Source of the DNA: Bizionia saleffrena | GTDB lineage: Bacteria > Bacteroidota > Bacteroidia > Flavobacteriales > Flavobacteriaceae | Direction of reading: 5' to 3' | Assembly (NCBI RefSeq): GCF_008086175.1 | Contig: NZ_VSKM01000006.1 | Coordinates: 1-64,000 of the forward strand | Length of the DNA: 64,000 bases | In this document: positions 1 to 64,000 of the stretch, piece after piece | Numbering within the stretch: the first letter of the stretch is position 1 | Layout: each line of letters starts with the position of its first letter | The notes under the pieces: generated by a model | Seen by the model: the letters and a program-made list of their open reading frames with translations, nothing else | Databases searched by the model: none | What the model was told of the DNA's origin: nothing | Translations under genes and position numbers: made by a program

Positions 1-10
1 ACACCGCAAG

Positions 11-119
11 TTTAAGGTGATTATAGCGTTGGGGCTCACCTCTTTCCATTCCGAACAGAGAAGTTAAGCCCAATTGCGCCGATGGTACTACATTCGTGGG
101 AGAGTAGGTCGTCGCCTTT
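11..119 (+). rRNA. rrf: 5S ribosomal RNA
   Basis: The conserved 5S core (GGGGCTCACCTC, CCATTCCGAACAGAGAAG, GATGGTACT) is present in order. The 5' AAGGTGA at 14-20 pairs with TCGCCTT at 112-118 as helix I. The length of about 108 nt is normal for Bacteroidota. It is presumably the last gene of an rRNA operon whose 23S lies left of the window. The ends are accurate to a few bases. Confidence 0.95.
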
Positions 120-126
120 TTTAAAG

Positions 127-157
127 AACCCTTCATAGAAATATGAAGGGTTTTTTT
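127..157 (+). terminator. Rho-independent terminator of the rRNA operon
   Basis: An 11-bp perfect stem (AACCCTTCATA / TATGAAGGGTT) with a GAAA loop is followed by seven T, directly after 5S rRNA. The 158-348 stretch that follows shows no gene or clear consensus promoter. Confidence 0.92.
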
Positions 158-348
158 ATACCATAAACTCTCGTAAACCGTCCTTCGAATACCCAATGAA
201 ATATCCCACAATGCTTACTATGTAATAGGTATACTAATATACGTGCTATTTTAAACTATAATCAGTTAATTTAATTCTTCAACTTTGAAAAATATCAAGT
301 TTTGTGTTTTAAATTTTATTATATTTCACTCTTAATGTTTTTAAATTT

Positions 349-2787
349 ATGGCAGACAATAAAGAATTAGATTTAGCTTGGGATTTTGTAACGCATACCA
401 ACAGAACACTTTTTTTAACTGGAAAGGCAGGAACCGGTAAAACTACATTTCTTCATAAAATAAAACAGGAGTCTAATAAACGGATGGTAATTGTTGCGCC
501 CACTGGAGTAGCGGCTATCAACGCGAAAGGAGTTACAATTCATTCTTTTTTTCAATTGCCCTTTGGCCCAATTTTACCAGATGCTGATTTAGCGGGCTCA
601 GCACAATTCAATAGAAAATTTAGTAAAACTAAAATTAATATCATTAAGTCTTTAGATGTATTGGTTATTGACGAGATAAGTATGGTTCGTGCCGATTTAC
701 TAGATGGTATTGATAAAACACTTAGACGCTTTAAAAATAAAAATGAGGTCTTTGGTGGCGTGCAATTATTAATGATTGGCGATTTGCAGCAACTCTCTCC
801 TGTGGTAAAAGATAACGATTGGCGATTATTACAACCCTTTTATAAAAACGCATTTTTTTTTAGTAGTCGTTCTTTTCGCGAGTGTAACCCTATTACTGTA
901 GAATTAAAACATATATACCGACAAGAAAATCCGCTGTTTATCACTATTCTTAACGAGATTAGAAATAATAAGTTGAGCGAATCGTCAGCTAAAGAATTAA
1001 ATAAGCGCTTCAATCCTGAGTTTAGACCTGAAACCGAAGAAGGTTATATTTCCTTAACGACCCATAATAATAAAGCTAATGAGACGAATCAAAGTAAATT
1101 AAAGGAATTAAAAGGGAAATCTATTAAGTATGATGCAATAGTCACCGGTAATTTCCCCGAACATTCTTACCCTAACGAATTGGTGTTAAAACTTAAAGTT
1201 GGGGCACAAGTGATGTTTATTAAAAATGATAGTACCATTGAAAAACGGTATTTTAATGGTAAAATAGGGCAAGTCGTAGCTCTAAACAAGAGTAAAGTGA
1301 CCGTACGCTGTCCAGACGATACCGACGATATTGAAACTAGTTTAGAGACTTGGGAGAATATTAAATATAACTTAGATGCTGAAACCAAAGCAATTTCTGA
1401 GGACAAAATAGGGAGCTTTTCTCAAATTCCGTTACGTTTAGCGTGGTCTATAACCATACATAAAAGTCAGGGATTAACATTTGAGAAAGCAATTATTGAT
1501 GCGGAAGATGCTTTTGCTCATGGCCAAACCTATGTCGCTCTTAGTAGATGTAAAACTTTGGAAGGCTTGGTTTTAAAAAGCAAAATTGAATCGAAACAGA
1601 TTATTAGTGATCATAATGTGATCTCTTTTAATAAGAGCGCCGAAGAAAATTCTCCCGATTCCACAATTCTTCAACAATCGAAATCTCAATATCAATTAGA
1701 TTTAATTTCAGAGGTATTTTACTTTTATAACTTTCTTTTTCCTATTAATCGCTTACTAGATATTTATTATAAAAATAAAACACGAATTGAAGGGGATATC
1801 GAAACAGGTTTAATAGGTCTTAAAAATAACAGTACACAATTAGTGAAAATTAGCACCGCCTTTAAAGCACAATTACAAAGACTTAAGAAGGAAGATGCCA
1901 CGCCCGAAAATAATAAAGATATTCAAGAACGTTTTACTAAAGCCATTCAGTATTTTAAAGAACAAACAGAAATACTTCTTCAAGCACCCTTAAGAACCGT
2001 TTCTTTTACAACAGATAATAAAACTGTGGAACAGGATATTAATAAAAATTTAGATGTTTTGGAGGAATTACTAGCGGTTAAGACTTTATATTTTAAGGAA
2101 CTTAGTACGAAATTTACTACAGTTGATTTTTTAAAGTTGCGATTGAAAGCCGTGTTTTTACAAAAAAGTGCACCAAAAAAAGAGCGTAAAACAATTATAG
2201 ATGGTACGGTTAACGTCGAACTATTTGAAGAATTACGACTGTTACGTAATCAAATAGCCCAACGAAACGATTTGATCCATTTTCAAGTATTTTCACAAAA
2301 ATCATTATATGCAATGTGTGAAACGTTACCAACTACTTTAGTTGCATTGAAGGACATTGAAGGTATGGGGAAAACACGAGTTGATAAATATGGCTCCGCG
2401 ATTATTGCTGTCATTAAAACCTTTTGTGAAGAAAATGATATTGAAATGACCAGCGATGCTTCCTTAATTGAAGACGACACAATTAAATTAAAGAAAGGAG
2501 AAACTAAGACGGTTTCTTTAGAGTTATTTCAATCGGGGAAATCTATCAATCAAATAGCTTTAGAGCGCGAACTAAATGTAAACACGGTATTTGGACATTT
2601 AGCAAGTTTTATTTCTTCTGGAGAAATCAGTGTTTCCGATGTTATGACGACATCACATTATAAAAAATTACAAACTCTTATTCCCACAAAAACATTCGAG
2701 AATCTTTCAGATTTAAAACAGCAGTTAAATCATAAATTCTCTTATGGTGAATTGCGGTTGGTTGTTGATGAATTAAAAAAAGAATAA
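349..2787 (+). CDS. Pif1/RecD-like helicase with HRDC and C-terminal HTH domains
   Basis: This is an 812-residue superfamily 1 helicase, likely acting on DNA in replication or repair. Walker A GKAGTGKT lies at 25-32 and the Walker B-type VIDEISMV at about 106-113. A Pif1/RecD2-like C-terminal motor half contains SITIHKSQGLTF and YVALSRC. An HRDC-like nucleic-acid binding domain follows at about 625-690 (with IEGMGKTRVDKYG), and a helicase-type HTH domain ends the protein at about 715-770. This architecture is recurrent in Bacteroidota and is normally annotated only as a helicase. It is transcribed alone, with a bidirectional terminator after it. The exact substrate is unknown. Confidence 0.88.
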   Translation: MADNKELDLAWDFVTHTNRTLFLTGKAGTGKTTFLHKIKQESNKRMVIVAPTGVAAINAKGVTIHSFFQLPFGPILPDADLAGSAQFNRKFSKTKINIIKSLDVLVIDEISMVRADLLDGIDKTLRRFKNKNEVFGGVQLLMIGDLQQLSPVVKDNDWRLLQPFYKNAFFFSSRSFRECNPITVELKHIYRQENPLFITILNEIRNNKLSESSAKELNKRFNPEFRPETEEGYISLTTHNNKANETNQSKLKELKGKSIKYDAIVTGNFPEHSYPNELVLKLKVGAQVMFIKNDSTIEKRYFNGKIGQVVALNKSKVTVRCPDDTDDIETSLETWENIKYNLDAETKAISEDKIGSFSQIPLRLAWSITIHKSQGLTFEKAIIDAEDAFAHGQTYVALSRCKTLEGLVLKSKIESKQIISDHNVISFNKSAEENSPDSTILQQSKSQYQLDLISEVFYFYNFLFPINRLLDIYYKNKTRIEGDIETGLIGLKNNSTQLVKISTAFKAQLQRLKKEDATPENNKDIQERFTKAIQYFKEQTEILLQAPLRTVSFTTDNKTVEQDINKNLDVLEELLAVKTLYFKELSTKFTTVDFLKLRLKAVFLQKSAPKKERKTIIDGTVNVELFEELRLLRNQIAQRNDLIHFQVFSQKSLYAMCETLPTTLVALKDIEGMGKTRVDKYGSAIIAVIKTFCEENDIEMTSDASLIEDDTIKLKKGETKTVSLELFQSGKSINQIALERELNVNTVFGHLASFISSGEISVSDVMTTSHYKKLQTLIPTKTFENLSDLKQQLNHKFSYGELRLVVDELKKE

Positions 2788-2798
2788 AAGGCATAAAA

Positions 2799-2826
2799 AA
2801 AGCTTCAAAATTTCTTTTGAAGCTTT
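2799..2826. terminator. Bidirectional terminator
   Basis: A 12-bp perfect inverted repeat (AAAGCTTCAAAA / TTTTGAAGCTTT) with a four-base loop has A-rich and T-containing flanks. It lies between two convergent genes (helicase and acyl-CoA dehydrogenase) and can serve both. Confidence 0.85.
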
Positions 2827-2847
2827 CTAATTATATCCATAACGTTT

Positions 2848-3990
2848 TTACCCGTTGATAACGCCTCTCGAAATAACAATTTTCTGAATTTCAGAAGTTC
2901 CTTCATAAATCTGAGTTATTTTAGCATCACGCATTAAACGTTCTACGTGGTAGTCTTTTACGAAACCATTTCCACCGTGTATTTGCACAGCTTCTACGGT
3001 TTGTTCCATTGCCACTTTACTGGCGTATAACTTAGCCATTGCGCTAGACATGTCGTAATTATTACCTTGATCCTTGTCCCAAGCTGCTTTCATTACTAAC
3101 AGTCTTGCAGCTTCAATTTCTGTATACATATCTGCTAATTTAAAAGCGATAGCTTGATGATTACAGATTTCTGTTCCAAATGATTTACGTTCTTTAGAAT
3201 ATTTTAAAGCTAATTCGTAAGCTCCCGAAGCAATACCTAAAGCTTGCGCCGCAATACCGATTCTTCCGCCAGATAATGTTTTCATAGCAAATTTAAACCC
3301 AAAACCATCAACTCCAATTCTATTTTCTTTGGGAACTTTTACATCGTTAAACTGTAGTGTGTGTGTGTCACTTCCTCTAATTCCTAATTTATCTTCTTTT
3401 GGTCCTACGTGGAAACCTTCTAAACCTTTATCAACAATGAAAGCGTTAATTCCGTGGTGTCCTTTGTCTCTATCTGTTTGCGCGATTACTAAATACACGT
3501 CGGCTCTACCACCACTTGTAATCCAGTTTTTAGTCCCGTTTAAAACGTAGTGATCTCCCTTATCTATTGCTGTAGTTTGTTGCGAAGTCGCATCGCTTCC
3601 CGCTTCAGGTTCACTTAAACAAAATGCTCCTAGAAATTCTCCAGTGGCTAGTTTTGTTAAATATTTATCTTTTTGTTCTTGGTTAGCATAATATTCTAAA
3701 CCGTAACATACTAATGAGTTATTTACGGATACAATTACAGAAGCAGAAGCATCAATTTTAGAAAGCTCTTCCATGATTAATACATAAGAAATCGCATCCA
3801 TACCACTTCCTCCATATTTTGGGTCTACCATAATTCCTAAAAAACCAAGCGCCCCCATTTTCTTTACTAATTCATCAGGAAACTCTTGTTTATTATCTCT
3901 TTCTATAACTCCTGGAAGTAATTCGTTTTGAGCAAAATCTCGTGCTGCGTCACGAATCATTATATGTTCTTCTGTAAGACTAAAATTCAT
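2848..3990 (-). CDS. Acyl-CoA dehydrogenase
   Basis: The 380-residue protein is a cytosolic FAD enzyme that oxidises acyl-CoA to trans-2-enoyl-CoA (beta-oxidation or branched-chain acyl-CoA breakdown). It has full family length. The FAD/substrate signature CLSEPEAGSDA is present, and the C-terminal YEGTSEIQ carries the probable catalytic base Glu363. The start at 3990 (MNFSLTEEH) is chosen because the family begins there and because a good promoter ends about 37 bases upstream. The longer in-frame start at 4029 falls inside that promoter. It is divergent from anmK. Short- or branched-chain specificity cannot be read from the sequence. Confidence 0.93.
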   Translation of the reverse strand: MNFSLTEEHIMIRDAARDFAQNELLPGVIERDNKQEFPDELVKKMGALGFLGIMVDPKYGGSGMDAISYVLIMEELSKIDASASVIVSVNNSLVCYGLEYYANQEQKDKYLTKLATGEFLGAFCLSEPEAGSDATSQQTTAIDKGDHYVLNGTKNWITSGGRADVYLVIAQTDRDKGHHGINAFIVDKGLEGFHVGPKEDKLGIRGSDTHTLQFNDVKVPKENRIGVDGFGFKFAMKTLSGGRIGIAAQALGIASGAYELALKYSKERKSFGTEICNHQAIAFKLADMYTEIEAARLLVMKAAWDKDQGNNYDMSSAMAKLYASKVAMEQTVEAVQIHGGNGFVKDYHVERLMRDAKITQIYEGTSEIQKIVISRGVING

Positions 3991-4026
3991 ATTGTAAATT
4001 ATTATTAATGTGATAAATAAAGACTG

Positions 4027-4057
4027 CAAATATAGCGTATAATTATTTTTTATTCAA
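4027..4057 (-). promoter_or_regulatory. Bacteroidota-type promoter for acyl-CoA dehydrogenase
   Basis: On the minus strand, TTG (4057-4055) is followed after 20 bases by TATATTTG (4034-4027), a full match to the TTG / TAnnTTTG consensus of the primary sigma factor of this phylum. Confidence 0.75.
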
Positions 4058-4081
4058 TAGATATTGCTAATTTTACGGAAT

Positions 4082-5164
4082 ATGATAAAAGAGAAGTATA
4101 GCGTTATTGGTGTGATGTCTGGTACCTCATTAGACGGCGTAGATTTAGCACATATAACCTTTATTAAAGGGATCGTTTGGCGATTTACTATTAATACATC
4201 GCAGACAATTGCGTATTCTAAAGTGTGGTTTGATAAATTAAAAACAGTAACACACAAAACATTAGCAGAATTAGATCAGTTGGATATTGAATATTCTGCT
4301 TTTTTAGCACAAACAATTAAACAATTTATAACTAGGCATAATATTACACAAATAGATGCTGTTTGTTCTCACGGTCATACCGCTTTACATCAACCTTTAA
4401 ACGGGGTAACTTACCAAATTGGAAATTTAGAATGCATATCAGATATTTTAGACAGCATTGTGGTATGCGATTTTAGAATTCAAGATGTTCAGTTGGGAGG
4501 TCAAGGTGCGCCATTAGTTCCGATAGGTGATAAACTTCTATTTTCAGAATACGATTATTGTATTAATTTGGGCGGCTTTGCAAACGTGTCTACGACGATA
4601 GAAAAGGAAAGAATTGCTTTTGATATTTGTCCAGCAAACAACGTTTTAAACGAATATGTTAGAACGTTAGGTCGCGATTTTGATAATGCCGGCAAAATAG
4701 CACAATCAGGAACTCTAAACGAAACGCTCTTGAAACAATTAAATGCTTTGGAGTTTTATGCGCAAACGTACCCTAAGTCGTTGGGTGTAGAGTGGACGGA
4801 AGCTAATATTTATCCATTAATTGATTCGTTTAATCTACCGATAAAGGATATTTTAAAAACGATGGTCGAGCATATCGCCATACAAATTTCAAGAGTAATT
4901 AATACTACAAAGACGCCTTCGGTTTTAATAACGGGTGGCGGTGTCTATAATACCTACCTCCTTTCTAGAATTGAGCACCTAAGTGCTACAAAAATAACAG
5001 TGCCAGAACCAAAAATCATCGAGTTTAAAGAGGCGCTTATTTTTGGGTTTTTAGGCGTTTTACGATTAAGAAACGAGATTAATTGTCTAAAATCAGTAAC
5101 AGGAGCAGGGAGAGACCATTCCTCCGGGAAAATATATACACCACAAAACCAACAGATATGCTAA
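4082..5164 (+). CDS. anmK: Anhydro-N-acetylmuramic acid kinase
   Basis: AnmK opens and phosphorylates 1,6-anhydro-MurNAc to MurNAc-6-phosphate, recycling peptidoglycan turned over by lytic transglycosylases. The protein is 360 residues. The ATPase-fold signature GVMSGTSLDGVDLA is at 10-23. Further family blocks are VCSHGHTALHQP, GGQGAPLVP, NLGGFANVS and the C-terminal VLITGGGVYN. The start at 4082 (MIKEKYSVIG) fits the family better than the upstream ATG at 4064. It heads a rightward run of metabolic and envelope genes, but 179 bases separate it from the next one. MurQ, the next enzyme, is not in the window. Confidence 0.95.
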   Translation: MIKEKYSVIGVMSGTSLDGVDLAHITFIKGIVWRFTINTSQTIAYSKVWFDKLKTVTHKTLAELDQLDIEYSAFLAQTIKQFITRHNITQIDAVCSHGHTALHQPLNGVTYQIGNLECISDILDSIVVCDFRIQDVQLGGQGAPLVPIGDKLLFSEYDYCINLGGFANVSTTIEKERIAFDICPANNVLNEYVRTLGRDFDNAGKIAQSGTLNETLLKQLNALEFYAQTYPKSLGVEWTEANIYPLIDSFNLPIKDILKTMVEHIAIQISRVINTTKTPSVLITGGGVYNTYLLSRIEHLSATKITVPEPKIIEFKEALIFGFLGVLRLRNEINCLKSVTGAGRDHSSGKIYTPQNQQIC

Positions 5165-5343
5165 GGAATTTCTTAGAAATATTTACAATTAAAAGGACTT
5201 TCCAATTAAAGCCATTCATTGTTTTTTTATATTTGTTGCAATTATTTTTAGAAACAAAAAAAGCAAACAATAATATCTGGATTAAAGAGAATTACAGATT
5301 AATAATTTTAAAATAGAAAACGACCATACAACTTAAAAAATAA

Positions 5344-6570
5344 ATGAAAGATTTACTTAAGAAATACGAGAATAAAGAGCCTGAAATAATTTTTAATTGG
5401 AAAGATTCAGAAACGGAAGCTGAAGGTTGGACGGTAATAAACTCGTTAAGAGGTGGAGCCGCTGGTGGCGGAACAAGAATGCGCAAAGGGTTAGATATTA
5501 ACGAAGTGTTATCTCTAGCTAAAACGATGGAAGTAAAGTTTACAGTTTCTGGCCCAGCTATTGGAGGTGCTAAATCTGGAATTAATTTCGACCCTAAAGA
5601 TCCTAGAAAGAAAGGTGTTTTAGAGCGTTGGTTTAAAGCGGTGACGCCATTATTAAAAAGCTATTATGGCACAGGTGGAGATTTAAATGTAGACGAAATT
5701 CACGAGGTTATCCCAATGACGGAGGCTTGTGGAATATGGCATCCACAAGAGGGCGTTTTTAGCGGGCATTTTAAACCTTCTGAATCTGAAAAAATAAATA
5801 TAATTGGTCAGCTAAGACACGGTGTAATTAAAGTTATTGAAGACGCGAAATATTCGCCAGATATTACTAAAAAATATTTAATAGCCGATATGGTTACCGG
5901 TTATGGCGTAGCAGAAACGGTAAAACATTATTACGATGCCTTTGGAGGAAGTGTTAAAGGAAAACGAGCGATTGTTCAAGGTTTTGGTAATGTAGGGTCG
6001 GCAGCAGCATATTACTTAGCACAAATGGGAGCTAAAATTGTTGGTATTATAGACATTTCTGGAGGCGTTATTAATGAAGAAGGATTTACTTTTGAAGAGA
6101 TAAAAGAGCTCTTCCTAACTAAAGATGGTAACACACTAAAAACAGATAATATGATCTCATTTGAAGAAATGAACAGTCGTATTTGGTCTTTAGAAACCGA
6201 GATTTTTGCACCCTGTGCAGCCTCTCGTTTAATTACGCAGGATCAAATTTCAAAAATGATTGCTTCAGGATTAGAAGTTATCTCTTGCGGGGCAAATGTA
6301 CCTTTCGCTGATAAAGAAATCTTTTTTGGATCTATTATGGAGTATTCGGACGAGCGCGTAAGTTTAATACCAGATTTTATCTCTAACTGTGGTATGGCAC
6401 GTGTATTTGCTTATTTTATGCAGACAAATGTAGAAGTAACTGACGAAGCGATTTTTAATGATATTTCGAATACAATAAAAAAAGCAATTCAAGATGTCCA
6501 CGAGAGAAATCCAAATCCTAAAGAAATTAGCAAAACAGCTTTCGAAATAGCTTTAAAGCAATTAGTGTAA
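5344..6570 (+). CDS. Glu/Leu/Phe/Val family amino-acid dehydrogenase
   Basis: The 408-residue NAD(P)-dependent oxidoreductase interconverts an L-amino acid and its 2-oxo acid plus ammonia. The dimerisation/catalytic domain contains GPAIGGAKSGI (about 70-80, with the conserved lysine) and GTGGDLNVDE. The Rossmann domain starts at VQGFGNVGSAAA (about 208-219). The length lies between leucine dehydrogenase (about 365) and hexameric glutamate dehydrogenase (about 420-450), so the substrate is left open. Database entries for flavobacterial relatives usually carry the family name. It is followed closely by nhaD (36-base gap), so co-transcription is likely. Confidence 0.9.
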   Translation: MKDLLKKYENKEPEIIFNWKDSETEAEGWTVINSLRGGAAGGGTRMRKGLDINEVLSLAKTMEVKFTVSGPAIGGAKSGINFDPKDPRKKGVLERWFKAVTPLLKSYYGTGGDLNVDEIHEVIPMTEACGIWHPQEGVFSGHFKPSESEKINIIGQLRHGVIKVIEDAKYSPDITKKYLIADMVTGYGVAETVKHYYDAFGGSVKGKRAIVQGFGNVGSAAAYYLAQMGAKIVGIIDISGGVINEEGFTFEEIKELFLTKDGNTLKTDNMISFEEMNSRIWSLETEIFAPCAASRLITQDQISKMIASGLEVISCGANVPFADKEIFFGSIMEYSDERVSLIPDFISNCGMARVFAYFMQTNVEVTDEAIFNDISNTIKKAIQDVHERNPNPKEISKTAFEIALKQLV

Positions 6571-6606
6571 AAACAATCCCTTAACAAACAATCACTGTAA
6601 AAAGAA

Positions 6607-8001
6607 ATGGAAACTATAATAATTTTAGTCTTCGTACTTGGGTATTTAGGAATTACTCTAGAACACACTTTGAAAATTGATAAATTAATTCCGGCCTTAG
6701 TTATGATGGCTATAAGTTGGGCATTGATTTCGTTAGGAATCGATACTTTTCCTATCTGGTTTGATTCCGCAAAGCATGCCTTAGTCGACAATTTTCCAGC
6801 ATTGGGCCACGACGAAAGAATGCATTTAATGGAAGAAACATTATTGCATCATTTAGGTAAAACGGCCGAAATTTTAGTGTTTCTTTTAGGTGCAATGACG
6901 ATTGTAGAAATAATTGATTATTTCGATGGTTTTTCAACGATTAAGAACTTTATAAGAACAAAAAAGAAAAGCAAAATTTTATGGATATTCACCATTTTAG
7001 CGTTTTGTTTATCTGCTATAATTGATAACCTTACGGCAACTATTGTTTTAATTTCAATTTTACAGAAAATTGTTAGTAATAGAGATGTGCGTATTTGGTA
7101 TGCAGGTTTAATTATAATCGCAGCCAATGCTGGTGGGGCGTTCTCTCCTATTGGAGACGTTACAACTACTATGTTATGGATAGGTAAAAAGGTAAGTACT
7201 GATCATTTATTTGGTTATTTATTGTTACCTTCTTTAGTTTGTATGGTATTACCAACATTTATCGCTTCTTTTATGCCCGCTTTTAAAGGGAACCTCGAAG
7301 AAGATGGTGGTGTAGTAACAAAGCCCAAAAGCAGATTTAGTGGTACAATGCTTTATTTAGGATTAGGTGCCATTATTTTTGTGCCAATTTTTAAAATGGT
7401 AACGCATTTACCACCGTATGTAGGGATGATGTTGTCTTTGGGGATTGTAGCCGTTTTTGCCGAGTACTTTAGTTTTTCTAAATTTAGTTTAACGAGTACA
7501 GACTCAGAGATAAGTGATGCACATGCCGAACACAGTCCTGTGCATTATTCATTATCAAAAATCGAATTACCAAGTATCTTATTTTTCTTAGGAATTTTAA
7601 TGGCGGTTGCTGCTTTAGAATCTATAGGAACACTATTTGGTTTTGCGTCGTCCTTAAAAGAATCAGTACCAATGTTAGGTACAGAATTACACCATTCAGG
7701 CGTATCAGATTTAGTAGTTATCTTATTAGGATTAGGATCTGCAGTAATTGACAACGTACCGTTAGTAGCGGCCAGTTTAGGAATGTTCTCTGAACCTATG
7801 GATAATGAACTTTGGCACTTTATAGCATTTTCTGCTGGAACTGGTGGAAGTATGTTAATTATAGGCTCTGCAGCGGGTGTAGTAGCAATGGGAATGGAGA
7901 AAATTGACTTTTTCTGGTACTTTAAAAAAATATCTTGGTTAGCATTAATAGGCTTTTTAGCCGGAACAGCAGTTTTCTTTTATACAAGAACATTGTTTTA
8001 A
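6607..8001 (+). CDS. nhaD: Sodium:proton antiporter NhaD
   Basis: The 464-residue inner-membrane protein has about a dozen hydrophobic helices and exchanges cytoplasmic Na+ (or Li+) for external H+. IDNLTATIVL, GGAFSPIGDVTTTMLW and the mirrored VIDNVPLVAA and FSAGTGGSMLIIGSAAG are typical of the NhaD branch of the ion-transporter superfamily, where Asp and Asn residues in broken helices bind the ion. A soluble insert around residues 295-315 (rich in Ser, Asp, His) sits between the two halves. Na+ handling fits a marine habitat. Confidence 0.93.
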   Translation: METIIILVFVLGYLGITLEHTLKIDKLIPALVMMAISWALISLGIDTFPIWFDSAKHALVDNFPALGHDERMHLMEETLLHHLGKTAEILVFLLGAMTIVEIIDYFDGFSTIKNFIRTKKKSKILWIFTILAFCLSAIIDNLTATIVLISILQKIVSNRDVRIWYAGLIIIAANAGGAFSPIGDVTTTMLWIGKKVSTDHLFGYLLLPSLVCMVLPTFIASFMPAFKGNLEEDGGVVTKPKSRFSGTMLYLGLGAIIFVPIFKMVTHLPPYVGMMLSLGIVAVFAEYFSFSKFSLTSTDSEISDAHAEHSPVHYSLSKIELPSILFFLGILMAVAALESIGTLFGFASSLKESVPMLGTELHHSGVSDLVVILLGLGSAVIDNVPLVAASLGMFSEPMDNELWHFIAFSAGTGGSMLIIGSAAGVVAMGMEKIDFFWYFKKISWLALIGFLAGTAVFFYTRTLF

Positions 8002-8055
8002 CATACACTAAACTTAAAAATAACGTTATACTATATTAGTAATAAAAAATAAAAT

Positions 8056-8757
8056 ATGCTAAGCACATTAATACAAGAAACGGCGCAAGATGCAACAGCG
8101 CTAGCCGATGGTGAACCAGTAGAAAAAACACTATCTATAATAGAACTAATAACAACAGGAGGGACGGCTGGAATTATAATTATAGCTTTACTATTTGTTT
8201 TATTAATTGTGGCATTATACATTTATTTCGAACGTATTCTGGCCATTAAAGAAGCGTCTAAAAAGGATGCAAACTTTATGAATCAGATAAAAGATTATGT
8301 CACGAATGGCAAAATCGATTCAGCTCAAAACTTATGTGCGCAAAAAAACACGCCAGTATCACGCTTAATTAGTAAAGGTATTTCTAGAATAGGGAAGCCC
8401 TTAGAAGATATTAATACTGCGATAGAAAATGCTGGACGTTTAGAAATTTACAGTCTAGAAAAAAACGTAAGCGTATTGGCAACAATTTCTGGAGCTGCAC
8501 CTATGATTGGGTTTCTTGGTACAGTTATCGGTATGATTTTATCTATATTCGAAATAGCAAATGCAGGTGGTTCTATCGATATTAAAACGTTAGCCGACGG
8601 ATTATATACAGCAATGACAACGACCGTTGGTGGTTTAATTGTTGGTATTGTTGCTTATATCGCGTACAACCATTTAGTGGTAAAAACCGATAAAGTAGTG
8701 TACCAAATGGAAGCACATTCATTAGAGTTTTTAGACCTTCTAAACGAACCAATGTAA
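8056..8757 (+). CDS. exbB: MotA/TolQ/ExbB proton channel family protein
   Basis: The 233-residue inner-membrane protein is the proton-channel scaffold of the TonB energising complex. The first TM helix is at about 32-53, and helices 2 and 3 flank the loop in the C-terminal half (LATISGAAPMIGFLGTVIGMI; TMTTTVGGLIVGIVAYIAY), which is the family signature. An N-terminal periplasmic extension of about 30 residues precedes TM1. The next two genes encode ExbD and TonB, so the three form one unit. Role assignment as ExbB rather than TolQ rests on that context. Confidence 0.92.
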   Translation: MLSTLIQETAQDATALADGEPVEKTLSIIELITTGGTAGIIIIALLFVLLIVALYIYFERILAIKEASKKDANFMNQIKDYVTNGKIDSAQNLCAQKNTPVSRLISKGISRIGKPLEDINTAIENAGRLEIYSLEKNVSVLATISGAAPMIGFLGTVIGMILSIFEIANAGGSIDIKTLADGLYTAMTTTVGGLIVGIVAYIAYNHLVVKTDKVVYQMEAHSLEFLDLLNEPM

Positions 8758-8808
8758 ACGTAAAATGATATTTACAATTACAGAAGTTTAATCTAAAAAA
8801 TAGTTACT

Positions 8809-9204
8809 ATGAATTTACGCGGAAGAAATAAAATAACACCAGAATTTAATATGTCGTCAATGACCGATATTGTATTCTTGTTACTTATCTTTTTTATGAT
8901 AGCATCAACTTTAGTGTCAGCTGAAGCCATCGATTTATTGCTACCACAGTCTACGAGCAAAACAACTCAGACTAAAAATGTTTCTGTTTCGGTAAATAAA
9001 AACAAAGAGTATTTTGTAGATATGAAGCAGGTACCAAAAAGTAGTTTAGAGGCTGAAGTGTTAGCGAAATTAGGGCAGTCAGACACTCCAACAATTACTA
9101 TTAGATCAGACCAAGATGTCGAAATGAAACACGTGGTTTATATTATGGACATTGCGAATAGAAATAAAATAAAGTCAACATTAGCGGTGAAATCAGTGCA
9201 ATAA
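8809..9204 (+). CDS. exbD: Biopolymer transporter ExbD
   Basis: The 131-residue, single-TM protein partners ExbB. The N-terminus ends in SSMTDIVFLLLIFFMIAST, where Asp20 at the start of the TM helix is the expected proton-carrying residue. The C-terminal half is a periplasmic domain of the ExbD/TolR fold. The stop codon directly abuts the tonB start codon, indicating translational coupling. Confidence 0.94.
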   Translation: MNLRGRNKITPEFNMSSMTDIVFLLLIFFMIASTLVSAEAIDLLLPQSTSKTTQTKNVSVSVNKNKEYFVDMKQVPKSSLEAEVLAKLGQSDTPTITIRSDQDVEMKHVVYIMDIANRNKIKSTLAVKSVQ

Positions 9205-10101
9205 ATGAAATATCTTAACACTAAACACGAACGTAATTCTGCAAAAATAACGGCACTTATCGTGCTTATTTTGCTATTGCTACTATTTGTGGTGGGCCCC
9301 CCTTATATGGACCCTCCAGAAGAATATGGTGTGGCGGTAAATTTCGGAAATTCTAATGTTGGGAGTGGTACTATACAGCCAGACAAACCGGTAAAGTCGA
9401 AAGACCTTAATATCAATAAACCACCAGAAGAAGTACAAGCACAACCTACAACTTCAGAAAAAGTAGAGGAGCCTACTCAAGCCGCCTCAGAAGCCTTAAA
9501 AGAAGATGTTTTAACGCAAGAGACAGAAGCTGCAGCAGCTATTAAAAAAGAAGAAACTGCAAAAAAGGCAAAGGCCACAGCGGAAGCAAAGGCAAAAGCC
9601 GAAGCGGATAAAGTAGCCAAAGCCAAAGCAGCAGCCGAAGCGAAAAAGAAAAAAGAAGAAGCTGATAAAAAAGCGAAATTGGATGCTATGATGGGCGGAT
9701 TAAATAATTCCGATGGTGAAAGCTCTGGTAGCGAAGGCACCGATAATCAAGCAGGAGATAAAGGACAATTAAACGGAAGTCCGTATGCAACGAGTTATTT
9801 TGGAGATCCGGGCACTGGAAGCGGAGGTGTAGGTTATGGTTTAAAAGGTAGAGGTAGCCCCACTAATAAAGTGTTTAAACAAGATTGTAACGAGTCTGGT
9901 TTGGTAGTGGTAAGAATAGAGGTAAACCAAAACGGACAAGTTGTTAAGGCAGAAGCTGGAGTAAAAGGAACAGAAAATACAGCGCCTTGCTTGTTAGAAC
10001 CGGCTAGAAAAATTGCAGTATCGCATAAATGGAAACCCGATGCTAAAGCACCAACACGTCAAGTTGGTTTTGTAAGTATCAATTTTAAACTCGGTCAATA
10101 A
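9205..10101 (+). CDS. tonB: Energy transducer TonB
   Basis: The 298-residue protein transmits the proton-motive force from ExbBD to TonB-dependent outer-membrane receptors. A single TM anchor is at about 14-32. A linker rich in Ala, Lys and Glu (about 105-160) is predicted to be a long extended helix or coiled coil in the periplasm. A Gly/Ser-rich spacer follows, then a C-terminal TonB-like domain (about 220-298; VVVRIEVNQNGQV, SHKWKPD). The low-complexity Ala/Lys/Glu stretch replaces the Pro-rich linker of the enterobacterial protein. It is the third gene of exbB-exbD-tonB and is followed after 2 bases by folC. Confidence 0.92.
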   Translation: MKYLNTKHERNSAKITALIVLILLLLLFVVGPPYMDPPEEYGVAVNFGNSNVGSGTIQPDKPVKSKDLNINKPPEEVQAQPTTSEKVEEPTQAASEALKEDVLTQETEAAAAIKKEETAKKAKATAEAKAKAEADKVAKAKAAAEAKKKKEEADKKAKLDAMMGGLNNSDGESSGSEGTDNQAGDKGQLNGSPYATSYFGDPGTGSGGVGYGLKGRGSPTNKVFKQDCNESGLVVVRIEVNQNGQVVKAEAGVKGTENTAPCLLEPARKIAVSHKWKPDAKAPTRQVGFVSINFKLGQ

Positions 10102-10103
10102 TA

Positions 10104-11321
10104 ATGACATATCAAGATACTATTAATTGGTTATTCTCTCGATTACCAATGTATCAAAATCAAGGTAAATCGGCTTATAAAATAGATTTATCTAACACGT
10201 TACTTTTAGCAAATCATTTAGATAATCCAGAAGATCATTTTAAGACTGTTCATATAGCAGGTACAAATGGCAAGGGGTCTACAAGCCATATGCTCGCCTC
10301 TGTTTTGCAAGAAGCTGGTTATAAAGTAGGTTTGTATACCTCGCCCCACCTTAAAGATTTTCGAGAGCGCATAAAGATTAACGGTAAAGAAATCGATGAA
10401 GATTATGTGGTTCAATTTGTAGATAGAAACACGTCGTTTTTTGAGAGTAACGCATTGTCGTTTTTTGAAATGACTGTCGGTTTAGCCTTTCAATATTTTG
10501 CCGAAAAAGACGTCGATATCGCTATTATTGAAGTGGGCTTGGGAGGCCGATTAGATTCTACTAACATTATTTCGCCAGAGCTCAGCGTTATTACAAATAT
10601 CGGTTTAGATCATACGCAGTTTTTGGGGAACTCTTTACACGCTATTGCAAAAGAAAAAGGTGGTATTATAAAACAAAAGACTCCTGTAGTTATAGGTGAG
10701 ACTCAAGACGAAATAAAGGCTGTTTTTAAAGCTATCGCTGAAGAGCAACAAGCAAGCATCACCTTTGCTGATTCATTTAAAACTAAAACGTATCGAAGTG
10801 ATTTAACGGGTAGCTATCAAGTAAAAAACATAAAAACGGTTTTAGAATGTGTAAAACAGTTACAAAATAAGGGATTTCATATTTCAGAAGGAGCTTTAAA
10901 CCAAGGCTTACTAAGTGTGGTGAAAAATACAGGCTTATTAGGGCGCTGGCAAATTTTGCAATTACAGCCTAAAGTTATTTGCGATACTGCACATAACACA
11001 GCAGGTTTAACATACACAATAACACAGCTTTTAGAAGAGCCTCACAACGCTATGCATATTGTTTTTGGTGTTGTAAATGATAAAGATTTAAGTACTATTG
11101 TAGATTTATTACCTAAACAAGCGACCTATTATTTTTGTAAACCTAATATTCCTAGAGGCTATAATGCTAAAGATTTGAAAATCGATTTAAATGCGCACGG
11201 ATGCAAAGGAGAATCTTATAATTCTGTAAATGAGGCCTATATAACGGCTTTACAAAATGCCGATACAACCGATGTTATATACGTTGGTGGTAGTACGTTT
11301 GTGGTCGCCGAAATAATTTAA
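10104..11321 (+). CDS. folC: Bifunctional folylpolyglutamate synthase / dihydrofolate synthase
   Basis: The 405-residue cytosolic Mur-ligase-fold enzyme adds L-glutamate to dihydropteroate and to folates using ATP. The P-loop GTNGKGST is at 53-60. TSPHL, IIEVGLGGRLDSTN and NIGLDHTQFLG are FolC hallmarks, and CDTAHN is in the C-terminal half. The length is normal. It starts 2 bases after tonB, so it is probably on the same transcript although functionally unrelated. No terminator is evident before the tRNA promoter that follows. Confidence 0.95.
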   Translation: MTYQDTINWLFSRLPMYQNQGKSAYKIDLSNTLLLANHLDNPEDHFKTVHIAGTNGKGSTSHMLASVLQEAGYKVGLYTSPHLKDFRERIKINGKEIDEDYVVQFVDRNTSFFESNALSFFEMTVGLAFQYFAEKDVDIAIIEVGLGGRLDSTNIISPELSVITNIGLDHTQFLGNSLHAIAKEKGGIIKQKTPVVIGETQDEIKAVFKAIAEEQQASITFADSFKTKTYRSDLTGSYQVKNIKTVLECVKQLQNKGFHISEGALNQGLLSVVKNTGLLGRWQILQLQPKVICDTAHNTAGLTYTITQLLEEPHNAMHIVFGVVNDKDLSTIVDLLPKQATYYFCKPNIPRGYNAKDLKIDLNAHGCKGESYNSVNEAYITALQNADTTDVIYVGGSTFVVAEII

Positions 11322-11339
11322 TTATTTTCTTTGAAACCT

Positions 11340-11369
11340 TTGCGAAATTCAAAAACTAATGTATATTTG
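11340..11369 (+). promoter_or_regulatory. Promoter of tRNA-Val copy 1
   Basis: TTG (11340-11342), a 19-base spacer and TATATTTG (11362-11369) are a full Bacteroidota consensus promoter, 15 bases before the tRNA. Confidence 0.85.
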
Positions 11370-11384
11370 CACACCTAATAAATA

Positions 11385-11459
11385 GGGCGATTAGCTCAGT
11401 TGGTTCAGAGCACTTGGTTTACACCCAAGGGGTCAGGGGTTCGAATCCCTTATCGCCCA
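11385..11459 (+). tRNA. tRNA-Val (anticodon TAC), copy 1
   Basis: The 75-nt cloverleaf has acceptor stem GGGCGAT/ATCGCCC, anticodon stem CTTGG/CCAAG with loop TTTACAC (anticodon TAC, reading GTA/GTG and related Val codons), and T arm AGGGG TTCGAAT CCCTT. CCA is not encoded (discriminator A then CAG). The tRNA body is identical to copy 2 at 11593. Confidence 0.96.
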
Positions 11460-11465
11460 CAGAAT

Positions 11466-11488
11466 CTCAAACACGTTTTGAGTTTTTT
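11466..11488 (+). terminator. Terminator after tRNA-Val copy 1
   Basis: CTCAAA / TTTGAG stem with a five-base loop followed by six T. It is weaker than the terminator after copy 2. Confidence 0.6.
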
Positions 11489-11547
11489 AGCTAGCATATT
11501 GGTGTTTAGAGTTATTAGAAATAATGAATAACACTTCTATTAAAGCT

Positions 11548-11577
11548 TTGACAAATTCAAAAACTAGTGTATATTTG
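11548..11577 (+). promoter_or_regulatory. Promoter of tRNA-Val copy 2
   Basis: TTG (11548-11550), a 19-base spacer and TATATTTG (11570-11577). Both elements lie exactly 208 bases downstream of the same elements in copy 1. Confidence 0.85.
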
Positions 11578-11592
11578 CACTCCCTATTAGTA

Positions 11593-11667
11593 GGGCGATT
11601 AGCTCAGTTGGTTCAGAGCACTTGGTTTACACCCAAGGGGTCAGGGGTTCGAATCCCTTATCGCCCA
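11593..11667 (+). tRNA. tRNA-Val (anticodon TAC), copy 2
   Basis: Same 75-nt sequence and fold as copy 1, offset by 208 bases. CCA is not encoded. It has its own promoter and its own terminator, so the two tRNAs are likely independent transcripts. Confidence 0.96.
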
Positions 11668-11671
11668 CTAT

Positions 11672-11708
11672 AATCCCAAAAGATTTCTTTCTTTTGGGAT
11701 TTTTTTTG
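11672..11708 (+). terminator. Terminator after tRNA-Val copy 2
   Basis: A 10-bp perfect stem (ATCCCAAAAG / CTTTTGGGAT) with an eight-base loop is followed by a run of seven T. The 11709-11936 stretch that follows is AT-rich and shows no gene. Confidence 0.9.
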
Positions 11709-11936
11709 TTTTAAATCTTAACACTTAATTAGTAGATATTCTTTTTATATATCATTTTTTCTGTCGAACTTTAGGTGTACGGAATATATAAAACGAGTGG
11801 CGCAATTTTTAAGGAGTATTTAATCTCATCATTGATGCTTTAAGTCATTAATTGTGGCGTTTTTTCTTATTTATTAATAAGTAGGAGCCGTATCTATTCC
11901 GTTTATCACAAATAAAACAACTAAAAAAATAAGACT

Positions 11937-12206
11937 ATGACTGTTATAACAGAAAACGTAATACCAGGGAATCACGGAAGAATTTTTACTACAAATGCAA
12001 GTAGCGATGCCGAAATGGAAGAATTAAAATCTATTGTCGAAAAAATTGACGGGGTAAAAGACGTGGTTTTAATTAAAGAAGTGTATCCAAAGGAATTTAT
12101 AGTACACACTACTAAATTAATTAAGAATAATGTGATTGAAAAAGCAGTAAATGAGCTTAAAATAAAAGCCATTCCTAAAGGTATATTTCCACTTTTAAAT
12201 ATATAA
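11937..12206 (+). CDS. HMA-like small protein without metal-binding cysteines
   Basis: The 89-residue cytosolic protein has the pattern of a ferredoxin-like heavy-metal-associated (HMA) domain: an alternating beta-alpha-beta layout with a helix (MEELKSIVEKIDGVKDV) and then KEFIVHTTKLI. However, it has no cysteine at all, so the CxxC copper/mercury site is absent. Relatives are often labelled heavy-metal-associated domain protein in databases. It may have a structural or regulatory rather than a metal-carrying role. It lies 41 bases before an AsmA-like gene. The assignment is by fold pattern only. Confidence 0.6.
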   Translation: MTVITENVIPGNHGRIFTTNASSDAEMEELKSIVEKIDGVKDVVLIKEVYPKEFIVHTTKLIKNNVIEKAVNELKIKAIPKGIFPLLNI

Positions 12207-12247
12207 TTAGTACTAGCATAACCATCAATTTAGATTAGATCTCACCT

Positions 12248-13813
12248 ATGAAAAAAGCAGTTTTAATCGCCTCCTATTCTGTTTCGGCTGTAATTTTATT
12301 GTTTCTAGGGGTAGTTGTAATAACTAATATACTCGTTAAGAATAAATTTGAGAAGTTTTTAACTTCTAGGCTGCCCAATCATATCACCCAAGATTATGAA
12401 AGTATTTCTTTAAATACTTGGGGGGGCACAATAACGGTGAATGAGTTAACTATTATGCTCGGCAATAAAACGGATAGTGTGGTACACACAAAAGTCTCGG
12501 TAGCTAAGTTGATTGTAGAAAATGTGTCTTATTGGGATTATTTAATGCATTCTGAAATTCATATTGAGGATATAAAAATAAATTCTCCTACTATTTCGTA
12601 TTACACGCACAGGGTCCATAAAAAGCAAGACGCTGCTGTAACGTCAGGGTCTATAAAGCTATATAAACCCATTCTTGTGGATGCATTGAGTATTAATAAT
12701 GCGCTGCTTTATATTTACGATAACGAAAAAGATTCGCTAGTAGTGTATGTCGAAAACAGCGCGGTAACTATCAATGATATAACGATTGATAAAGACATTA
12801 TTAACCGTCGATTGCCAGTAGAATTTAAAAAGTATAAAGCAAGTGCCGATTCTATATTTGTAAAAACAAATGCTTTTGAAAATCTTACGGTAACCGACTT
12901 TAATTTGGAAGATAAAAAAGCAGTTTTCAACACTATTAAACTGAAAACAAAATATTCAAAAAATGAGCTATCACAGAAAATTACAACTGAGCGGGATCAC
13001 TTCGATTTAGAAGCCAAAAAACTGACGGTTGATGCCATTGCGTTCGGTTTTGAGGATAGAATGCTTTTTCTATCTAGCGCGTATGTTACGATTGACACTC
13101 CTGACTTAAAGATGTTTAGAGATAAATTGGTCGCTGATGATGTAACTATTAAAAAGTTGTACAGCCAATCGTTACGAGAATTACCGTTTCAATTAACTGT
13201 CGATTCCGTGGCAATCAATAATGCTTCGATCGAATATACAGAGAAAGTGAAACCAGAAAATAATGGTGGTTCCATTTATTTGAATCAACTTAATGTAAAA
13301 ATAGCTAACGTTAGCAATACTTATAAGGCGCCTGAGCATACTAAATTGGAAATTGAAGGTTCTTTTATGGAGAATGCACCTTTCAAAAGTCAGTGGGATT
13401 TTGATGTCAATAACCCTAATGACGATTTTGTTTTCTCAATGCAAATTGGGGAGCTGCAAGCCGATCGCTTGAATACATTTACGGAACCTAATTTAAAGAT
13501 GCGTTTAAGTGGACAAACCGATAAAATCTATTATACTATTGATGGTAATAGAACGACTTCCAGTGTTGACTTAAAAGTGAAATATGAAAATTTTGAGATT
13601 AGCGTACTTAATAAACAAGGAAATAAGAAGAACTGGGTACTGTCTACCGTGGCTAATCTATTTGTGTCTAAAGACAGTCAAGATAAGAGCGATAATTTTA
13701 GAGAAGCCAGCGCGGAGGTAGAGCGAAATAAAACCAAATCTGTATTTAATTTTATATGGCTAAATCTTAGTAAAGGTTTATTGAAAAGCATTGCTGGAAA
13801 TGGTGAAAAATAA
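12248..13813 (+). CDS. AsmA-like / DUF748-type membrane-anchored protein
   Basis: The 521-residue protein has one N-terminal TM segment (about 5-29) and then a long, beta-rich region of alternating hydrophobic residues. That region has repeated motifs of the type KINSPTISYY and VDSVAINNASIEYTEKVKP, as in the AsmA/DUF748 family of periplasmic, bridge-like beta-groove proteins. Such proteins are linked to phospholipid or outer-membrane homeostasis, but no specific function is known for this one. The gene converges with murF, with 17 bases between the stop codons. Confidence 0.6.
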   Translation: MKKAVLIASYSVSAVILLFLGVVVITNILVKNKFEKFLTSRLPNHITQDYESISLNTWGGTITVNELTIMLGNKTDSVVHTKVSVAKLIVENVSYWDYLMHSEIHIEDIKINSPTISYYTHRVHKKQDAAVTSGSIKLYKPILVDALSINNALLYIYDNEKDSLVVYVENSAVTINDITIDKDIINRRLPVEFKKYKASADSIFVKTNAFENLTVTDFNLEDKKAVFNTIKLKTKYSKNELSQKITTERDHFDLEAKKLTVDAIAFGFEDRMLFLSSAYVTIDTPDLKMFRDKLVADDVTIKKLYSQSLRELPFQLTVDSVAINNASIEYTEKVKPENNGGSIYLNQLNVKIANVSNTYKAPEHTKLEIEGSFMENAPFKSQWDFDVNNPNDDFVFSMQIGELQADRLNTFTEPNLKMRLSGQTDKIYYTIDGNRTTSSVDLKVKYENFEISVLNKQGNKKNWVLSTVANLFVSKDSQDKSDNFREASAEVERNKTKSVFNFIWLNLSKGLLKSIAGNGEK

Positions 13814-13830
13814 ACGTGTTAGGTTCTTTT

Positions 13831-15111
13831 TTACAGCAGGTTTAATACGCGTTCCAAAGCCATCCCGCGAGATCCCTTAATTAGAAGAGTAGTATTCTTA
13901 ATACTACTAAAGTCAAAATTATTTTTAAAATCCTCAAACGTACGGTAGCGTTTAATTTTATTAGAGTGGACGTTCGTGATATAGAAGTTTTCGCCTACAA
14001 GTAATACTTCATCTATGTTTAGATTAGAGGCTAAAGCTGCAATAGCGTTATGCTCTGTTTTGGCTTCATTACCAAGCTCAAACATATCTCCCAAAACAGC
14101 TATTTTTGATGCGCCATTTAGAGTGCTCAAACTTTCTAAAGCAGCCGTCATACTCGTAGGGTTTGCGTTGTAAGCATCTAAAATAATTTTAGCGCCGCTT
14201 TTGTTTATAATTTGCGAGCGGTTGTTGGCAGGGACATACCGTTCTAATCCTTTTTTAATGGCAGCATTGCTTACTTTAAAAAACGTTGCAATGCAAATTG
14301 CCGCGGAAATATTATTGAAATTATAAGCCCCTATTAGTTGTGTTATTAACTTTTCATTTTTAAAATTTACGGCTATAAAAGGAGCTGCAGCCTCTAAGAG
14401 TACTCTAACATCAGCGTTATTTTCGGTTCCAAAACTAAAGATTTTTATGTTACTACTATGTTTTATTTGAAGCGTATCGTTTGTATTAACAAAAATGAGT
14501 TTATTGTTCTTCTCAAGATATCGGTATAATTCTGTTTTACCCTTAATAACACCCTCAATACTTCCGAATCCTTCTAGGTGCGCCTTTCCAAAATTAGTAA
14601 TGTAGCCGTAATCTGGCTTTGCGATGCGACATAAAAAGGAAATTTCTTCCAAGTGATTTGCACCCATTTCTACAATACCAATTTCGGTATGTTTTGTCAT
14701 AGACAATAGGGTAAGTGGTACGCCAATATGGTTGTTTAAATTACCAACGGTTGCCGTCGTGCAATATTTTTGAGAAAGTGCAGCATTAATAAGCTCCTTG
14801 GTCGTTGTTTTACCATTACTACCAGTTAATGCTATAATGGGAATATTTAAGGCCGAACGATGAAATGTGGCTAATTCTTGTAGCGTTTCAAGCACATTAT
14901 TAACCAGTATTATGTTTTCTGAAGTTTGGTATTCTGCGTCATCAACAATAACATAACTCGCTCCATTTTCTAGTGCCTTATGTGCAAATGTATTGCCATT
15001 AAAATGGTCGCCTTTTAAAGCAAAAAACATATCATTCTTGGCAACTTTTCTAGTGTCTGTAGAGACGTTATCGCACTCTAAAAACAGGGCGTGAAGTAAA
15101 TTTATTTTCAT
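13831..15111 (-). CDS. murF: UDP-N-acetylmuramoyl-tripeptide--D-alanyl-D-alanine ligase
   Basis: MurF adds D-Ala-D-Ala to UDP-MurNAc-tripeptide, completing the cytoplasmic peptidoglycan precursor. It is 426 residues. The Mur ligase N-domain starts with STDTRKV and FALKGDHFNG. The ATP-binding loop GSNGKTTT is at 97-104, and the central domain has NNHIGVPLTLL and EMGANHLEEI. The C-terminal domain has LDAYNANPTSM and LGDMFELG. The start at 15111 (MKINLLHALF) replaces a longer start at 15141 that lies in the terminator region behind gldJ. gldJ-murF adjacency is common in Flavobacteriia. Ddl, which makes its dipeptide substrate, is at 52.7 kb. Confidence 0.95.
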   Translation of the reverse strand: MKINLLHALFLECDNVSTDTRKVAKNDMFFALKGDHFNGNTFAHKALENGASYVIVDDAEYQTSENIILVNNVLETLQELATFHRSALNIPIIALTGSNGKTTTKELINAALSQKYCTTATVGNLNNHIGVPLTLLSMTKHTEIGIVEMGANHLEEISFLCRIAKPDYGYITNFGKAHLEGFGSIEGVIKGKTELYRYLEKNNKLIFVNTNDTLQIKHSSNIKIFSFGTENNADVRVLLEAAAPFIAVNFKNEKLITQLIGAYNFNNISAAICIATFFKVSNAAIKKGLERYVPANNRSQIINKSGAKIILDAYNANPTSMTAALESLSTLNGASKIAVLGDMFELGNEAKTEHNAIAALASNLNIDEVLLVGENFYITNVHSNKIKRYRTFEDFKNNFDFSSIKNTTLLIKGSRGMALERVLNLL

Positions 15112-15124
15112 AAAATAAAAGTAT

Positions 15125-15158
15125 AAAAAAAGTCCCAACAAATGTCAGGACTTTTTAA
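15125..15158 (-). terminator. Hairpin between gldJ and murF
   Basis: AAAAAGTCC (15127-15135) and GGACTTTTT (15148-15156) form a 9-bp stem with T-rich ends on the minus strand. It would end or attenuate gldJ transcription before murF. Confidence 0.65.
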
Positions 15159-15177
15159 AATATATATTTTATATAAA

Positions 15178-16854
15178 TTAGTTTTTTGTTTTTCTAGAAC
15201 TTTTCGATTTTGAACCTACTCTAGACATTGCACATCTAAACCCAATATAGTCTGTTGCCATATTTTGTGGGAAATAGCGTCTTTGTGCTGGATCTAACCA
15301 GTATGCTCTGTCTTTCCAAGACCCACCTTTATAAACACGAGCTTCGTCGTTTACAAGAGATGTTCTTCTACTTGACTTATCGTATTCTCTAATTAATGTT
15401 CCAGCAGAATCTACTTCAACATTATGTTTTGGAGCGTTATACATTTTTCCTGTTACAGAAGCATCTTCACCTTCTACATCGTCATAAAAACCTTGATCGT
15501 AATCACGAGAAGAAGCGACGTCACCATCTCTAAAATTCCTGTTATCACTAGTGTCAAAGTTAGTACGTAAGTACGTTTCGTTTTCATCTACTGGCACTTG
15601 CGCAATTGCTCCTGGTAAATCTCTAGCGATTACTTTTCCATCTGGAAGCGTATCATATACAATCTCGTCTGTCGTTACAATTTTCACTGTACCGTCTTCT
15701 CCAATAGCGTTTTTAGTATAGACATTTCCACGGTAGTAATTAAAGTCATTAAACTCATCATCTACAATTGGTCTATAAACATCGGCAACCCATTCTGCAA
15801 CGTTTCCAGCCATATCATATAGTCCATTATCGTTTGGTTTGAATGATTTTACTTGAGCAGTAATATCAGCACCATCGTCAGACCATCCTGCGATACCACC
15901 GTAATCCCCTTTACCTTGCTTAAAGTTAGCTAATTGATCTCCTCTTACTTTACGAGATCCTGAACGAGTATATTGTCCGTCCCAAGGATATTTTTTTCTA
16001 CCTCTATATGTGTTGTAACTTCTTAATTCAGATAAACCTAAAGCAGCATATTCCCATTCAACTTCAGTTGGAAGTCTGTATTTTGGAGAAATAACACCCG
16101 TTTCTCTAGAAGCATAAACACCAGATTCGTTTCCTTCCGCATCTACTTGTGGTTTTATTTTTCCACCTTTTAAAATCTCTTCGTTTCCACCAAAAGATTG
16201 TGTAGGAGCGTTAATATAAGTTTCTGTGTTAAAGTTAGCATCTGCGGTAGCTTCGTATTGGCTTCCTTGTTTTAAGTAACCCTCTTTTTGCAATTTTAAT
16301 TCGTTAACACGGTCTGTTCTCCATTTAGCGAATTCTACAGCTTGCATCCAGCTAACACCAACAACAGGGTACTCACCATAGCCTGGGTGACGTAAGTAAT
16401 TGTTTGTCATAACTTCGTTGTAACCCAATCTATTTCTCCATACTAAGGTATCTGGAACAACACCTTCGTAGATTTTTCTAAAATTTTCTTCTTCCGGTGG
16501 GAATACTGTTTTAACCCAATCAAGGTACTCCATGTACATTTTATTGGTTACCTCAGTTTCGTCCATATAAAAAGACATTACGTGTTGTTGATTTGGTGTA
16601 TTGTTCCAATCGTGCATAACATCATCTTGAACTCTACCCATTGTAAATGTTCCTCCTTCTACAAAAACTAAACCTGGGGCATTCTCTTGTCCCTTGTATT
16701 GTGTATTGTATTGAAATCCACCTTCTTTAGCGTTAATTTGCCAACCAGTAGCTCTAGATGTGTTAGAACCTCCCGATCTTTTACAGCCAACCAAAGTTAA
16801 AGATATCGCTAAGATCACTAATAACCTTGATATAAGTACTTTTTTCATATTCAT
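15178..16854 (-). CDS. gldJ: Gliding motility lipoprotein GldJ
   Basis: The 558-residue lipoprotein has a signal ending in LTLVGC with the acylated Cys24. It belongs to the formylglycine-generating-enzyme/sulfatase-modifying fold (VFVEGGTFTMG, FYMDETEVTNKMY, YRLPTEVEWEYAA, DMAGNVAEWVADVY, RVYKGGSWKDRAYWLDPAQRR, FRCAMSR). GldJ is an outer-membrane-associated subunit required for flavobacterial gliding and for stability of the T9SS motor, including GldK. The fold is used structurally here and not as an active sulfatase-modifying enzyme. An acidic insert (about 395-465) separates the fold halves. It is divergent from porU, giving a T9SS/gliding locus. Confidence 0.94.
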   Translation of the reverse strand: MNMKKVLISRLLVILAISLTLVGCKRSGGSNTSRATGWQINAKEGGFQYNTQYKGQENAPGLVFVEGGTFTMGRVQDDVMHDWNNTPNQQHVMSFYMDETEVTNKMYMEYLDWVKTVFPPEEENFRKIYEGVVPDTLVWRNRLGYNEVMTNNYLRHPGYGEYPVVGVSWMQAVEFAKWRTDRVNELKLQKEGYLKQGSQYEATADANFNTETYINAPTQSFGGNEEILKGGKIKPQVDAEGNESGVYASRETGVISPKYRLPTEVEWEYAALGLSELRSYNTYRGRKKYPWDGQYTRSGSRKVRGDQLANFKQGKGDYGGIAGWSDDGADITAQVKSFKPNDNGLYDMAGNVAEWVADVYRPIVDDEFNDFNYYRGNVYTKNAIGEDGTVKIVTTDEIVYDTLPDGKVIARDLPGAIAQVPVDENETYLRTNFDTSDNRNFRDGDVASSRDYDQGFYDDVEGEDASVTGKMYNAPKHNVEVDSAGTLIREYDKSSRRTSLVNDEARVYKGGSWKDRAYWLDPAQRRYFPQNMATDYIGFRCAMSRVGSKSKSSRKTKN

Positions 16855-17052
16855 ACGTTTAAGTAAGATAATTAAGTTTTTTTTAAGAGACGCAATATAA
16901 CAATTCTACATAACTCTACAACTAATTTTATAAAATTTGAATAAAATTTATATTCACTTTGACCTCTTTATTTACAGTATGTCGATTTTAAAACCTCTTT
17001 TTAAAGCGCCATATTGGAATACTATAACGGGAGACTTTATAATTTATTATTG

Positions 17053-17060
17053 TAGTTTTG
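17053..17060 (+). promoter_or_regulatory. Possible -7 element for porU
   Basis: TAGTTTTG matches TAnnTTTG 65 bases before the porU start. No matching TTG is found at the expected distance upstream, so support is partial. Confidence 0.4.
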
Positions 17061-17124
17061 CTATGTTTTTAAGAAATTTTTAAGAAACCAATACTAACAA
17101 GGTTATAATAACGTTATTTAGTCA

Positions 17125-20100
17125 ATGAAAAAGATTTTATTTGTTTTTACTCTATTGGCTTGCACCGCTTTGTTTTCTCAGCAAAAAAAGTTTAATTTAG
17201 ATTGGAATGGCACGACATTGATGACTACGGATGGTTATCGTGTACAAGTACCCGTTTTCACTCCTAAAGAACAGTATAGTTATGACGTTGATGCGGGATT
17301 TAAAATAGTGTCTCAATGGGAAGTAAGTTCTTCAATTAATGAAAACTCGGTTTCTGTAAGTGCTATCAAATACAGTCCTATTTCTATTTCAGAATTAAAG
17401 GGAGTCAATTTAAAAAGTATTCCAGACGCCTTTAAATTTTCAGTTAAAAACTCGACAGGTAGAAATAAAAAGTATGTAATGCTTAATGCTTCGGCGATAG
17501 TAAAATCGCAAACTGGAGGTTATAATAAAGTGACTGCTTTTACTTTGCAATTTAATACGGCTAGTAGAATGGGAGGGGCAAATTTTTCAGCAAATCAAAG
17601 TGTCTCAAATTCCGTTTTAAGGTCGGGGGCTTGGTATAAATTCGCGGTCGATAAAACGGGTGTATTTAAAATATCTAAGAATTTTTTAAATCAAATGGGA
17701 ATCAATACCAATACTATCGATCCTAGACAGATTAAAATATTTGGTAATGGTGGACAAATGATACCTTATAAAAATGATATTAATTATCCTATAGACCCTA
17801 TTGAAAATGCCATAACAATTGTTGGTGAAAGTGACGGTGTATTTCACGATAGCGATTATATTTTGTTTTATGGTGTTGGCCCCACCGGGATAGTAAAGGA
17901 TACGAGAGTGAATACAAATTTAAATCCGTATAGTAATTTAGCGTATTATTATATAAGTATAAGTTCTGGTTTAGGAAAACGTATGCAATCGCTTATCGAG
18001 CCTGTAGGCGCTTCAGATGTAGTGATTACGAGTTTCGATGATTATAAATTTCACGAAGTAGATGAATTTAATCTCGCTTTTGTAGGTCGTCGTTGGTTTG
18101 GAGATAAATTTGATATAGAAACTACTAAAACCTTCAATTTTAACTTTCCTAATTTAGTAACGTCCCAACCTGTTAAAGTAAAGGTGATTGGCGTTTCTAC
18201 GTCTGCAAACACGTCTACTATGACGGTTAAATTGAACGGTACCGATGTTTCGACGATGATATTACCGGGCGTTACCACTCCAAATTATGTTAGTGAAGCT
18301 TCACTTGAAGAGGATGTGAATTCTACTTCCGATGCTGTCGCTATTCAAATAACATATAACAAGGAAGGTAATCCAGGAGCGGTGGGCTATTTAGATTACA
18401 TTGCATTAGAGGCCACTCGCGCTTTAAACTTTACAGGAAGTCAAATGCGTTTTAAAAAGAATGCAACAGCACAAACTACTGGAATTGGGGAATATGTTGT
18501 GTCGAATAGTGCTAATGTAAAAGAAATTTGGGAGGTTACCGATGCTAATAATGTAAGAACAAAACAAAATTTCGGGAACTCTAATATCAATTTTAAATCG
18601 GCTTTAGGAACAGTTAGAGAGTATGTTGCTATTTCAAATTCGGGATTCTACACACCTGTACTAGCTGCTAACTCTTCAGTTCAAAACCAAGATATAAAAG
18701 GACAAATATTTAAAAATAGTCAAGGAGATTTTCAAGATATAGATTATATAATTGTCACGCCAAATGCAAATTATAATCAGGCAGAACGCTTAGCGCAAAT
18801 AAATAGAACTAGAAATAATTTAAATGTAAAAGTAGTTAGTTTAGAAACGATATATTCTGAATTCAGTACAGGAAATAAAGACATTTCAGCCATTAGAAAC
18901 TTGGTGAAATATGTTTACGATAATGCCAGTACACCAGATAAACGACTGAAATATTTGTGTTTGTTTGGAGATAGTTCTTTTGACTATAAAGGAAGGATTG
19001 CCGAAAACACCTATTACGTTCCTTCGTGGCACGCTTATAGTAGTTTTAATTTAATCAATTCTTTTGTAACAGACGATTTTTATGGGATGATGGATCCCGA
19101 TGAAGGAGAGTTATATATAAGTGATAAATTAGATATAGCTATAGGTCGTATGTTAGCCGACTCCCCGCAACGTGCTAAAGAATTAGTAGATAAAGTAGAA
19201 AGCTATTACACAAAAGAGGCGTACGGAAGTTGGAGAAATAATGTCGTCGTAATTTCCGATGATGTTGACGAATCTTACGAATCTAGCTTGCAAGAAACAA
19301 CCGATAATATTGGTGATTTAATTTCAGAAAACAAACCTTTTATAAATGTCGTTAAAATCCATACCGATTCGTATAAACAAGAATCGTCGGTAGGAGGAGA
19401 CCGTTATCCAGAGGTAACCACCGCTATTGCAAATGCTATAGAAAACGGCGCGTTGGTCGTTAATTATTTTGGTCACGGTGGGGAAGATGGATTAGCAAAA
19501 GAAAGAATTTTTGAAAAAACCGATGCTCAAGCATTGCGTAACGAATGCAAATTAAATTGTTTTGTTACCGTAACCTGCGAGTATACACGATTCGATAACC
19601 CGTTGCGCGAAACCGCTGGAGAATTAATTTACTGGAATACCTCTGGAGGTGCCGTGAGTTTAATAACAACGACACGTCAGATTTTTCTAGGTGTTGGAGT
19701 TACTTTTAATGTAAAGTTAGAAGAGTATTTGTTTTCATTTAGTGATTTAGATACCTATGGCGATTATGAATACCCATCGATGGCTGAAGCTCTAAGACTT
19801 ACTAAAAGTGATCCCTCCATTTCTGGCATTGGTCAAAAACACTTAGTTTTTTATATTGGTGATCCGGCCTTAAAATTAGCCTTTCCAGAGCCAAATGTTA
19901 GACTTACAAAAATTAACGATGCTCCTGTGGCTCAAAACACCGAGGTTTTAGAGGCTCTAAGTTATGCGAAATTAGCAGGAGAAGTAACCGATTTAGCAGG
20001 AAACGTACTTACTAATTATAATGGTAAAGTAATCACAACAATTTACGATAAACCTATAGACCGCGAAACACTAGGAAACGATAATACGACGCAAGGTGGA

Positions 20101-21006
20101 CAACTTATAATCTTAAATTATAAAACCTTAGGCGAGGTTATTTTTAGAGGTTTAGCTACAGTTACTAATGGTCAGTTTGAGTTCGATTTTATTGTACCAA
20201 AAGATATAGGTATTCCTGTTGGGTACGGTAAAGTGAGCTTTTATGCGTATCGAGAAACACCATTGTCCGATCAATCGGGTGCAACAACAACCAATTTACA
20301 AATAGGGGGCATTAACGAGAACGCGCCAGAAGATAATATAGGGCCCGTTATAAATTTATATCTCAATGATGAAAACTTTGCTTCCGGCGGAATTACCAAC
20401 GAGTCACCAACATTATTAGTAAAACTTCAAGATGAAAACGGTATAAATACCGCCAGCGGAATTGGGCACGATATCGTGGCTACTATTGATGGCGACGAAG
20501 TCAATCCATTTGTTTTAAATAACTATTATGTTACAGAATTAGACGACTATACGCGCGGAGGATTAAGTTTTCCATTTAGAGATTTAAAACCTGGATTACA
20601 TACGTTAACTTTAAAAGCTTGGGATGTGTATAATAATTCCTCGATTGCCGAAATACAGTTTGTCGTTTACGATCAAGATAATGGTTTAGTAATAGATAGA
20701 GTCTTAAATTATCCTAACCCCTTTGTAAATTATACCGAGTTTTGGTTTAATCATAACAGTTCAGAAATATTAAATATTTCTGTTCAAATTTTTACTATCT
20801 CTGGAAAAATAGTACGAACAATTAATGGTCAAACCTCGGGGGCGGGTTCTAAAATAACGACCTCAACGTCTCGCGATATCGTGTGGGATGGAAGGGACGA
20901 TTTTGGCGATAAAATAGGAAAAGGAACCTATGTTTATAAATTGAAAGTACAATCGACATTAACTAACGATACCGTCGAAAAAATAGAGAAACTTGTAATC
21001 CTCTAA
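17125..21006 (+). CDS. porU: Type IX secretion system sortase PorU
   Basis: The 1293-residue secreted cysteine protease (family C25, gingipain-like) removes the C-terminal signal of T9SS cargo at the cell surface. The signal peptide is at 1-19. The C25 domain spans about 560-950, with His784 in NYFGHGGEDG and Cys818 in TVTCEYTRFD as the catalytic pair. The C-terminal part contains Ig-like and FlgD-like modules (NYPNPFVNYTEFWF, VWDGRDDFGDKIGKGTYVYKL). Expected partners are PorV (next gene), PorQ and PorZ. The size matches flavobacterial PorU. It is probably co-transcribed with porV, 33 bases downstream. Confidence 0.94.
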   Translation: MKKILFVFTLLACTALFSQQKKFNLDWNGTTLMTTDGYRVQVPVFTPKEQYSYDVDAGFKIVSQWEVSSSINENSVSVSAIKYSPISISELKGVNLKSIPDAFKFSVKNSTGRNKKYVMLNASAIVKSQTGGYNKVTAFTLQFNTASRMGGANFSANQSVSNSVLRSGAWYKFAVDKTGVFKISKNFLNQMGINTNTIDPRQIKIFGNGGQMIPYKNDINYPIDPIENAITIVGESDGVFHDSDYILFYGVGPTGIVKDTRVNTNLNPYSNLAYYYISISSGLGKRMQSLIEPVGASDVVITSFDDYKFHEVDEFNLAFVGRRWFGDKFDIETTKTFNFNFPNLVTSQPVKVKVIGVSTSANTSTMTVKLNGTDVSTMILPGVTTPNYVSEASLEEDVNSTSDAVAIQITYNKEGNPGAVGYLDYIALEATRALNFTGSQMRFKKNATAQTTGIGEYVVSNSANVKEIWEVTDANNVRTKQNFGNSNINFKSALGTVREYVAISNSGFYTPVLAANSSVQNQDIKGQIFKNSQGDFQDIDYIIVTPNANYNQAERLAQINRTRNNLNVKVVSLETIYSEFSTGNKDISAIRNLVKYVYDNASTPDKRLKYLCLFGDSSFDYKGRIAENTYYVPSWHAYSSFNLINSFVTDDFYGMMDPDEGELYISDKLDIAIGRMLADSPQRAKELVDKVESYYTKEAYGSWRNNVVVISDDVDESYESSLQETTDNIGDLISENKPFINVVKIHTDSYKQESSVGGDRYPEVTTAIANAIENGALVVNYFGHGGEDGLAKERIFEKTDAQALRNECKLNCFVTVTCEYTRFDNPLRETAGELIYWNTSGGAVSLITTTRQIFLGVGVTFNVKLEEYLFSFSDLDTYGDYEYPSMAEALRLTKSDPSISGIGQKHLVFYIGDPALKLAFPEPNVRLTKINDAPVAQNTEVLEALSYAKLAGEVTDLAGNVLTNYNGKVITTIYDKPIDRETLGNDNTTQGGQLIILNYKTLGEVIFRGLATVTNGQFEFDFIVPKDIGIPVGYGKVSFYAYRETPLSDQSGATTTNLQIGGINENAPEDNIGPVINLYLNDENFASGGITNESPTLLVKLQDENGINTASGIGHDIVATIDGDEVNPFVLNNYYVTELDDYTRGGLSFPFRDLKPGLHTLTLKAWDVYNNSSIAEIQFVVYDQDNGLVIDRVLNYPNPFVNYTEFWFNHNSSEILNISVQIFTISGKIVRTINGQTSGAGSKITTSTSRDIVWDGRDDFGDKIGKGTYVYKLKVQSTLTNDTVEKIEKLVIL

Positions 21007-21039
21007 TAATAAATTATATTTGTCTAATAAAAATTATAT

Positions 21040-22284
21040 ATGAAGAATAAAATAATAGCATTAGTTGCGTTGCTTACTGCCTCTTTTCAATTAAGTGCGC
21101 AGAACTCATTCGAAGTAACACCAAACCCCGATTCACGGGTGATAACTACAGGTATGCCCTTTTTATTAATCGCGCCAGATGCAAGAGCAGCGGCTATGGG
21201 AGATATGGGAGTAGCGACATCTGTAGATGCGTATTCTCAGAAGTGGAATCCCGCTAAATATGTATTCTCGACAGCAAAATCTGGAATTTCTTTAAGTTAT
21301 ACACCGTATTTAAGTAAGTTAGTTAATGATATAGGTGTCGGTTATGTATCTTATTTTAATAGGTTAAACGAACAAAGCGCTTTTGGAGCGAGTTTAACAT
21401 ACTTTAGTTTAGGTGAGATAGAGTTTCGAGAAACTGCAGATCAAGAGGCGTTAGTTCAAAAACCGAACGAACTAGCTTTAGATGTCTCATATACTTTACG
21501 TTTAAGCGATCAATTTGCTATGGCGGTTGCTATGCGTTATTTAAGATCGGATTTAAAATTAAACACTGGAGGAAATGATATTAAACCAGCAAGTACTGTT
21601 GGCGTAGATATTACAGGGTTTTACCAGAGTGAAGAAGAAGCGTATAACGATTTTAACGGGCGCTGGAGAGGTGGTTTTGCCATCCAAAACTTAGGACCAA
21701 AATTTAAATACGACGAAGGTGGTCAAGAAAACTTTCAACCAACAAACTTGCGTTTAGGAGGTGGTTTCGATTTTATATTCGATCAATACAATACATTAGG
21801 TGTTACTGTAGAGGTTTCTAAACTTTTAGTGCCAACACCTCCAGTGTATGGTACACAAACAGAATATGTAGATAATAACAATAATGGTGTTTACGATCCC
21901 GAAAACGGCGATGAGTTTGTAGACAGAGATACCAGTTATATTATAGACGGTAAAGATCCAGATGTTAGTTTTATTTCTGGTGTTTTTCAATCGTTTGGTG
22001 ATGCTCCGGGAGGGGTCAGCGAAGAGTTAAAAGAATTTACTTATGCCTTAGGAGCAGAGTATATGTACCAAGATGCGTTTGCGTTTAGATTGGGTTATTT
22101 TAATGAAAACGAAAGTAAAGGAGCGCGTAAGTTTTTTGCATTGGGAGCAGGGTTTAAGTACAATGTTATTAATGTAGATTTATCATACTTATTTTCGGCG
22201 TCTAAAGTGCCAAGTCCGTTAGAAAGCACATTGCGATTCTCTCTAACATTTAATTTAGGAGAAGGTTCATATACCGAGTATTAA
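21040..22284 (+). CDS. porV: T9SS outer-membrane protein PorV (LptO)
   Basis: The 414-residue FadL-type outer-membrane beta barrel has a signal peptide at 1-21 (MKNKIIALVALLTASFQLSA). PorV shuttles cargo from the SprA translocon to the attachment complex with PorU. Family blocks include TTGMPFLLIAPDARAAAMGD and SQKWNPAKYVF. A calcium-binding-like loop DNNNNGVYDPENGDEF (about 280) is an extracellular insertion resembling thrombospondin type 3 repeats. The protein ends on an aromatic residue (Tyr), as is usual for barrels. It lies directly behind porU. Confidence 0.93.
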   Translation: MKNKIIALVALLTASFQLSAQNSFEVTPNPDSRVITTGMPFLLIAPDARAAAMGDMGVATSVDAYSQKWNPAKYVFSTAKSGISLSYTPYLSKLVNDIGVGYVSYFNRLNEQSAFGASLTYFSLGEIEFRETADQEALVQKPNELALDVSYTLRLSDQFAMAVAMRYLRSDLKLNTGGNDIKPASTVGVDITGFYQSEEEAYNDFNGRWRGGFAIQNLGPKFKYDEGGQENFQPTNLRLGGGFDFIFDQYNTLGVTVEVSKLLVPTPPVYGTQTEYVDNNNNGVYDPENGDEFVDRDTSYIIDGKDPDVSFISGVFQSFGDAPGGVSEELKEFTYALGAEYMYQDAFAFRLGYFNENESKGARKFFALGAGFKYNVINVDLSYLFSASKVPSPLESTLRFSLTFNLGEGSYTEY

Positions 22285-22305
22285 GAAAAAATCGTTAAAA
22301 CAGAA

Positions 22306-22337
22306 AAAAACTATTGTGTAAAAGCAATAGTTTTTTT
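22306..22337 (+). terminator. Terminator after porU-porV
   Basis: A 9-bp stem (AAACTATTG / CAATAGTTT) with an eight-base loop ends in a seven-T run and closes the porU-porV unit. Confidence 0.85.
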
Positions 22338-22375
22338 GTCTAACACCACTTTTTATAATAGCAATAAGATAAGTT

Positions 22376-22858
22376 ATGAAAGAATTAAAAATAGAAACCA
22401 CATTATACGTCTACGATGCGTTAAGCGAACTAGATAAAGAGGTGCAGGATTTAATGGAGCAGGCCGTTGAAGCAAGAGACAAAGCGTATGCGCCGTACTC
22501 TAAGTTTTATGTTGGTGCCGCTTTATTGTTAGATAATGGCGAAGTAATAACGGGTAGCAATCAAGAAAATGCGTCGTACCCTTCGGGCTTATGTGCAGAG
22601 CGAACCGCTATTTATTATGCGGGCGCAAAATATCCTAAGGCTCAGATTGTAAGAATGGCAGTTACCGCAGCGTCACAAATTAATAAAACAACAGCCCCAA
22701 TCCCACCATGTGGTGCTTGTAGACAGGCTATTGCGGAGTACGAAGTAAAACAAGAAGTGCCAATAAAAATTTATTTTATGGGTGAAACAGGTGCTGTTGC
22801 AGTCTCTAATTCTCTAGCAAATTTATTGCCTTTGCTTTTCGATAAAGCCGCTCTATAA
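22376..22858 (+). CDS. cdd: Cytidine deaminase
   Basis: The 160-residue Zn enzyme deaminates (deoxy)cytidine to (deoxy)uridine in pyrimidine salvage. The Zn site is Cys73 with catalytic Glu75 (LCAERTA) and Cys112/Cys115 (PPCGACRQ), the three-Cys arrangement of the small tetrameric class. An N-terminal extension of about 25 residues makes it longer than the 130-residue minimal enzyme. porV-cdd-pdhA order is seen in other Flavobacteriaceae, but no functional link is evident. Confidence 0.93.
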   Translation: MKELKIETTLYVYDALSELDKEVQDLMEQAVEARDKAYAPYSKFYVGAALLLDNGEVITGSNQENASYPSGLCAERTAIYYAGAKYPKAQIVRMAVTAASQINKTTAPIPPCGACRQAIAEYEVKQEVPIKIYFMGETGAVAVSNSLANLLPLLFDKAAL

Positions 22859-22910
22859 CGATTTCGTAACATTTTCCGTTTTACAGTTTTTTCATTAGTG
22901 ACTAATGTAT

Positions 22911-22918
22911 TACTTTTG
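22911..22918 (+). promoter_or_regulatory. -7 element for pdhA
   Basis: TACTTTTG matches TAnnTTTG 31 bases upstream of the pdhA start. The -33 region is T-rich without a clear TTG. Confidence 0.55.
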
Positions 22919-22948
22919 CTATTCGTTTATTAAAAATAACGTTTCCAA

Positions 22949-23950
22949 ATGCAAAAAATAACAAAAGAAGTTTACCTTAAATGGTATGAAGATATGTATT
23001 TCTGGAGAAAGTTTGAAGACAAACTAGCTGCGGTCTACATACAACAAAAAGTAAGAGGATTTCTTCACTTATATAATGGTCAAGAAGCAGTGCTAGCAGG
23101 AGCGCTACATGCTATGGATTTATCGAAAGATAGAATGATTACTGCCTACCGTAACCACGTTCAACCTATTGGTATGGGTGTAGACCCTAAACGTGTTATG
23201 GCAGAATTGTACGGAAAAGCAACAGGAACATCTCAAGGCTTGGGAGGTTCTATGCATATTTTTTCTAAAGAACACCGTTTTTATGGTGGACACGGTATTG
23301 TTGGTGGTCAAATTCCTTTAGGAGCAGGTATTGCTTTTGGAGATAAATACCACGATAGAGATGCCGTTACACTTTGTTGTTTTGGAGATGGCGCAGCACG
23401 TCAGGGATCACTACATGAAACATTCAACTTGGCAATGTTATGGAAGTTACCTGTTGTTTTCGTTTGCGAAAATAATGGTTATGCGATGGGAACATCTGTA
23501 GAACGTACCGCTAACCATACCGATATTTGGAAATTAGGATTAGGTTACGAGATGCCTTGTGGACCAGTAGATGGAATGAATCCTGTAAAAGTAGCCGAAG
23601 CATTCGACGAAGCTATTGCAAGAGCACGTCGTGGTGACGGACCAACATTTTTAGAGCTTAAAACCTATAGATTTAGAGGACACTCTATGAGTGATGCACA
23701 ACATTATAGAACTAAAGACGAAGTAGCAGAGTACAAGAAAATAGACCCTATTACGCAAGTAAAAGATAGTATTCTAGAAAACGAATATGCTACAAAAGAG
23801 GATCTTAAAGCCATAGACAAACGTGTTAAAGAGTTGGTTAATGAATGTGAGAAATTCGCTGACGAATCAGTATACCCTGAGAAAAACGTAATGTACGACG
23901 CTGTTTACGAACAAAAAGATTATCCGTTTATAGAGCATAAAATAAAATAA
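22949..23950 (+). CDS. pdhA: Pyruvate dehydrogenase E1 component, alpha subunit
   Basis: The 333-residue subunit is a thiamine-diphosphate-dependent decarboxylase that, with E1-beta, converts pyruvate to acetyl groups on E2. The ThDP motif runs from GDG (146-148) to NN (175-176), in GDGAARQGSLHE and VFVCENNGYAMGTS. The phosphorylation-loop region has YRFRGHSMSDAQHYR. It sits 3 bases before the E2 gene. The E1-beta and E3 genes are not in the window, which matches the split arrangement common in Bacteroidota. Confidence 0.95.
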   Translation: MQKITKEVYLKWYEDMYFWRKFEDKLAAVYIQQKVRGFLHLYNGQEAVLAGALHAMDLSKDRMITAYRNHVQPIGMGVDPKRVMAELYGKATGTSQGLGGSMHIFSKEHRFYGGHGIVGGQIPLGAGIAFGDKYHDRDAVTLCCFGDGAARQGSLHETFNLAMLWKLPVVFVCENNGYAMGTSVERTANHTDIWKLGLGYEMPCGPVDGMNPVKVAEAFDEAIARARRGDGPTFLELKTYRFRGHSMSDAQHYRTKDEVAEYKKIDPITQVKDSILENEYATKEDLKAIDKRVKELVNECEKFADESVYPEKNVMYDAVYEQKDYPFIEHKIK

Positions 23951-23953
23951 GCT

Positions 23954-25615
23954 ATGGCAGAAGTAATAAATATGCCGCGTTTAAGCGACACGATGGAAGA
24001 AGGAACAGTTGCTAGCTGGTTAAAAAAAGTGGGTGACAAAATTGAGGAAGGAGATATTTTAGCCGAAATTGAAACCGATAAAGCAACGATGGAATTCGAG
24101 TCTTTTCACGAAGGGACGTTACTTCATATTGGTGTTCAAGAAGGAGAAACAACCAAAGTAGATAAGCTTTTGGCAATTATTGGTGAAGAAGGTGAAGATA
24201 TTTCTGCGTTATTAGATGCAGGCGAAAGTACTTTGGAAGATAAAAAAGAAAAATCTGAAAGCTCTCAAGATGAAACTGAAGATACATCATCTGAAGATAA
24301 TATAAAAGACGCATCAAAAACTGCTGAAACTAACGAAATTCCTGAAGGTGTTACCGTGGTAACAATGCCTCGCTTAAGCGATACGATGGAAGAAGGTACT
24401 GTGGCGACGTGGTTAAAGCACGTGGGAGATACCGTTGAAGAAGGAGATATTCTTGCCGAAATCGAAACAGATAAAGCAACAATGGAATTTGAATCTTTCC
24501 AATCGGGTATATTATTATACGTCGGTCTAGAAGAAGGAGATTCTGCTAAAGTAGATGCCTTATTAGCTATTATTGGCCCAGAAGGAACAGATGTTTCCGG
24601 AATTGCTAAAAACTATAATAGTGGAGGTGAGTCTGCTAAAGCTGAAAAGCCAGTAGAAAAAGAAGCGCCTAAAAATGAGGGAAAAACAGCAACGGTTGCA
24701 ACGCCAAAAGCACAAGACAAAAAAACCGAAGCGCAACCGGTACCAAAAACAAATAATTCTGGACGTATATTTATTTCCCCTTTAGCCAAAAAAATGGCCG
24801 AAGAAAAAGGAATCGATATTAATGAAGTTCAAGGTTCTGGAGAAAACGGTCGTGTTGTAAAACGCGATATAGAAAGCTTTACTAGTTCGGTAGCATCGTC
24901 TGCTTCTGCAGCGAAGTTTGTACCAACTGGCCAGGAAGATTTCGACGAGAAACCAAACTCGCAAATGCGAAAAGTAATAGCGAAACGTTTAGCAGAGTCT
25001 AAATTTACAGCACCACATTATTATTTAAATGTGGAGTTCGATATGGAGAACGCTATGGCTTTTAGAGCACAATACAATTCGTTACCAGATACAAAAATAT
25101 CTTACAACGATATGATTGTTAAGGCGTGTGCTTTAGCATTACGTCAGCATCCACAAGTAAATTCTCAGTGGTTTGCAGATAAAATGAAGTTAAACAATCA
25201 CGTACATATTGGCGTCGCGGTAGCTGTCGAAGATGGTTTAGTCGTGCCGGTTGTAAAATTTGCAAACGAGCAATCGTTACCTCAAATTAATGCAGCGGTA
25301 AAAGATTTTGCTGGTCGTTCACGAAGTAAGAAGTTAACACCTCAAGAAATGGAAGGAAGTACCTTTACTGTTTCTAACTTAGGAATGTTTGGCATTGAAA
25401 GTTTTACATCCATTATCAATCAGCCTAACTCTGCCATTTTATCTGTGGGAGCCATTCTTGAAAAGCCAGTAGTTAAAAACGGACAAGTAGTAGCTGGAAA
25501 TACAATGAAATTATGCTTGGCTTGCGATCACCGAACAGTTGATGGTGCAACGGGAGCTCAGTTTTTACAAACATTAAAAGGATATATTGAAAATCCAGTA
25601 ACGATGTTAGTATAA
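23954..25615 (+). CDS. Pyruvate dehydrogenase E2, dihydrolipoamide acetyltransferase
   Basis: The 553-residue core protein of the PDH complex transfers the acetyl group from lipoamide to CoA. Two N-terminal lipoyl domains carry ETDKATMEFESF, with lipoyl-lysines at 43 and 174. They are joined by Glu/Lys/Ser-rich hinges. A peripheral-subunit-binding domain follows (about 273-310; ISPLAKKMAEEKGIDI), then the catalytic domain with DHRTVDGATGA, where His526 is the active-site residue. The two lipoyl domains are near copies, suggesting internal duplication. It is coupled with pdhA. Confidence 0.95.
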   Translation: MAEVINMPRLSDTMEEGTVASWLKKVGDKIEEGDILAEIETDKATMEFESFHEGTLLHIGVQEGETTKVDKLLAIIGEEGEDISALLDAGESTLEDKKEKSESSQDETEDTSSEDNIKDASKTAETNEIPEGVTVVTMPRLSDTMEEGTVATWLKHVGDTVEEGDILAEIETDKATMEFESFQSGILLYVGLEEGDSAKVDALLAIIGPEGTDVSGIAKNYNSGGESAKAEKPVEKEAPKNEGKTATVATPKAQDKKTEAQPVPKTNNSGRIFISPLAKKMAEEKGIDINEVQGSGENGRVVKRDIESFTSSVASSASAAKFVPTGQEDFDEKPNSQMRKVIAKRLAESKFTAPHYYLNVEFDMENAMAFRAQYNSLPDTKISYNDMIVKACALALRQHPQVNSQWFADKMKLNNHVHIGVAVAVEDGLVVPVVKFANEQSLPQINAAVKDFAGRSRSKKLTPQEMEGSTFTVSNLGMFGIESFTSIINQPNSAILSVGAILEKPVVKNGQVVAGNTMKLCLACDHRTVDGATGAQFLQTLKGYIENPVTMLV

Positions 25616-25637
25616 TTTACAAATCATACTATAATTA

Positions 25638-25672
25638 ATCCTGTATCAATTTTTTTGATACAGGATTTTTTT
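25638..25672 (+). terminator. Terminator after pdhA-E2
   Basis: An 11-bp perfect stem (ATCCTGTATCA / TGATACAGGAT) with a T-rich loop, followed by seven T. Confidence 0.9.
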
Positions 25673-25717
25673 ATCTTTAAACTTTAATAAATTCAATTAC
25701 CAAACAAACCAATAATT

Positions 25718-26677
25718 ATGAGAAAACTACTAGTATTATTTTTAATTCCCTTTTTATTTATTAGTGTATCTGCTTGTAAATCATCAGGGGTTACCACTGA
25801 AAAAAAATACACAGTTACAGCAGATGAGGTTAAAGCAATGGTTTCTTTTTTAGCTTCAGATGAATTAAAAGGAAGAGATACCGGTAGTGAAGGTATAAAT
25901 ACAGCGGCGACTTATATAGCTAATGAATTTAAAGCTTTAGGTATAAAACCTTATTTTGAGGAGTATCGCGATACTTTTAAAATGGAAGGTGTCGATGCTT
26001 TTAATGTGGTAGGGTATATTGAAGGAAACGATGCCACTTTAAAAGATGAATTTATTATTATCGGTGCACACTACGACCATATTGGAGAAATTGCAGCTGT
26101 AGAAGGAGATGTCATTGCAAACGGTGCTAACGATAATGCCGCAGGTACGAGTGCTGTTATGACTTTAGCTAAATATTTTTCCACTAAGAAAACAAAACGT
26201 AGCTTATTATTTGTGGCGTTTACCGCAGAAGAAAAAGGCTTGTTAGGGTCTAAACACCTAGCCAATACATTAAAAGAAAATAATTTTAATTTGTATGCGA
26301 TGTTTAACTTAGAAATGATAGGTGTACCATTAATTAATACAGAGCATCAAGCGTTTCTTACAGGATACGACCGTTCAAATTTAGCCGAAGTAATGAATAC
26401 GTATGCGGGTCAGGAATTGATTGGCTCTTCGGAGGTTGCTAAAAAATACGGTTTATTTAAGCGCTCAGATAACTATCCGTTTTTTAAAGTGTTTAATGTT
26501 CCTGCACACACGGTGTCGTCATGCGATTTAACCAACTTTGATTTTTACCACCACGTACACGACGAAATCGATAAACTCGATTATACATTTATGGCTAATT
26601 TAATAAATGCCTTAGGGCCAGTTATAGAAAAAACGGCGAATGCCTCAACAAACGAAATACAGTTATATGGAAACTAA
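25718..26677 (+). CDS. M28 family zinc peptidase, lipoprotein
   Basis: The 319-residue protein has a lipoprotein signal (SVSAC, lipidated Cys20), so it is exported to the envelope. The catalytic domain is of the M28 aminopeptidase type: IIGAHYDHIG (Zn ligand His near 117), NGANDNAAGTSAVM (Zn-bridging Asp), FVAFTAEEKGLLGS (catalytic Glu pair) and a late HTVSSCDLTNFDFYHH. It probably removes amino-terminal residues from peptides in the periplasm or at the surface. Its end overlaps the SDR gene by 11 bases. Confidence 0.9.
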   Translation: MRKLLVLFLIPFLFISVSACKSSGVTTEKKYTVTADEVKAMVSFLASDELKGRDTGSEGINTAATYIANEFKALGIKPYFEEYRDTFKMEGVDAFNVVGYIEGNDATLKDEFIIIGAHYDHIGEIAAVEGDVIANGANDNAAGTSAVMTLAKYFSTKKTKRSLLFVAFTAEEKGLLGSKHLANTLKENNFNLYAMFNLEMIGVPLINTEHQAFLTGYDRSNLAEVMNTYAGQELIGSSEVAKKYGLFKRSDNYPFFKVFNVPAHTVSSCDLTNFDFYHHVHDEIDKLDYTFMANLINALGPVIEKTANASTNEIQLYGN

Positions 26678-27353
26678 AAATATAATTATTACGGGAACTA
26701 GTCGGGGTATTGGTTTCGAATTGGTGCAATTATTAGCGCGTCAAGGCCACAATGTATTGGCATTGTCTAGAAATAATGAGCCTATAAGTAATCTTAATTT
26801 TAAGACTCTTAATGCTTTTGCGTTCGATTTATCCAAGCCTGAAGATTATGAGAAAGTGACACACTTTATAGAAACAGAATGGAAGCACGTTGATATTTTA
26901 ATTAATAACGCGGGTGCTTTAATTAATAAGCCTTTTATGGAAACAACTAGGGAGGAATTTGAAGCCGTTTATAAAACAAATGTTTTTGGAGTTGCCGAAA
27001 TGACACGTACCGTTTTACCGTTTATGAAAAAGGATTCTCACGTTGTTACTATCAGTTCAATGGGCGGTATTCAAGGGAGTGTAAAATTCCCGGGGTTATC
27101 TGCTTATAGTTCTAGTAAAGGCGCTGTTATAACGCTTACCGAGCTTTTAGCGGAAGAATTTAAAGCAACAGGGCCAAGCTTTAACGTGTTGGCTTTGGGC
27201 GCAGTAAAAACCGAAATGTTAGCAGAGGCTTTTCCGGGGTTAGAGGTGCCCACTTCAGCGTTGCATATGGCCGAATATATCGCACAGTTTTCATTAACCG
27301 CGCAAAAATTTTACAACGGTAAAGTGTTGCAAGTTTCTAACTCTACACCTTAG
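26667..27353 (+). CDS. Short-chain dehydrogenase/reductase (SDR)
   Basis: The 228-residue classical SDR is a cytosolic NAD(P)-dependent oxidoreductase. The cofactor motif TGTSRGIG is at 9-16, NNAG at about 82-85, and the active-site Ser in ISSMGG precedes the YxxxK motif with Tyr147 (YSSSK). The chosen start at 26667 (METKNIIITG) gives the usual SDR N-terminus. It overlaps the 3' end of the M28 peptidase gene by 11 bases, so translation is probably coupled. The substrate cannot be inferred. Confidence 0.88.
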   Translation: METKNIIITGTSRGIGFELVQLLARQGHNVLALSRNNEPISNLNFKTLNAFAFDLSKPEDYEKVTHFIETEWKHVDILINNAGALINKPFMETTREEFEAVYKTNVFGVAEMTRTVLPFMKKDSHVVTISSMGGIQGSVKFPGLSAYSSSKGAVITLTELLAEEFKATGPSFNVLALGAVKTEMLAEAFPGLEVPTSALHMAEYIAQFSLTAQKFYNGKVLQVSNSTP

Positions 27354-27395
27354 GTTTAAGGCAGCTTGCAATGCAGCATTCAACATAAATAAAAT

Positions 27396-27962
27396 ATGGC
27401 AGATACACAATCTAACCCGTTTCCTGTGGGCGCTTTAGCACCTTCATTTAAACTGTTAAATCCGTTGACTGGCGCGAAGCAATCGCTGGAAGAATGTAAA
27501 GGAGAACACGCCACGGTTATTGTGTTTATGTGCAACCATTGTCCGTTTGTCATCCATATTAATAAAATGATGGTAGCAGTGGCTAATAAGTATATTAAAA
27601 AGGGCGTTACGTTTATCGCTATTAGCAGTAATGATGTTAAGAATTATCCTCAGGATTCCCCCAAATTAATGGCAGAATTAGCGCAAAATGAACAGTTTCC
27701 ATTTCCATATTTATACGATGAAAGTCAGGAAGTGGCGAAAGCGTATAATGCGGCGTGTACACCCGATTTTTACGTGTTTAATAATCGTTTGAAAGCGACG
27801 TACCACGGCCAGTTCGACGATTCTAGACCTAGAAATGGAAGGCCCGTTACAGGGCACGATGTACAATATGCTTTAGACCGTATTTTAAGTCACGGTGCAC
27901 CACCCGAAAATCAGAAGCCAAGTATTGGGTGTAATATTAAATGGAAGCAAGAGTTAACGTAA
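27396..27962 (+). CDS. Thioredoxin-family / AhpC-TSA-like protein
   Basis: The 188-residue cytosolic (no signal) thioredoxin-fold protein has an N-terminal redoxin stretch (VGALAPSFKLLNPLTG) and the redox-active motif CNHC in VFMCNHCPFVIHINKM. A later block has PYLYDESQEVAKAYNAACTPDFYVFN, with the cis-Pro region. This type is generally annotated as thioredoxin family protein; both a peroxidase and a disulfide reductase role are possible. It is in line with the SDR gene, 42 bases downstream. Confidence 0.85.
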   Translation: MADTQSNPFPVGALAPSFKLLNPLTGAKQSLEECKGEHATVIVFMCNHCPFVIHINKMMVAVANKYIKKGVTFIAISSNDVKNYPQDSPKLMAELAQNEQFPFPYLYDESQEVAKAYNAACTPDFYVFNNRLKATYHGQFDDSRPRNGRPVTGHDVQYALDRILSHGAPPENQKPSIGCNIKWKQELT

Positions 27963-28001
27963 AAATAAGAGTATTTAAACACCGATGGTGTTAAATTAAA
28001 G

Positions 28002-28009
28002 TACTTTTG
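28002..28009 (+). promoter_or_regulatory. -7 element for ctlX
   Basis: TACTTTTG matches TAnnTTTG and ends 14 bases before the ATG at 28024. A GTG at 28009 overlaps the promoter element and would lie upstream of the expected transcript start, which decides for the ATG. Confidence 0.55.
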
Positions 28010-28023
28010 TGAAAAATTATAAA

Positions 28024-28956
28024 ATGCAACAAACAACAAATACAATTTTAATGATTCGTCCTGTAAGTTTTAGGATGAATGAACAAACTGCTGTTAATAA
28101 TTATTTTCAAGAAGAATTACAGTTGAAAAACGCCGAAGTTAATGCTCAAGCTCAAGACGAATTTGATAATCTTGTAGGAAAACTAAGAGCGGTTGGTGTA
28201 ACTGTAATTGTTGAAAATGATGTTCTTGAATTAGATACTCCAGATTCTATTTACCCAAACAATTGGGTGAGTTTTCATGAGAATGGAACTGTTGGTTTAT
28301 ATCCAATGTTTGCAGAAAATAGAAGAAGAGAACGAAGAGAAGAGGTTTTAGAACGTCTTGAAAAAGAAGGTTTCGAAATAAAAAATATTATCGATTACAC
28401 GTCTGCGGAAGCAGAAGGTGTTTTCTTAGAAGGTACTGGAAACTTATTGTTAGACCGCGCAAACGAAAAAGCCTATTGCGCATTATCTCCTAGAGCAGAC
28501 GAAACGTTATTTATAGAATTTTGCGAAGATTTTGAATTTACTCCAATAGTATTTACAGCATACCAAACGGTAGAGGGAAAGCGATTGCCTATTTACCACA
28601 CTAATGTTATGATGTGTATAGCAGAAACATTTGCCGTTATCTGTTTAGATACTATAGACGATAAAAAAGAACGCAATCTCGTTATTAAAAATCTACAAGA
28701 AGATAATAAAGAAATTATTAACATTTCTGTGGAGCAAATGGAGCACTTCGCAGGAAATATGTTACAAGTGCTTGGTGCTGAAGATAAGCGCTATTTGGTA
28801 ATGAGTGAAGCGGCCTTCAAGTCGTTATTACCAGCACAGATTACTTTAATAGAAAAACATTGTGAGATTATTAATAGTCCGTTACCAACTATCGAGGTTT
28901 GCGGTGGCGGAAGTGCACGTTGTATGATGGCTGAAGTGTTTTTGCCAAAAGTTTAA
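28024..28956 (+). CDS. ctlX: Citrulline utilization hydrolase CtlX (guanidino-group modifying fold)
   Basis: The 310-residue cytosolic enzyme belongs to the arginine deiminase/amidinotransferase (pentein) superfamily. Family blocks are MIRPVSFRMNEQTAVNN, DSIYPNNWVSFHENG, EGTGNLLLDR, YHTNVMMCI (catalytic His) and the C-terminal GGGSARCMMAEVF carrying the nucleophilic Cys. The name CtlX follows the database family for bacterial proteins of this type; hydrolysis of citrulline or a related ureido/guanidino compound is the proposed activity. It ends one base before the convergent sensor-kinase gene. Confidence 0.88.
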   Translation: MQQTTNTILMIRPVSFRMNEQTAVNNYFQEELQLKNAEVNAQAQDEFDNLVGKLRAVGVTVIVENDVLELDTPDSIYPNNWVSFHENGTVGLYPMFAENRRRERREEVLERLEKEGFEIKNIIDYTSAEAEGVFLEGTGNLLLDRANEKAYCALSPRADETLFIEFCEDFEFTPIVFTAYQTVEGKRLPIYHTNVMMCIAETFAVICLDTIDDKKERNLVIKNLQEDNKEIINISVEQMEHFAGNMLQVLGAEDKRYLVMSEAAFKSLLPAQITLIEKHCEIINSPLPTIEVCGGGSARCMMAEVFLPKV

Positions 28957-28957
28957 T

Positions 28958-31024
28958 TTAAACTAATTCGGGTGTTTTAACCTTATCTTTAGGGAGTTCT
29001 ATGTAAAACGAACTCCCTTTATTTATGGTGCTGTCCACCCAGATTCTTCCATTATTTAATTCTACCAAGTCTTTACAGATACTTAATCCTAAACCGGTAC
29101 CTTTTTCGTTGTTTGTGCCAATAGTTGAAATTGAATTTTTGCTAAATAATTGGCGTTGATTTTCTTCTGTAATACCAATTCCCGAATCGGCAACTGTAAT
29201 CAAAGCGTAGCCGTTACTTATGTGGTTTGAAAGCGTAATAATATCTCCAGATTTACAAAACTTAACAGCATTCGCTAAAAGGTTTTGTATAATTATTTCA
29301 ACCATACTTCTATCGGCATACACGACGTCTTTTACCGTTTTATCAACGAGTTGAATGTTTTTACTCTGCAGTTTTAAATCGATTAGTTTAATTTTCTCGT
29401 AAAACACCTCTTGAATATCAAATAGGGAAGGATTAGATACTAAGGTTTGCATTTGCGATTTGGACCAGTTTAATAAATTAAAAAGGAGTAGCGATGCATT
29501 ATTAGCATTATCACTCAATTCCGGTAATAAACTGCGAAACTCATCTTGTGAGATAGACCCATCCTTTAATAAATCTATAAACTCTTTTGTTGAAATTAAG
29601 GAATCTTTTAAATCGTGAGAGACAATAGAAAACAGCTTGTCTTTAATATCATTAATACTTTCCAAATGTTCTTTTTGTTCTAATATTGATTTATTCTCAA
29701 GTTCTATGTCTCTATTTTTTGTTTCGAGGCGTCTTATGTCTTTTAATAGACCATTACGTTTTATTGAAATTGAAATTAAAAATAAAAGGGCTATAGCAAA
29801 TACAATAATTAAGACGTAAAAAGCTAGTTTAAAGGGGGTATTAGCTTGCGTGTTAGCAACAGTGCTAACCTTTATTTTTGATAAGGTCGATACTTTAAGG
29901 TCATCATTTTCGATAGTAATAGCATCTAAAGTTCTCGCGAGTTGCTCTTTTTTCTCTTTTTCTCGGTCTAAACGATTCTTAATAGTGAAGTATTTTGATT
30001 GCCATAAATACGCTTGCTTAAAATTACCTTGTAACGAATCTAAATCTTTTAAAAGTCTGTAACTATATAATAGTTTTTGTTTATCATTAATAGATTCTCC
30101 CAGTGTTTTGGCTTCTAAGGCTAATTTTTTCGCCGTTTTAAAACGTCTTTTTATCCTATTTAATTCGGCTAAACCATTTAAAGAGTGTATCGTTCCTTCT
30201 GTGTTTTTTAATCGTCTGTTAATTTCTAATCCTTCAATAAGATGTCTATTTGCTAAATCTAAATTTTTAAAATTAATATATGCTGTACCCAGTTGCGGCT
30301 GTATTCTACCTTTATATTCCTCGTTCTTAGTGTCGAGGAGGGTTAGTGCGTTTTCAAAATTAAATACAGCTTCTTTATAGTGCTTGTGTTCAATATATAA
30401 TTCTGCTAAATCAATGTGTGTCTGTAGTATGGCCTCTCGGTTTCCCAGGTTTTTATTTATTTCAATATTTTTAAGATAAAACTTTTGAGAATTTTCAAAT
30501 TGATTAATGTTTTTATAAGCAGAAGCCAGTGTATTGTAAGCCTCAGAAAGCGTAGGCGAATCGTTTTTACTTTCTAATTGAATAATTCCTTTTTTAATAT
30601 TAATAATTCCTTGCTTATAATCGCCGTGTTCAATTTGTATAGCTCCCAATTTGCTGTTAATTTCCGCAGTGAAAAGGGAATCGTTTAATTTAATGGAAAG
30701 TGCTTTTGATTTATTTAGTAGGTTTACCGAAGTAATATAGTCGTCTTTTAAAGAAAGAATTAATGCTTTATAGTACAGCAGTTGCGCTAGTTTTTTATCC
30801 GAATTTAATTTTTTAGATAATTTCTCACTTTGCTTAATATGCTTTAGGGCTTTATCAAAATCCTTTAGAGCTATTAAGTTTTTAATAATTTCAATAGAAA
30901 TAGCAACTTTTGAGGACTCAGAGCTTTCGTAAGCTAATTGTATAGCAAGATTATCTAATTCTTCAGTTTGAGAAAAACAGTTTAAGGAAACTAGAGCTAA
31001 AAATAAAACGAATAGATGCTTCAT
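28958..31024 (-). CDS. TPR-containing sensor histidine kinase
   Basis: The 688-residue membrane kinase has an N-terminal signal (CMKHLFVLFLALVSLNCFSQ region), then about 350 residues of tetratricopeptide repeats in the periplasm, a TM helix near 395-420, a coiled coil, and a HisKA domain with His470 (FSIVSHDLKDSL). The HATPase domain has the N-box NLLANAVKF, ADSGIGI and GTGLGLSICK. No receiver or DNA-binding domain is fused, and no response-regulator gene is adjacent, so it is an orphan kinase. The start at 31024 is preferred because it begins the signal peptide. Confidence 0.9.
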   Translation of the reverse strand: MKHLFVLFLALVSLNCFSQTEELDNLAIQLAYESSESSKVAISIEIIKNLIALKDFDKALKHIKQSEKLSKKLNSDKKLAQLLYYKALILSLKDDYITSVNLLNKSKALSIKLNDSLFTAEINSKLGAIQIEHGDYKQGIINIKKGIIQLESKNDSPTLSEAYNTLASAYKNINQFENSQKFYLKNIEINKNLGNREAILQTHIDLAELYIEHKHYKEAVFNFENALTLLDTKNEEYKGRIQPQLGTAYINFKNLDLANRHLIEGLEINRRLKNTEGTIHSLNGLAELNRIKRRFKTAKKLALEAKTLGESINDKQKLLYSYRLLKDLDSLQGNFKQAYLWQSKYFTIKNRLDREKEKKEQLARTLDAITIENDDLKVSTLSKIKVSTVANTQANTPFKLAFYVLIIVFAIALLFLISISIKRNGLLKDIRRLETKNRDIELENKSILEQKEHLESINDIKDKLFSIVSHDLKDSLISTKEFIDLLKDGSISQDEFRSLLPELSDNANNASLLLFNLLNWSKSQMQTLVSNPSLFDIQEVFYEKIKLIDLKLQSKNIQLVDKTVKDVVYADRSMVEIIIQNLLANAVKFCKSGDIITLSNHISNGYALITVADSGIGITEENQRQLFSKNSISTIGTNNEKGTGLGLSICKDLVELNNGRIWVDSTINKGSSFYIELPKDKVKTPELV

Positions 31025-31233
31025 ACATTTATCGCTAATTAACAAATGTTAAATCGAATTCGGGGTTAAAAAAAGTAAAAGTATTTAAAGTCAGTTAATT
31101 AGCAGTAACAAAAATTAGAAAAATGTTATAAAAAAACTAATTTAAAGGTTAAAAAACAAGTAAATCAGATTAAACAGACATACGGTAGGATTACCTCGTT
31201 GAATTAAGATGTGAAATATAATCATTCGGTGGT

Positions 31234-31264
31234 AACGTTAAAATGCCGTACTTCTTTTAACGTT
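31234..31264. repeat. Perfect 10-bp inverted repeat
   Basis: AACGTTAAAA (31234-31243) and TTTTAACGTT (31255-31264) are separated by 11 bases. The element is upstream of both divergent genes and about 100 bases before the argS promoter. It could be an operator or a stray terminator; the T tract after it is short. Confidence 0.55.
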
Positions 31265-31361
31265 TTATAACGACGCTTAAAACAAGGTTCCTTGAAGACG
31301 GTTTCTTTAATTTCTTAAGACTGAATGCAAGCGGAATCCGGTATTTTTGTAATAATAATAG

Positions 31362-31369
31362 TATCTTTG
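31362..31369 (+). promoter_or_regulatory. -7 element for argS
   Basis: TATCTTTG matches TAnnTTTG, 21 bases before the argS start. A TTG is present upstream but at 12 bases, closer than the usual 19-21. Confidence 0.6.
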
Positions 31370-31390
31370 CAAGTCTAAAAAACGTTATAA

Positions 31391-33178
31391 ATGAGCCTTC
31401 AAGCAACAGTATCAAAACAAGTACAAAAAGCGGTACACGAACTGTATCAAGCGAACCTAGAAACGGTAGAATTTCAAGCGACTCGTAAGGAGTTTGCCGG
31501 AGATATTACTATAGTTGTATTTCCGATGCTGCGGGTAATAAAAGGCAATCCGGTACAAATTGGTGAAGCAATTGGTAGCTATTTGGTCGATAATGTTAAA
31601 GACGTAAAAGCCTTTAATGTTGTTAAAGGCTTTTTAAATATAGAGATTGAAGATAGTTATTATATCGCGTTTTTTAATGCGGTAAAAGATAATAGTACCT
31701 TCGGCTTTGTGTTGCCTTCAGTAGAAGGTAAATCGGTTATGGTCGAGTACTCTTCACCTAATACCAACAAACCACTACACTTAGGCCATGTTAGAAACAA
31801 CTTATTAGGATATAGTGTTTCTGAAATTATAAAAGCGTCGGGAAAAAAAGTCTATAAAACTCAAATTATAAACGACCGTGGTATTCATATTTGTAAGAGT
31901 ATGTTAGCCTGGAAACGTTATGGTAATAATGAAACACCAGAGTCTACAGGATTGAAAGGCGACAAGCTAGTTGGTAATTACTACGTAAAGTTCGACCAAG
32001 AATATAAAAAAGAGATTGAAGCTTTAAAAGCGGAAGGAAAAACTGAAGATAAAGCAAAAAAAGAGGCGCCTATTTTAATTGAAGCGCAACAAATGCTTTT
32101 AGCGTGGGAAGCGGGAGATGAAGAAACGGTTACACTCTGGAAAACGATGAACCAATGGGTGTATAAAGGTTTTGATGTAACCTATAAAAACCTCGGGGTG
32201 GATTTCGATTGCTTGTACTATGAAAGTGAAACGTACCTTTTAGGAAAAGAATTCGTAGATCAAGGTTTAAAAACGGGGGTGTTCTTTAAAAAAGAAGACG
32301 GTTCGGTGTGGTGCGATTTAACCGAAGATGGCTTAGACGAAAAAATCGTGTTACGAAGCGATGGTACAGCCGTTTATATGACGCAAGATATTGGTACGGC
32401 AATACAGCGTATTAAAGATTATCCAGATGTTGGTGGAATGGTCTATACTGTGGGTAACGAACAAGATTATCACTTTTCAGTATTGTTTTTAATATTGAAG
32501 AAATTGGGCTTTGATTGGGCTAAAAACTTATTTCATTTAAGTTACGGAATGGTAGATTTACCTTCGGGAAAAATGAAAAGTAGAGAAGGAACAGTGGTCG
32601 ATGCCGACGATTTGGTTGCTGAAATGGCTACCACAGCAGGAGAAATCTCAGAAGAATTAGGAAAGTTAGACGGTTATTCTCAAGACGAAAAAAACGAATT
32701 ATTTAGCACTATTGGTTTAGGCGCCTTAAAATATTACATCTTAAAGGTAGATCCTAAAAAACGAATTTTATTCGATCCAAAAGAATCTATCGATTTTCAA
32801 GGAAATACAGGGCCTTTTATTCAGTATACGTATGCTAGAATTCAGTCTATTTTAAGAAAAGCGAATTTAGAAGCTGAAGGTCTTGTTACAGATTTTGCTT
32901 ACGAATTACACGATAAAGAAAAAGCATTACTAAAGCAATTACAAGTGTTTCCAGAAGTCATTCAGAATGCGGCAACACAACATAGTCCTGCTTTACTAGC
33001 CAATTATACTTACGATTTAGTAAAAGATTTTAATTCTTTTTACCAAAACGTACCTATTGTTTTAGGTAACGACGACCCGCAATCTCAAGTATTTAGAGTG
33101 CAATTATCGAATATGGTAGCGCAAACTATAAAAAATGCTTTCGGTTTATTGGGCATTAATGTGCCAGAACGTATGTAA
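31391..33178 (+). CDS. argS: Arginyl-tRNA synthetase
   Basis: The 595-residue class I synthetase charges tRNA-Arg. It has the N-terminal Add-1 domain (about 1-110), then the HIGH-type motif SSPNTNKPLHLGHVRNN (about 120-140), and the KMSKS-type motif as KMKSREGTVVDADDL near residue 395. The C-terminal DALR anticodon-binding domain has TYDLVKDFNSFYQ. The length is normal. It is monocistronic from the look of the flanks, with a short leader expected. Confidence 0.96.
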   Translation: MSLQATVSKQVQKAVHELYQANLETVEFQATRKEFAGDITIVVFPMLRVIKGNPVQIGEAIGSYLVDNVKDVKAFNVVKGFLNIEIEDSYYIAFFNAVKDNSTFGFVLPSVEGKSVMVEYSSPNTNKPLHLGHVRNNLLGYSVSEIIKASGKKVYKTQIINDRGIHICKSMLAWKRYGNNETPESTGLKGDKLVGNYYVKFDQEYKKEIEALKAEGKTEDKAKKEAPILIEAQQMLLAWEAGDEETVTLWKTMNQWVYKGFDVTYKNLGVDFDCLYYESETYLLGKEFVDQGLKTGVFFKKEDGSVWCDLTEDGLDEKIVLRSDGTAVYMTQDIGTAIQRIKDYPDVGGMVYTVGNEQDYHFSVLFLILKKLGFDWAKNLFHLSYGMVDLPSGKMKSREGTVVDADDLVAEMATTAGEISEELGKLDGYSQDEKNELFSTIGLGALKYYILKVDPKKRILFDPKESIDFQGNTGPFIQYTYARIQSILRKANLEAEGLVTDFAYELHDKEKALLKQLQVFPEVIQNAATQHSPALLANYTYDLVKDFNSFYQNVPIVLGNDDPQSQVFRVQLSNMVAQTIKNAFGLLGINVPERM

Positions 33179-33250
33179 TAACGTCTGTAATTTTACAGAA
33201 GCCTAAACAGTTAAGCGATTCGTGTATAGTGTTAACGGAACGCTATATGC

Positions 33251-33270
33251 GATTTTAAAATTTTAAAATC
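33251..33270. repeat. 20-bp perfect palindrome
   Basis: GATTTTAAAATTTTAAAATC reads identically on both strands, 38 bases before the sprT-like gene. Low complexity makes chance plausible, but it is a possible dimeric-regulator site. Confidence 0.4.
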
Positions 33271-33307
33271 TTCGTTCTTTTATTACATAAATGCTTAAAA
33301 TTAACGC

Positions 33308-33910
33308 ATGCAAAATACTATTTCAAACCATATTCCTAAACAAGCAAAAGCTCAAGTTGTACAACTTTTAGAAGAAGATGGTTTAAGTGTTTTAGTAAAA
33401 AAAGAACGTAAAACACGTCATGGTGATTATAGAAAGTTACCAAACGGAAAGCATCAAATAACGATAAATAGCAATTTAAATAGCTATCGGTTTTTAATTA
33501 CATTAATACACGAAATAGCACATTACGAAGCGTATAAAACCTATGGTAAATTTATAAAACCGCACGGTAAAGAATGGAAGTACACCTTTCAGCATTTAAT
33601 GTTGCCCTTTTTAAATCCAGCTATTTTTCCTGTCACTTTATTGCCCTTATTAGCACACCATTTTAAGAATCCTAAAGCTAGTAGCGATACTGATACGGCA
33701 TTGGTTTATGCGCTTAAACAATACGACTCCCCAAATGACAAAACCCTTGTGTTTGAGGTGCCTTTAGGAAGCACTTTTAAATTATATAATGGCAGAGTGT
33801 TTAAAAAAGGAGGGATACGCACAAAACGTTATGAATGTGTTGAAGTTAAGTCGGGAAAAGTGTATCTTTTCAATCCCAATGCAGAAGTTGAAATCATAGC
33901 TTCAGCTTAA
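33308..33910 (+). CDS. SprT-like zinc metallopeptidase domain protein
   Basis: The 200-residue protein has the gluzincin motif LIHEIAHYEAY (about 72-82) and a third ligand region near KPHGKEWK, as in SprT/Spartan-type domains. C-terminally, KRYECVEVKSGKVYLFNPNAEV replaces the usual zinc ribbon, of which the paired cysteines are missing. Eukaryotic Spartan cleaves DNA-protein crosslinks; the bacterial SprT role is not settled. It has no signal peptide, so it is cytosolic. It precedes the mannose-1-phosphate guanylyltransferase gene by 45 bases. Confidence 0.85.
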   Translation: MQNTISNHIPKQAKAQVVQLLEEDGLSVLVKKERKTRHGDYRKLPNGKHQITINSNLNSYRFLITLIHEIAHYEAYKTYGKFIKPHGKEWKYTFQHLMLPFLNPAIFPVTLLPLLAHHFKNPKASSDTDTALVYALKQYDSPNDKTLVFEVPLGSTFKLYNGRVFKKGGIRTKRYECVEVKSGKVYLFNPNAEVEIIASA

Positions 33911-33955
33911 TTAAATTAAAATTAAAAGTATTTCTCTTACAAAGAAATTATAAAT

Positions 33956-35035
33956 ATGAATAAAAATTATTACGCTATTTTAATGGCTGGTGGTGTTGGA
34001 TCTCGATTCTGGCCAGTAAGTACTCAAGAGTTTCCAAAACAGTTTCACGATATGTTGGGAACAGGCGAAACATTAATTCAAAAAACATTTAGTCGCTTAT
34101 CTAAAATTATTCCCAAAGAAAATATCTTCATTTTAACCAATGAATGTTATAACGATTTGGTTTTAGAACAGTTGCCAGAAGTATCGTCCAAGCAAGTGGT
34201 GTTAGAGCCTGCAATGCGAAATACAGCGCCTTGTATTTTATACGCGTCCCTTAAAATTGAAAAAATAAATCCCAATGCGGTCGTTATTGTAGCACCTAGC
34301 GATCATTGGATTGAAGATGAGATGGCGTTTACAAACAATGTTGAAGAAGCGTTCGAGTTTTGCCAAGAAAACGATGCATTAATGACCTTAGGTATTAAGC
34401 CTACATTTCCTAATACAGGGTATGGCTATATCGAATTCGATAAAGAAAATACAGATACCATTAAACCGGTTAAGCAATTTCGAGAAAAACCAGATTATAA
34501 CACGGCAAAAGAATTTATAGCCAAAGGTAATTTTGTGTGGAATGCTGGAATTTTTATGTGGGGTGTTCAAAATGTCCTAAAAGCATTTAAAGAGAATCAA
34601 TCGGATTTGTTTACTCTTTTTAAATCGGGGCAAGCCCTTTATAACACTAAAGAAGAAGCCGCTTTTATTGAAGAAAACTATCCTAAAGCCGAAAACATAT
34701 CAGTCGATTACGCCATAATGGAAAAATCGAAAAATGTGTTTGTACTTCCAGCCGCATTCGACTGGAACGATTTAGGAACTTGGGGAAGTTTATACGATAA
34801 ATTACCAAAAGACGATAATAATAATGCCATTGTAAATGCGAAAACGTTAGTCGAAAATAGCACTGGTAATATGATTAGAACCGAAAACGATAAGGTGGTT
34901 ATTGTCGACGGATTAAAAGATTACATCATTGTAGATAAAAAAGATGTTTTGCTTATCTTTCCTAAAGACAAAGAGCAAGATATTAAAATTGTATTAAATA
35001 AAGTAAAAGAGAATTTTGGTGATCATTTAGGTTAG
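33956..35035 (+). CDS. Mannose-1-phosphate guanylyltransferase
   Basis: The 359-residue nucleotidyltransferase makes GDP-mannose from Man-1-P and GTP for surface polysaccharide or glycoprotein synthesis. The signature AGGVGSRFWPVS is at about 11-22 and FPKQFHDM at about 27-34. EPAMRNTAPCI, VIVAPSDHWI and the substrate-side FREKPDYNTAKEF and WNAGIFMWG are all conserved. The protein ends without the isomerase domain of bifunctional ManC/AlgA. It is followed after 3 bases by a DUF389 gene. Confidence 0.93.
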   Translation: MNKNYYAILMAGGVGSRFWPVSTQEFPKQFHDMLGTGETLIQKTFSRLSKIIPKENIFILTNECYNDLVLEQLPEVSSKQVVLEPAMRNTAPCILYASLKIEKINPNAVVIVAPSDHWIEDEMAFTNNVEEAFEFCQENDALMTLGIKPTFPNTGYGYIEFDKENTDTIKPVKQFREKPDYNTAKEFIAKGNFVWNAGIFMWGVQNVLKAFKENQSDLFTLFKSGQALYNTKEEAAFIEENYPKAENISVDYAIMEKSKNVFVLPAAFDWNDLGTWGSLYDKLPKDDNNNAIVNAKTLVENSTGNMIRTENDKVVIVDGLKDYIIVDKKDVLLIFPKDKEQDIKIVLNKVKENFGDHLG

Positions 35036-35038
35036 AAT

Positions 35039-36556
35039 ATGAGCGAAGAACATAAATTTAATTTTTCTGAAGAGGAAGAAAATGGATCCAAGGGTAACGC
35101 GGAATCAAAGACTGAAGGAAAAGCAACAGGATCTTCTAAAGAAGCAGTAAAAGAAGATGCCAAAGGACTTTTTGAAAGTATAAAAGCCTTTCTAGTCGAA
35201 CTTTTAGACTTTAGAAGTGATACCGATCGCGATGCAACTATAGCAGCGATTAAAGCGGATATTCCTTTTAAAGGCGCAACAGCTTGGATTTTGATTTGTT
35301 CTATTTTTGTGGCTTCCATTGGTTTAAATGCTAACTCTACAGCAGTGGTAATTGGCGCGATGTTAATTTCTCCGTTAATGGGGCCTATTTTAGGAATAGG
35401 CTTATCTATTGCCATTAACGACATTGATACTTTAAAACGGTCTCTAATAAACTTAGCTATAATGCTTATTTTAAGTTTATTAACAGCGTATTTGTTCTTT
35501 GAATTTTTCCCGTTAAGTGAAGATACTTCCGAGCTTCTAGGACGTACACGACCAGATATTCGCGATGTTTTAATTGCCTTTTTTGGTGGTTTGGCTTTAA
35601 TTATTGCACGTACCAAAAAAGGAACGATTGCCTCGGTAATATTTGGGGTGGCTATTGCAACAGCCTTAATGCCGCCTTTATGTACGGCCGGCTATGGTTT
35701 GGCAAAAGGAAACTGGAGCTATTTTAGTGGTGCGATGTATTTGTTTAGTATCAATACTATATTTATTGCATTAGCGACGTTCTTGGTACTAAAAATATTG
35801 CGATTTCCAATGCTTAAATATGCTAACTCGGCAAAAAGGAAACGTATTTCTCAAATAGCTTCAGTAGTAGCAATTATTGTAATGATTCCTGCGGCGATTT
35901 CATTTTACACGGTATTACAAGAAAGTAAGTACGAAATGTCTTATAAAAACTTCATAGAAAACGAGATTGAAACTAACGACGATTTATGGTTGCAACGCAA
36001 AAAGTTAGACATTAAAGAGCATAAAATTAGTCTTTATTTTAATGGTGAAATGAGCGATGCTATTATTACCGCTTTACGAAATGAACTAAGAAACGGCTCA
36101 GACTATAATAATATTAAAGATTTCGAATTGGTTATTAATAGTAATGAAACCAGAAGCGTAGACCGTATTTCTGAGTCTCTGGATCGCGCTTATGCTGATT
36201 TAGATAGAAAGGATAACGTAATCCACGGACTTCAAACAGAAATTGAAAGTTTACAGGAAACTGTTAAGAACTTAAATATCCAGATGGAGAAGAAGGGGAA
36301 TCCTTTTGGAACTATTTCATTTACTACTTTAGCTAAGGATGCTAAAATTAGATTTAGAGATTTAGAATATTTCGGTTATTCTAAAATGTTAGAAACAAAA
36401 GATTTTATTAAAATAGACACGGTTTCTGTAATTGATGTAGAATGGGATAAACGATTACAGGACTCAGTAAAATTAAGAAAAGAGAAAGAATTAAAAATAT
36501 GGTTGAAGAATACCGTTAAAACAGATTCTATATTAGTAAAGAAACATTTAAGGTGA
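35039..36556 (+). CDS. DUF389 domain membrane protein
   Basis: The 505-residue protein has an acidic cytosolic N-terminus and then about six to seven TM helices (about 80-310) with the DUF389 blocks TAVVIGAMLISPLMGPILG, ARTKKGTIASVIFGVAIATALMPPLCTAGY and LFSINTIFIALATFLVLKI. A soluble C-terminal region of about 190 residues contains a predicted coiled coil (DRAYADLDRKDNVIHGLQTE). The function of the family is unknown; a transport-like role is often assumed. The gap to the preceding gene is 3 bases, so the two are translationally linked. Confidence 0.85.
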   Translation: MSEEHKFNFSEEEENGSKGNAESKTEGKATGSSKEAVKEDAKGLFESIKAFLVELLDFRSDTDRDATIAAIKADIPFKGATAWILICSIFVASIGLNANSTAVVIGAMLISPLMGPILGIGLSIAINDIDTLKRSLINLAIMLILSLLTAYLFFEFFPLSEDTSELLGRTRPDIRDVLIAFFGGLALIIARTKKGTIASVIFGVAIATALMPPLCTAGYGLAKGNWSYFSGAMYLFSINTIFIALATFLVLKILRFPMLKYANSAKRKRISQIASVVAIIVMIPAAISFYTVLQESKYEMSYKNFIENEIETNDDLWLQRKKLDIKEHKISLYFNGEMSDAIITALRNELRNGSDYNNIKDFELVINSNETRSVDRISESLDRAYADLDRKDNVIHGLQTEIESLQETVKNLNIQMEKKGNPFGTISFTTLAKDAKIRFRDLEYFGYSKMLETKDFIKIDTVSVIDVEWDKRLQDSVKLRKEKELKIWLKNTVKTDSILVKKHLR

Positions 36557-36661
36557 AATTATTCTAGTAGGCCCGCATCTGTACAAGGGTAAGAGAGTAG
36601 ATTCTAAAAATCACTAAAGTTTCAACATATCAGATAAACTATTAATATCAGATTTTTTTAG

Positions 36662-37435
36662 TTAAGAATTTTCATTCTCTTCAATATACATGCGTCTCAC
36701 TTTTTTAAATAAGTTAGAGGAGTAAACAAAATCAGTAACCACTTCGTTATCGGTTTGAAAAATGGTGTCTTTCGATCCTTCCCAAGCTTTTAAGCCATCT
36801 TTTAAAAACACTATTTTCTCGCCTATTTCCATCACCGAGTTCATATCGTGTGTGTTAATAACCGTGGTAATATTGTATTCTTCGGTAATTTCTTTAATTA
36901 AATTATCTATAACAATAGCTGTTTTAGGATCTAGACCAGAGTTCGGTTCATCGCAAAATAAATACTTAGGGTTATTTACAATAGCACGAGCAATAGCCAC
37001 CCGTTTTTGCATTCCTCCAGAGGCCTCACTTGGCTTTTTTTTATTAGCGTCCTTCAATTCTACTCTGTTTAAAACAAAGTTAGCGCGGTCTTGCATTTCA
37101 CTCTTACTTTGTTTAGTAAACATTTGCAGAGGGAACATTACATTCTCTTCAATAGTCATAGAATCAAACAAGGCACCGCCCTGAAACACCATACCTATTT
37201 TAGCACGCAAATCTCTTTTCTCAGCTTCAGATAATTCGGCAAAAACTTGCCCTTCGTAGGCGATTTTTCCTTTTTCATAATCGAAAAGTCCTAAGAGACA
37301 TTTTAAAAACACGGTTTTACCGGAGCCACTTTGGCCAATAATTAGGTTTGTTTTACCTTTTTCGAATGTGGTGCTGATGCCTTTTAATATATGAGCATCA
37401 CCAAACGATTTTTCTAAATTAGTAACTTCTATCAT
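36662..37435 (-). CDS. ABC transporter ATP-binding protein (MlaF-like)
   Basis: The 257-residue ATPase pairs with the MlaE-type permease encoded just upstream, in a lipid-trafficking ABC system that maintains outer-membrane asymmetry. Walker A GQSGSGKT is at about 38-45, the signature SGGMQKRVAIARAI is present, and Walker B YLFCDEPNSGLDP is typical of the Mla/Mce class. The start at 37435 overlaps the permease stop codon by one base (TAATG), so translation is coupled. A longer start at 37495 would lie inside the permease gene. Confidence 0.9.
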   Translation of the reverse strand: MIEVTNLEKSFGDAHILKGISTTFEKGKTNLIIGQSGSGKTVFLKCLLGLFDYEKGKIAYEGQVFAELSEAEKRDLRAKIGMVFQGGALFDSMTIEENVMFPLQMFTKQSKSEMQDRANFVLNRVELKDANKKKPSEASGGMQKRVAIARAIVNNPKYLFCDEPNSGLDPKTAIVIDNLIKEITEEYNITTVINTHDMNSVMEIGEKIVFLKDGLKAWEGSKDTIFQTDNEVVTDFVYSSNLFKKVRRMYIEENENS

Positions 37436-38172
37436 TAGCTTAATAACATTTGGGTTAGTATATAGTTTAAAAGAATAATTACAACACTTGTCCAAACAAA
37501 AGAGGTCGTACTCGCTTTTCCTACTTCTAAGGCACCACCTTTCATATAGAAACCGTGATAGGAAGGAACGGTTGCTAAGACAAAGGCAAATAATAAGGTC
37601 TTTAAAAAGGCATACACCATATGAAAAGGTTCGAAATCTTGTTGTAATCCCGTAATATAATCATCTATACTAGCGTAACCTCCAAAAACACAAGCGGCTA
37701 ATCCCCCGACAATACCTAAAAACATGGCGATGGAAATAACGAAAGGGTAGAGTGTAAGTGCTATAAATTTAGGGAATACTAAATAGTTTAATGAGTTTAT
37801 TCCCATAACTTCTAAAGCATCAATTTGTTCGGTAACTCTCATCGTACCAATACTAGAGGTTATAAAAGAGCCCACTTTTCCAGCCATTATTATGGAGATA
37901 AAAGTAGGTGCAAATTCTAAAATAACCGACTGTCTCGTAGCAAAACCGACTAAAGATCTGGGGATAAGTGGGTTATCCATATTTAAGGCGGTCTGTATGG
38001 TAACAACACCTCCCACAAAAAAAGAGATAAAAGCTACGATGCCAATAGATCCAATTACCAAGTCGTCTATATCCTTTAAAATCAGTTGTTTCATTACAGA
38101 CCATCTGGTCGGTTTACGAAACATCTCAACAATCATTAAAAAATAAGTTCCAATATTATGTAGGTACTGCAT
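37435..38172 (-). CDS. MlaE family ABC transporter permease
   Basis: The 245-residue inner-membrane permease has five to six TM helices with the MlaE signature: a central LEFAPTFISIIMAGKVGSFI and EQIDALEVMGINSLNYLVFPK. It works with the ATPase encoded next. The substrate-binding MlaD/MCE protein that completes the complex is not adjacent, so it must be elsewhere. Divergent from the PafA-like phosphatase gene. Confidence 0.92.
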   Translation of the reverse strand: MQYLHNIGTYFLMIVEMFRKPTRWSVMKQLILKDIDDLVIGSIGIVAFISFFVGGVVTIQTALNMDNPLIPRSLVGFATRQSVILEFAPTFISIIMAGKVGSFITSSIGTMRVTEQIDALEVMGINSLNYLVFPKFIALTLYPFVISIAMFLGIVGGLAACVFGGYASIDDYITGLQQDFEPFHMVYAFLKTLLFAFVLATVPSYHGFYMKGGALEVGKASTTSFVWTSVVIILLNYILTQMLLS

Positions 38173-38251
38173 AGAAAAAAATATACTGCTAAAGTATAAA
38201 ATTATTGGTCGTATTTAACGATAATTTTAAATTAAGATGTGTTTAAAGCTG

Positions 38252-38259
38252 TATTTTTG
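38252..38259 (+). promoter_or_regulatory. -7 element for the PafA-like gene
   Basis: TATTTTTG matches TAnnTTTG 26 bases before the start. No TTG at the expected -33 distance. Confidence 0.45.
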
Positions 38260-38284
38260 GTAGTTCTTAACAAATACGAATACT

Positions 38285-39949
38285 ATGAGAATTTTTGTCA
38301 GTATATTTTTAATAACCATACTTTTAGGGTGTCGTGCCCAAAGTCAATTGAATCAAGCTCCTTTAGTTAGCGTGGCAGAAAAGACGTCTACGCAGCCAAA
38401 ACTTGTTGTTGGAATCGTAGTCGACCAAATGCGTTACGATTATTTAACACGTTTCAATGATAAATTTTCGGAGGGCGGATTTAAGCGAATGATTAGTGAG
38501 GGTTTTAATTGTAAAAATAATCATTACAATTATGCCCCTACGTATACAGGGCCAGGTCATGCCTCTATTTATACGGGTACAACACCAAAATACCACGGTA
38601 TTATAGCCAACTACTGGTATGACAAGCACGAAGGATCTCGCGTATATTGTGTTGGTGATTCTATTGTTAATTCTGTGGGGACAACGACAGCTGCGGGTAA
38701 AATGTCACCGCATAGAATGAAAACAACGACTATTGGTGATGAAAATAGATTATTTACGCAATCCAAAGGAAAAACAATAGGGATTTCTATTAAAGATCGT
38801 GGTGCTATTTTACCTGCAGGGCATTCTGCTAATGCCGCTTATTGGTTTGTTGGCGATGAGGAAGGGGCTTTTGTAACGAGCAGTTTTTATGTGGATGCTT
38901 TACCAAAATGGGTATCTAATTTTAATGCTTCGGGAAAAAGTGACAGTTATTTAAAAACGTGGAATACATTATATGATATTAATTCTTATACTGAAAGTGG
39001 AACTGATTTAAATACGTTTGAAGGTGGTTTTAAAGGAAAAGAAGACGCTACATTTCCTTACGATTTAAAAGCATTAAGTACCGAGAATGGAGGCTATGAT
39101 ATTTTAAAAAGCACGCCTTACGGAAATAGTATTTTGGCCGATTTTGCTATTGCCGCACTTGAAGGCGAAGCATTAGGTGAAGATGAGGTTACCGATGTGT
39201 TTACAATAAGTTTTTCTAGCCCCGATTATATTGGTCATAATTTTGGAGTGAATTCTAAAGAAGTGCAAGATACTTACATTCGTTTAGATCAAGATATTGA
39301 ACGTTTATTAAATGCCTTCGATGAAAAAGTAGGTAAAGGAAATTATACGGTGTTTTTAACCGCAGATCATGCTGCAGTAAATGTGCCTGCTTACTTGCAG
39401 AGTTTAAAAATACCTTCAGGTTATTTTAATAATAAATTATTTAGAAAGCACGTGAAAGGGTTTATAGCGGACCGTTTTTCTGATTTAGAATTGGTTGAAA
39501 GTATTAGTAATAATCAAATATTTTTGAATCATAAACGGATTATTGAATTGGATTTAGATTTAGCAACTGTTGAAGAGGCACTTGTGAACGAAATTATTCA
39601 CTACGAAAAAATTGACAAAGCCTACACGGCAAAAACAATGCAAAATGCGTCTTTTACCACAGGTATAGAAGAGTTAATTCAAAACGGATACAACCAAAAA
39701 CGCTCTGGGGATGTTATTTATGTATTGGATCCTGCGGTTATTAGTTATAGTAGAACGGGGTCTACACACGGGTCGACTTTAAACTATGACACACACGTAC
39801 CTTTATTGTTTTATGGAAACGGAATTAAAAAAGGAAATACTTTAAAGAAAACAATTATTACTGATATTGCGCCAACACTTTCAGCGTTATTAGGAATTAA
39901 TTTCCCAAATGCCGCTACAGGTCAGCCTCTAGATTTTGTTTTAGAATGA
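38285..39949 (+). CDS. pafA: PafA-like alkaline phosphatase family protein
   Basis: The 554-residue exported metallo-phosphomonoesterase likely has a lipoprotein signal (TILLGC, Cys16). The alkaline phosphatase superfamily core has VVDQMRYDYLTRF (metal-binding Asp) and YAPTYTGPGHASIYTG, where Thr88 is the probable nucleophile. SFSSPDYIGHNFG and TADHAAVNVP carry the remaining metal ligands. A late STHGSTLNYDTHVPLLFYG gives the final His. Flavobacterial PafA is a phosphate-irrepressible phosphatase active on many phosphomonoesters. The assignment within the family is by motif and length. Confidence 0.88.
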   Translation: MRIFVSIFLITILLGCRAQSQLNQAPLVSVAEKTSTQPKLVVGIVVDQMRYDYLTRFNDKFSEGGFKRMISEGFNCKNNHYNYAPTYTGPGHASIYTGTTPKYHGIIANYWYDKHEGSRVYCVGDSIVNSVGTTTAAGKMSPHRMKTTTIGDENRLFTQSKGKTIGISIKDRGAILPAGHSANAAYWFVGDEEGAFVTSSFYVDALPKWVSNFNASGKSDSYLKTWNTLYDINSYTESGTDLNTFEGGFKGKEDATFPYDLKALSTENGGYDILKSTPYGNSILADFAIAALEGEALGEDEVTDVFTISFSSPDYIGHNFGVNSKEVQDTYIRLDQDIERLLNAFDEKVGKGNYTVFLTADHAAVNVPAYLQSLKIPSGYFNNKLFRKHVKGFIADRFSDLELVESISNNQIFLNHKRIIELDLDLATVEEALVNEIIHYEKIDKAYTAKTMQNASFTTGIEELIQNGYNQKRSGDVIYVLDPAVISYSRTGSTHGSTLNYDTHVPLLFYGNGIKKGNTLKKTIITDIAPTLSALLGINFPNAATGQPLDFVLE

Positions 39950-39976
39950 TATAATATTAAAAAAAATAATAAAAAA

Positions 39977-40324
39977 TTAGCCGTCAAATTTAGTTTTGAT
40001 GGCTTTTTCTGTTTTTACTAAGACCGGTATTATCGAACCTATAATTAAAAGAGTACTCAGGATGGCCGCGATATCATGGGATACCTCTAAAACAAATCCT
40101 AATAGAGAAATGAAAGTGAGTGTAACTCCACAAAAGATTAAAAGTTTAGAAGCGTATGTTTGTGCGAAATCCCACTGCTCTTGGTTTTTCATAGAGCGTC
40201 TGGTTCTATAGCCATAAAGAGGATTAATTTTCTTAGGAGGAAAGAGATGCATTATACAACCCACAAGTACAAAAATTACTCCCACTAGGGCTGGCATAGG
40301 TAAGATAGAAGCAACAAAATTCAT
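39977..40324 (-). CDS. SdpI family membrane protein
   Basis: The 115-residue protein has three hydrophobic segments and the SdpI/YhfL block NPLYGYRTRRSMKNQEQWDFAQ between TM1 and TM2. Bacillus SdpI gives immunity to the SdpC toxin, but small members in Gram-negatives have no established role, and no toxin gene is near. It is the last gene of the LUD-cdsA-psd-ACBP unit (21 bases after the acyl-CoA-binding protein gene). Its last codons overlap a terminator hairpin of the convergent phosphatase gene. Confidence 0.82.
   Translation of the reverse strand: MNFVASILPMPALVGVIFVLVGCIMHLFPPKKINPLYGYRTRRSMKNQEQWDFAQTYASKLLIFCGVTLTFISLLGFVLEVSHDIAAILSTLLIIGSIIPVLVKTEKAIKTKFDG
39979..40008 (+). terminator. 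Terminator of the PafA-like gene, inside the sdpI-like 3' end
   Basis: AGCCGTCAAA and TTTTGATGGCT pair with one G-T wobble, followed by T-rich sequence. The hairpin lies within the last codons of the convergent minus-strand gene. Confidence 0.65.
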
Positions 40325-40345
40325 AAACGAATTAAAAATTAGTTG

Positions 40346-40612
40346 TTATTTTCGGTATAAAAAATAATTATTCACTAATTCAATATACGTTTTTTTTGCA
40401 TCATCCGTAGAGATGTTTTCTATCTGGAAAAGGGCATTTGTTTTAAAGGCATTAATAATTGGCGTTCGACTGTTTGGTCTTTCGTAATTATTTGTTGCCT
40501 TCTTGTAGTACGCATAAAGCCTTAATAAGAAATCCGCAGGAAAAGGTTCTGTATGATCGTTAATACGATCCACAGTCTCTTTAAATAGTATTTCAAGATC
40601 TTCTGAAGTCAT
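40346..40612 (-). CDS. Acyl-CoA-binding protein
   Basis: The 88-residue cytosolic four-helix protein binds long-chain acyl-CoA esters. The ACBP pattern is present: DLEILFKETVDRINDH, FLLRLYAYYKKATNN (YxxYKxAT-like), and a C-terminal AKKTYIELVNNYF. The central helix departs from eukaryotic ACBPs (RTPIINAFKTNALFQIENIS replaces the GxxGKAKWDAW stretch), as is common in Bacteroidota. The start at 40612 follows the psd stop codon by 4 bases. The context with CdsA and Psd supports a role in supplying acyl chains to lipid synthesis. Confidence 0.85.
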   Translation of the reverse strand: MTSEDLEILFKETVDRINDHTEPFPADFLLRLYAYYKKATNNYERPNSRTPIINAFKTNALFQIENISTDDAKKTYIELVNNYFLYRK

Positions 40613-40616
40613 TTGT

Positions 40617-41267
40617 TTACATTTCCGCAATAATACTTTCTCCACCACTTACTTTTTGGTTTAACTGAACTTTAATTTTGGTGTCCAAAGGTAAATATAA
40701 ATCTACTCTCGAACCAAATTTAATAAAACCAGAATCAGACCCTTTTTCAACCTCTTGATCTTTCACAGCATAATTAACAATACGTCGCGCTAAAGCGCCA
40801 GCAATTTGGCGGTATAGTATTTCACCATATAATTTATTATCTACAACAACTGTTGTACGCTCGTTTTCTTCACTAGCTTTAGGATGCCAAGCCACTAAAA
40901 ACTTTCCAGGATGGTATTTACTGTACGTAATTTTACCAGCAACAGGATATCGTGTAACATGAACATTTATCGGAGACATAAAGACACTAACTTGTAAACG
41001 TTTATCTTTAAAATATTCGGGTTCAAAAACTTCTTCAATAACTACAACCTTACCGTCTACAGGAGATATTATCGTACTATCGTTAAGCACTAATTTCTTT
41101 TTAGGGTTTCTAAAAAACTGAAGAATTAAAATTAAAAAAACAAAAAGAAACGACATTAGTAGATAGTTTAACCAAGTTGTACTAACAAAGTTGTCTACAA
41201 TTAAAAATAAGCCAATAACAATAATAAATGTTAGTGCTATAATTTTATGGCCTTCTTTATGAAACAT
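40617..41267 (-). CDS. psd: Phosphatidylserine decarboxylase
   Basis: The 216-residue pro-enzyme makes phosphatidylethanolamine. It is the short form with an N-terminal two-helix membrane anchor (about 10-50). Conserved blocks are ISPVDGKVVVIEE, FMSPINVHVTRYPVAG and SGFIKFGSRVDLYLP, where the Gly-Ser bond is the self-cleavage site that yields the pyruvoyl group. It overlaps cdsA by 11 bases. The PssA needed between CdsA and Psd is not in the window. Confidence 0.93.
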   Translation of the reverse strand: MFHKEGHKIIALTFIIVIGLFLIVDNFVSTTWLNYLLMSFLFVFLILILQFFRNPKKKLVLNDSTIISPVDGKVVVIEEVFEPEYFKDKRLQVSVFMSPINVHVTRYPVAGKITYSKYHPGKFLVAWHPKASEENERTTVVVDNKLYGEILYRQIAGALARRIVNYAVKDQEVEKGSDSGFIKFGSRVDLYLPLDTKIKVQLNQKVSGGESIIAEM

Positions 41268-42078
41268 ATTTTAAAATTCTTAAGAATAAATATATAAAAG
41301 GAGCGGCAAAAATAATACTGTCAAAACGATCTAATAAACCGCCATGACCTGGCATTATAACACCACTATCTTTAACATTTGCTTGTCTTTTAAACTTAGA
41401 CTCTATTAAGTCGCCAATTGTGCCAAAAACACTAATTATTACACTTAAAAGGAGCCATTGGTTTGTTGTTAATGTGCCAGTAAAGGTAGCAATAAAATAA
41501 CTAGAAACACAAGCAAAAAACAAACCGCCTAGAAAACCTTCGACTGTTTTTTTAGGTGAAATGCTAGGAAACAACTTTTGCTTACCAAAGTTTTTACCTA
41601 CAAAATAGGCAAAGGTATCATTAACCCAAACCACAATGAAAGCACCTAATAGAAGTTTCGGGTTAAAGTTGTTATCGTAGTTGGCAATGAGAATAAGAAA
41701 GACAAAAGCACTAGATAAATAGAAGGTAGTGAGTAGGAAGCGTTTAGAAGAAAATAGAGGGATTTCCTTTTCTGAAAACAAGTCCTTTATTAAGAATAAT
41801 TGTACAAAAATAGTAATTACTTGTAGTACTTGAGTTGCGGCGTCTATAGCGACATCTGTTTTTATAAGAAGCTGCCAATACCCGAAAATGAAGTATAAGA
41901 CGGTGAAAATAATGTAGGGAACACCGTTTCTTACCCCTATTAATTTATTAAATTCTTGTAAGGAGATTAACCCGAAGACAAAAAACAAAATAATTAGAGT
42001 ATGAATATTATATAACGATATAATGAGTAAGGCTACATAAAGTAAACCTGAAAGGGATCGAGTAAGTGTTTCCTTCAT
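41257..42078 (-). CDS. cdsA: Phosphatidate cytidylyltransferase
   Basis: The 273-residue, multi-spanning enzyme makes CDP-diacylglycerol from phosphatidic acid and CTP. The CDP-DAG synthase signature is in ESKFKRQANVKDSGVIMPGHGG and LLDRFDSI, and the TM-rich N-terminal two-thirds shows about seven helices. It starts 3 bases after the LUD gene and overlaps psd, so the phospholipid genes are tightly coupled. Confidence 0.94.
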   Translation of the reverse strand: MKETLTRSLSGLLYVALLIISLYNIHTLIILFFVFGLISLQEFNKLIGVRNGVPYIIFTVLYFIFGYWQLLIKTDVAIDAATQVLQVITIFVQLFLIKDLFSEKEIPLFSSKRFLLTTFYLSSAFVFLILIANYDNNFNPKLLLGAFIVVWVNDTFAYFVGKNFGKQKLFPSISPKKTVEGFLGGLFFACVSSYFIATFTGTLTTNQWLLLSVIISVFGTIGDLIESKFKRQANVKDSGVIMPGHGGLLDRFDSIIFAAPFIYLFLRILKYVS

Positions 42079-42081
42079 GTA

Positions 42082-42687
42082 TTATAAGTCTTCTAAAAGC
42101 AGCAAATATAAGTTTTTTGAAGGACTACCGTAGGTTAAAAAATCTTTTTCGGCAACAGGTTTAAAAAGTTTTATTGTCGTAATGTTGGTAGGGATTTTAT
42201 TGGCGTTTTTAATCTTGATTTCTTTTAAGCCCTCACCTATATTACCTACAATCTGGCTAGTCGTGGCGAAAACTATAATGTTGCCTGGAAATTCCGCCAA
42301 CTTCTTTTCAGCTAGCTGATTAGAAGAAATTAATATAGCACCATCGTCTGAAATTAAATTCTCGCAAGTCGTTACAAAGTAAGTAGCATCATTTAAAGTG
42401 CCTGGATTTAAGTACAGATCGTTAAAGCGTTGTTTTAAATTTTGGTCGTAGAAATAGGCCGTTTTATCTTGCCATTTATTTTCTTCAATAATTAAAGACA
42501 AGTTATCGTAAACCTCATTCATATTATCACAGTACAAGAACTTACCTCCATTATCTTTAAAGTTTATTGTAAAACTCTCGTCGATTGGTAATTTTACAGG
42601 AGGCATATACTTACCCCTGTTTGCAGCTGTTACTTCTTCCTTTTCTTTATCAGATTTAGAAGGAAATAGTTTTCTAAATAGACTCAT
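42082..42687 (-). CDS. LUD domain protein (LutC/YkgG-like)
   Basis: The 201-residue cytosolic protein has the LutC/YkgG domain. Supporting blocks are NEVYDNLSLIIEENKW, ATYFVTTCENLISDDGAILISSNQ, GNIIVFATTSQIVGNIGEGL and KNLYLLLLEDL. LutC takes part in L-lactate oxidation with LutA and LutB, but neither is near. This stand-alone copy heads the cdsA-psd unit in a synteny common in Flavobacteriia, so its actual role is probably different and is unknown. Confidence 0.8.
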   Translation of the reverse strand: MSLFRKLFPSKSDKEKEEVTAANRGKYMPPVKLPIDESFTINFKDNGGKFLYCDNMNEVYDNLSLIIEENKWQDKTAYFYDQNLKQRFNDLYLNPGTLNDATYFVTTCENLISDDGAILISSNQLAEKKLAEFPGNIIVFATTSQIVGNIGEGLKEIKIKNANKIPTNITTIKLFKPVAEKDFLTYGSPSKNLYLLLLEDL

Positions 42688-42725
42688 TAAGATCTTGCTA
42701 TTATCAAATTTTTCACCGATTTATT

Positions 42726-42733
42726 CAAATATA
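42726..42733 (-). promoter_or_regulatory. -7 element for the LUD-cdsA-psd unit
   Basis: On the minus strand TATATTTG matches TAnnTTTG 38 bases before the LUD start. It abuts the ftsH terminator hairpin, which separates the two transcription units. Confidence 0.6.
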
Positions 42734-42773
42734 AAAAATCTTAAACTAACTAAAGAGTTAATTTAAGATTTTT
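42733..42773. terminator. Terminator after ftsH
   Basis: Twelve-base arms (AAAAATCTTAAA / TTTAAGATTTTT) enclose a further 5-bp stem TAACT/AGTTA across one mismatch. The T-rich end on the minus strand is 29 bases past the ftsH stop codon. Confidence 0.85.
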
Positions 42774-42801
42774 AAAGTAATGCAACTATATTTTATAGTG
42801 T

Positions 42802-44778
42802 TTATTCTTCTTTTGCCTCAGCTACCTTAGCATCTTCAATTTCTTCAAGGTCCCTTTGAATGTCTTTTTCAAAAGCTCTTTTTCCGAATATCTTTTCTAG
42901 ATTATCTTTGAAAATAACTTCTTTCTCCAATAATACATTAGCTAATTCAGTCAATTTATCTTTATTGTCTTCCAACAACTTGATTGCTCTTAAATATTGT
43001 TCTTCAATAATACTTGAGATTTCTTGATCTATTAATTCAGCAGTTTTTTCACTATAAGGTTTTGAGAAACCATATTCTTGTTCTCCTGAAGAATCGTAAT
43101 ACGTTAAATTTCCAACTTTCTCACTTAGACCATAGATAGTAACCATAGCACGTGCTTGTTTCGTTACTTTTTCTAAATCGCTTAGTGCTCCAGTAGAGAT
43201 GCGGTTAAAAATAACCTTCTCGGCTGCTCGACCACCCAGTGCCGAACACATTTCGTCTAGCATTTGTTCTGGTCTAACAATTAAACGCTCTTCTGGTAAA
43301 TACCAAGCTGCTCCTAAAGATTGACCACGAGGTACAATAGTAACTTTTACTAAGGGTGCTGCATGTTCTAGCATCCAACTTACCGTAGCGTGTCCTGCTT
43401 CGTGATAAGCAATGGCTTTTTTGTCGTCTGGGGTAATAATTTTATTTTTCTTTTCTAGGCCACCAACAATTCTATCTACAGCATCTAAAAACGATTGTTT
43501 ATCTACCGCTTTCTTACCATTTCTGGCAGCTATTAGGGCTGCTTCGTTACATACATTAGCAATATCTGCACCAGAGAATCCTGGCGTCTGTTTTGCTAAA
43601 AAGGTAACGTCTAGTCCTTCAGCTTTCTTTAACGGTCTTAAGTGTACTTCAAAAATTTCTTTACGCTCACGAATATCTGGTAAGTCTACAAAAATCTGAC
43701 GGTCAAAACGTCCAGCACGCATTAAAGCCTTATCTAATATGTCGGCTCTATTGGTTGCTGCTAAAACAATAACGTTTGTGTTTGTGCCAAAACCGTCCAT
43801 TTCTGTTAACAGTTGGTTTAACGTGTTTTCACGCTCGTCGTTACTTCCTGACATTGCGTTTTTACCTCTCGCACGTCCAATAGCATCAATCTCATCTATA
43901 AATATTATAGAGGGTGATTTTTCTTTGGCTTGTTTAAATAGATCTCTAACTCGAGAAGCACCTACACCCACAAACATTTCAACGAAATCTGAACCTGATA
44001 GGGAGAAGAAAGGTACTTTAGCTTCACCGGCAACGGCTTTAGCTAACAGTGTTTTACCTGTTCCTGGAGATCCTACCAAAAGGGCTCCTTTTGGTATCTT
44101 ACCACCTAAAGAAGTATATTTTTCAGGGTTCTTTAAGAAGTCTACAATTTCTTGTACCTCTTCTTTAGCCCCCTCTAATCCTGCAACATCTTTAAAAGAT
44201 GTTTTTACTTTTGTGTTTTCATCGAATAGTTTGGCTTTCGATTTTCCAATATTGAAAATCTGACCACCGGCACCTCCTCCAGCGCCACCAGACATACGAC
44301 GCATTATAAAGATCCAAACTCCTATTAGTAAAACAAAAGGAAGTAAACTAAACAGTAAATCTCCCCAAGGGTTAGATTCTGTTTTATATTTTATAACGGT
44401 ACTTATTGTAGAGTTATTTTTAGTTTCTTGAATTCTGTTTTCGAAATTTTGGAGATCTCCAAATTCGAAACTATAATTAGCTTCTTTTGCTGAAGAAAAA
44501 GGAAACGGTTGAGAAATTGATTTTTCGTGAACCGATTTTCCTTCCGCATCTTTAGTTAAATAAACTTTTGCTTCTCTCTTATTTACAATGTCAACTTTGT
44601 CAACATCGCCGTTTCTTAAGTATTCGAAGAATTGAGAAGGTGATATTTTCGCACTTTCATTAAAGTTACTACTTCCAAAAAATTGTACTGCGATTAAAGC
44701 AAGTATGATACCTCCATAAATCCAATATGGATTAAATTTAGGTTTCTTTGGTGTTGTGTTTTTTTTATTTTCTGCCAT
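42802..44778 (-). CDS. ftsH: ATP-dependent zinc metalloprotease FtsH
   Basis: The 658-residue inner-membrane AAA+ protease degrades misfolded membrane proteins and short-lived regulators. TM1 (about 17-35) and TM2 (about 140-160) flank a periplasmic domain. The AAA domain has Walker A GSPGTGKT at about 235-242, Walker B IIFIDEIDAIG and SRH ATNRADILDKALMRAGRFDR. The zinc motif HEAGH is at about 459-463. A Gly/Ala tract (SGGAGGGAGG) follows TM2. It starts 9 bases after rsfS and ends in a strong terminator. Confidence 0.97.
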   Translation of the reverse strand: MAENKKNTTPKKPKFNPYWIYGGIILALIAVQFFGSSNFNESAKISPSQFFEYLRNGDVDKVDIVNKREAKVYLTKDAEGKSVHEKSISQPFPFSSAKEANYSFEFGDLQNFENRIQETKNNSTISTVIKYKTESNPWGDLLFSLLPFVLLIGVWIFIMRRMSGGAGGGAGGQIFNIGKSKAKLFDENTKVKTSFKDVAGLEGAKEEVQEIVDFLKNPEKYTSLGGKIPKGALLVGSPGTGKTLLAKAVAGEAKVPFFSLSGSDFVEMFVGVGASRVRDLFKQAKEKSPSIIFIDEIDAIGRARGKNAMSGSNDERENTLNQLLTEMDGFGTNTNVIVLAATNRADILDKALMRAGRFDRQIFVDLPDIRERKEIFEVHLRPLKKAEGLDVTFLAKQTPGFSGADIANVCNEAALIAARNGKKAVDKQSFLDAVDRIVGGLEKKNKIITPDDKKAIAYHEAGHATVSWMLEHAAPLVKVTIVPRGQSLGAAWYLPEERLIVRPEQMLDEMCSALGGRAAEKVIFNRISTGALSDLEKVTKQARAMVTIYGLSEKVGNLTYYDSSGEQEYGFSKPYSEKTAELIDQEISSIIEEQYLRAIKLLEDNKDKLTELANVLLEKEVIFKDNLEKIFGKRAFEKDIQRDLEEIEDAKVAEAKEE

Positions 44779-44787
44779 GAATTTTTT

Positions 44788-45159
44788 TTATAAGTTTGAT
44801 TCTATTTTAGTTGTTTTGGCATCACCCCAAAGGCTTTCAATATCATAATACTCTCTAATATGCTTTTGAAAGACATGTACCACAACATTTACATAATCCA
44901 TTAAAACCCATTCTGCATTATCCTCTCCTTCAATATGCCAAGGCTTATCTTTTAATTCTTTACTTACCTTTTTCTGAACAGAGCTTACAATAGCGTTTAC
45001 TTGAGTGTTGGAGTTTCCTTCGCAAACAATAAAATAATCGCATACCGTGTTTTCAATTTTTCTTAAATCTAGAATATTTATTTCGCTACCCTTTACATCT
45101 TCAATTCCACCTATAATAGACGTTATGAGTGCATCTGTATTTATTTCTTTTATTGCCAT
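44788..45159 (-). CDS. rsfS: Ribosome silencing factor RsfS
   Basis: The 123-residue protein binds uL14 on the 50S subunit and blocks subunit joining during starvation. The RsfS/DUF143 blocks are present: DLRKIENTVCDYFIVCEGNS, WHIEGEDNAEWVLMDYVNVVVHVF and REYYDIESLWGDA. The length is normal. It is first in the rsfS-ftsH unit and is divergent from birA. Confidence 0.94.
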   Translation of the reverse strand: MAIKEINTDALITSIIGGIEDVKGSEINILDLRKIENTVCDYFIVCEGNSNTQVNAIVSSVQKKVSKELKDKPWHIEGEDNAEWVLMDYVNVVVHVFQKHIREYYDIESLWGDAKTTKIESNL

Positions 45160-45178
45160 TAATCTAATTTAATTTGTG

Positions 45179-45186
45179 CAAAGTTA
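45179..45186 (-). promoter_or_regulatory. -7 element for rsfS-ftsH
   Basis: TAACTTTG on the minus strand matches TAnnTTTG, 19 bases before the rsfS start. No TTG at the expected distance. Confidence 0.5.
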
Positions 45187-45265
45187 TTATTTTTTAGTTC
45201 TTTATACTTTAAAAAAATCATAATATCTTTATGATTTATATTTAACGCGAAGATAACCAATTTAT

Positions 45266-45997
45266 ATGCGTATAATCAAACTTGATGCCACCGAATCTAC
45301 AAACTCTTTTTTAAGAGATTTAAGCAATAAAAATAGCTTAGAAGATTATACGGTTGTGGTTGCTAAACAGCAAACACAAGGGCGAGGACAGAGGGGAACT
45401 GTTTGGAATGTAAACCCAGGCGAAAACTTAACTTTTAGCGTGTTTAAGGACTTTTTAGACTTAAAAATAGAACACCAGTTTTATATAAGCATCGCTATAT
45501 CTTTGGCTTTAGTGGACACATTAAATGCTTTTAAGATTAAGAAAGTAAGTGTGAAATGGCCCAACGACATTTTGTCAGAAAACAAAAAACTGTGTGGTAT
45601 TCTTATCGAAAATGTCATAAAAAACAACGCCTTAGACTCTTCTATAATAGGAGTCGGGTTAAATGTTAACCAAAAAATATTCATTAATTTGCCAAGAGCG
45701 ACGTCAATGGCTTTACAAGAACAGCATCTTTTTGAGTTAGATGAAGTGTTATTAGTGTTTTTGAAACATTTAAAAGACTATTTTAAGGACTTGGAAGCGG
45801 GGTTGTTGTCTAAGCTGCATACAACTTACGAAACCCACCTGTTTAGAAATAATAAACCTTCAACATTTAAAAATGCTGAAGGTTTAGTGTTTTCTGGTTT
45901 TATAAAAGGAGTGTCGCCTTCAGGGCACCTTCAAGTACTCTTAGAAGATGCTATTTTAGAAACTTTTAGTCTAAAGGAAATTTCGTTACTGTATTAA
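45266..45997 (+). CDS. birA: Biotin--[acetyl-CoA-carboxylase] ligase
   Basis: The 243-residue enzyme activates biotin as biotinyl-5'-AMP and attaches it to the carboxylase carrier. The biotin/ATP loop GRGQRGTVWNVNPGENLTFS is at about 38-57, followed by VKWPNDILSENKKLCGIL and the C-terminal SH3-like domain with GFIKGVSPSGHLQVL. It lacks an N-terminal winged helix, so it is a monofunctional ligase without repressor activity. It overlaps the convergent SRPBCC gene by 4 bases. Confidence 0.94.
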   Translation: MRIIKLDATESTNSFLRDLSNKNSLEDYTVVVAKQQTQGRGQRGTVWNVNPGENLTFSVFKDFLDLKIEHQFYISIAISLALVDTLNAFKIKKVSVKWPNDILSENKKLCGILIENVIKNNALDSSIIGVGLNVNQKIFINLPRATSMALQEQHLFELDEVLLVFLKHLKDYFKDLEAGLLSKLHTTYETHLFRNNKPSTFKNAEGLVFSGFIKGVSPSGHLQVLLEDAILETFSLKEISLLY

Positions 45998-46389
45998 ATT
46001 GCCGTTTTCATATTAGTGGCTAACGTTTCAATAAATTTACTTATTGGCCCTTTTATCATCATAGCCATCATAGCGTTAAACTCACCTTCAAAATGCAGTT
46101 TTACATCGCTAGAATTTTCATCGATAGCATATATGTCTGCTATTAAAGAAAAATCTAATTTACCACCAGCGGCCCCTAAAACTATTTTATTTGGTGGCAC
46201 GGTTTCTTTTTTCTTCAATATAATTTCGGGCATTCCTTTTAAAGCGAATAAAAACTTGTCGTTATCTAAAACTTCAAATTTGCTAATGTTTTCGGGCATC
46301 AGGGTTTCAAAATTTTTCACATCGCTTAAAAAAGCAAAAGTGTCTTCTACTGATTTTGGTACCGTTACTTTAGGAGATTCTAATTTCAT
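45994..46389 (-). CDS. SRPBCC-fold protein
   Basis: The 131-residue cytosolic protein has the START/Bet v1-like pattern: an N-terminal strand (ESPKVTVPKSVEDTFAFLSD), then NFETLMPENISKFEV, and a long C-terminal helix (AMMAMMIKGPISKFIETLA). This fold binds a hydrophobic ligand in many families, but no ligand is known here. It lies 32 bases after pyrE and is probably co-transcribed with it. Confidence 0.8.
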   Translation of the reverse strand: MKLESPKVTVPKSVEDTFAFLSDVKNFETLMPENISKFEVLDNDKFLFALKGMPEIILKKKETVPPNKIVLGAAGGKLDFSLIADIYAIDENSSDVKLHFEGEFNAMMAMMIKGPISKFIETLATNMKTAI

Positions 46390-46421
46390 AGTAGTGTTTT
46401 TATGTTCTTTTTACAAGCGTA

Positions 46422-47066
46422 TCAATTAGCGTTCCATTCGCTCGGATTGGAATTCCAATCGGACAAAGTTGTTAATTCTGCTTGTTTTATGTAATTAGCC
46501 TCAACAGCTTCTTGCAATAGGCTGTCGTAATTACTTAGCGTATGTAAGGTGATATTGGCGTCTTCGAAATTTTTTGTAGCCACTTCAAAGCCATAAGAAA
46601 AAATAGCAACCATTCCTTTAACATTAACATTGGCTTCCCTTAAAGCCTTAACGGCATTTAAGCTACTGTTTCCTGTGCTAATTAAATCTTCGATAACGAC
46701 AACGTTTTGTCCGCTCTCAATAAAGCCTTCAATTTGGTTTTGGCGACCGTGCTTTTTAGCTTCAGGGCGTACATAAACAAATGGTACACCTAGATATTCG
46801 GCAACTAGTACGCCTATGGCAATAGCGCCTGTAGCAACACCGGCGATAACGTCTGGCTTACCGTATTCTTGCTCAATAAACTTGGCCATTTCTTCACGAA
46901 TATAATTTCTTATTAACGGAAAAGAAAGTACCACTCTATTGTCGCAATAAATTGGAGATTTCCAACCCGATGCCCAAGTAAATGGGGCGTTTGGTTGTAA
47001 TTTAATGGCATTAACTTGTAGTAATACCTTAGCGGTTTGTCTGGCAGTATATTTGTCGATAATCAT
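46422..47066 (-). CDS. pyrE: Orotate phosphoribosyltransferase
   Basis: The 214-residue enzyme makes OMP from orotate and PRPP in pyrimidine synthesis. The PRPP loop is VVVIEDLISTGNSSLNAV. Other blocks are WASGWKSPIYCDNR and VAGVATGAIAIGVLVAEYLGVPF. The start at 47066 (MIIDKYTAR) is chosen because a promoter element ends at 47072, and the other in-frame ATG at 47072 overlaps it. The transcript is therefore expected to be leaderless or nearly so. Confidence 0.94.
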   Translation of the reverse strand: MIIDKYTARQTAKVLLQVNAIKLQPNAPFTWASGWKSPIYCDNRVVLSFPLIRNYIREEMAKFIEQEYGKPDVIAGVATGAIAIGVLVAEYLGVPFVYVRPEAKKHGRQNQIEGFIESGQNVVVIEDLISTGNSSLNAVKALREANVNVKGMVAIFSYGFEVATKNFEDANITLHTLSNYDSLLQEAVEANYIKQAELTTLSDWNSNPSEWNAN

Positions 47067-47071
47067 AAGCA

Positions 47072-47079
47072 CAAAAGTA
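47072..47079 (-). promoter_or_regulatory. -7 element for pyrE
   Basis: TACTTTTG on the minus strand matches TAnnTTTG and ends 5 bases before the pyrE ATG. Confidence 0.6.
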
Positions 47080-47195
47080 GGAATAATTTAATTTACTAGT
47101 TATATGTTCGATAAAAAAAAATATTTTTAATAATCTGTTCAGTTCTTTAAAAAATGATATTTTTACAAGCAGTAAATAAACACTTATACCTATAT

Positions 47196-47777
47196 ATGTA
47201 TCGCATTTTTGTTAATGACAAACCTATTTTTTTAAATACAATAGTAGAAAAAGAAACCGACTTTAAAAATTTTCTTTTAAAGGATGCTAATATGGAGACT
47301 GTAGTGCAGACTTTATCTAAGAAAAAAATGAGTTCTGTACGCTTAATACACCATAATGAAGAAACACTGCTTAAAAAGTTTTTAAAGAAATTACCAAATG
47401 TTATTGCTGGCGGTGGAAAAGTACACAATGAGAATGGCGACATTTTATTTATTTATAGAAATGATAAATGGGATTTGCCAAAAGGAAAAGCCGAAAAAAA
47501 GGAAACCATTGAAGAAACGGCTTTGCGAGAAGTTGAAGAAGAGACCGGTGTTTCTGGACTTGAAATTATAAAACCATTAGACATTACCTATCATATTTTT
47601 AAGCGTAACGGTAAACTTAAAATAAAAATCACCCATTGGTTCGAAATGAAAACGAAGTATTCTGGTGAATTATTACCGCAAGAAAATGAAGGGATTACTA
47701 AAGTAGAATGGTTAAATAACGAAAACTCTCAAAAAGCCTTAGAAAACTCTTACGCTAACATTAAATTGTTGTTTTAA
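47196..47777 (+). CDS. NUDIX hydrolase
   Basis: The 193-residue protein has the complete NUDIX box (GKAEKKETIEETALREVEEE followed by TG) that binds Mg2+ and hydrolyses nucleoside-diphosphate derivatives. The N-terminal 75 residues (YRIFVNDKPIFLNT region) form an extra domain seen in flavobacterial relatives. WDLPKGK precedes the box. The start at 47196 is preferred over an ATG at 47154. It is divergent from pyrE; the substrate is unknown. Confidence 0.9.
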   Translation: MYRIFVNDKPIFLNTIVEKETDFKNFLLKDANMETVVQTLSKKKMSSVRLIHHNEETLLKKFLKKLPNVIAGGGKVHNENGDILFIYRNDKWDLPKGKAEKKETIEETALREVEEETGVSGLEIIKPLDITYHIFKRNGKLKIKITHWFEMKTKYSGELLPQENEGITKVEWLNNENSQKALENSYANIKLLF

Positions 47778-47817
47778 ATCCGCATTCTCTTACACGAAGA
47801 ATGTATAACGCTAAACA

Positions 47818-48498
47818 ATGCAACACCACTTCTATTCAAAATCTAAAAGAGAACAAAATCAAATCCAATTAAAAATAGGTAGCTTCGCGCTACTCATTAA
47901 TTCACTAGCGCTATCCGTGTCTTTTTTTAGCGGATTCTATCTTGTTTTTTTCTTGTCATTAGCGATTACACTCTCTATAGTTGCTCCTTTTTTTGATGTG
48001 CCATCACTTAAGCAAAAAGGAAGTTTAGTATACTATTCCTCTCTTTTGGTTGCTGAAAGAGAAAAAAAAGGAGTAGTGAAAATTCACGGCGGATCATTAT
48101 TTGATTATGTTTTTGTAATTGATAGAGCTTTAAACGGAACTCAAAGAACTAATTTTATTCTTCAGCAATACCTGGAAGGGCTTTTAAATTTGATAAATGA
48201 TTTTGAAGCGAAGAAAAATACAGCGGTCAAAATACAAGGAACGTCTTATATTCTTAACGAAAGAACTGCTAATAGAATAGGGTTAAAAATTATTAAAACA
48301 GACTTCCTTCAAAAATTTATTCTCGTATTTAACTATTTCCCTCTATTGATTTCAAGTTCTTTTGCAAAGGGAAAGCTCTCGTTTCCAAACCTTAGAAAAA
48401 GCAAATCATTCGAGGGTGAATTAATCGAATTAATGCAACGAAAACAAAACATTCAAAACTTAAATAACAAACTGAAAAGGAGCAGCGCTGGTCTTTAA
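47818..48498 (+). CDS. Unknown membrane-associated protein
   Basis: The 226-residue protein was not recognised. It has a basic N-terminus (YSKSKREQNQ), two adjacent hydrophobic segments (about 20-62) likely to form a helical hairpin, then a soluble region with HGGSLFDYVFVIDRALNG and a mixed Lys/Asn/Leu C-terminus (QRKQNIQNLNNKLKRSS). A further hydrophobic stretch is at about 166-182 (FILVFNYFPLLISSSF). It follows the NUDIX gene by 40 bases on the same strand. A conserved lineage-specific family is likely. Confidence 0.7.
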   Translation: MQHHFYSKSKREQNQIQLKIGSFALLINSLALSVSFFSGFYLVFFLSLAITLSIVAPFFDVPSLKQKGSLVYYSSLLVAEREKKGVVKIHGGSLFDYVFVIDRALNGTQRTNFILQQYLEGLLNLINDFEAKKNTAVKIQGTSYILNERTANRIGLKIIKTDFLQKFILVFNYFPLLISSSFAKGKLSFPNLRKSKSFEGELIELMQRKQNIQNLNNKLKRSSAGL

Positions 48499-48523
48499 TA
48501 GAAGGTATCTTTTTAGCACACTC

Positions 48524-50269
48524 TTATTCTGTAATACGATAGATAGGGTAGTGTAAGTGCGCTTTTTCGTAATTCACACTGCGTTTATGTAACCAATCAA
48601 GTTGTGAGTACCAGTTTTCTCTAAACGCTTTGTTCTCTGTTTTACGTTTTTCAAATGCTGTTTTTAATTCTGGATTAGTCTCTAAAAGCGCTAAAGCTTT
48701 ATCTTCCCAAACATAAGGCGAAAAACCTTCTTTTTGTTGTAGAATAGTATCGAAGAAATTCCAATTAAAAAAGGAATCGATTGCTGAAGGTTCTAATGTT
48801 TCCAATACATAACGAAGGCCGTCTTGGTTTGTGTTAACCAAAATATCGCCAGCACGGAAAGCTATTTCTAAAGTATCGGTAACCACAGTTGTGTCATAAT
48901 GCGAATAATGGCCTTCGTACGGCTGTCTTCTAGTTTTGAAATCTTCAATTTTATAACGCTCCACTTCAATAATGGAATCTTTAGCTAAAGGTTCTGTTTT
49001 AATGTTATTGAGCTGTAATAATGACAACACGTTATGCCAACCTTGCGGAATGACATAATACTCGGGTATTGTTACTTTTTGTGTGGCTTTAAAATAATTA
49101 TTGTAAATAATGGCTTTGGTAAATGGTTTGTCGCGGTCGTATTTTAAACGTTTTAGATTGGTAACTTCGCTTGTTATTATTTCTCCTTCGTAGCCTTTAA
49201 AATTTAATACAGAATGTTTAGTGGTATCCACCACCCAATTAAACTTATAGGTTGTATCGCGCTTAAATTGCTTTATGTTGTTATTGCGGACCTCTTTAAT
49301 TAAAGCATAATCGGTTTCTGTAATACCGATGAGTGTTTTCATTAGCTCATAAGTACCTTTCACACGCTGTTTGTAAGGTTTTAGCATATGGGTTTCTACC
49401 ATTATTCCTAACGTATTAAACAAAGTGGTATATCCAGTAGAATATCTAGGCGCATCCAAGAATTGAGAAAAGCCGTTGTCTGGAACAGTATTAAAAACAT
49501 TAACGTATGGTGTAATATCCCAATTCTTATTAGCAAGATTTAGCTCTAAATCGGGCATCATTTTCTCGTGAAGATACGCCCCCAATTCCCCGCCTAATTT
49601 ATTGTGCTGCGTAAATAAATGGGTAAGCGTGTATTGGTAGTCTGCGCCATTGCTGACGTGGTTGTCTACAAAAATATCTGGTTGTACTTTATGAAACAAT
49701 GCGGCAAAGGCTCTAGCATTTTTAGTATCGCTTTTTATAAAATCGCGATTTAAATCGTAGTTACGAGCGTTTCCGCGAAACCCGTATTCTTTTGGACCGT
49801 TTTGGTTGGTTCTCGTCGCCGTGTTTCGGTTTAAGCTTCCCCCCACATTATAAATGGGTATGGTTACCAAAACGGTGTTTTTTAAAGTCTCTAATTTGCC
49901 TTGTGCCAAATCGCGAAACAGTAACATCGTAGCATCGATTCCATCGCTTTCTCCCGGATGAATGCCGTTATTAATAAGGACAATAGCTTTGTGTTTTGCT
50001 AATTGTTCAAAATTAAATTCCGCATCAGGATTGTACGTAATAAAGTGAAGTGGTTTACCGGCGTCTGTGTTGCCAATAGAGTCCATTGCAATACTCGGGT
50101 AAGTGGCTGCTAAATTACTGTAAAACTTAATTACGTCGTAATAGGTTCCTGTTTCGGTGCCGTTAGATACTTCGAAATGGGTGGACACATTTAAAGGCTG
50201 TAATATTTTTTCTTCGGAAGAATGACAAGCACAAAGTACGCTTAGTAAACAGTAAATAATAAACTTCAT
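48524..50269 (-). CDS. M14 family zinc carboxypeptidase, lipoprotein
   Basis: The 581-residue lipoprotein has signal LCAC with lipidated Cys15. The M14 catalytic domain has His104 and Glu107 in NNGIHPGESDG (Zn ligands), the Arg-containing RNARNYDLNRDFIK, and the third Zn ligand in IFVDNHVSNGADY. A C-terminal region of about 250 residues shows no recognised domain. The enzyme is exported and probably trims peptides at the surface or in the periplasm. It stands alone on the minus strand. Confidence 0.88.
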   Translation of the reverse strand: MKFIIYCLLSVLCACHSSEEKILQPLNVSTHFEVSNGTETGTYYDVIKFYSNLAATYPSIAMDSIGNTDAGKPLHFITYNPDAEFNFEQLAKHKAIVLINNGIHPGESDGIDATMLLFRDLAQGKLETLKNTVLVTIPIYNVGGSLNRNTATRTNQNGPKEYGFRGNARNYDLNRDFIKSDTKNARAFAALFHKVQPDIFVDNHVSNGADYQYTLTHLFTQHNKLGGELGAYLHEKMMPDLELNLANKNWDITPYVNVFNTVPDNGFSQFLDAPRYSTGYTTLFNTLGIMVETHMLKPYKQRVKGTYELMKTLIGITETDYALIKEVRNNNIKQFKRDTTYKFNWVVDTTKHSVLNFKGYEGEIITSEVTNLKRLKYDRDKPFTKAIIYNNYFKATQKVTIPEYYVIPQGWHNVLSLLQLNNIKTEPLAKDSIIEVERYKIEDFKTRRQPYEGHYSHYDTTVVTDTLEIAFRAGDILVNTNQDGLRYVLETLEPSAIDSFFNWNFFDTILQQKEGFSPYVWEDKALALLETNPELKTAFEKRKTENKAFRENWYSQLDWLHKRSVNYEKAHLHYPIYRITE

Positions 50270-50292
50270 AAGGTCTTAATTTTCTTATTCTT

Positions 50293-50385
50293 AGCGTGAG
50301 GGATGGAGCAATTGTTGAAGCTTTCCTGTTTTTTTTATCGGGAAGCGACTTGCGAGAGCGCGACCTTTAGGGCACGCCCAAATTA
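50293..50385 (-). repeat. Dispersed intergenic repeat, copy A
   Basis: On the minus strand this 93-bp element shares ordered blocks with 55565-55675: TTAATTTGGGCGT, AGTCGCTTCCCGAT, AGCTYCAACA and ACGC at the end. It lies between the divergent M14 and sulP genes and does not code. Confidence 0.8.
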
Positions 50386-50416
50386 ATTTTATAAAAACAA
50401 ATATAGTAAATAGCAT

Positions 50417-50446
50417 TTGGGTATCTGTTATTTAAGCGTACTTTTG
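50417..50446 (+). promoter_or_regulatory. Promoter of the SulP gene
   Basis: TTG (50417-50419), 19-base spacer, TACTTTTG (50439-50446): full Bacteroidota consensus, 21 bases before the start codon. Confidence 0.8.
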
Positions 50447-50467
50447 CACCCTGAAAAAAGTTAAAAA

Positions 50468-52129
50468 ATGACAGATTTTATAAGAAAAATAGTGCCCAAT
50501 GCAAAAGACGATGTGCTTGCAGGTATTACTGTATCGCTAGCGATGATTCCTGAGGTTGTTGCCTTTGCATTCGTTGCGCAAATAGATCCGCTAGTCGCAC
50601 TTTCTGGGGCTTTTATTGTAGGGTTAATTTCTGCTATTTTTGGTGGTAGACCTGGTTTAATTTCGGGTGCTGCTGGTGCTGTAGCCGTTATTTTTGTAAC
50701 AATGATTTCTGAAGGACATACGCGAGGGATGTTGTTTGATCAACCTGTGGAAAATATGGGCTTTTTCTACCTATTCGCCTGTGTGATTTTAATGGGTATT
50801 ATCCAAATTTTTGCAGGTGTTTTTAAATTAGGACGTTTTGTACGTTTAATTCCGCACTCGGTAATGATGGGGTTTGTAAACGGTTTGGCTATCGTTATTT
50901 TTTGGGCTCAGGTAAAAATGTTTTCCCATAAATCGTTGGAAGTCTCTAGCGATGGTGTAAAAAATTATATTACTACGTTTATGACGGGTACCGAATTATA
51001 CATTATGATTGGGCTAGTCGCTTTAACCATGGCTATAATTTGGTTATTACCAAAATTAACAACCAAGATACCAGCGTCTTTAACGGCGATTTTAGTAACG
51101 ACGCTGTTAGTTGTTTTTTCTGGACTTGATGTTACTACTGTAGGTTCTTATATTATAGAAGGTGGTGGTACGGGATTAAAAGGAGAGTTTCCAACCCCTA
51201 ATTTAGAGCTTTGGGAAAACTTACCAATTAATCTTGATACCTTATCTTTTATTTTGCCGTATGCGTTTTTAGCAGCGTCGGTGGGATTAATTGAGTCGTT
51301 AATGACAATGAACTTAGTCGATGAACTAACAGAAACACGAGGAAACGGAAATCGCGAATGTATTGCTCAAGGAGCAGGAAATATGGTAAGCGGATTGTTT
51401 GGAGGTACTGGTGGTTGCGGTATGATTGGGCAAACGGTAATTAATATTAATGCTGGTGGTCGTGGTCGCCTATCGGGGATTATGATGGCGGTGACTTTAT
51501 TAACGTTTATTTTATTTACCGATAAATTCATTGAACAAGTACCAATTGCTGCTTTAATAGGTGTAATGTTTATGATGGTTATAGAAACGTTTGCGTGGTC
51601 AAGTTTTAGAATCTTAAAGAAAATACCAAGATCGGATGCTTTTGTACTGATTACGGTATCGGTAGTAACCGTTATTTTTGATTTAGCCATTGCGGTATTT
51701 GTTGGTGTTATTATTTCGGCATTAGCCTTTGCTTGGGAAAACGCCAAGAAAATTAGAGCTAGAAGACGCGTAAAAACCGATGGTACGAAAGTGTACGAAA
51801 TTTGGGGACCATTATTTTTTGGAAGTATCCAGGCGTTTAATGATAAATTTGATGTTAAAAACGATCCAGATCACGTAGAAATAGATTTTATTGAAAGTAG
51901 AATAAGCGACCACTCGGCGCTAGAAGCTATTTTTATTTTGGTTGAAAAATATGAAGCTGCTGGAAAAACGATTAGGCTTAAGCATTTAAGTGAAGATTGT
52001 AAAGTGCTAATGTATAAGGCGAGTCCGAAATTTAAAGATGTAATCATCGTAGATGTCGAAGACCCGCGGTACCATTTGGCAGCAAACCCAGAGGAGTTTC
52101 CAAAACCGCTCTCGGAGTATAAATTCTAA
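50468..52129 (+). CDS. SulP family anion transporter with STAS domain
   Basis: The 553-residue transporter has about 12-14 TM helices (about 10-420) and a cytosolic STAS domain (about 430-545; VYEIWGPLFFGSIQAFNDKF, HSALEAIFILVEKYEAAGKTIRLKHLS). Family blocks include PEVVAFAFVAQIDPLVALSGAF and the GGTGGCGMIGQTVININAG region. SulP proteins move sulfate, bicarbonate or dicarboxylates; the substrate is not decidable here. Bicarbonate is common in marine bacteria. It is monocistronic and ends before two hairpins. Confidence 0.92.
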   Translation: MTDFIRKIVPNAKDDVLAGITVSLAMIPEVVAFAFVAQIDPLVALSGAFIVGLISAIFGGRPGLISGAAGAVAVIFVTMISEGHTRGMLFDQPVENMGFFYLFACVILMGIIQIFAGVFKLGRFVRLIPHSVMMGFVNGLAIVIFWAQVKMFSHKSLEVSSDGVKNYITTFMTGTELYIMIGLVALTMAIIWLLPKLTTKIPASLTAILVTTLLVVFSGLDVTTVGSYIIEGGGTGLKGEFPTPNLELWENLPINLDTLSFILPYAFLAASVGLIESLMTMNLVDELTETRGNGNRECIAQGAGNMVSGLFGGTGGCGMIGQTVININAGGRGRLSGIMMAVTLLTFILFTDKFIEQVPIAALIGVMFMMVIETFAWSSFRILKKIPRSDAFVLITVSVVTVIFDLAIAVFVGVIISALAFAWENAKKIRARRRVKTDGTKVYEIWGPLFFGSIQAFNDKFDVKNDPDHVEIDFIESRISDHSALEAIFILVEKYEAAGKTIRLKHLSEDCKVLMYKASPKFKDVIIVDVEDPRYHLAANPEEFPKPLSEYKF

Positions 52130-52146
52130 TACCGAAGTTCGGTATT
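52128..52146 (+). terminator. Hairpin at the sulP stop codon
   Basis: AATACCGAA-G-TTCGGTATT is a perfect 9-bp inverted repeat with a one-base loop that begins in the sulP stop codon. There is no strong T tract, so it may stabilise the 3' end rather than terminate. Confidence 0.55.
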
Positions 52147-52155
52147 TCTCATAAA

Positions 52156-52199
52156 AAAAAAGTCTACATTTCCTATTACGGAAACTGTAGACTTTTTTT
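52156..52199. terminator. Bidirectional terminator between sulP and coaD
   Basis: AGTCTAC (52161-52167) and GTAGACT (52187...) extend with TTTCC/GGAAA across one mismatch, flanked by nine A and seven T. It serves the convergent sulP and coaD genes. Confidence 0.9.
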
Positions 52200-52231
52200 G
52201 TTTTTATAACTTTTATTTTATAGAGAAAGAT

Positions 52232-52684
52232 TTAAACACGAACGCTAGCTGGAACCAGTTTTGTGTAGTCTCCATGATGTCTAATGACATCGCGAACAAT
52301 AGAGGACGAGATGTAAGAAGTGCTTGCCGCTGTAAGTAAAAACACGGTTTCTATGGGTGCTAAATCTCTATTGGTATGTGCTATGGCTTTTTCAAATTCA
52401 AAATCTGCAGGGTTTCTTAATCCGCGTAAAATAAACTTCACATCGATTTCCTGACAAAAATGGACTGTTAAGCCTTTGTAAGTTTCTATTTTTACTTTTG
52501 GCTCGTCTTTAAATGCTTCTTTTATAAACTCTAAACGTTGCTCTAAAGAAAACATATATTTTTTATCTGAATTAATGCCGATGGCCACAATTACTTCGTC
52601 GAATAGGGAGATGGCTCTTTTTATAATGTCGTAATGTCCTAATGTAATAGGGTCGAAAGATCCCGGAAATAGTGCTCGTTTCAT
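52232..52684 (-). CDS. coaD: Phosphopantetheine adenylyltransferase
   Basis: The 150-residue enzyme makes dephospho-CoA from 4'-phosphopantetheine and ATP. The nucleotidyltransferase motif FPGSFDPITLGHYDII (TxGH) is at about 5-20. FILRGLRNPADFEFEKAIAHTN and the ISSSIVRDVIRHHGD block are conserved. It follows ddl by 50 bases, in the usual Flavobacteriia ddl-coaD order. Confidence 0.96.
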   Translation of the reverse strand: MKRALFPGSFDPITLGHYDIIKRAISLFDEVIVAIGINSDKKYMFSLEQRLEFIKEAFKDEPKVKIETYKGLTVHFCQEIDVKFILRGLRNPADFEFEKAIAHTNRDLAPIETVFLLTAASTSYISSSIVRDVIRHHGDYTKLVPASVRV

Positions 52685-52734
52685 AATTTGTCGTGTTATC
52701 CTTTTGTTTATTAGCTTTTAGATAAATTGCAGTT

Positions 52735-53712
52735 TTATTTCTTCAGTGCTTCTTCAATGGCACTACTAAATAATTCCAACATAGAAATGCCGGCTTTCGC
52801 CGCTTGTTGAGGTAAAATGCTTTCGTTGGTTAATCCCGGAACGGTATTGACTTCTAATAGATGTGGCTCTCCGTTTTTAAAAATAAATTCGCTACGTGAA
52901 TAGCCTTTCATTTTTAAGATTTCGTATACCTTTTTAGCTACGGTAACCACTTTTTCTTCCTGTACCGTTGTTAATCTTGCCGGTGTTATTTCTTGCGATT
53001 GCCCGAGGTATTTAGCTTTGTAGTCGAAAAAATCGTTATCGCTTACTATTTCAGTAAGTGGTAATACTTTTGTTTCTCCTTTATAAGTGATCACACCCAC
53101 AGACACTTCTGTACCGTCTAAAAACGATTCTATAATAATTTCGTCATCTTCATTAAAAGCCACGGTAATTGCTTCTTGTAAAGCTTCTTGTTTATACACT
53201 TTGCTAATACCAAAACTACTTCCGGCTTTATTTGCTTTTACAAAACACGGTAGGCCCACTTTTTTAATGATGTCTTCTTCGTTTATGGCATCGCCTAAAT
53301 TAAGATAATAGCTTTCAGCAGTTAAAATACCATACGGTTTTAAAACACTTAAGCAATCTCGTTTGTTAAAAGTCAGCGCTGCTTGATACATACCGCAACT
53401 GGTTTGTGGTCTGTTAAGGAGTTTAAAATAGGCTTGCATAAACCCGTCTTCTCCCGGCGAGCCGTGAATAGCATTAAAGACACAATCGAATGTTATTTTT
53501 GTACTATTTACCACTACCGAAAAATCGTTTTTATCCACTGGAAATTCTTCGTCCTGGTGGTCTACAAGTACCCATTTGTCTTTAAAGATATGTATGCGAT
53601 ATGGAGTGTAGTTAGACGCTTTTAGCGTGTCGTAAACAACGTTTCCACTTTTTAAGGAAATTTGATATTCGCTAGAATATCCTCCCATAATTATCGCTAT
53701 ATTTTTTTTCAT
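52735..53712 (-). CDS. ddl: D-alanine--D-alanine ligase
   Basis: The 325-residue ATP-grasp enzyme makes D-Ala-D-Ala for MurF (13.8 kb). The N-terminus has IIMGGYSSEYQISLKSG, the central part NAIHGSPGEDGFMQ, and the ATP-grasp domain PCFVKANKAGSSFGISKV. The metal and product region has EVNTVPGLTNESILPQQA. The start gives a canonical N-terminus. It is divergent from the PASTA gene. Loop residues cannot be used here to judge vancomycin-type D-lactate specificity with certainty. Confidence 0.95.
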   Translation of the reverse strand: MKKNIAIIMGGYSSEYQISLKSGNVVYDTLKASNYTPYRIHIFKDKWVLVDHQDEEFPVDKNDFSVVVNSTKITFDCVFNAIHGSPGEDGFMQAYFKLLNRPQTSCGMYQAALTFNKRDCLSVLKPYGILTAESYYLNLGDAINEEDIIKKVGLPCFVKANKAGSSFGISKVYKQEALQEAITVAFNEDDEIIIESFLDGTEVSVGVITYKGETKVLPLTEIVSDNDFFDYKAKYLGQSQEITPARLTTVQEEKVVTVAKKVYEILKMKGYSRSEFIFKNGEPHLLEVNTVPGLTNESILPQQAAKAGISMLELFSSAIEEALKK

Positions 53713-53824
53713 TGAAGCTGTATTTAATGTCTGTTGAGTTGCGCTACTTTAAAATAAAGCATTTTATTTACAGACCGTAAAAATATCATTTATTTTATTT
53801 GAAACAGAAACCTTTTAGTTTTTA

Positions 53825-53832
53825 TATATTTG
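53825..53832 (+). promoter_or_regulatory. -7 element for the PASTA-rluD unit
   Basis: TATATTTG matches TAnnTTTG, 64 bases before the PASTA gene. The nearest TTG is 23 bases upstream, a little farther than usual. Confidence 0.55.
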
Positions 53833-53896
53833 CCATACTATTTAGAGTAAAAAAATGATTATATAATACTTAAGTAGTTGAACTAAATAATTTTTA

Positions 53897-54451
53897 ATGA
53901 GTCTAGTCAAATTTTTAACGAGTAAAGTGTTTGTAAAACAACTCGTATTAGCTGTTGTAGTAGTTATCGTTTTATGTTTTCTTGTTTTAAAGTGGTTAAA
54001 CATCTCTACTAATCACGGCGAATTTAAGTCTGTGCCCGATTTAACAGGGAAATCATTAGGGGTAGCACAAATAGAGCTCGAACAAGAAACACTAACCTTA
54101 GAAATACAAGATTCGGCAAATTATAATCCAGACTATCCTAAGTTTTCTGTAATCGAACAAGAGCCAAAAGCAGGAAGTCAGGTAAAAGAAGACCGTAAAA
54201 TATATATTACTTTAAATCCTTCAGGATATCGTAAAATAGCCGTTCCAGATTTACGTCAGCGTACTTTTAGACAAGCAAAACCAACCTTAGAAGCGCTAGG
54301 CTTTAAAATAGGAAAGACAACATATATCGATAATATTGGTAAAGATATGGTGTTAGGTTTACGTTTTGAAGGAAACCCAATAGCGGCAGGAGAACAACTA
54401 TCAAAAACATCAACTATTGACTTCGTTTTAGGAAACGGAAACGGTAATTAA
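53897..54451 (+). CDS. PASTA domain membrane protein
   Basis: The 184-residue protein has an N-terminal TM helix (about 18-36) and then two PASTA domains facing the periplasm (VPDLTGKSLGVAQIELEQ; IAVPDLRQRTFRQAKPTLEAL). PASTA domains bind peptidoglycan stem peptides or muropeptides in kinases and PBPs. Here no kinase or transpeptidase is attached, so a stand-alone peptidoglycan-sensing or binding role is inferred. It is coupled to the rluD-type gene (7-base gap) and divergent from ddl, a synteny common in Flavobacteriia. Confidence 0.88.
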   Translation: MSLVKFLTSKVFVKQLVLAVVVVIVLCFLVLKWLNISTNHGEFKSVPDLTGKSLGVAQIELEQETLTLEIQDSANYNPDYPKFSVIEQEPKAGSQVKEDRKIYITLNPSGYRKIAVPDLRQRTFRQAKPTLEALGFKIGKTTYIDNIGKDMVLGLRFEGNPIAAGEQLSKTSTIDFVLGNGNGN

Positions 54452-54458
54452 GCTTATA

Positions 54459-55502
54459 ATGACAGAAGACTATACACCAGAATTACCAGAAAACGAAAAC
54501 GAGACACTTTACGAGCACTTCGCATTTACCGTAGATAAAGGGCAAACACCTCTTCGTATCGATAAATATTTAATGAATTTTATAGAAAACGCCACGCGTA
54601 ATAAAATTCAAGCCGCTGCGAAAGAGGGCAATATACATGTTAATGACGCCCCTGTAAAGGCCAATTATAAAGTAAAACCAGACGATAGTATCCGGGTGCT
54701 TTTTTCGCATCCGCCATTCGAGAATTTGTTGGTTGGCGAAGACATGCCCCTCGATATTGTGTACGAAGACGATACCTTATTAGTAGTAAATAAAGCCGCA
54801 GGAATTGTCGTGCACCCCGGTCACGGAAATTATTCAGGAACCTTAATAAACGGCTTAATTTATCACTTCGAGAATTTACCGAAAAACTCTAGCGACCGAC
54901 CAGGGTTGGTACACCGTATCGATAAAGACACTAGCGGATTGCTAGTTGTCGCAAAAACCGAACACGCAATGGCACATTTGTCTAAACAATTTAAAGACAA
55001 AACTAGCGAGCGCGAATATGTAGCTATTGTTTGGGGTAATATGGAAGAGGATGAAGGGACTATACAAGGTAATATTGGCCGCCATCCTAAAAATAGATTG
55101 CAAAACACCGTGTTTTTCGGCGAGGACGAAGACAAAGGAAGACCTGCTGTAACGCACTTTAAAGTCATAGAGCGTTTAACGTATGTAACCTTGGTAACTT
55201 GCAAGTTAGAAACCGGACGTACGCACCAAATTCGTGTGCATATGAAACATATTGGTCACACCCTTTTTAACGACGAACGCTACGGCGGAGAGCGCATTTT
55301 AAAAGGGACAACCTTTACCAAATATAAACAGTTTGTAGATAATTGTTTTAAAATATTGCCGCGTCAAGCACTGCACGCTAAAACCTTAGGTTTCGAGCAT
55401 CCCAAAACGGGAGAGTTTATGCAGTTTAGCGCTCCAATTCCAGAAGATATACAGCAGTGTATCGAGAAATGGCGAGGCTATTCGAAACATTTAGAAGACT
55501 AA
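54459..55502 (+). CDS. rluD: RluD-type large-subunit pseudouridine synthase
   Basis: The 347-residue RluA-family enzyme isomerises uridines of 23S rRNA. An N-terminal S4 RNA-binding domain (about 30-85; LRIDKYLMNFIENATRNKIQ) precedes the catalytic domain, with the RluA motif HRIDKDTSGLLVVAKT holding the catalytic Asp. Later blocks are GRTHQIRVHMKHIGH and RQALHAKTLGFEHP. The exact rRNA sites are inferred from family membership; RluD and RluC-like members are hard to separate by sequence alone. Confidence 0.9.
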   Translation: MTEDYTPELPENENETLYEHFAFTVDKGQTPLRIDKYLMNFIENATRNKIQAAAKEGNIHVNDAPVKANYKVKPDDSIRVLFSHPPFENLLVGEDMPLDIVYEDDTLLVVNKAAGIVVHPGHGNYSGTLINGLIYHFENLPKNSSDRPGLVHRIDKDTSGLLVVAKTEHAMAHLSKQFKDKTSEREYVAIVWGNMEEDEGTIQGNIGRHPKNRLQNTVFFGEDEDKGRPAVTHFKVIERLTYVTLVTCKLETGRTHQIRVHMKHIGHTLFNDERYGGERILKGTTFTKYKQFVDNCFKILPRQALHAKTLGFEHPKTGEFMQFSAPIPEDIQQCIEKWRGYSKHLED

Positions 55503-55508
55503 AAAATT

Positions 55509-55530
55509 AAAGCACGTTAAATCGTGCTTT
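55509..55530 (+). terminator. Hairpin after rluD
   Basis: AAAGCACG (55509-55516) and CGTGCTTT (55523-55530) form a perfect 8-bp stem with loop TTAAAT, 7 bases after the stop codon, followed by G then TTTA. Confidence 0.8.
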
Positions 55531-56155
55531 GTTTATGCGCTGATTTACTTTTTAAAAGTGATTTTTAATTTGGGCGTTCCACTATTTTCTACCTACAATA
55601 GTGGACAGGTTTTCGGCAGTCGCTTCCCGATTTAAAAAATCGAGAGAGCTCCAACAAAGCCTCAACCCTTAACGCAAAAGATACCAGAAGATTACTATGT
55701 TAATCAACGTATATAATAGAATGCCAAGGCTTTTGTGAGTCTTCACATTAAGTAATAGCGCATTTAAATTTTCTATAAAAAAGAGAGGAATTGGCTGTGT
55801 TTTTAAAAGTATTTGCCATAGTTAATAAAGAGTACTGTGGTAAAAAGACAAGAAAAAGCACATTGATTTTTCACTAGAGAACTACTATAAGCATCACCCA
55901 ATAGCAATCTGGATGTGACAATTGTAAACGCGTGTTTCTATACCTTGGCCAACATTAATTAATCATCACAGCAATTTTTATTCTCGTTAACACCGCAAAC
56001 GTAAAGGTCAGAAGGGAAAAATGACGTGAATTAGACAATATCTCCAGATTTGAAAGTAAAACCCAATCTAAATTAAGCCTTCAAAATTCTGAATCTTTCG
56101 CTGTAACAGACGTATAGCTTACCAAAATACGAGGTTTAGTAATTAATAACTAAAA
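55531..56155. other. Gene-poor interval with repeat copy B
   Basis: No gene was found in these 625 bases. They hold the dispersed repeat at 55565-55675 with an internal hairpin; the remaining 480 bases are without open frames of note or recognisable promoters. Confidence 0.7.
55565..55675 (+). repeat. Dispersed intergenic repeat, copy B
   Basis: A 111-bp element homologous to minus-strand 50293-50385. Exact blocks: TTAATTTGGGCGT (55565-55577) and AGTCGCTTCCCGAT (55618-55631), both at equivalent places in copy A. It carries a hairpin, CCACTATT/AATAGTGG (55579-55604), that is longer than the corresponding segment of copy A. Confidence 0.8.
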
Positions 56156-57763
56156 TTAGACGGCTGCTTCAGGATGAATACCCCAGCGTGTTTTATCGGC
56201 AAAAGCAAAGTCCATATTGTATTTCTCTGGAATCTCTCCATTAACCATCGATCCTGGTTTTATTGATGGGAAAAGTTCTTCATAAGTTATCATGTCATTA
56301 AATGAAATACGACGATAAATATGAGAACGTGTTAAATTTCTCACTTCATCTAAACCTGTAGCCCCTAAAAGTTCAACGAAATTTTTAAGTGTTTTTTCGT
56401 GATAACTAGCGACACGGGTTTTTTTATCTCTAGGAACCAAGCCTACAGTAAGTTTAGGATCTTGTGTTGTTATACCTGTAGGACATTTATTTGTATTACA
56501 CAGTAAGGCTTGAATACACCCCAATGCTAACATCATAGCGCGGGCTTGATAACAAGCGTCGGCTCCCAAAGCAATTGCACGCGCAATATGAAAAGCAGAA
56601 GTGATTTTTCCCGAAGCAATAATTTTAATATGTTGTCGTATCCCCATTCCTGTTAGAATATTATGGACAAAATCAAGACCATCAATCAAAGGTGCACCTA
56701 CATAATTACTAAATTCTGGTGGTGCAGCGCCTGTTCCGCCTTCACCGCCGTCTACAGCAATATAATCAGGATAAATATCCAAACCTACCATAGCTTTACA
56801 AATGGAGATAAATTCACTTTTATAGCCAATACACAATTTAAACCCCACCGGTTTCCCTCCCGATAAATCTCTTAGTTCTTTAATAAACTTTACCATTTCA
56901 ATTGGTGTATCAAAAGCGGAGTGATAGGGTGGAGAACTAACCTTAGTATGTGGCTCAATATGTCTGATTCTTGCAATTTCTTCGGAGTTCTTTTCGGCTG
57001 GTAAAATACCACCGTGTCCGGGCTTTGCCCCTTGCGAAATTTTGAGTTCAATCATTTTTATATGAGGATGTTGCGATTTTTCGGAAAAGAGTTCTGGATT
57101 GAATTTTCCTTCTTCCGTTCGGCATCCAAAATAAGCTGTACCAATTTGCCAAATCAAATCACCACCGTGCTTTAAATGATAGTCACTTAACCCGCCTTCT
57201 CCGGTATTCTGTGCGAAATTTCCAATTTTAGCGCCGCCATTAAGCGCCTCAACGGCAGCAGAGCTAAGCGCACCAAAACTCATAGCTGAAATATTTAATA
57301 TACTAGCAGAATACGGTTGCGTACAATCTTTATTACCAATTATTACTCGGGGATCGTGATCTAAAGTTTCAAAAGCTTTTGGCGCTATTGAATGACATAT
57401 CCATTCATAGCCTTCGGCATAGACGTCAAGTTGAGTGCCAAAAGGAATCGTATCACGCACGCCTTTCGCTCTTTGGTATACTGTGGAACGGTCCACGCGA
57501 TTAAAAGGTCTACCATCAATATCGGATTCTATAAAATACTGATACATTTTAGGACGTAAATCTTCTAATACGAAGCGCAGCCTACCTAGTATTGGATAAT
57601 TTCGCATAATAGTATGTCGCGTTTGGAGAATATCATAATATCCTAGAATGGTAAAGGATAATACAATCCCAAAAAGCACATACCAATAAGGACTTAAAAA
57701 TAGGCCTGATGCCAGTGACATCAACAATGAAATAGTTGATATAATATAAAATTGAGTACGCAT
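56156..57763 (-). CDS. FMN-binding glutamate synthase family protein, membrane-anchored
   Basis: The 535-residue protein has an N-terminal pair of hydrophobic segments (about 5-45) and then a GltB-type (beta/alpha)8 FMN domain (about 120-500; SAMSFGALSSAAVEALNGGA, QNTGEGGLSDYH, QGAKPGHGGILPAEKN, IAVDGGEGGTGAAPPEF). The Cys array C-x5-C-x4-C (CIQALLCNTNKC) matches the 3Fe-4S site of glutamate synthase. It lacks the glutaminase and GXGXG domains, so glutamate synthesis from glutamine is not expected. It is flanked on both sides by more than 600 bases of non-coding DNA. Confidence 0.9.
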   Translation of the reverse strand: MRTQFYIISTISLLMSLASGLFLSPYWYVLFGIVLSFTILGYYDILQTRHTIMRNYPILGRLRFVLEDLRPKMYQYFIESDIDGRPFNRVDRSTVYQRAKGVRDTIPFGTQLDVYAEGYEWICHSIAPKAFETLDHDPRVIIGNKDCTQPYSASILNISAMSFGALSSAAVEALNGGAKIGNFAQNTGEGGLSDYHLKHGGDLIWQIGTAYFGCRTEEGKFNPELFSEKSQHPHIKMIELKISQGAKPGHGGILPAEKNSEEIARIRHIEPHTKVSSPPYHSAFDTPIEMVKFIKELRDLSGGKPVGFKLCIGYKSEFISICKAMVGLDIYPDYIAVDGGEGGTGAAPPEFSNYVGAPLIDGLDFVHNILTGMGIRQHIKIIASGKITSAFHIARAIALGADACYQARAMMLALGCIQALLCNTNKCPTGITTQDPKLTVGLVPRDKKTRVASYHEKTLKNFVELLGATGLDEVRNLTRSHIYRRISFNDMITYEELFPSIKPGSMVNGEIPEKYNMDFAFADKTRWGIHPEAAV

Positions 57764-58372
57764 AATAGTCGTTTAATTGAATTCTTAGCTTTCTTTATAA
57801 GAAATAAATAGCTTATTATAGTTTAATTGATTGAGAACCAGTGATCTGTAAATACAGAATCGTTTAGGGCAAATTACAATATAATTCTGAAATAAAAATT
57901 AAAATGAAATTAAAGAAAGCTTAATTGTTTTTCTAAGATTAATCTCGCATTATTTAGTGTGTAGAAGAGAATAAAAATGTCGAATTTTTAAAAATAGTTC
58001 TAAAAACAGAAGTGGTTTAAGAACGTCTAATGGGGATATTTATAAAAAGAATAGTTCTGAACATCTAGAAAAGATACGTGTAAAGGATTTTGAAAAAGGC
58101 AGATCAATTCAGTATCTAATTAATTACAACAAGTGTGATACAAAACTAACGTCTGTTAAATACCCCTTAAAAGTCTATAAATACTTCTTATACATTGATA
58201 AGAAATAGCAGTGCAAAGGGGTGTGTACTTTGTGCTTTAAGTATTAAATTTATATATGGCGAATGCTAGTCTGTTTTTAGCTGCAAAATGCGTTAATACA
58301 ATCATAAGATTTAAGGTCTATCTGTAAAAACAGGAGAATTAGTAGTAATTTAGTAAACAGAAGCAATAAAAG
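57764..58372. other. Gene-poor interval
   Basis: No gene with a start codon and recognisable product was found in these 609 bases. One open frame on the plus strand ends at 58208 but has no ATG start. The promoter of yaaA should be near the right end but no full consensus is seen. Confidence 0.65.
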
Positions 58373-59131
58373 ATGAAAATAGTACTATCACCAGCAAAAT
58401 CTTTGGATTTTGAAACGCAGTTACCAACAGAAAAAGTATCGCAACCAATATTTTTAAAACAATCGGAGCGACTTAATAACATACTAAAAGAGAAATCGGC
58501 AAAAAGCCTATCTAAATTAATGCATATAAGCGATAATTTGGGGCAACTAAATTACGCGCGTAACCAAGAATGGACGGTACCATTTACAACAGACAATGCA
58601 CGTGCGGCAATTTATGCTTTTAATGGGGATGTATATCGCGGTCTGGATGCTTATACCATAGCGTCAAAAAAAATCGATGTATTACAAGATAAAGTCCGCA
58701 TTTTATCGGGGCTGTACGGCGTATTAAAACCGTTGGATTTAATGCAAGCCTACCGTTTAGAAATGGGAACAAAAATGCCGGTGGGAAAGAACAAAAACTT
58801 ATACGAATTCTGGAAAGAAGAGATCACTAAAGCGCTAAATGAGGAATTAGAAGACGATGAGGTATTTGTAAATTTAGCGAGTAACGAGTATTTTAAATCT
58901 ATAGATACCGCAGCCTTAAAAGTTCCTGTAACTACAATCGAGTTTAAGGAATTTAAAAATGGCACGTATAAAATAATTGCTATTTACGCTAAAGTGGCTC
59001 GCGGATTAATGGCGCGTTACATCGTAGATACCGATGCTAAAACCATTGATGATTTAAAAGGGTTTACTGCAGAGGGATACGGATTAAGCGACGCGCTTTC
59101 TTCAGAACATAACTTAGTATTTACCCGATAA
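58373..59131 (+). CDS. yaaA: Peroxide stress protein YaaA
   Basis: The 252-residue YaaA/DUF328 protein has the N-terminal KIVLSPAKSLDF, LNYARNQEW, AIYAFNGDVYRGLDA and ILSGLYGVLKPLDLMQAYRLEMGT blocks, and FVNLASNEYFKSID and YAKVARGLMARY. E. coli YaaA lowers free iron under H2O2 stress and binds DNA. The family shows full length here. It converges with the bTHX gene: stop codons at 59131 and 59133. Confidence 0.94.
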   Translation: MKIVLSPAKSLDFETQLPTEKVSQPIFLKQSERLNNILKEKSAKSLSKLMHISDNLGQLNYARNQEWTVPFTTDNARAAIYAFNGDVYRGLDAYTIASKKIDVLQDKVRILSGLYGVLKPLDLMQAYRLEMGTKMPVGKNKNLYEFWKEEITKALNEELEDDEVFVNLASNEYFKSIDTAALKVPVTTIEFKEFKNGTYKIIAIYAKVARGLMARYIVDTDAKTIDDLKGFTAEGYGLSDALSSEHNLVFTR

Positions 59132-59132
59132 A

Positions 59133-59264
59133 TTAAGGTTTAACTTTTTTATCGATTTCTATTTTAGTTTCCGGTGTTACTCGTTTTTTTATGCGTGGGC
59201 GTCTTACACCATAACTACCACGGCTAATTTTTCCGCGTTTCGTTTTTTTGTCTCCTCTTCCCAT
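59133..59264 (-). CDS. 30S ribosomal protein THX
   Basis: A 43-residue, highly basic protein beginning MGRGDKKTKRGKISRGSYG and continuing VRRPRIKKRVTPETK, the pattern of bTHX (S31e/Thx), which sits on top of the 30S head in Thermus and Bacteroidota. The ATG is at 59264-59262 and the stop at 59135-59133. It is too short for common length cutoffs and is easily missed. Its sense strand is opposite to yaaA, with one base between the stop codons. Confidence 0.88.
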   Translation of the reverse strand: MGRGDKKTKRGKISRGSYGVRRPRIKKRVTPETKIEIDKKVKP

Positions 59265-59350
59265 AATTTTAATATTTGTTTAACCCTTAAGGTACTTATA
59301 TTATTGGGGATAGTTCACTATATTTAACACTTTAAAATAAAATTTAACAT

Positions 59351-60070
59351 ATGTACTATATTATCGTTGCTTTGCAAGTGTATTGCATCTATCATCTTAT
59401 TAAAAACAGGAACCAGTATTACTGGATTTTTTTAATTTTATTTATTCCTGCCATTGGTTCGGCAATTTATTTAATTACACAGGTTTATAATAAACGCGAT
59501 GGCGAAAGAATTCAAGAAGGGATAACGGCTGTTTTAACACCCTCGAAAAAAGTTAAGGATCTAGAGAAGAAACTTGAGTTTTCAGAAACGTATCTCAATA
59601 GAATTAATTTAGCAGAAGCGTATTTTGAAATGAAAGATTTTGAGAATGCCATAACCCATTACAAAATTGCTTTAGAAGATAAAGGTCAAAATAATTTATT
59701 TGTCATTAAAAAATTAATAGCCGGCTATTATCAAACAAATAATTTTGAGCGTTCTGTTTTTTATGGTGATCAAATAAAAGACGTATTAGATTTTAGAGCT
59801 AAAAACGCACAGTTTCTTTATGGTTTAGCGTTAAATGAATTAGGTCGCGTTGAAGAAGCCGAAGAGCAATTACGACAAATAGATCAGCGTTATTCAAATT
59901 ATAACGAGCGATTAGCATTGGCTAAATTTCTTCAGAATAAAGGAAAAATGGAAGATGCTCAAGAGATTTTGAAAGAATTAAAGACGGAATCTGAGCATTT
60001 TACCAACCCCAACAAAATAAAATATAAGCCAACAATGCACGAAGTAGAGATGCTTTTAGCCAAGGCTTAA
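59351..60070 (+). CDS. Membrane-anchored TPR protein
   Basis: The 239-residue protein begins with two short hydrophobic helices (about 1-17 and 22-43) resembling the PLDc_N / cardiolipin-synthase N-terminal hairpin (RNQYYWIFLILFIPAIGSAIY). Three to four tetratricopeptide repeats follow in the cytosol (about 75-235; NLAEAYFEMKDFENAITHYK, YGLALNELGRVEEAEEQLRQI). It has no catalytic domain and probably acts as a scaffold. Regulated by unknown signals; it stands alone. Confidence 0.82.
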   Translation: MYYIIVALQVYCIYHLIKNRNQYYWIFLILFIPAIGSAIYLITQVYNKRDGERIQEGITAVLTPSKKVKDLEKKLEFSETYLNRINLAEAYFEMKDFENAITHYKIALEDKGQNNLFVIKKLIAGYYQTNNFERSVFYGDQIKDVLDFRAKNAQFLYGLALNELGRVEEAEEQLRQIDQRYSNYNERLALAKFLQNKGKMEDAQEILKELKTESEHFTNPNKIKYKPTMHEVEMLLAKA

Positions 60071-60780
60071 TGTTGTACTCCGGCAGCCGTAACCGCCATT
60101 TATACAGAAAGACTTAGAACCTTTAATTTTAGGCAAGCTGCCGCCACTACGTTTTACTACTGGCGATCTATTAGAAAAGGATATCGATTGTTGTTACGGC
60201 AGTCACTATAATTCGGTGTAGTTATGCATCGCTGCGATTTACAATTTAAATTTGCGTTACGGTATTTCTCAAGAAGCCATTATAGAATGGAAACAGTTTC
60301 TAAAAGCATATAAAATTGAGGTTTGCGATAGTGAAGAATCGGATGAAAGTGAAAAAATAGATGCATCCGCTATGGGTGCGACGGCTATAAAATGCCATAA
60401 TATTATCGGTTGTCCACAAGAATTCCCTTCGGTAGCAATGCTGTTGTTTATAATTGGAAACAGTAAAATAGCCCTGAGATTTCTTTAGAAAGCAGTTTAA
60501 AAAGTACGGATTAAAACTAGAGCAGTGAAAAATTAAATGTCTAGAGTACACCAGTTTGTGTTGCCAAGTGTATCAGCTTTTTGCCGAGAGCGCCTAAATA
60601 AAACAGTTTCGCTAACGTCGTCTTCGGGCGCGGTAAATATTTCAATAGGTAGTAAGTCGCTATTCAAAGAGCTAAAAGCTATAAGTACTGAGTTTAATGC
60701 CTTCGATTTTCGTGTACTTCAGGATAGCGAGTTTTTATAAGATCGCTTTTCAATACGGTTTATGGGGGTTTAGGACTAAA
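60071..60780 (+). pseudogene. Probable gene debris, not recognised
   Basis: No intact gene is present, yet the sequence looks like degraded coding DNA. Protein-like runs in different plus-strand frames include one with KLPPLRFTTGDLLEKD (about 60130-60180), then 60252-60488 (RYGISQEAIIEWKQFL) and 60537-60740 (HQFVLPSVSAFCRERL), each cut by stop codons. The runs are too short and broken to identify a parent family. It could also be ordinary intergenic DNA. Confidence 0.35.
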
Positions 60781-60817
60781 GAAAACACAATTATAGTAAA
60801 TAGAAATAAATTAAGTG

Positions 60818-60825
60818 TACATTTG
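60818..60825 (+). promoter_or_regulatory. -7 element for the DEAD-box helicase
   Basis: TACATTTG matches TAnnTTTG, giving a leader of about 70 bases. No TTG at the expected -33 distance. Confidence 0.5.
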
Positions 60826-60856
60826 TCGCTTAATTAATAGAGGTGATATTTATAAT

Positions 60857-60901
60857 AAATTGTCATCTCCCACCCCACAAATGTGGGTTTCTAAACAATT
60901 T
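60857..60901 (+). promoter_or_regulatory. Nested hairpin in the leader of the DEAD-box helicase
   Basis: Outer arms AAATTGT (60857-60863) and ACAATTT (60895-60901) enclose an inner stem CCCACA/TGTGGG (60874-60887). The outer arm ends 2 bases before the ATG, so folding would cover the translation start. There is no T tract, arguing against a terminator. Confidence 0.5.
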
Positions 60902-60903
60902 GT

Positions 60904-62199
60904 ATGTCATTTAAATCTTTAGGCTTATCCGAAGCCTTGCTAAAAGCAATTAGCAAAAAAGGATACACAACTCCATCTCCAATTCAGTTAAAAGCAATTC
61001 CTCCAGTTTTATTAGGAGTCGATGTATTGGCTTCTGCCCAAACAGGAACAGGAAAAACAGCAGGTTTTACACTGCCGTTATTACATTTATTATCACAACG
61101 ACCAGCCGAAAGACATCGTCCAGTTCGTGCGTTAATATTAACACCAACACGAGAATTAGCAGCACAAGTGTATGCTAATGTTAGAGAGTATAGTGAGTTT
61201 TTAGATATTCGCAGTACTGTTATATTTGGAGGTGTAAACCAGAAATCGCAGGTCTCTACCTTAAGACAAGGTGTAGATGTATTGGTAGCAACTCCAGGGC
61301 GTTTACTAGATTTAAATAATCAAGGTCTATTGTCTTTAAAACACGTAGAAATATTTGTTTTGGATGAAGCAGACCGTATGCTAGATATGGGGTTTTTACG
61401 CGATATTGAACGGGTAATGAAAATAATGCCAGCAAAACGTCAGAATTTAATGTTCTCTGCGACGTTTTCTAAAGACATAAAGAAACTCGCGAAGGGTATT
61501 TTAAATCATCCAGCGCAAGTTGAAGCAACGCCAGAAAACACAACCGTAGAGGCTATATCTCAAAAAGTATATCGTGTAGCGAAAGGTAAAAAAACAGACC
61601 TCATCATCAAGTTAATTCTAGATGGAAATTGGAAGCAAGTTTTAGTGTTTGCACGTACCAAACACGGAGCAAATAAACTAACAAAGAAAATGATTAGCGA
61701 AGGCATTACTGCAGCAGCTATTCATGGAAATAAAAGTCAAGGGGCACGAACAAAAGCCTTAGCAGGTTTCAAAGAAGGAACCGTAAGTGTTTTAGTGGCT
61801 ACTGATATTGCTGCTCGAGGACTAGATATTCCCTTATTACCACACGTGGTGAATTTTGAAATTCCTAATATCTCTGAAGATTACGTTCACCGAATTGGTA
61901 GAACGGGTAGAGCAGGAGCGAAAGGAGAAGCAATCTCTTTAGTAAGTGCCGATGAAACTACATTTTTACGAGACATTGAAAAATTAATAGGCGAGAAATT
62001 ACCAATTGAAATAATGGAAGGTTACGAACCTGATCCTAATGCATCAACAGCACCGATAAAGCAAGGTGGTGGTGGTGGTGGTAGATCATCGCGTAACTCT
62101 AATACATCCAAATCAAGAGGGTCTAAATCTGGTGAGAGTAAATCGGCTCACAATTCAAGACGTCCAAAACGTACTAACGACCGACGTTCAAAAAGTTAA
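60904..62199 (+). CDS. DEAD/DEAH-box RNA helicase (RhlE-like)
   Basis: The 431-residue ATP-dependent RNA helicase is expected to act in ribosome assembly and RNA decay, often at low temperature. Motifs are the Q motif (TPSPIQ, 23-28), AQTGTGKT (45-52), PTRELA, DEAD at 154-157, SAT (FSATFSK), and [10 protein letters not shown]. The C-terminal tail from about 375 is rich in Gly, Ser, Arg and Lys ([20 protein letters not shown]), an RNA-binding extension. Its leader can fold into a start-covering hairpin. Two small genes follow at 2 and 3 bases, so they share its transcript. Confidence 0.94.
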
Positions 62200-62201
62200 G
62201 G

Positions 62202-62417
62202 ATGCGTAGTCGTTTAAAGGAAAAAATTATAGCAGTTTGCAATAAGAAAATAGAGCAAAAGGGAGAGTCCGTCGGACTCTCTTTTTACGCTTTTTTTGCT
62301 AATAAAAATGACGATCCGGAGTTATTAATGGAAGCTGCAACGTGGTGGATAGGAACGCACCAATTAGATCATTTTGAAAAAGCTGTTAAAATTAAAGCAC
62401 TCGTTTTAAATTCTTAA
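62202..62417 (+). CDS. DUF6500 family small protein
   Basis: The 71-residue cytosolic protein matches the DUF6500 pattern (LKEKIIAVCNKKIEQKGESV, SFYAFFANKNDDPELLMEAA, TWWIGTHQLDHFEKAVKI). The function is unknown. It starts 2 bases after the helicase and is translationally coupled to it, which suggests a role tied to RNA or cold growth, but this is inference from position only. Confidence 0.75.
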   Translation: MRSRLKEKIIAVCNKKIEQKGESVGLSFYAFFANKNDDPELLMEAATWWIGTHQLDHFEKAVKIKALVLNS

Positions 62418-62420
62418 AAA

Positions 62421-62663
62421 ATGGAACCACAACCTAACAATCCTTTACACGGTATTACTTTAGAAAAAATAATCACCGATTTACAAACGCATTACGGGTG
62501 GGAATATTTAGGACTTACCATAAAAATTCGCTGTTTTAATGAAAATCCAACAGTAAAATCGAGCTTAAAATTTTTACGTCGCACACCGTGGGCACGAACT
62601 AAAGTCGAAAATTTATATTTAAAAATGATTAAAAGTCAAGCGTATAAAAAGAGTCTTAATTAA
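62421..62663 (+). CDS. VF530 family DNA-binding protein (DUF2132)
   Basis: The 80-residue protein has the VF530 pattern [60 protein letters not shown], a small helical fold that binds double-stranded DNA in the characterised structure. It follows the DUF6500 gene by 3 bases and ends overlapping by 4 bases the convergent amidohydrolase-like gene. Confidence 0.88.
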
Positions 62664-63343
62664 TTTAAGGCTTTTTTTATGGCGTGAAATAAGATGCTTT
62701 TTAATGTTGAATGCATTATATTTTGCCTTGAAAACTTCTGATTAATCTCTAATTCAATACCTAGATAATTAAGTGCGAATTGTTGTCTTAGGTACGTTGT
62801 AAAACCATCGGCTTTGCCCAAATAGGGATAGTTATATCGCACGTTTAAGTTGCTATCTTCAGTCTTTAAATGGTCTTTTAATAGTGAGGCCCATCGTTTT
62901 TCTCCTTGCCTTGAAGAATCGTAAAGAATTCCAATATCGCACGAACGTTCTATAATGTTAAAAACGGGAGTAAATGAATGAATGGATAAATGCAACACGG
63001 TTTCATTACTGCCAATTAAATTTCTTATTTCTGTTTCTACCGCATTGCGATACGGGAAATAATAATCCTTTATAATACCCTCTTTTTCGGTGTTGGCTAA
63101 CCCTTTCGTAAACTCAGAAAAGAGATGTTTATGGTGCAACGAGCGATTCAATTCAATTAACAATCTACTTGTAGCACTATAATTAGAATATACTGCTAGC
63201 GTTTTTAACGCATTAAAAACATCTAAAGCACCGAAGTCGAAACCACGATGCGATTGTAATATTTCAAGACTATTTTTAAAATATTCTGTGTACTCACTCG
63301 GGATAGTCTTGCCTCCATGTTCGCAGGTTACAATCAGTTTCAT
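62660..63343 (-). CDS. N-formylglutamate amidohydrolase family protein
   Basis: The 227-residue zinc hydrolase has N-terminal [17 protein letters not shown] (Zn ligands Glu and His), then [25 protein letters not shown] and [13 protein letters not shown] (His ligands). The family includes HutG-type enzymes of histidine breakdown, but no hut genes are here. The start at 63343 overlaps the stop of the GCS2 gene (ATGA), so the two are coupled, which points to a role in release or editing of a gamma-glutamyl or related peptide. That role is inference. Confidence 0.85.
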
Positions 63344-64000
63344 ACTGAGAATACGGTATTTGTTTGTAAGCAATCGGCAAGTTTAGAATACACTTTTTTA
63401 ATGTGAGCTTCAGAGAAATCACTGTCGACTGCCTTTAAAATTCTAGTCGCCAAAGTGCCGTCATTTAAAATCGTTTCAATCGCGTGATAATGTGACGCGT
63501 GAATAGTTGGTTTTGCTAATTTATATAAGTGTTTCCAAATAGCATTCACTGTTGCGTTTTCTTCTAGATGGAACAATTGTAAATAGTTTGTATTTGTTAC
63601 TTCGTAGTTTTCACCTTCTTTAATTATAGGGTTAAAAACAGCAAATAACGCTTCTTTTGTCCATCCTTTTTGGTCGCTCAAAGAGGCTAAGTGTTTATTA
63701 ACTAATAATTTTAATGTTTCAATAATTAACACGCAAATGGCAATATCTGCTTGCGGACATTCTTGAATATCTACCAATCTAATTTCTATGGCATTCCTAT
63801 CAAAACGGGCGATTGCTCCTCGTGAATTTAAAAAATGATGATCTAAAATACCGTTAGTATCTTTCGGTGCGATGGCTTTTTTAATCGGTTCGAAAATGGT
63901 AGAATAATAATCGATTTTTGTAAACACACGTTCCGGAATTACCAAGCCTGTCATTTCTGGAATTTCTTTCTGATTCGTTTTATAGTATTCTAATCGCGTG
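63340..64000 (-). CDS. GCS2 family carboxylate-amine ligase, 5' end beyond the window
   Basis: The minus-strand frame stays open to the window edge. The visible 219 residues include GAIARFDRNAIEIRLVDIQE, AICVLIIETLKLL and YEVTNTNYLQLFHLEE, as in the C-terminal half of the glutamate-cysteine ligase GCS2 family, which joins an amino acid to glutamate (or an amine to a carboxylate) with ATP. The Arg-rich RFDRNAIEIR belongs to the active-site region of the fold. The stop codon overlaps the amidohydrolase start. The substrate is unknown. Confidence 0.8.
   Translation of the reverse strand, partial: TRLEYYKTNQKEIPEMTGLVIPERVFTKIDYYSTIFEPIKKAIAPKDTNGILDHHFLNSRGAIARFDRNAIEIRLVDIQECPQADIAICVLIIETLKLLVNKHLASLSDQKGWTKEALFAVFNPIIKEGENYEVTNTNYLQLFHLEENATVNAIWKHLYKLAKPTIHASHYHAIETILNDGTLATRILKAVDSDFSEAHIKKVYSKLADCLQTNTVFSV

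Follow-up and report, generated by a model that had tools for sequence, protein, structure and literature searches.

The right edge of this window raises the question of which pathway brings together a gene for an amide-forming ligase and a gene for an amide-cleaving hydrolase. The window is the 64,000-base stretch that we analyzed, positions 1-64000 of a 217,080-base contig in a genome of 3.28 Mb. An FGase-family (PF05013) amidohydrolase is encoded on the minus strand at 62660-63343 and has 227 aa when counted from the coupled ATG; the ORF listing also offers a longer TTG start at 63373. The gene before it (63340-64566, minus strand) codes for a 408-aa GCS2-type carboxylate-amine ligase (PF04107), and its 3' part up to 64000 lies inside the window. 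The FGase protein scored 73.7 bits against PF05013 (cut-off 28.9) and the GCS2 protein 86.6 bits against PF04107 (cut-off 21), and these are the only matches to either family in the genome (E≤0.001). The stop codon of GCS2, TGA (63342-63340), overlaps the FGase start codon as ATGA (63340-63343, minus strand), an overlap reported in the initial annotation and confirmed here in the sequence. This arrangement suggests that the two genes are likely translationally coupled. The 3' end of the FGase gene overlaps a convergent VF530 gene (PF09905) by four bases as well (62660-62663).

We extended the sequence to the right along the contig. The initial annotation had guessed that a RimK-type ATP-grasp gene might lie upstream, and such a gene is present at contig positions 64566-66014 on the minus strand. 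Its 482-aa product matches both the RLAN domain (PF14401, 168.3 bits, cut-off 25) and the RimK-type ATP-grasp domain (PF08443, 36.5 bits, cut-off 21) in Pfam. The end of this RLAN-RimK gene overlaps the start of GCS2 by one base (TAATG). Because RLAN-RimK lies directly upstream with this overlap, we conclude that the three genes form an operon in which RLAN-RimK is first and FGase third. The opposing amide chemistry noticed earlier therefore holds for an operon with two ligases and one hydrolase. Further upstream are a SpoU-methylase-family gene (189 bases away) and a gene for an NAD-binding protein, followed by what we take, from sequence, to be an NhaA-like antiporter gene and the trp operon. 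With these genes upstream, neither glutathione nor hut genes adjoin the operon, in agreement with the initial annotation. We did not find the Bacteroidetes-type -7 motif TAnnTTTG in the 246 bases upstream of RimK.

Linkage of the three genes was examined by scanning contigs of relatives. Of the 29 loci obtained, most bear the title of a genus that we place in the Flavobacteriaceae, and one is titled only Bacteroidia. GCS2 lies directly after RimK in all 29 loci (its frame is split in L061), and FGase follows in 28; the exception, L056, stops at a contig edge. The GCS2/FGase overlap is exactly four bases in 24 of the 28 measurable loci and ranges from a 1-base overlap to a 22-base gap in the other four. 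The flanking genes vary among the 29 loci, and only L033 and L034, both titled Bizionia, share the window's SpoU and DEAD-helicase flanks.

We surveyed the phylum more widely in one draw of 296 Bacteroidota genomes, using profiles for PF14401, PF04107, PF05013 and a C39-like family described below. RLAN was found in 35 genomes. It belongs to a stand-alone RLAN-RimK in 24 of them (ORFs of 481-563 aa) and to a long ORF in 10 (649-730 aa); one genome with a split gene (G155) was counted among the 35 but in neither class. By coordinates, GCS2 is adjacent to the stand-alone RLAN-RimK in all 24 genomes, so that the stand-alone enzyme is always coupled to a ligase of an unrelated fold (24/24 genomes and 29/29 scanned loci). 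The module spans eight Bacteroidota families in the draw; within the window's family, just 19 of 149 genomes carry RLAN. The four-base overlap kept in most loci and the constant placement of GCS2 beside RLAN-RimK indicate that the pairing is more than chance, in line with the initial expectation of a conserved linkage. RimK and GCS2 also gave high mirror-tree correlations (r = 0.97 over 42 loci and 0.74 over 13 diverse loci, with L061 and L069 dropped beforehand), but these largely reflect shared phylogeny and carry no evidential weight.

The operon-type GCS2 proteins form a low-scoring group within PF04107, at 60.0-104.4 bits versus 187-242 bits for most of the other full-length matches listed. 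Intermediate scores among the matches listed were 115-125 bits (G076 and G194) and 104.8 bits (G128). Many Bacteroidota genomes also contain ORFs of about 490-740 aa with weak PF04107 matches of about 30-40 bits (for example G191 C1:907458 and G199 C29:293518), which may represent a further family of ligases with this superfold.

The initial annotation had treated GCS2 and FGase as the core pair, and the survey corrects this assignment. The core of the module is RimK and GCS2, which are invariant; FGase is the most dispensable member, lying within the unit in 16 of the 24 stand-alone genomes. No decayed FGase copy was detected by tblastn (E≤0.01) in 7 of the 8 loci that lack it, and the eighth, G123, was outside the search. 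A C39-like gene is adjacent in 21 of the 24 genomes, all except those of the window's own family, and none of the 24 units is without an amide hydrolase of the FGase or the C39-like type. At one locus (L069; G179 C1:2369000-2386000), the frames of both RimK and GCS2 are broken in two, although the genome has a completeness rating of 99%; this reflects either sequencing error or decay, and the region downstream of the module seems to encode a different protein.

The C39-like gene was identified by ORF clustering of 44 loci, where, in 10 loci from families other than the window's, a gene for 229-249 aa immediately precedes RimK. ORF calling had overlooked it in L069 and L071, and a profile search recovered it there. 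Three of the proteins were tested in Pfam and matched Peptidase_C39_2 (39.9-50 bits, cut-off 24). Columns C15, H172 and D190, which we take to be the catalytic triad, are invariant in all 10 aligned proteins. The C39-like profile scored above 300 bits in 21 of the 296 genomes; all 21 carry the module (Fisher p = 2.7e-29, phylogeny ignored), and in each the gene is upstream of RimK on the same strand. Another 27 genomes matched at only 19.9-32.1 bits, of which 26 lack RLAN and the remaining one is G155. There was no strong match in the 272 genomes of the draw that lack the stand-alone module. The three stand-alone carriers without a C39-like gene are exactly those of the window's family. We conclude from this distribution that the full module consists of C39-like, RimK, GCS2 and often FGase genes, and that the window's family retains RimK, GCS2 and FGase.

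RLAN-RimK also occurs in other settings. A GNAT domain precedes RLAN-RimK in the three long ORFs tested in Pfam (L062, L064 and L067). The position of the RimK profile suggests the same layout in L063, L065 and L066, and ORF length points to it in the remaining four cases. We found no GCS2 beside the long RLAN-RimK by tblastn in six fetched loci. Among the other long-ORF genomes, G089 has no PF04107 match, G239 has one on another contig, G262 has one more than 1 Mb away, and G061 has a single weak match whose position is not listed. A profile search gave no C39-like match in any of the 10 long-ORF genomes. In L068 (G155 C2:80000-97000), RLAN and ATP-grasp are on separate ORFs and a GNAT-C39 (DUF3335) gene adjoins them; judged from its ORFs, this locus is a split form of the RLAN-RimK system.

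Outside the phylum, the RimK protein of the window matched 45 records in a plasmid collection, 11 of which cover at least 80% of the query. We examined five records, from Legionella, P. aeruginosa, Azospirillum, Tistrella and Aeromonas. The gene order RimK, GCS2, FGase recurs in Legionella adelaidensis (NZ_LR134436.1), a gammaproteobacterium, with a GCS2/FGase overlap of four bases; the RimK there is annotated from base 41 of the record and, compared with the window's protein, is missing roughly 60 residues at its start. In the other four records, the flanks of RLAN-RimK (up to 6 kb) yielded neither GCS2 nor FGase. A GNAT-C39 (DUF3335) gene adjoins RLAN-RimK in Azospirillum. The P. aeruginosa plasmid (NZ_CP133752.1) carries a lone RLAN-RimK gene (L082 5899-7488); tblastn found neither GCS2 nor FGase there, and no neighboring gene is annotated as GNAT. 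GNAT is fused to RLAN-RimK in the three Pfam-tested cases and lies beside it in two. Together, the Bacteroidota and plasmid surveys indicate that RLAN-RimK recurs with GCS2 or GNAT and with FGase or C39-like enzymes, and also without them. Its occurrence where no neighboring GCS2 was found (10 of 35 genomes and the P. aeruginosa plasmid) implies that GCS2 is not needed for the basic reaction of RLAN-RimK. That ATP-grasp ligases can share operons with COOH-NH2 ligases or GNATs was known earlier (PMC4431377).

The enzymes were also characterized by structure models and conserved residues. The AlphaFold model of RLAN-RimK (pLDDT 83.2, pTM 0.70) resembles RimK, LysX and ArgX (best E 6.0e-17); the best 50 of its 1447 structural matches are all ATP-grasp ligases, so they add no information on the RLAN fold. 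The GCS2 model (pLDDT 89.9, pTM 0.92) resembles YbdK-type 1tt4 (Foldseek E 2.5e-12), plant glutamate-cysteine ligase 2gwc (4.0e-12) and 1r8g, with weaker matches to GshA enzymes, PafA and Dop. The FGase protein has one clear solved relative, Atu2144 (2odf; phmmer E 5e-13, profile E 2.8e-30). D436, E448 and N450 of RimK, presumably the metal ligands, are invariant in 20 aligned proteins. In GCS2, G12, E14, E16, E56, E63, N140, H145, N147, R249, E261 and R263 are invariant in 19 proteins, and in FGase E8, H9, H32, D36, R60, N66, R67, H118 and H122 are invariant in 16. We assume that the invariant residues of all three proteins are catalytic or metal-binding, and their conservation speaks against dead enzymes.

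Curated families did not capture these proteins. All seven NCBIfam models listed for GCS2 scored below cut-off, including the best match (62.6 bits, cut-off 371), the YbdK subfamily (53.7 bits, cut-off 176.4) and the cyanobacterial-type GshA (40.2 bits, cut-off 249). RLAN-RimK reached 24.1 bits against glutathione synthetase (PRK12458, cut-off 408) and 35.9 bits against the ribosomal S6 ligase (NF007764, cut-off 331). The 14 NCBIfam families matched by RLAN-RimK at E≤0.001 do not include TIGR03103 (NAGGN synthetase), and FGase had no NCBIfam match at that threshold. On these scores we rejected membership in glutathione biosynthesis for GCS2 and the ATP-grasp protein, as well as identity of RLAN-RimK with the S6 glutamate ligase RimK. 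We also rejected a HutG deformylase identity for FGase; it has no curated match, and the two HutH-family (PF00221) lyases of the genome are on other contigs (C9 and C61).

One of the closest described systems is a predicted one. Iyer, Abhiman, Burroughs and Aravind reportedly predicted RLAN/RimK amidoligase-peptidase operons in 2009 (Mol Biosyst), in which RLAN-RimK is linked to a second amidoligase as well as to peptidases with unrelated folds. The window's operon has the same makeup, with RLAN N-terminal to RimK, a second amidoligase and a hydrolase, but it differs in lacking a C39 gene. The GCS2 protein shares its fold and the PF04107 family with YbdK and plant glutamate-cysteine ligase, whereas its identity to them is 13-15%. 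Atu2144, the nearest solved sequence relative of FGase, is listed as hypothetical. Against PF05013, the operon type of FGase scores 58-90 bits, compared with 204-231 bits for the five best FGases in the phylum. In the open-access literature searched, none of the titles and abstract openings listed described a RimK-GCS2-FGase/C39-like set, and no experimental test of these subfamilies was found. The initial annotation had called the system not yet described. This is doubtful given the reported 2009 prediction of systems of this general kind, the existence of a Pfam RLAN domain and the statement in PMC4431377.

What might the module make? RimK-type enzymes use ATP to couple a carboxylate to the amine of an amino acid. 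In GCS2-type enzymes it is the gamma-carboxylate of glutamate that is activated, and N-acyl-glutamate is cleaved by enzymes of the FGase type. We propose that the module makes and turns over a small glutamate-containing amide, a reading for which we see an even chance. RLAN-RimK is predicted, from its fold and invariant residues, to form a peptide bond by activating a carboxylate with ATP and coupling it to an amino acid at the amino group. The acceptor would most likely be glutamate, as in the RimK and MptN relatives. The GCS2-type ligase would activate the gamma-carboxylate of glutamate and join a second amine. The simplest route would build a compound around one glutamate, which RimK attaches, GCS2 extends and FGase cuts. 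By hydrolyzing the N-acyl-glutamate bond, FGase could limit, trim or salvage the product; in other families the C39-like cysteine peptidase-type amidase would be the second, or the only, hydrolase. The module is probably cytosolic, and its substrate would be a small molecule rather than a protein. The distance of this GCS2 subfamily from characterized glutamate-cysteine ligases makes even its use of glutamate a presumption, and both the absence of FGase from 8 of 24 units and the occurrence of RLAN-RimK with no GCS2 found nearby count against the glutamate-amide model. More tentatively, and with somewhat less confidence than even, an undescribed glutamyl small molecule (or glutamylated protein) may be common to Bacteroidota and Legionella. 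Its synthesis would depend on the RLAN-RimK/GCS2 core, and the C39-like enzyme would be a dedicated processing enzyme that the window's family does without, keeping FGase alone. With two ligases and one or two hydrolases, and with its spread over eight Bacteroidota families and at least one gammaproteobacterium, the module offers a small and tractable set of genes in which to look for a new small peptide or cofactor. The proteins to mix are indicated by the strict pairing of RimK with GCS2 and by a C39-like family confined to the module in our draw, and 2odf and similar FGase relatives may gain a first context from the module.

Several other functions could account for the same genes; ranked roughly, protein tagging comes first, then a protecting-group cycle, then a compatible solute and last a new thiol. 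RimK adds residues to ribosomal protein S6, and PafA shares the GCS2 superfold. That RimK itself modifies a protein makes a protein substrate possible for RLAN-RimK; it would add glutamate or other residues, GCS2 would extend or cap the tag, and the hydrolases would remove or trim it. The folds closest to the RimK protein include RimK-RpsF (5zk6) and ArgX-LysW (3vpb), the GCS2 model weakly matches PafA and Dop, and the GNAT of the fused variant is most similar to RimI, presumably a ribosomal-protein acetylase, although below cut-off in both fusions tested (NCBIfam). We consider protein tagging unlikely, given that RLAN-RimK scores far under the S6-ligase cut-off, that the PafA and Dop matches are much weaker than those to YbdK, and that the 18 largest clusters listed (ORFs of at least 90 aa) include no recurrent small acceptor-like gene. 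The clusters also bear on a transient gamma-glutamyl protecting group, as used in the butirosin and gamma-glutamylated-amine pathways, in which GCS2 would block an amine, RLAN-RimK would ligate the blocked compound and FGase or the C39-like enzyme would unblock it. Apart from the synteny of one group, no further biosynthetic or catabolic gene recurs among the 18 clusters listed, and the relatives of FGase are named for removing acyl groups from glutamate, not glutamate from an amine. Such a cycle would fit the translational coupling of ligase and hydrolase, the presence of at least one hydrolase in every unit and the occurrence in other genomes of GNAT, also an N-blocking enzyme, fused to or beside RLAN-RimK; on balance it seems quite unlikely to us.

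A dipeptide-type compatible solute is suggested by the operon for N-acetylglutaminylglutamine amide (NAGGN; P. aeruginosa PA3459-PA3461). As described in PMC8070244, one enzyme there carries out both N-acetylation and peptide-bond formation, with an amidotransferase and a glutamyl aminopeptidase beside it. The window's operon shares this logic of N-capping, amide ligation and a peptidase; the NAGGN operon has an asparagine-synthase-like amidotransferase and a GNAT enzyme instead of GCS2. The GNAT-C39 genes beside RLAN-RimK weakly match TIGR03103, at 36-38 bits against a cut-off of 569. TIGR03103 is not listed for the RLAN-RimK protein of the window, however, and is absent among the best 25 of 34 families for one GNAT-RLAN fusion and among the 18 for another. 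Most genera named for the 29 scanned loci are marine, but a solute function fits poorly with the scarcity of RLAN within the window's family, and we regard it as improbable. A glutathione-like thiol is a very remote prospect. GCS2 would make gamma-glutamylcysteine and the ATP-grasp protein would add a third residue, with the same two-step logic and the same superfolds as GshA and GshB. Both proteins fall far below the GshA and glutathione synthetase cut-offs, however, and the hydrolases have no place in glutathione synthesis. The genome also encodes BshC, so the thiol of this organism is probably bacillithiol.

A small glutamate-containing amide remains our preferred product. We also asked which neighboring genes belong to the module. 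Of the 29 scanned loci, 16 have an M14-like gene upstream of the trio, as does L078; in 8 it is the immediate neighbor. We rejected it as a module member: within the window's family, 98 of 149 genomes have a profile match (E≤0.001, some weak or partial), against 19 of 149 for RLAN, which makes it a syntenic neighbor and not a specific partner. The M14 label is our assignment from the motif pattern HPGE, NRDF and DNH. The protein had no significant match in Pfam, NCBIfam or the PDB, and PF00246 missed it in its own genome even at E≤10; the 581-aa protein possibly represents an undescribed carboxypeptidase-like family.

The M14-like gene also bears on the local history of the operon. In eight relatives' loci the trio is right behind the M14-like gene; SulP precedes it in six of these loci, and NUDIX and pyrE follow in seven (L035 is cut off too soon to judge the latter). 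In the window, the pyrE-like (46422-47072), NUDIX-like (47154-47777), M14-like (48524-50269, minus strand) and SulP-like (50468-52129) genes are still together, and the trio is about 12 kb away; homology of the M14-like gene was tested, and the other three names are from sequence. Other Bizionia-titled loci (L044, L057 and L060) retain the M14-like gene upstream. The likeliest explanation is a joint relocation of the RimK-GCS2-FGase genes in the lineage to which the window, L033 and L034 belong, a direction that we infer. The further recurrent neighbors among the 18 largest clusters listed (SulP, M14-like, NUDIX, pyrE, FtsH and others) reflect the synteny of one group. A GNAT-carbon-nitrogen hydrolase fusion of 507 aa is encoded on the window's contig at 70196-71719 (L002 10196-11719, minus strand). 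In six loci (L038, L040, L042, L053, L058 and L060) a homologue of it is the gene immediately preceding RimK; as this was seen in one group of relatives only, we do not count it as a module member.
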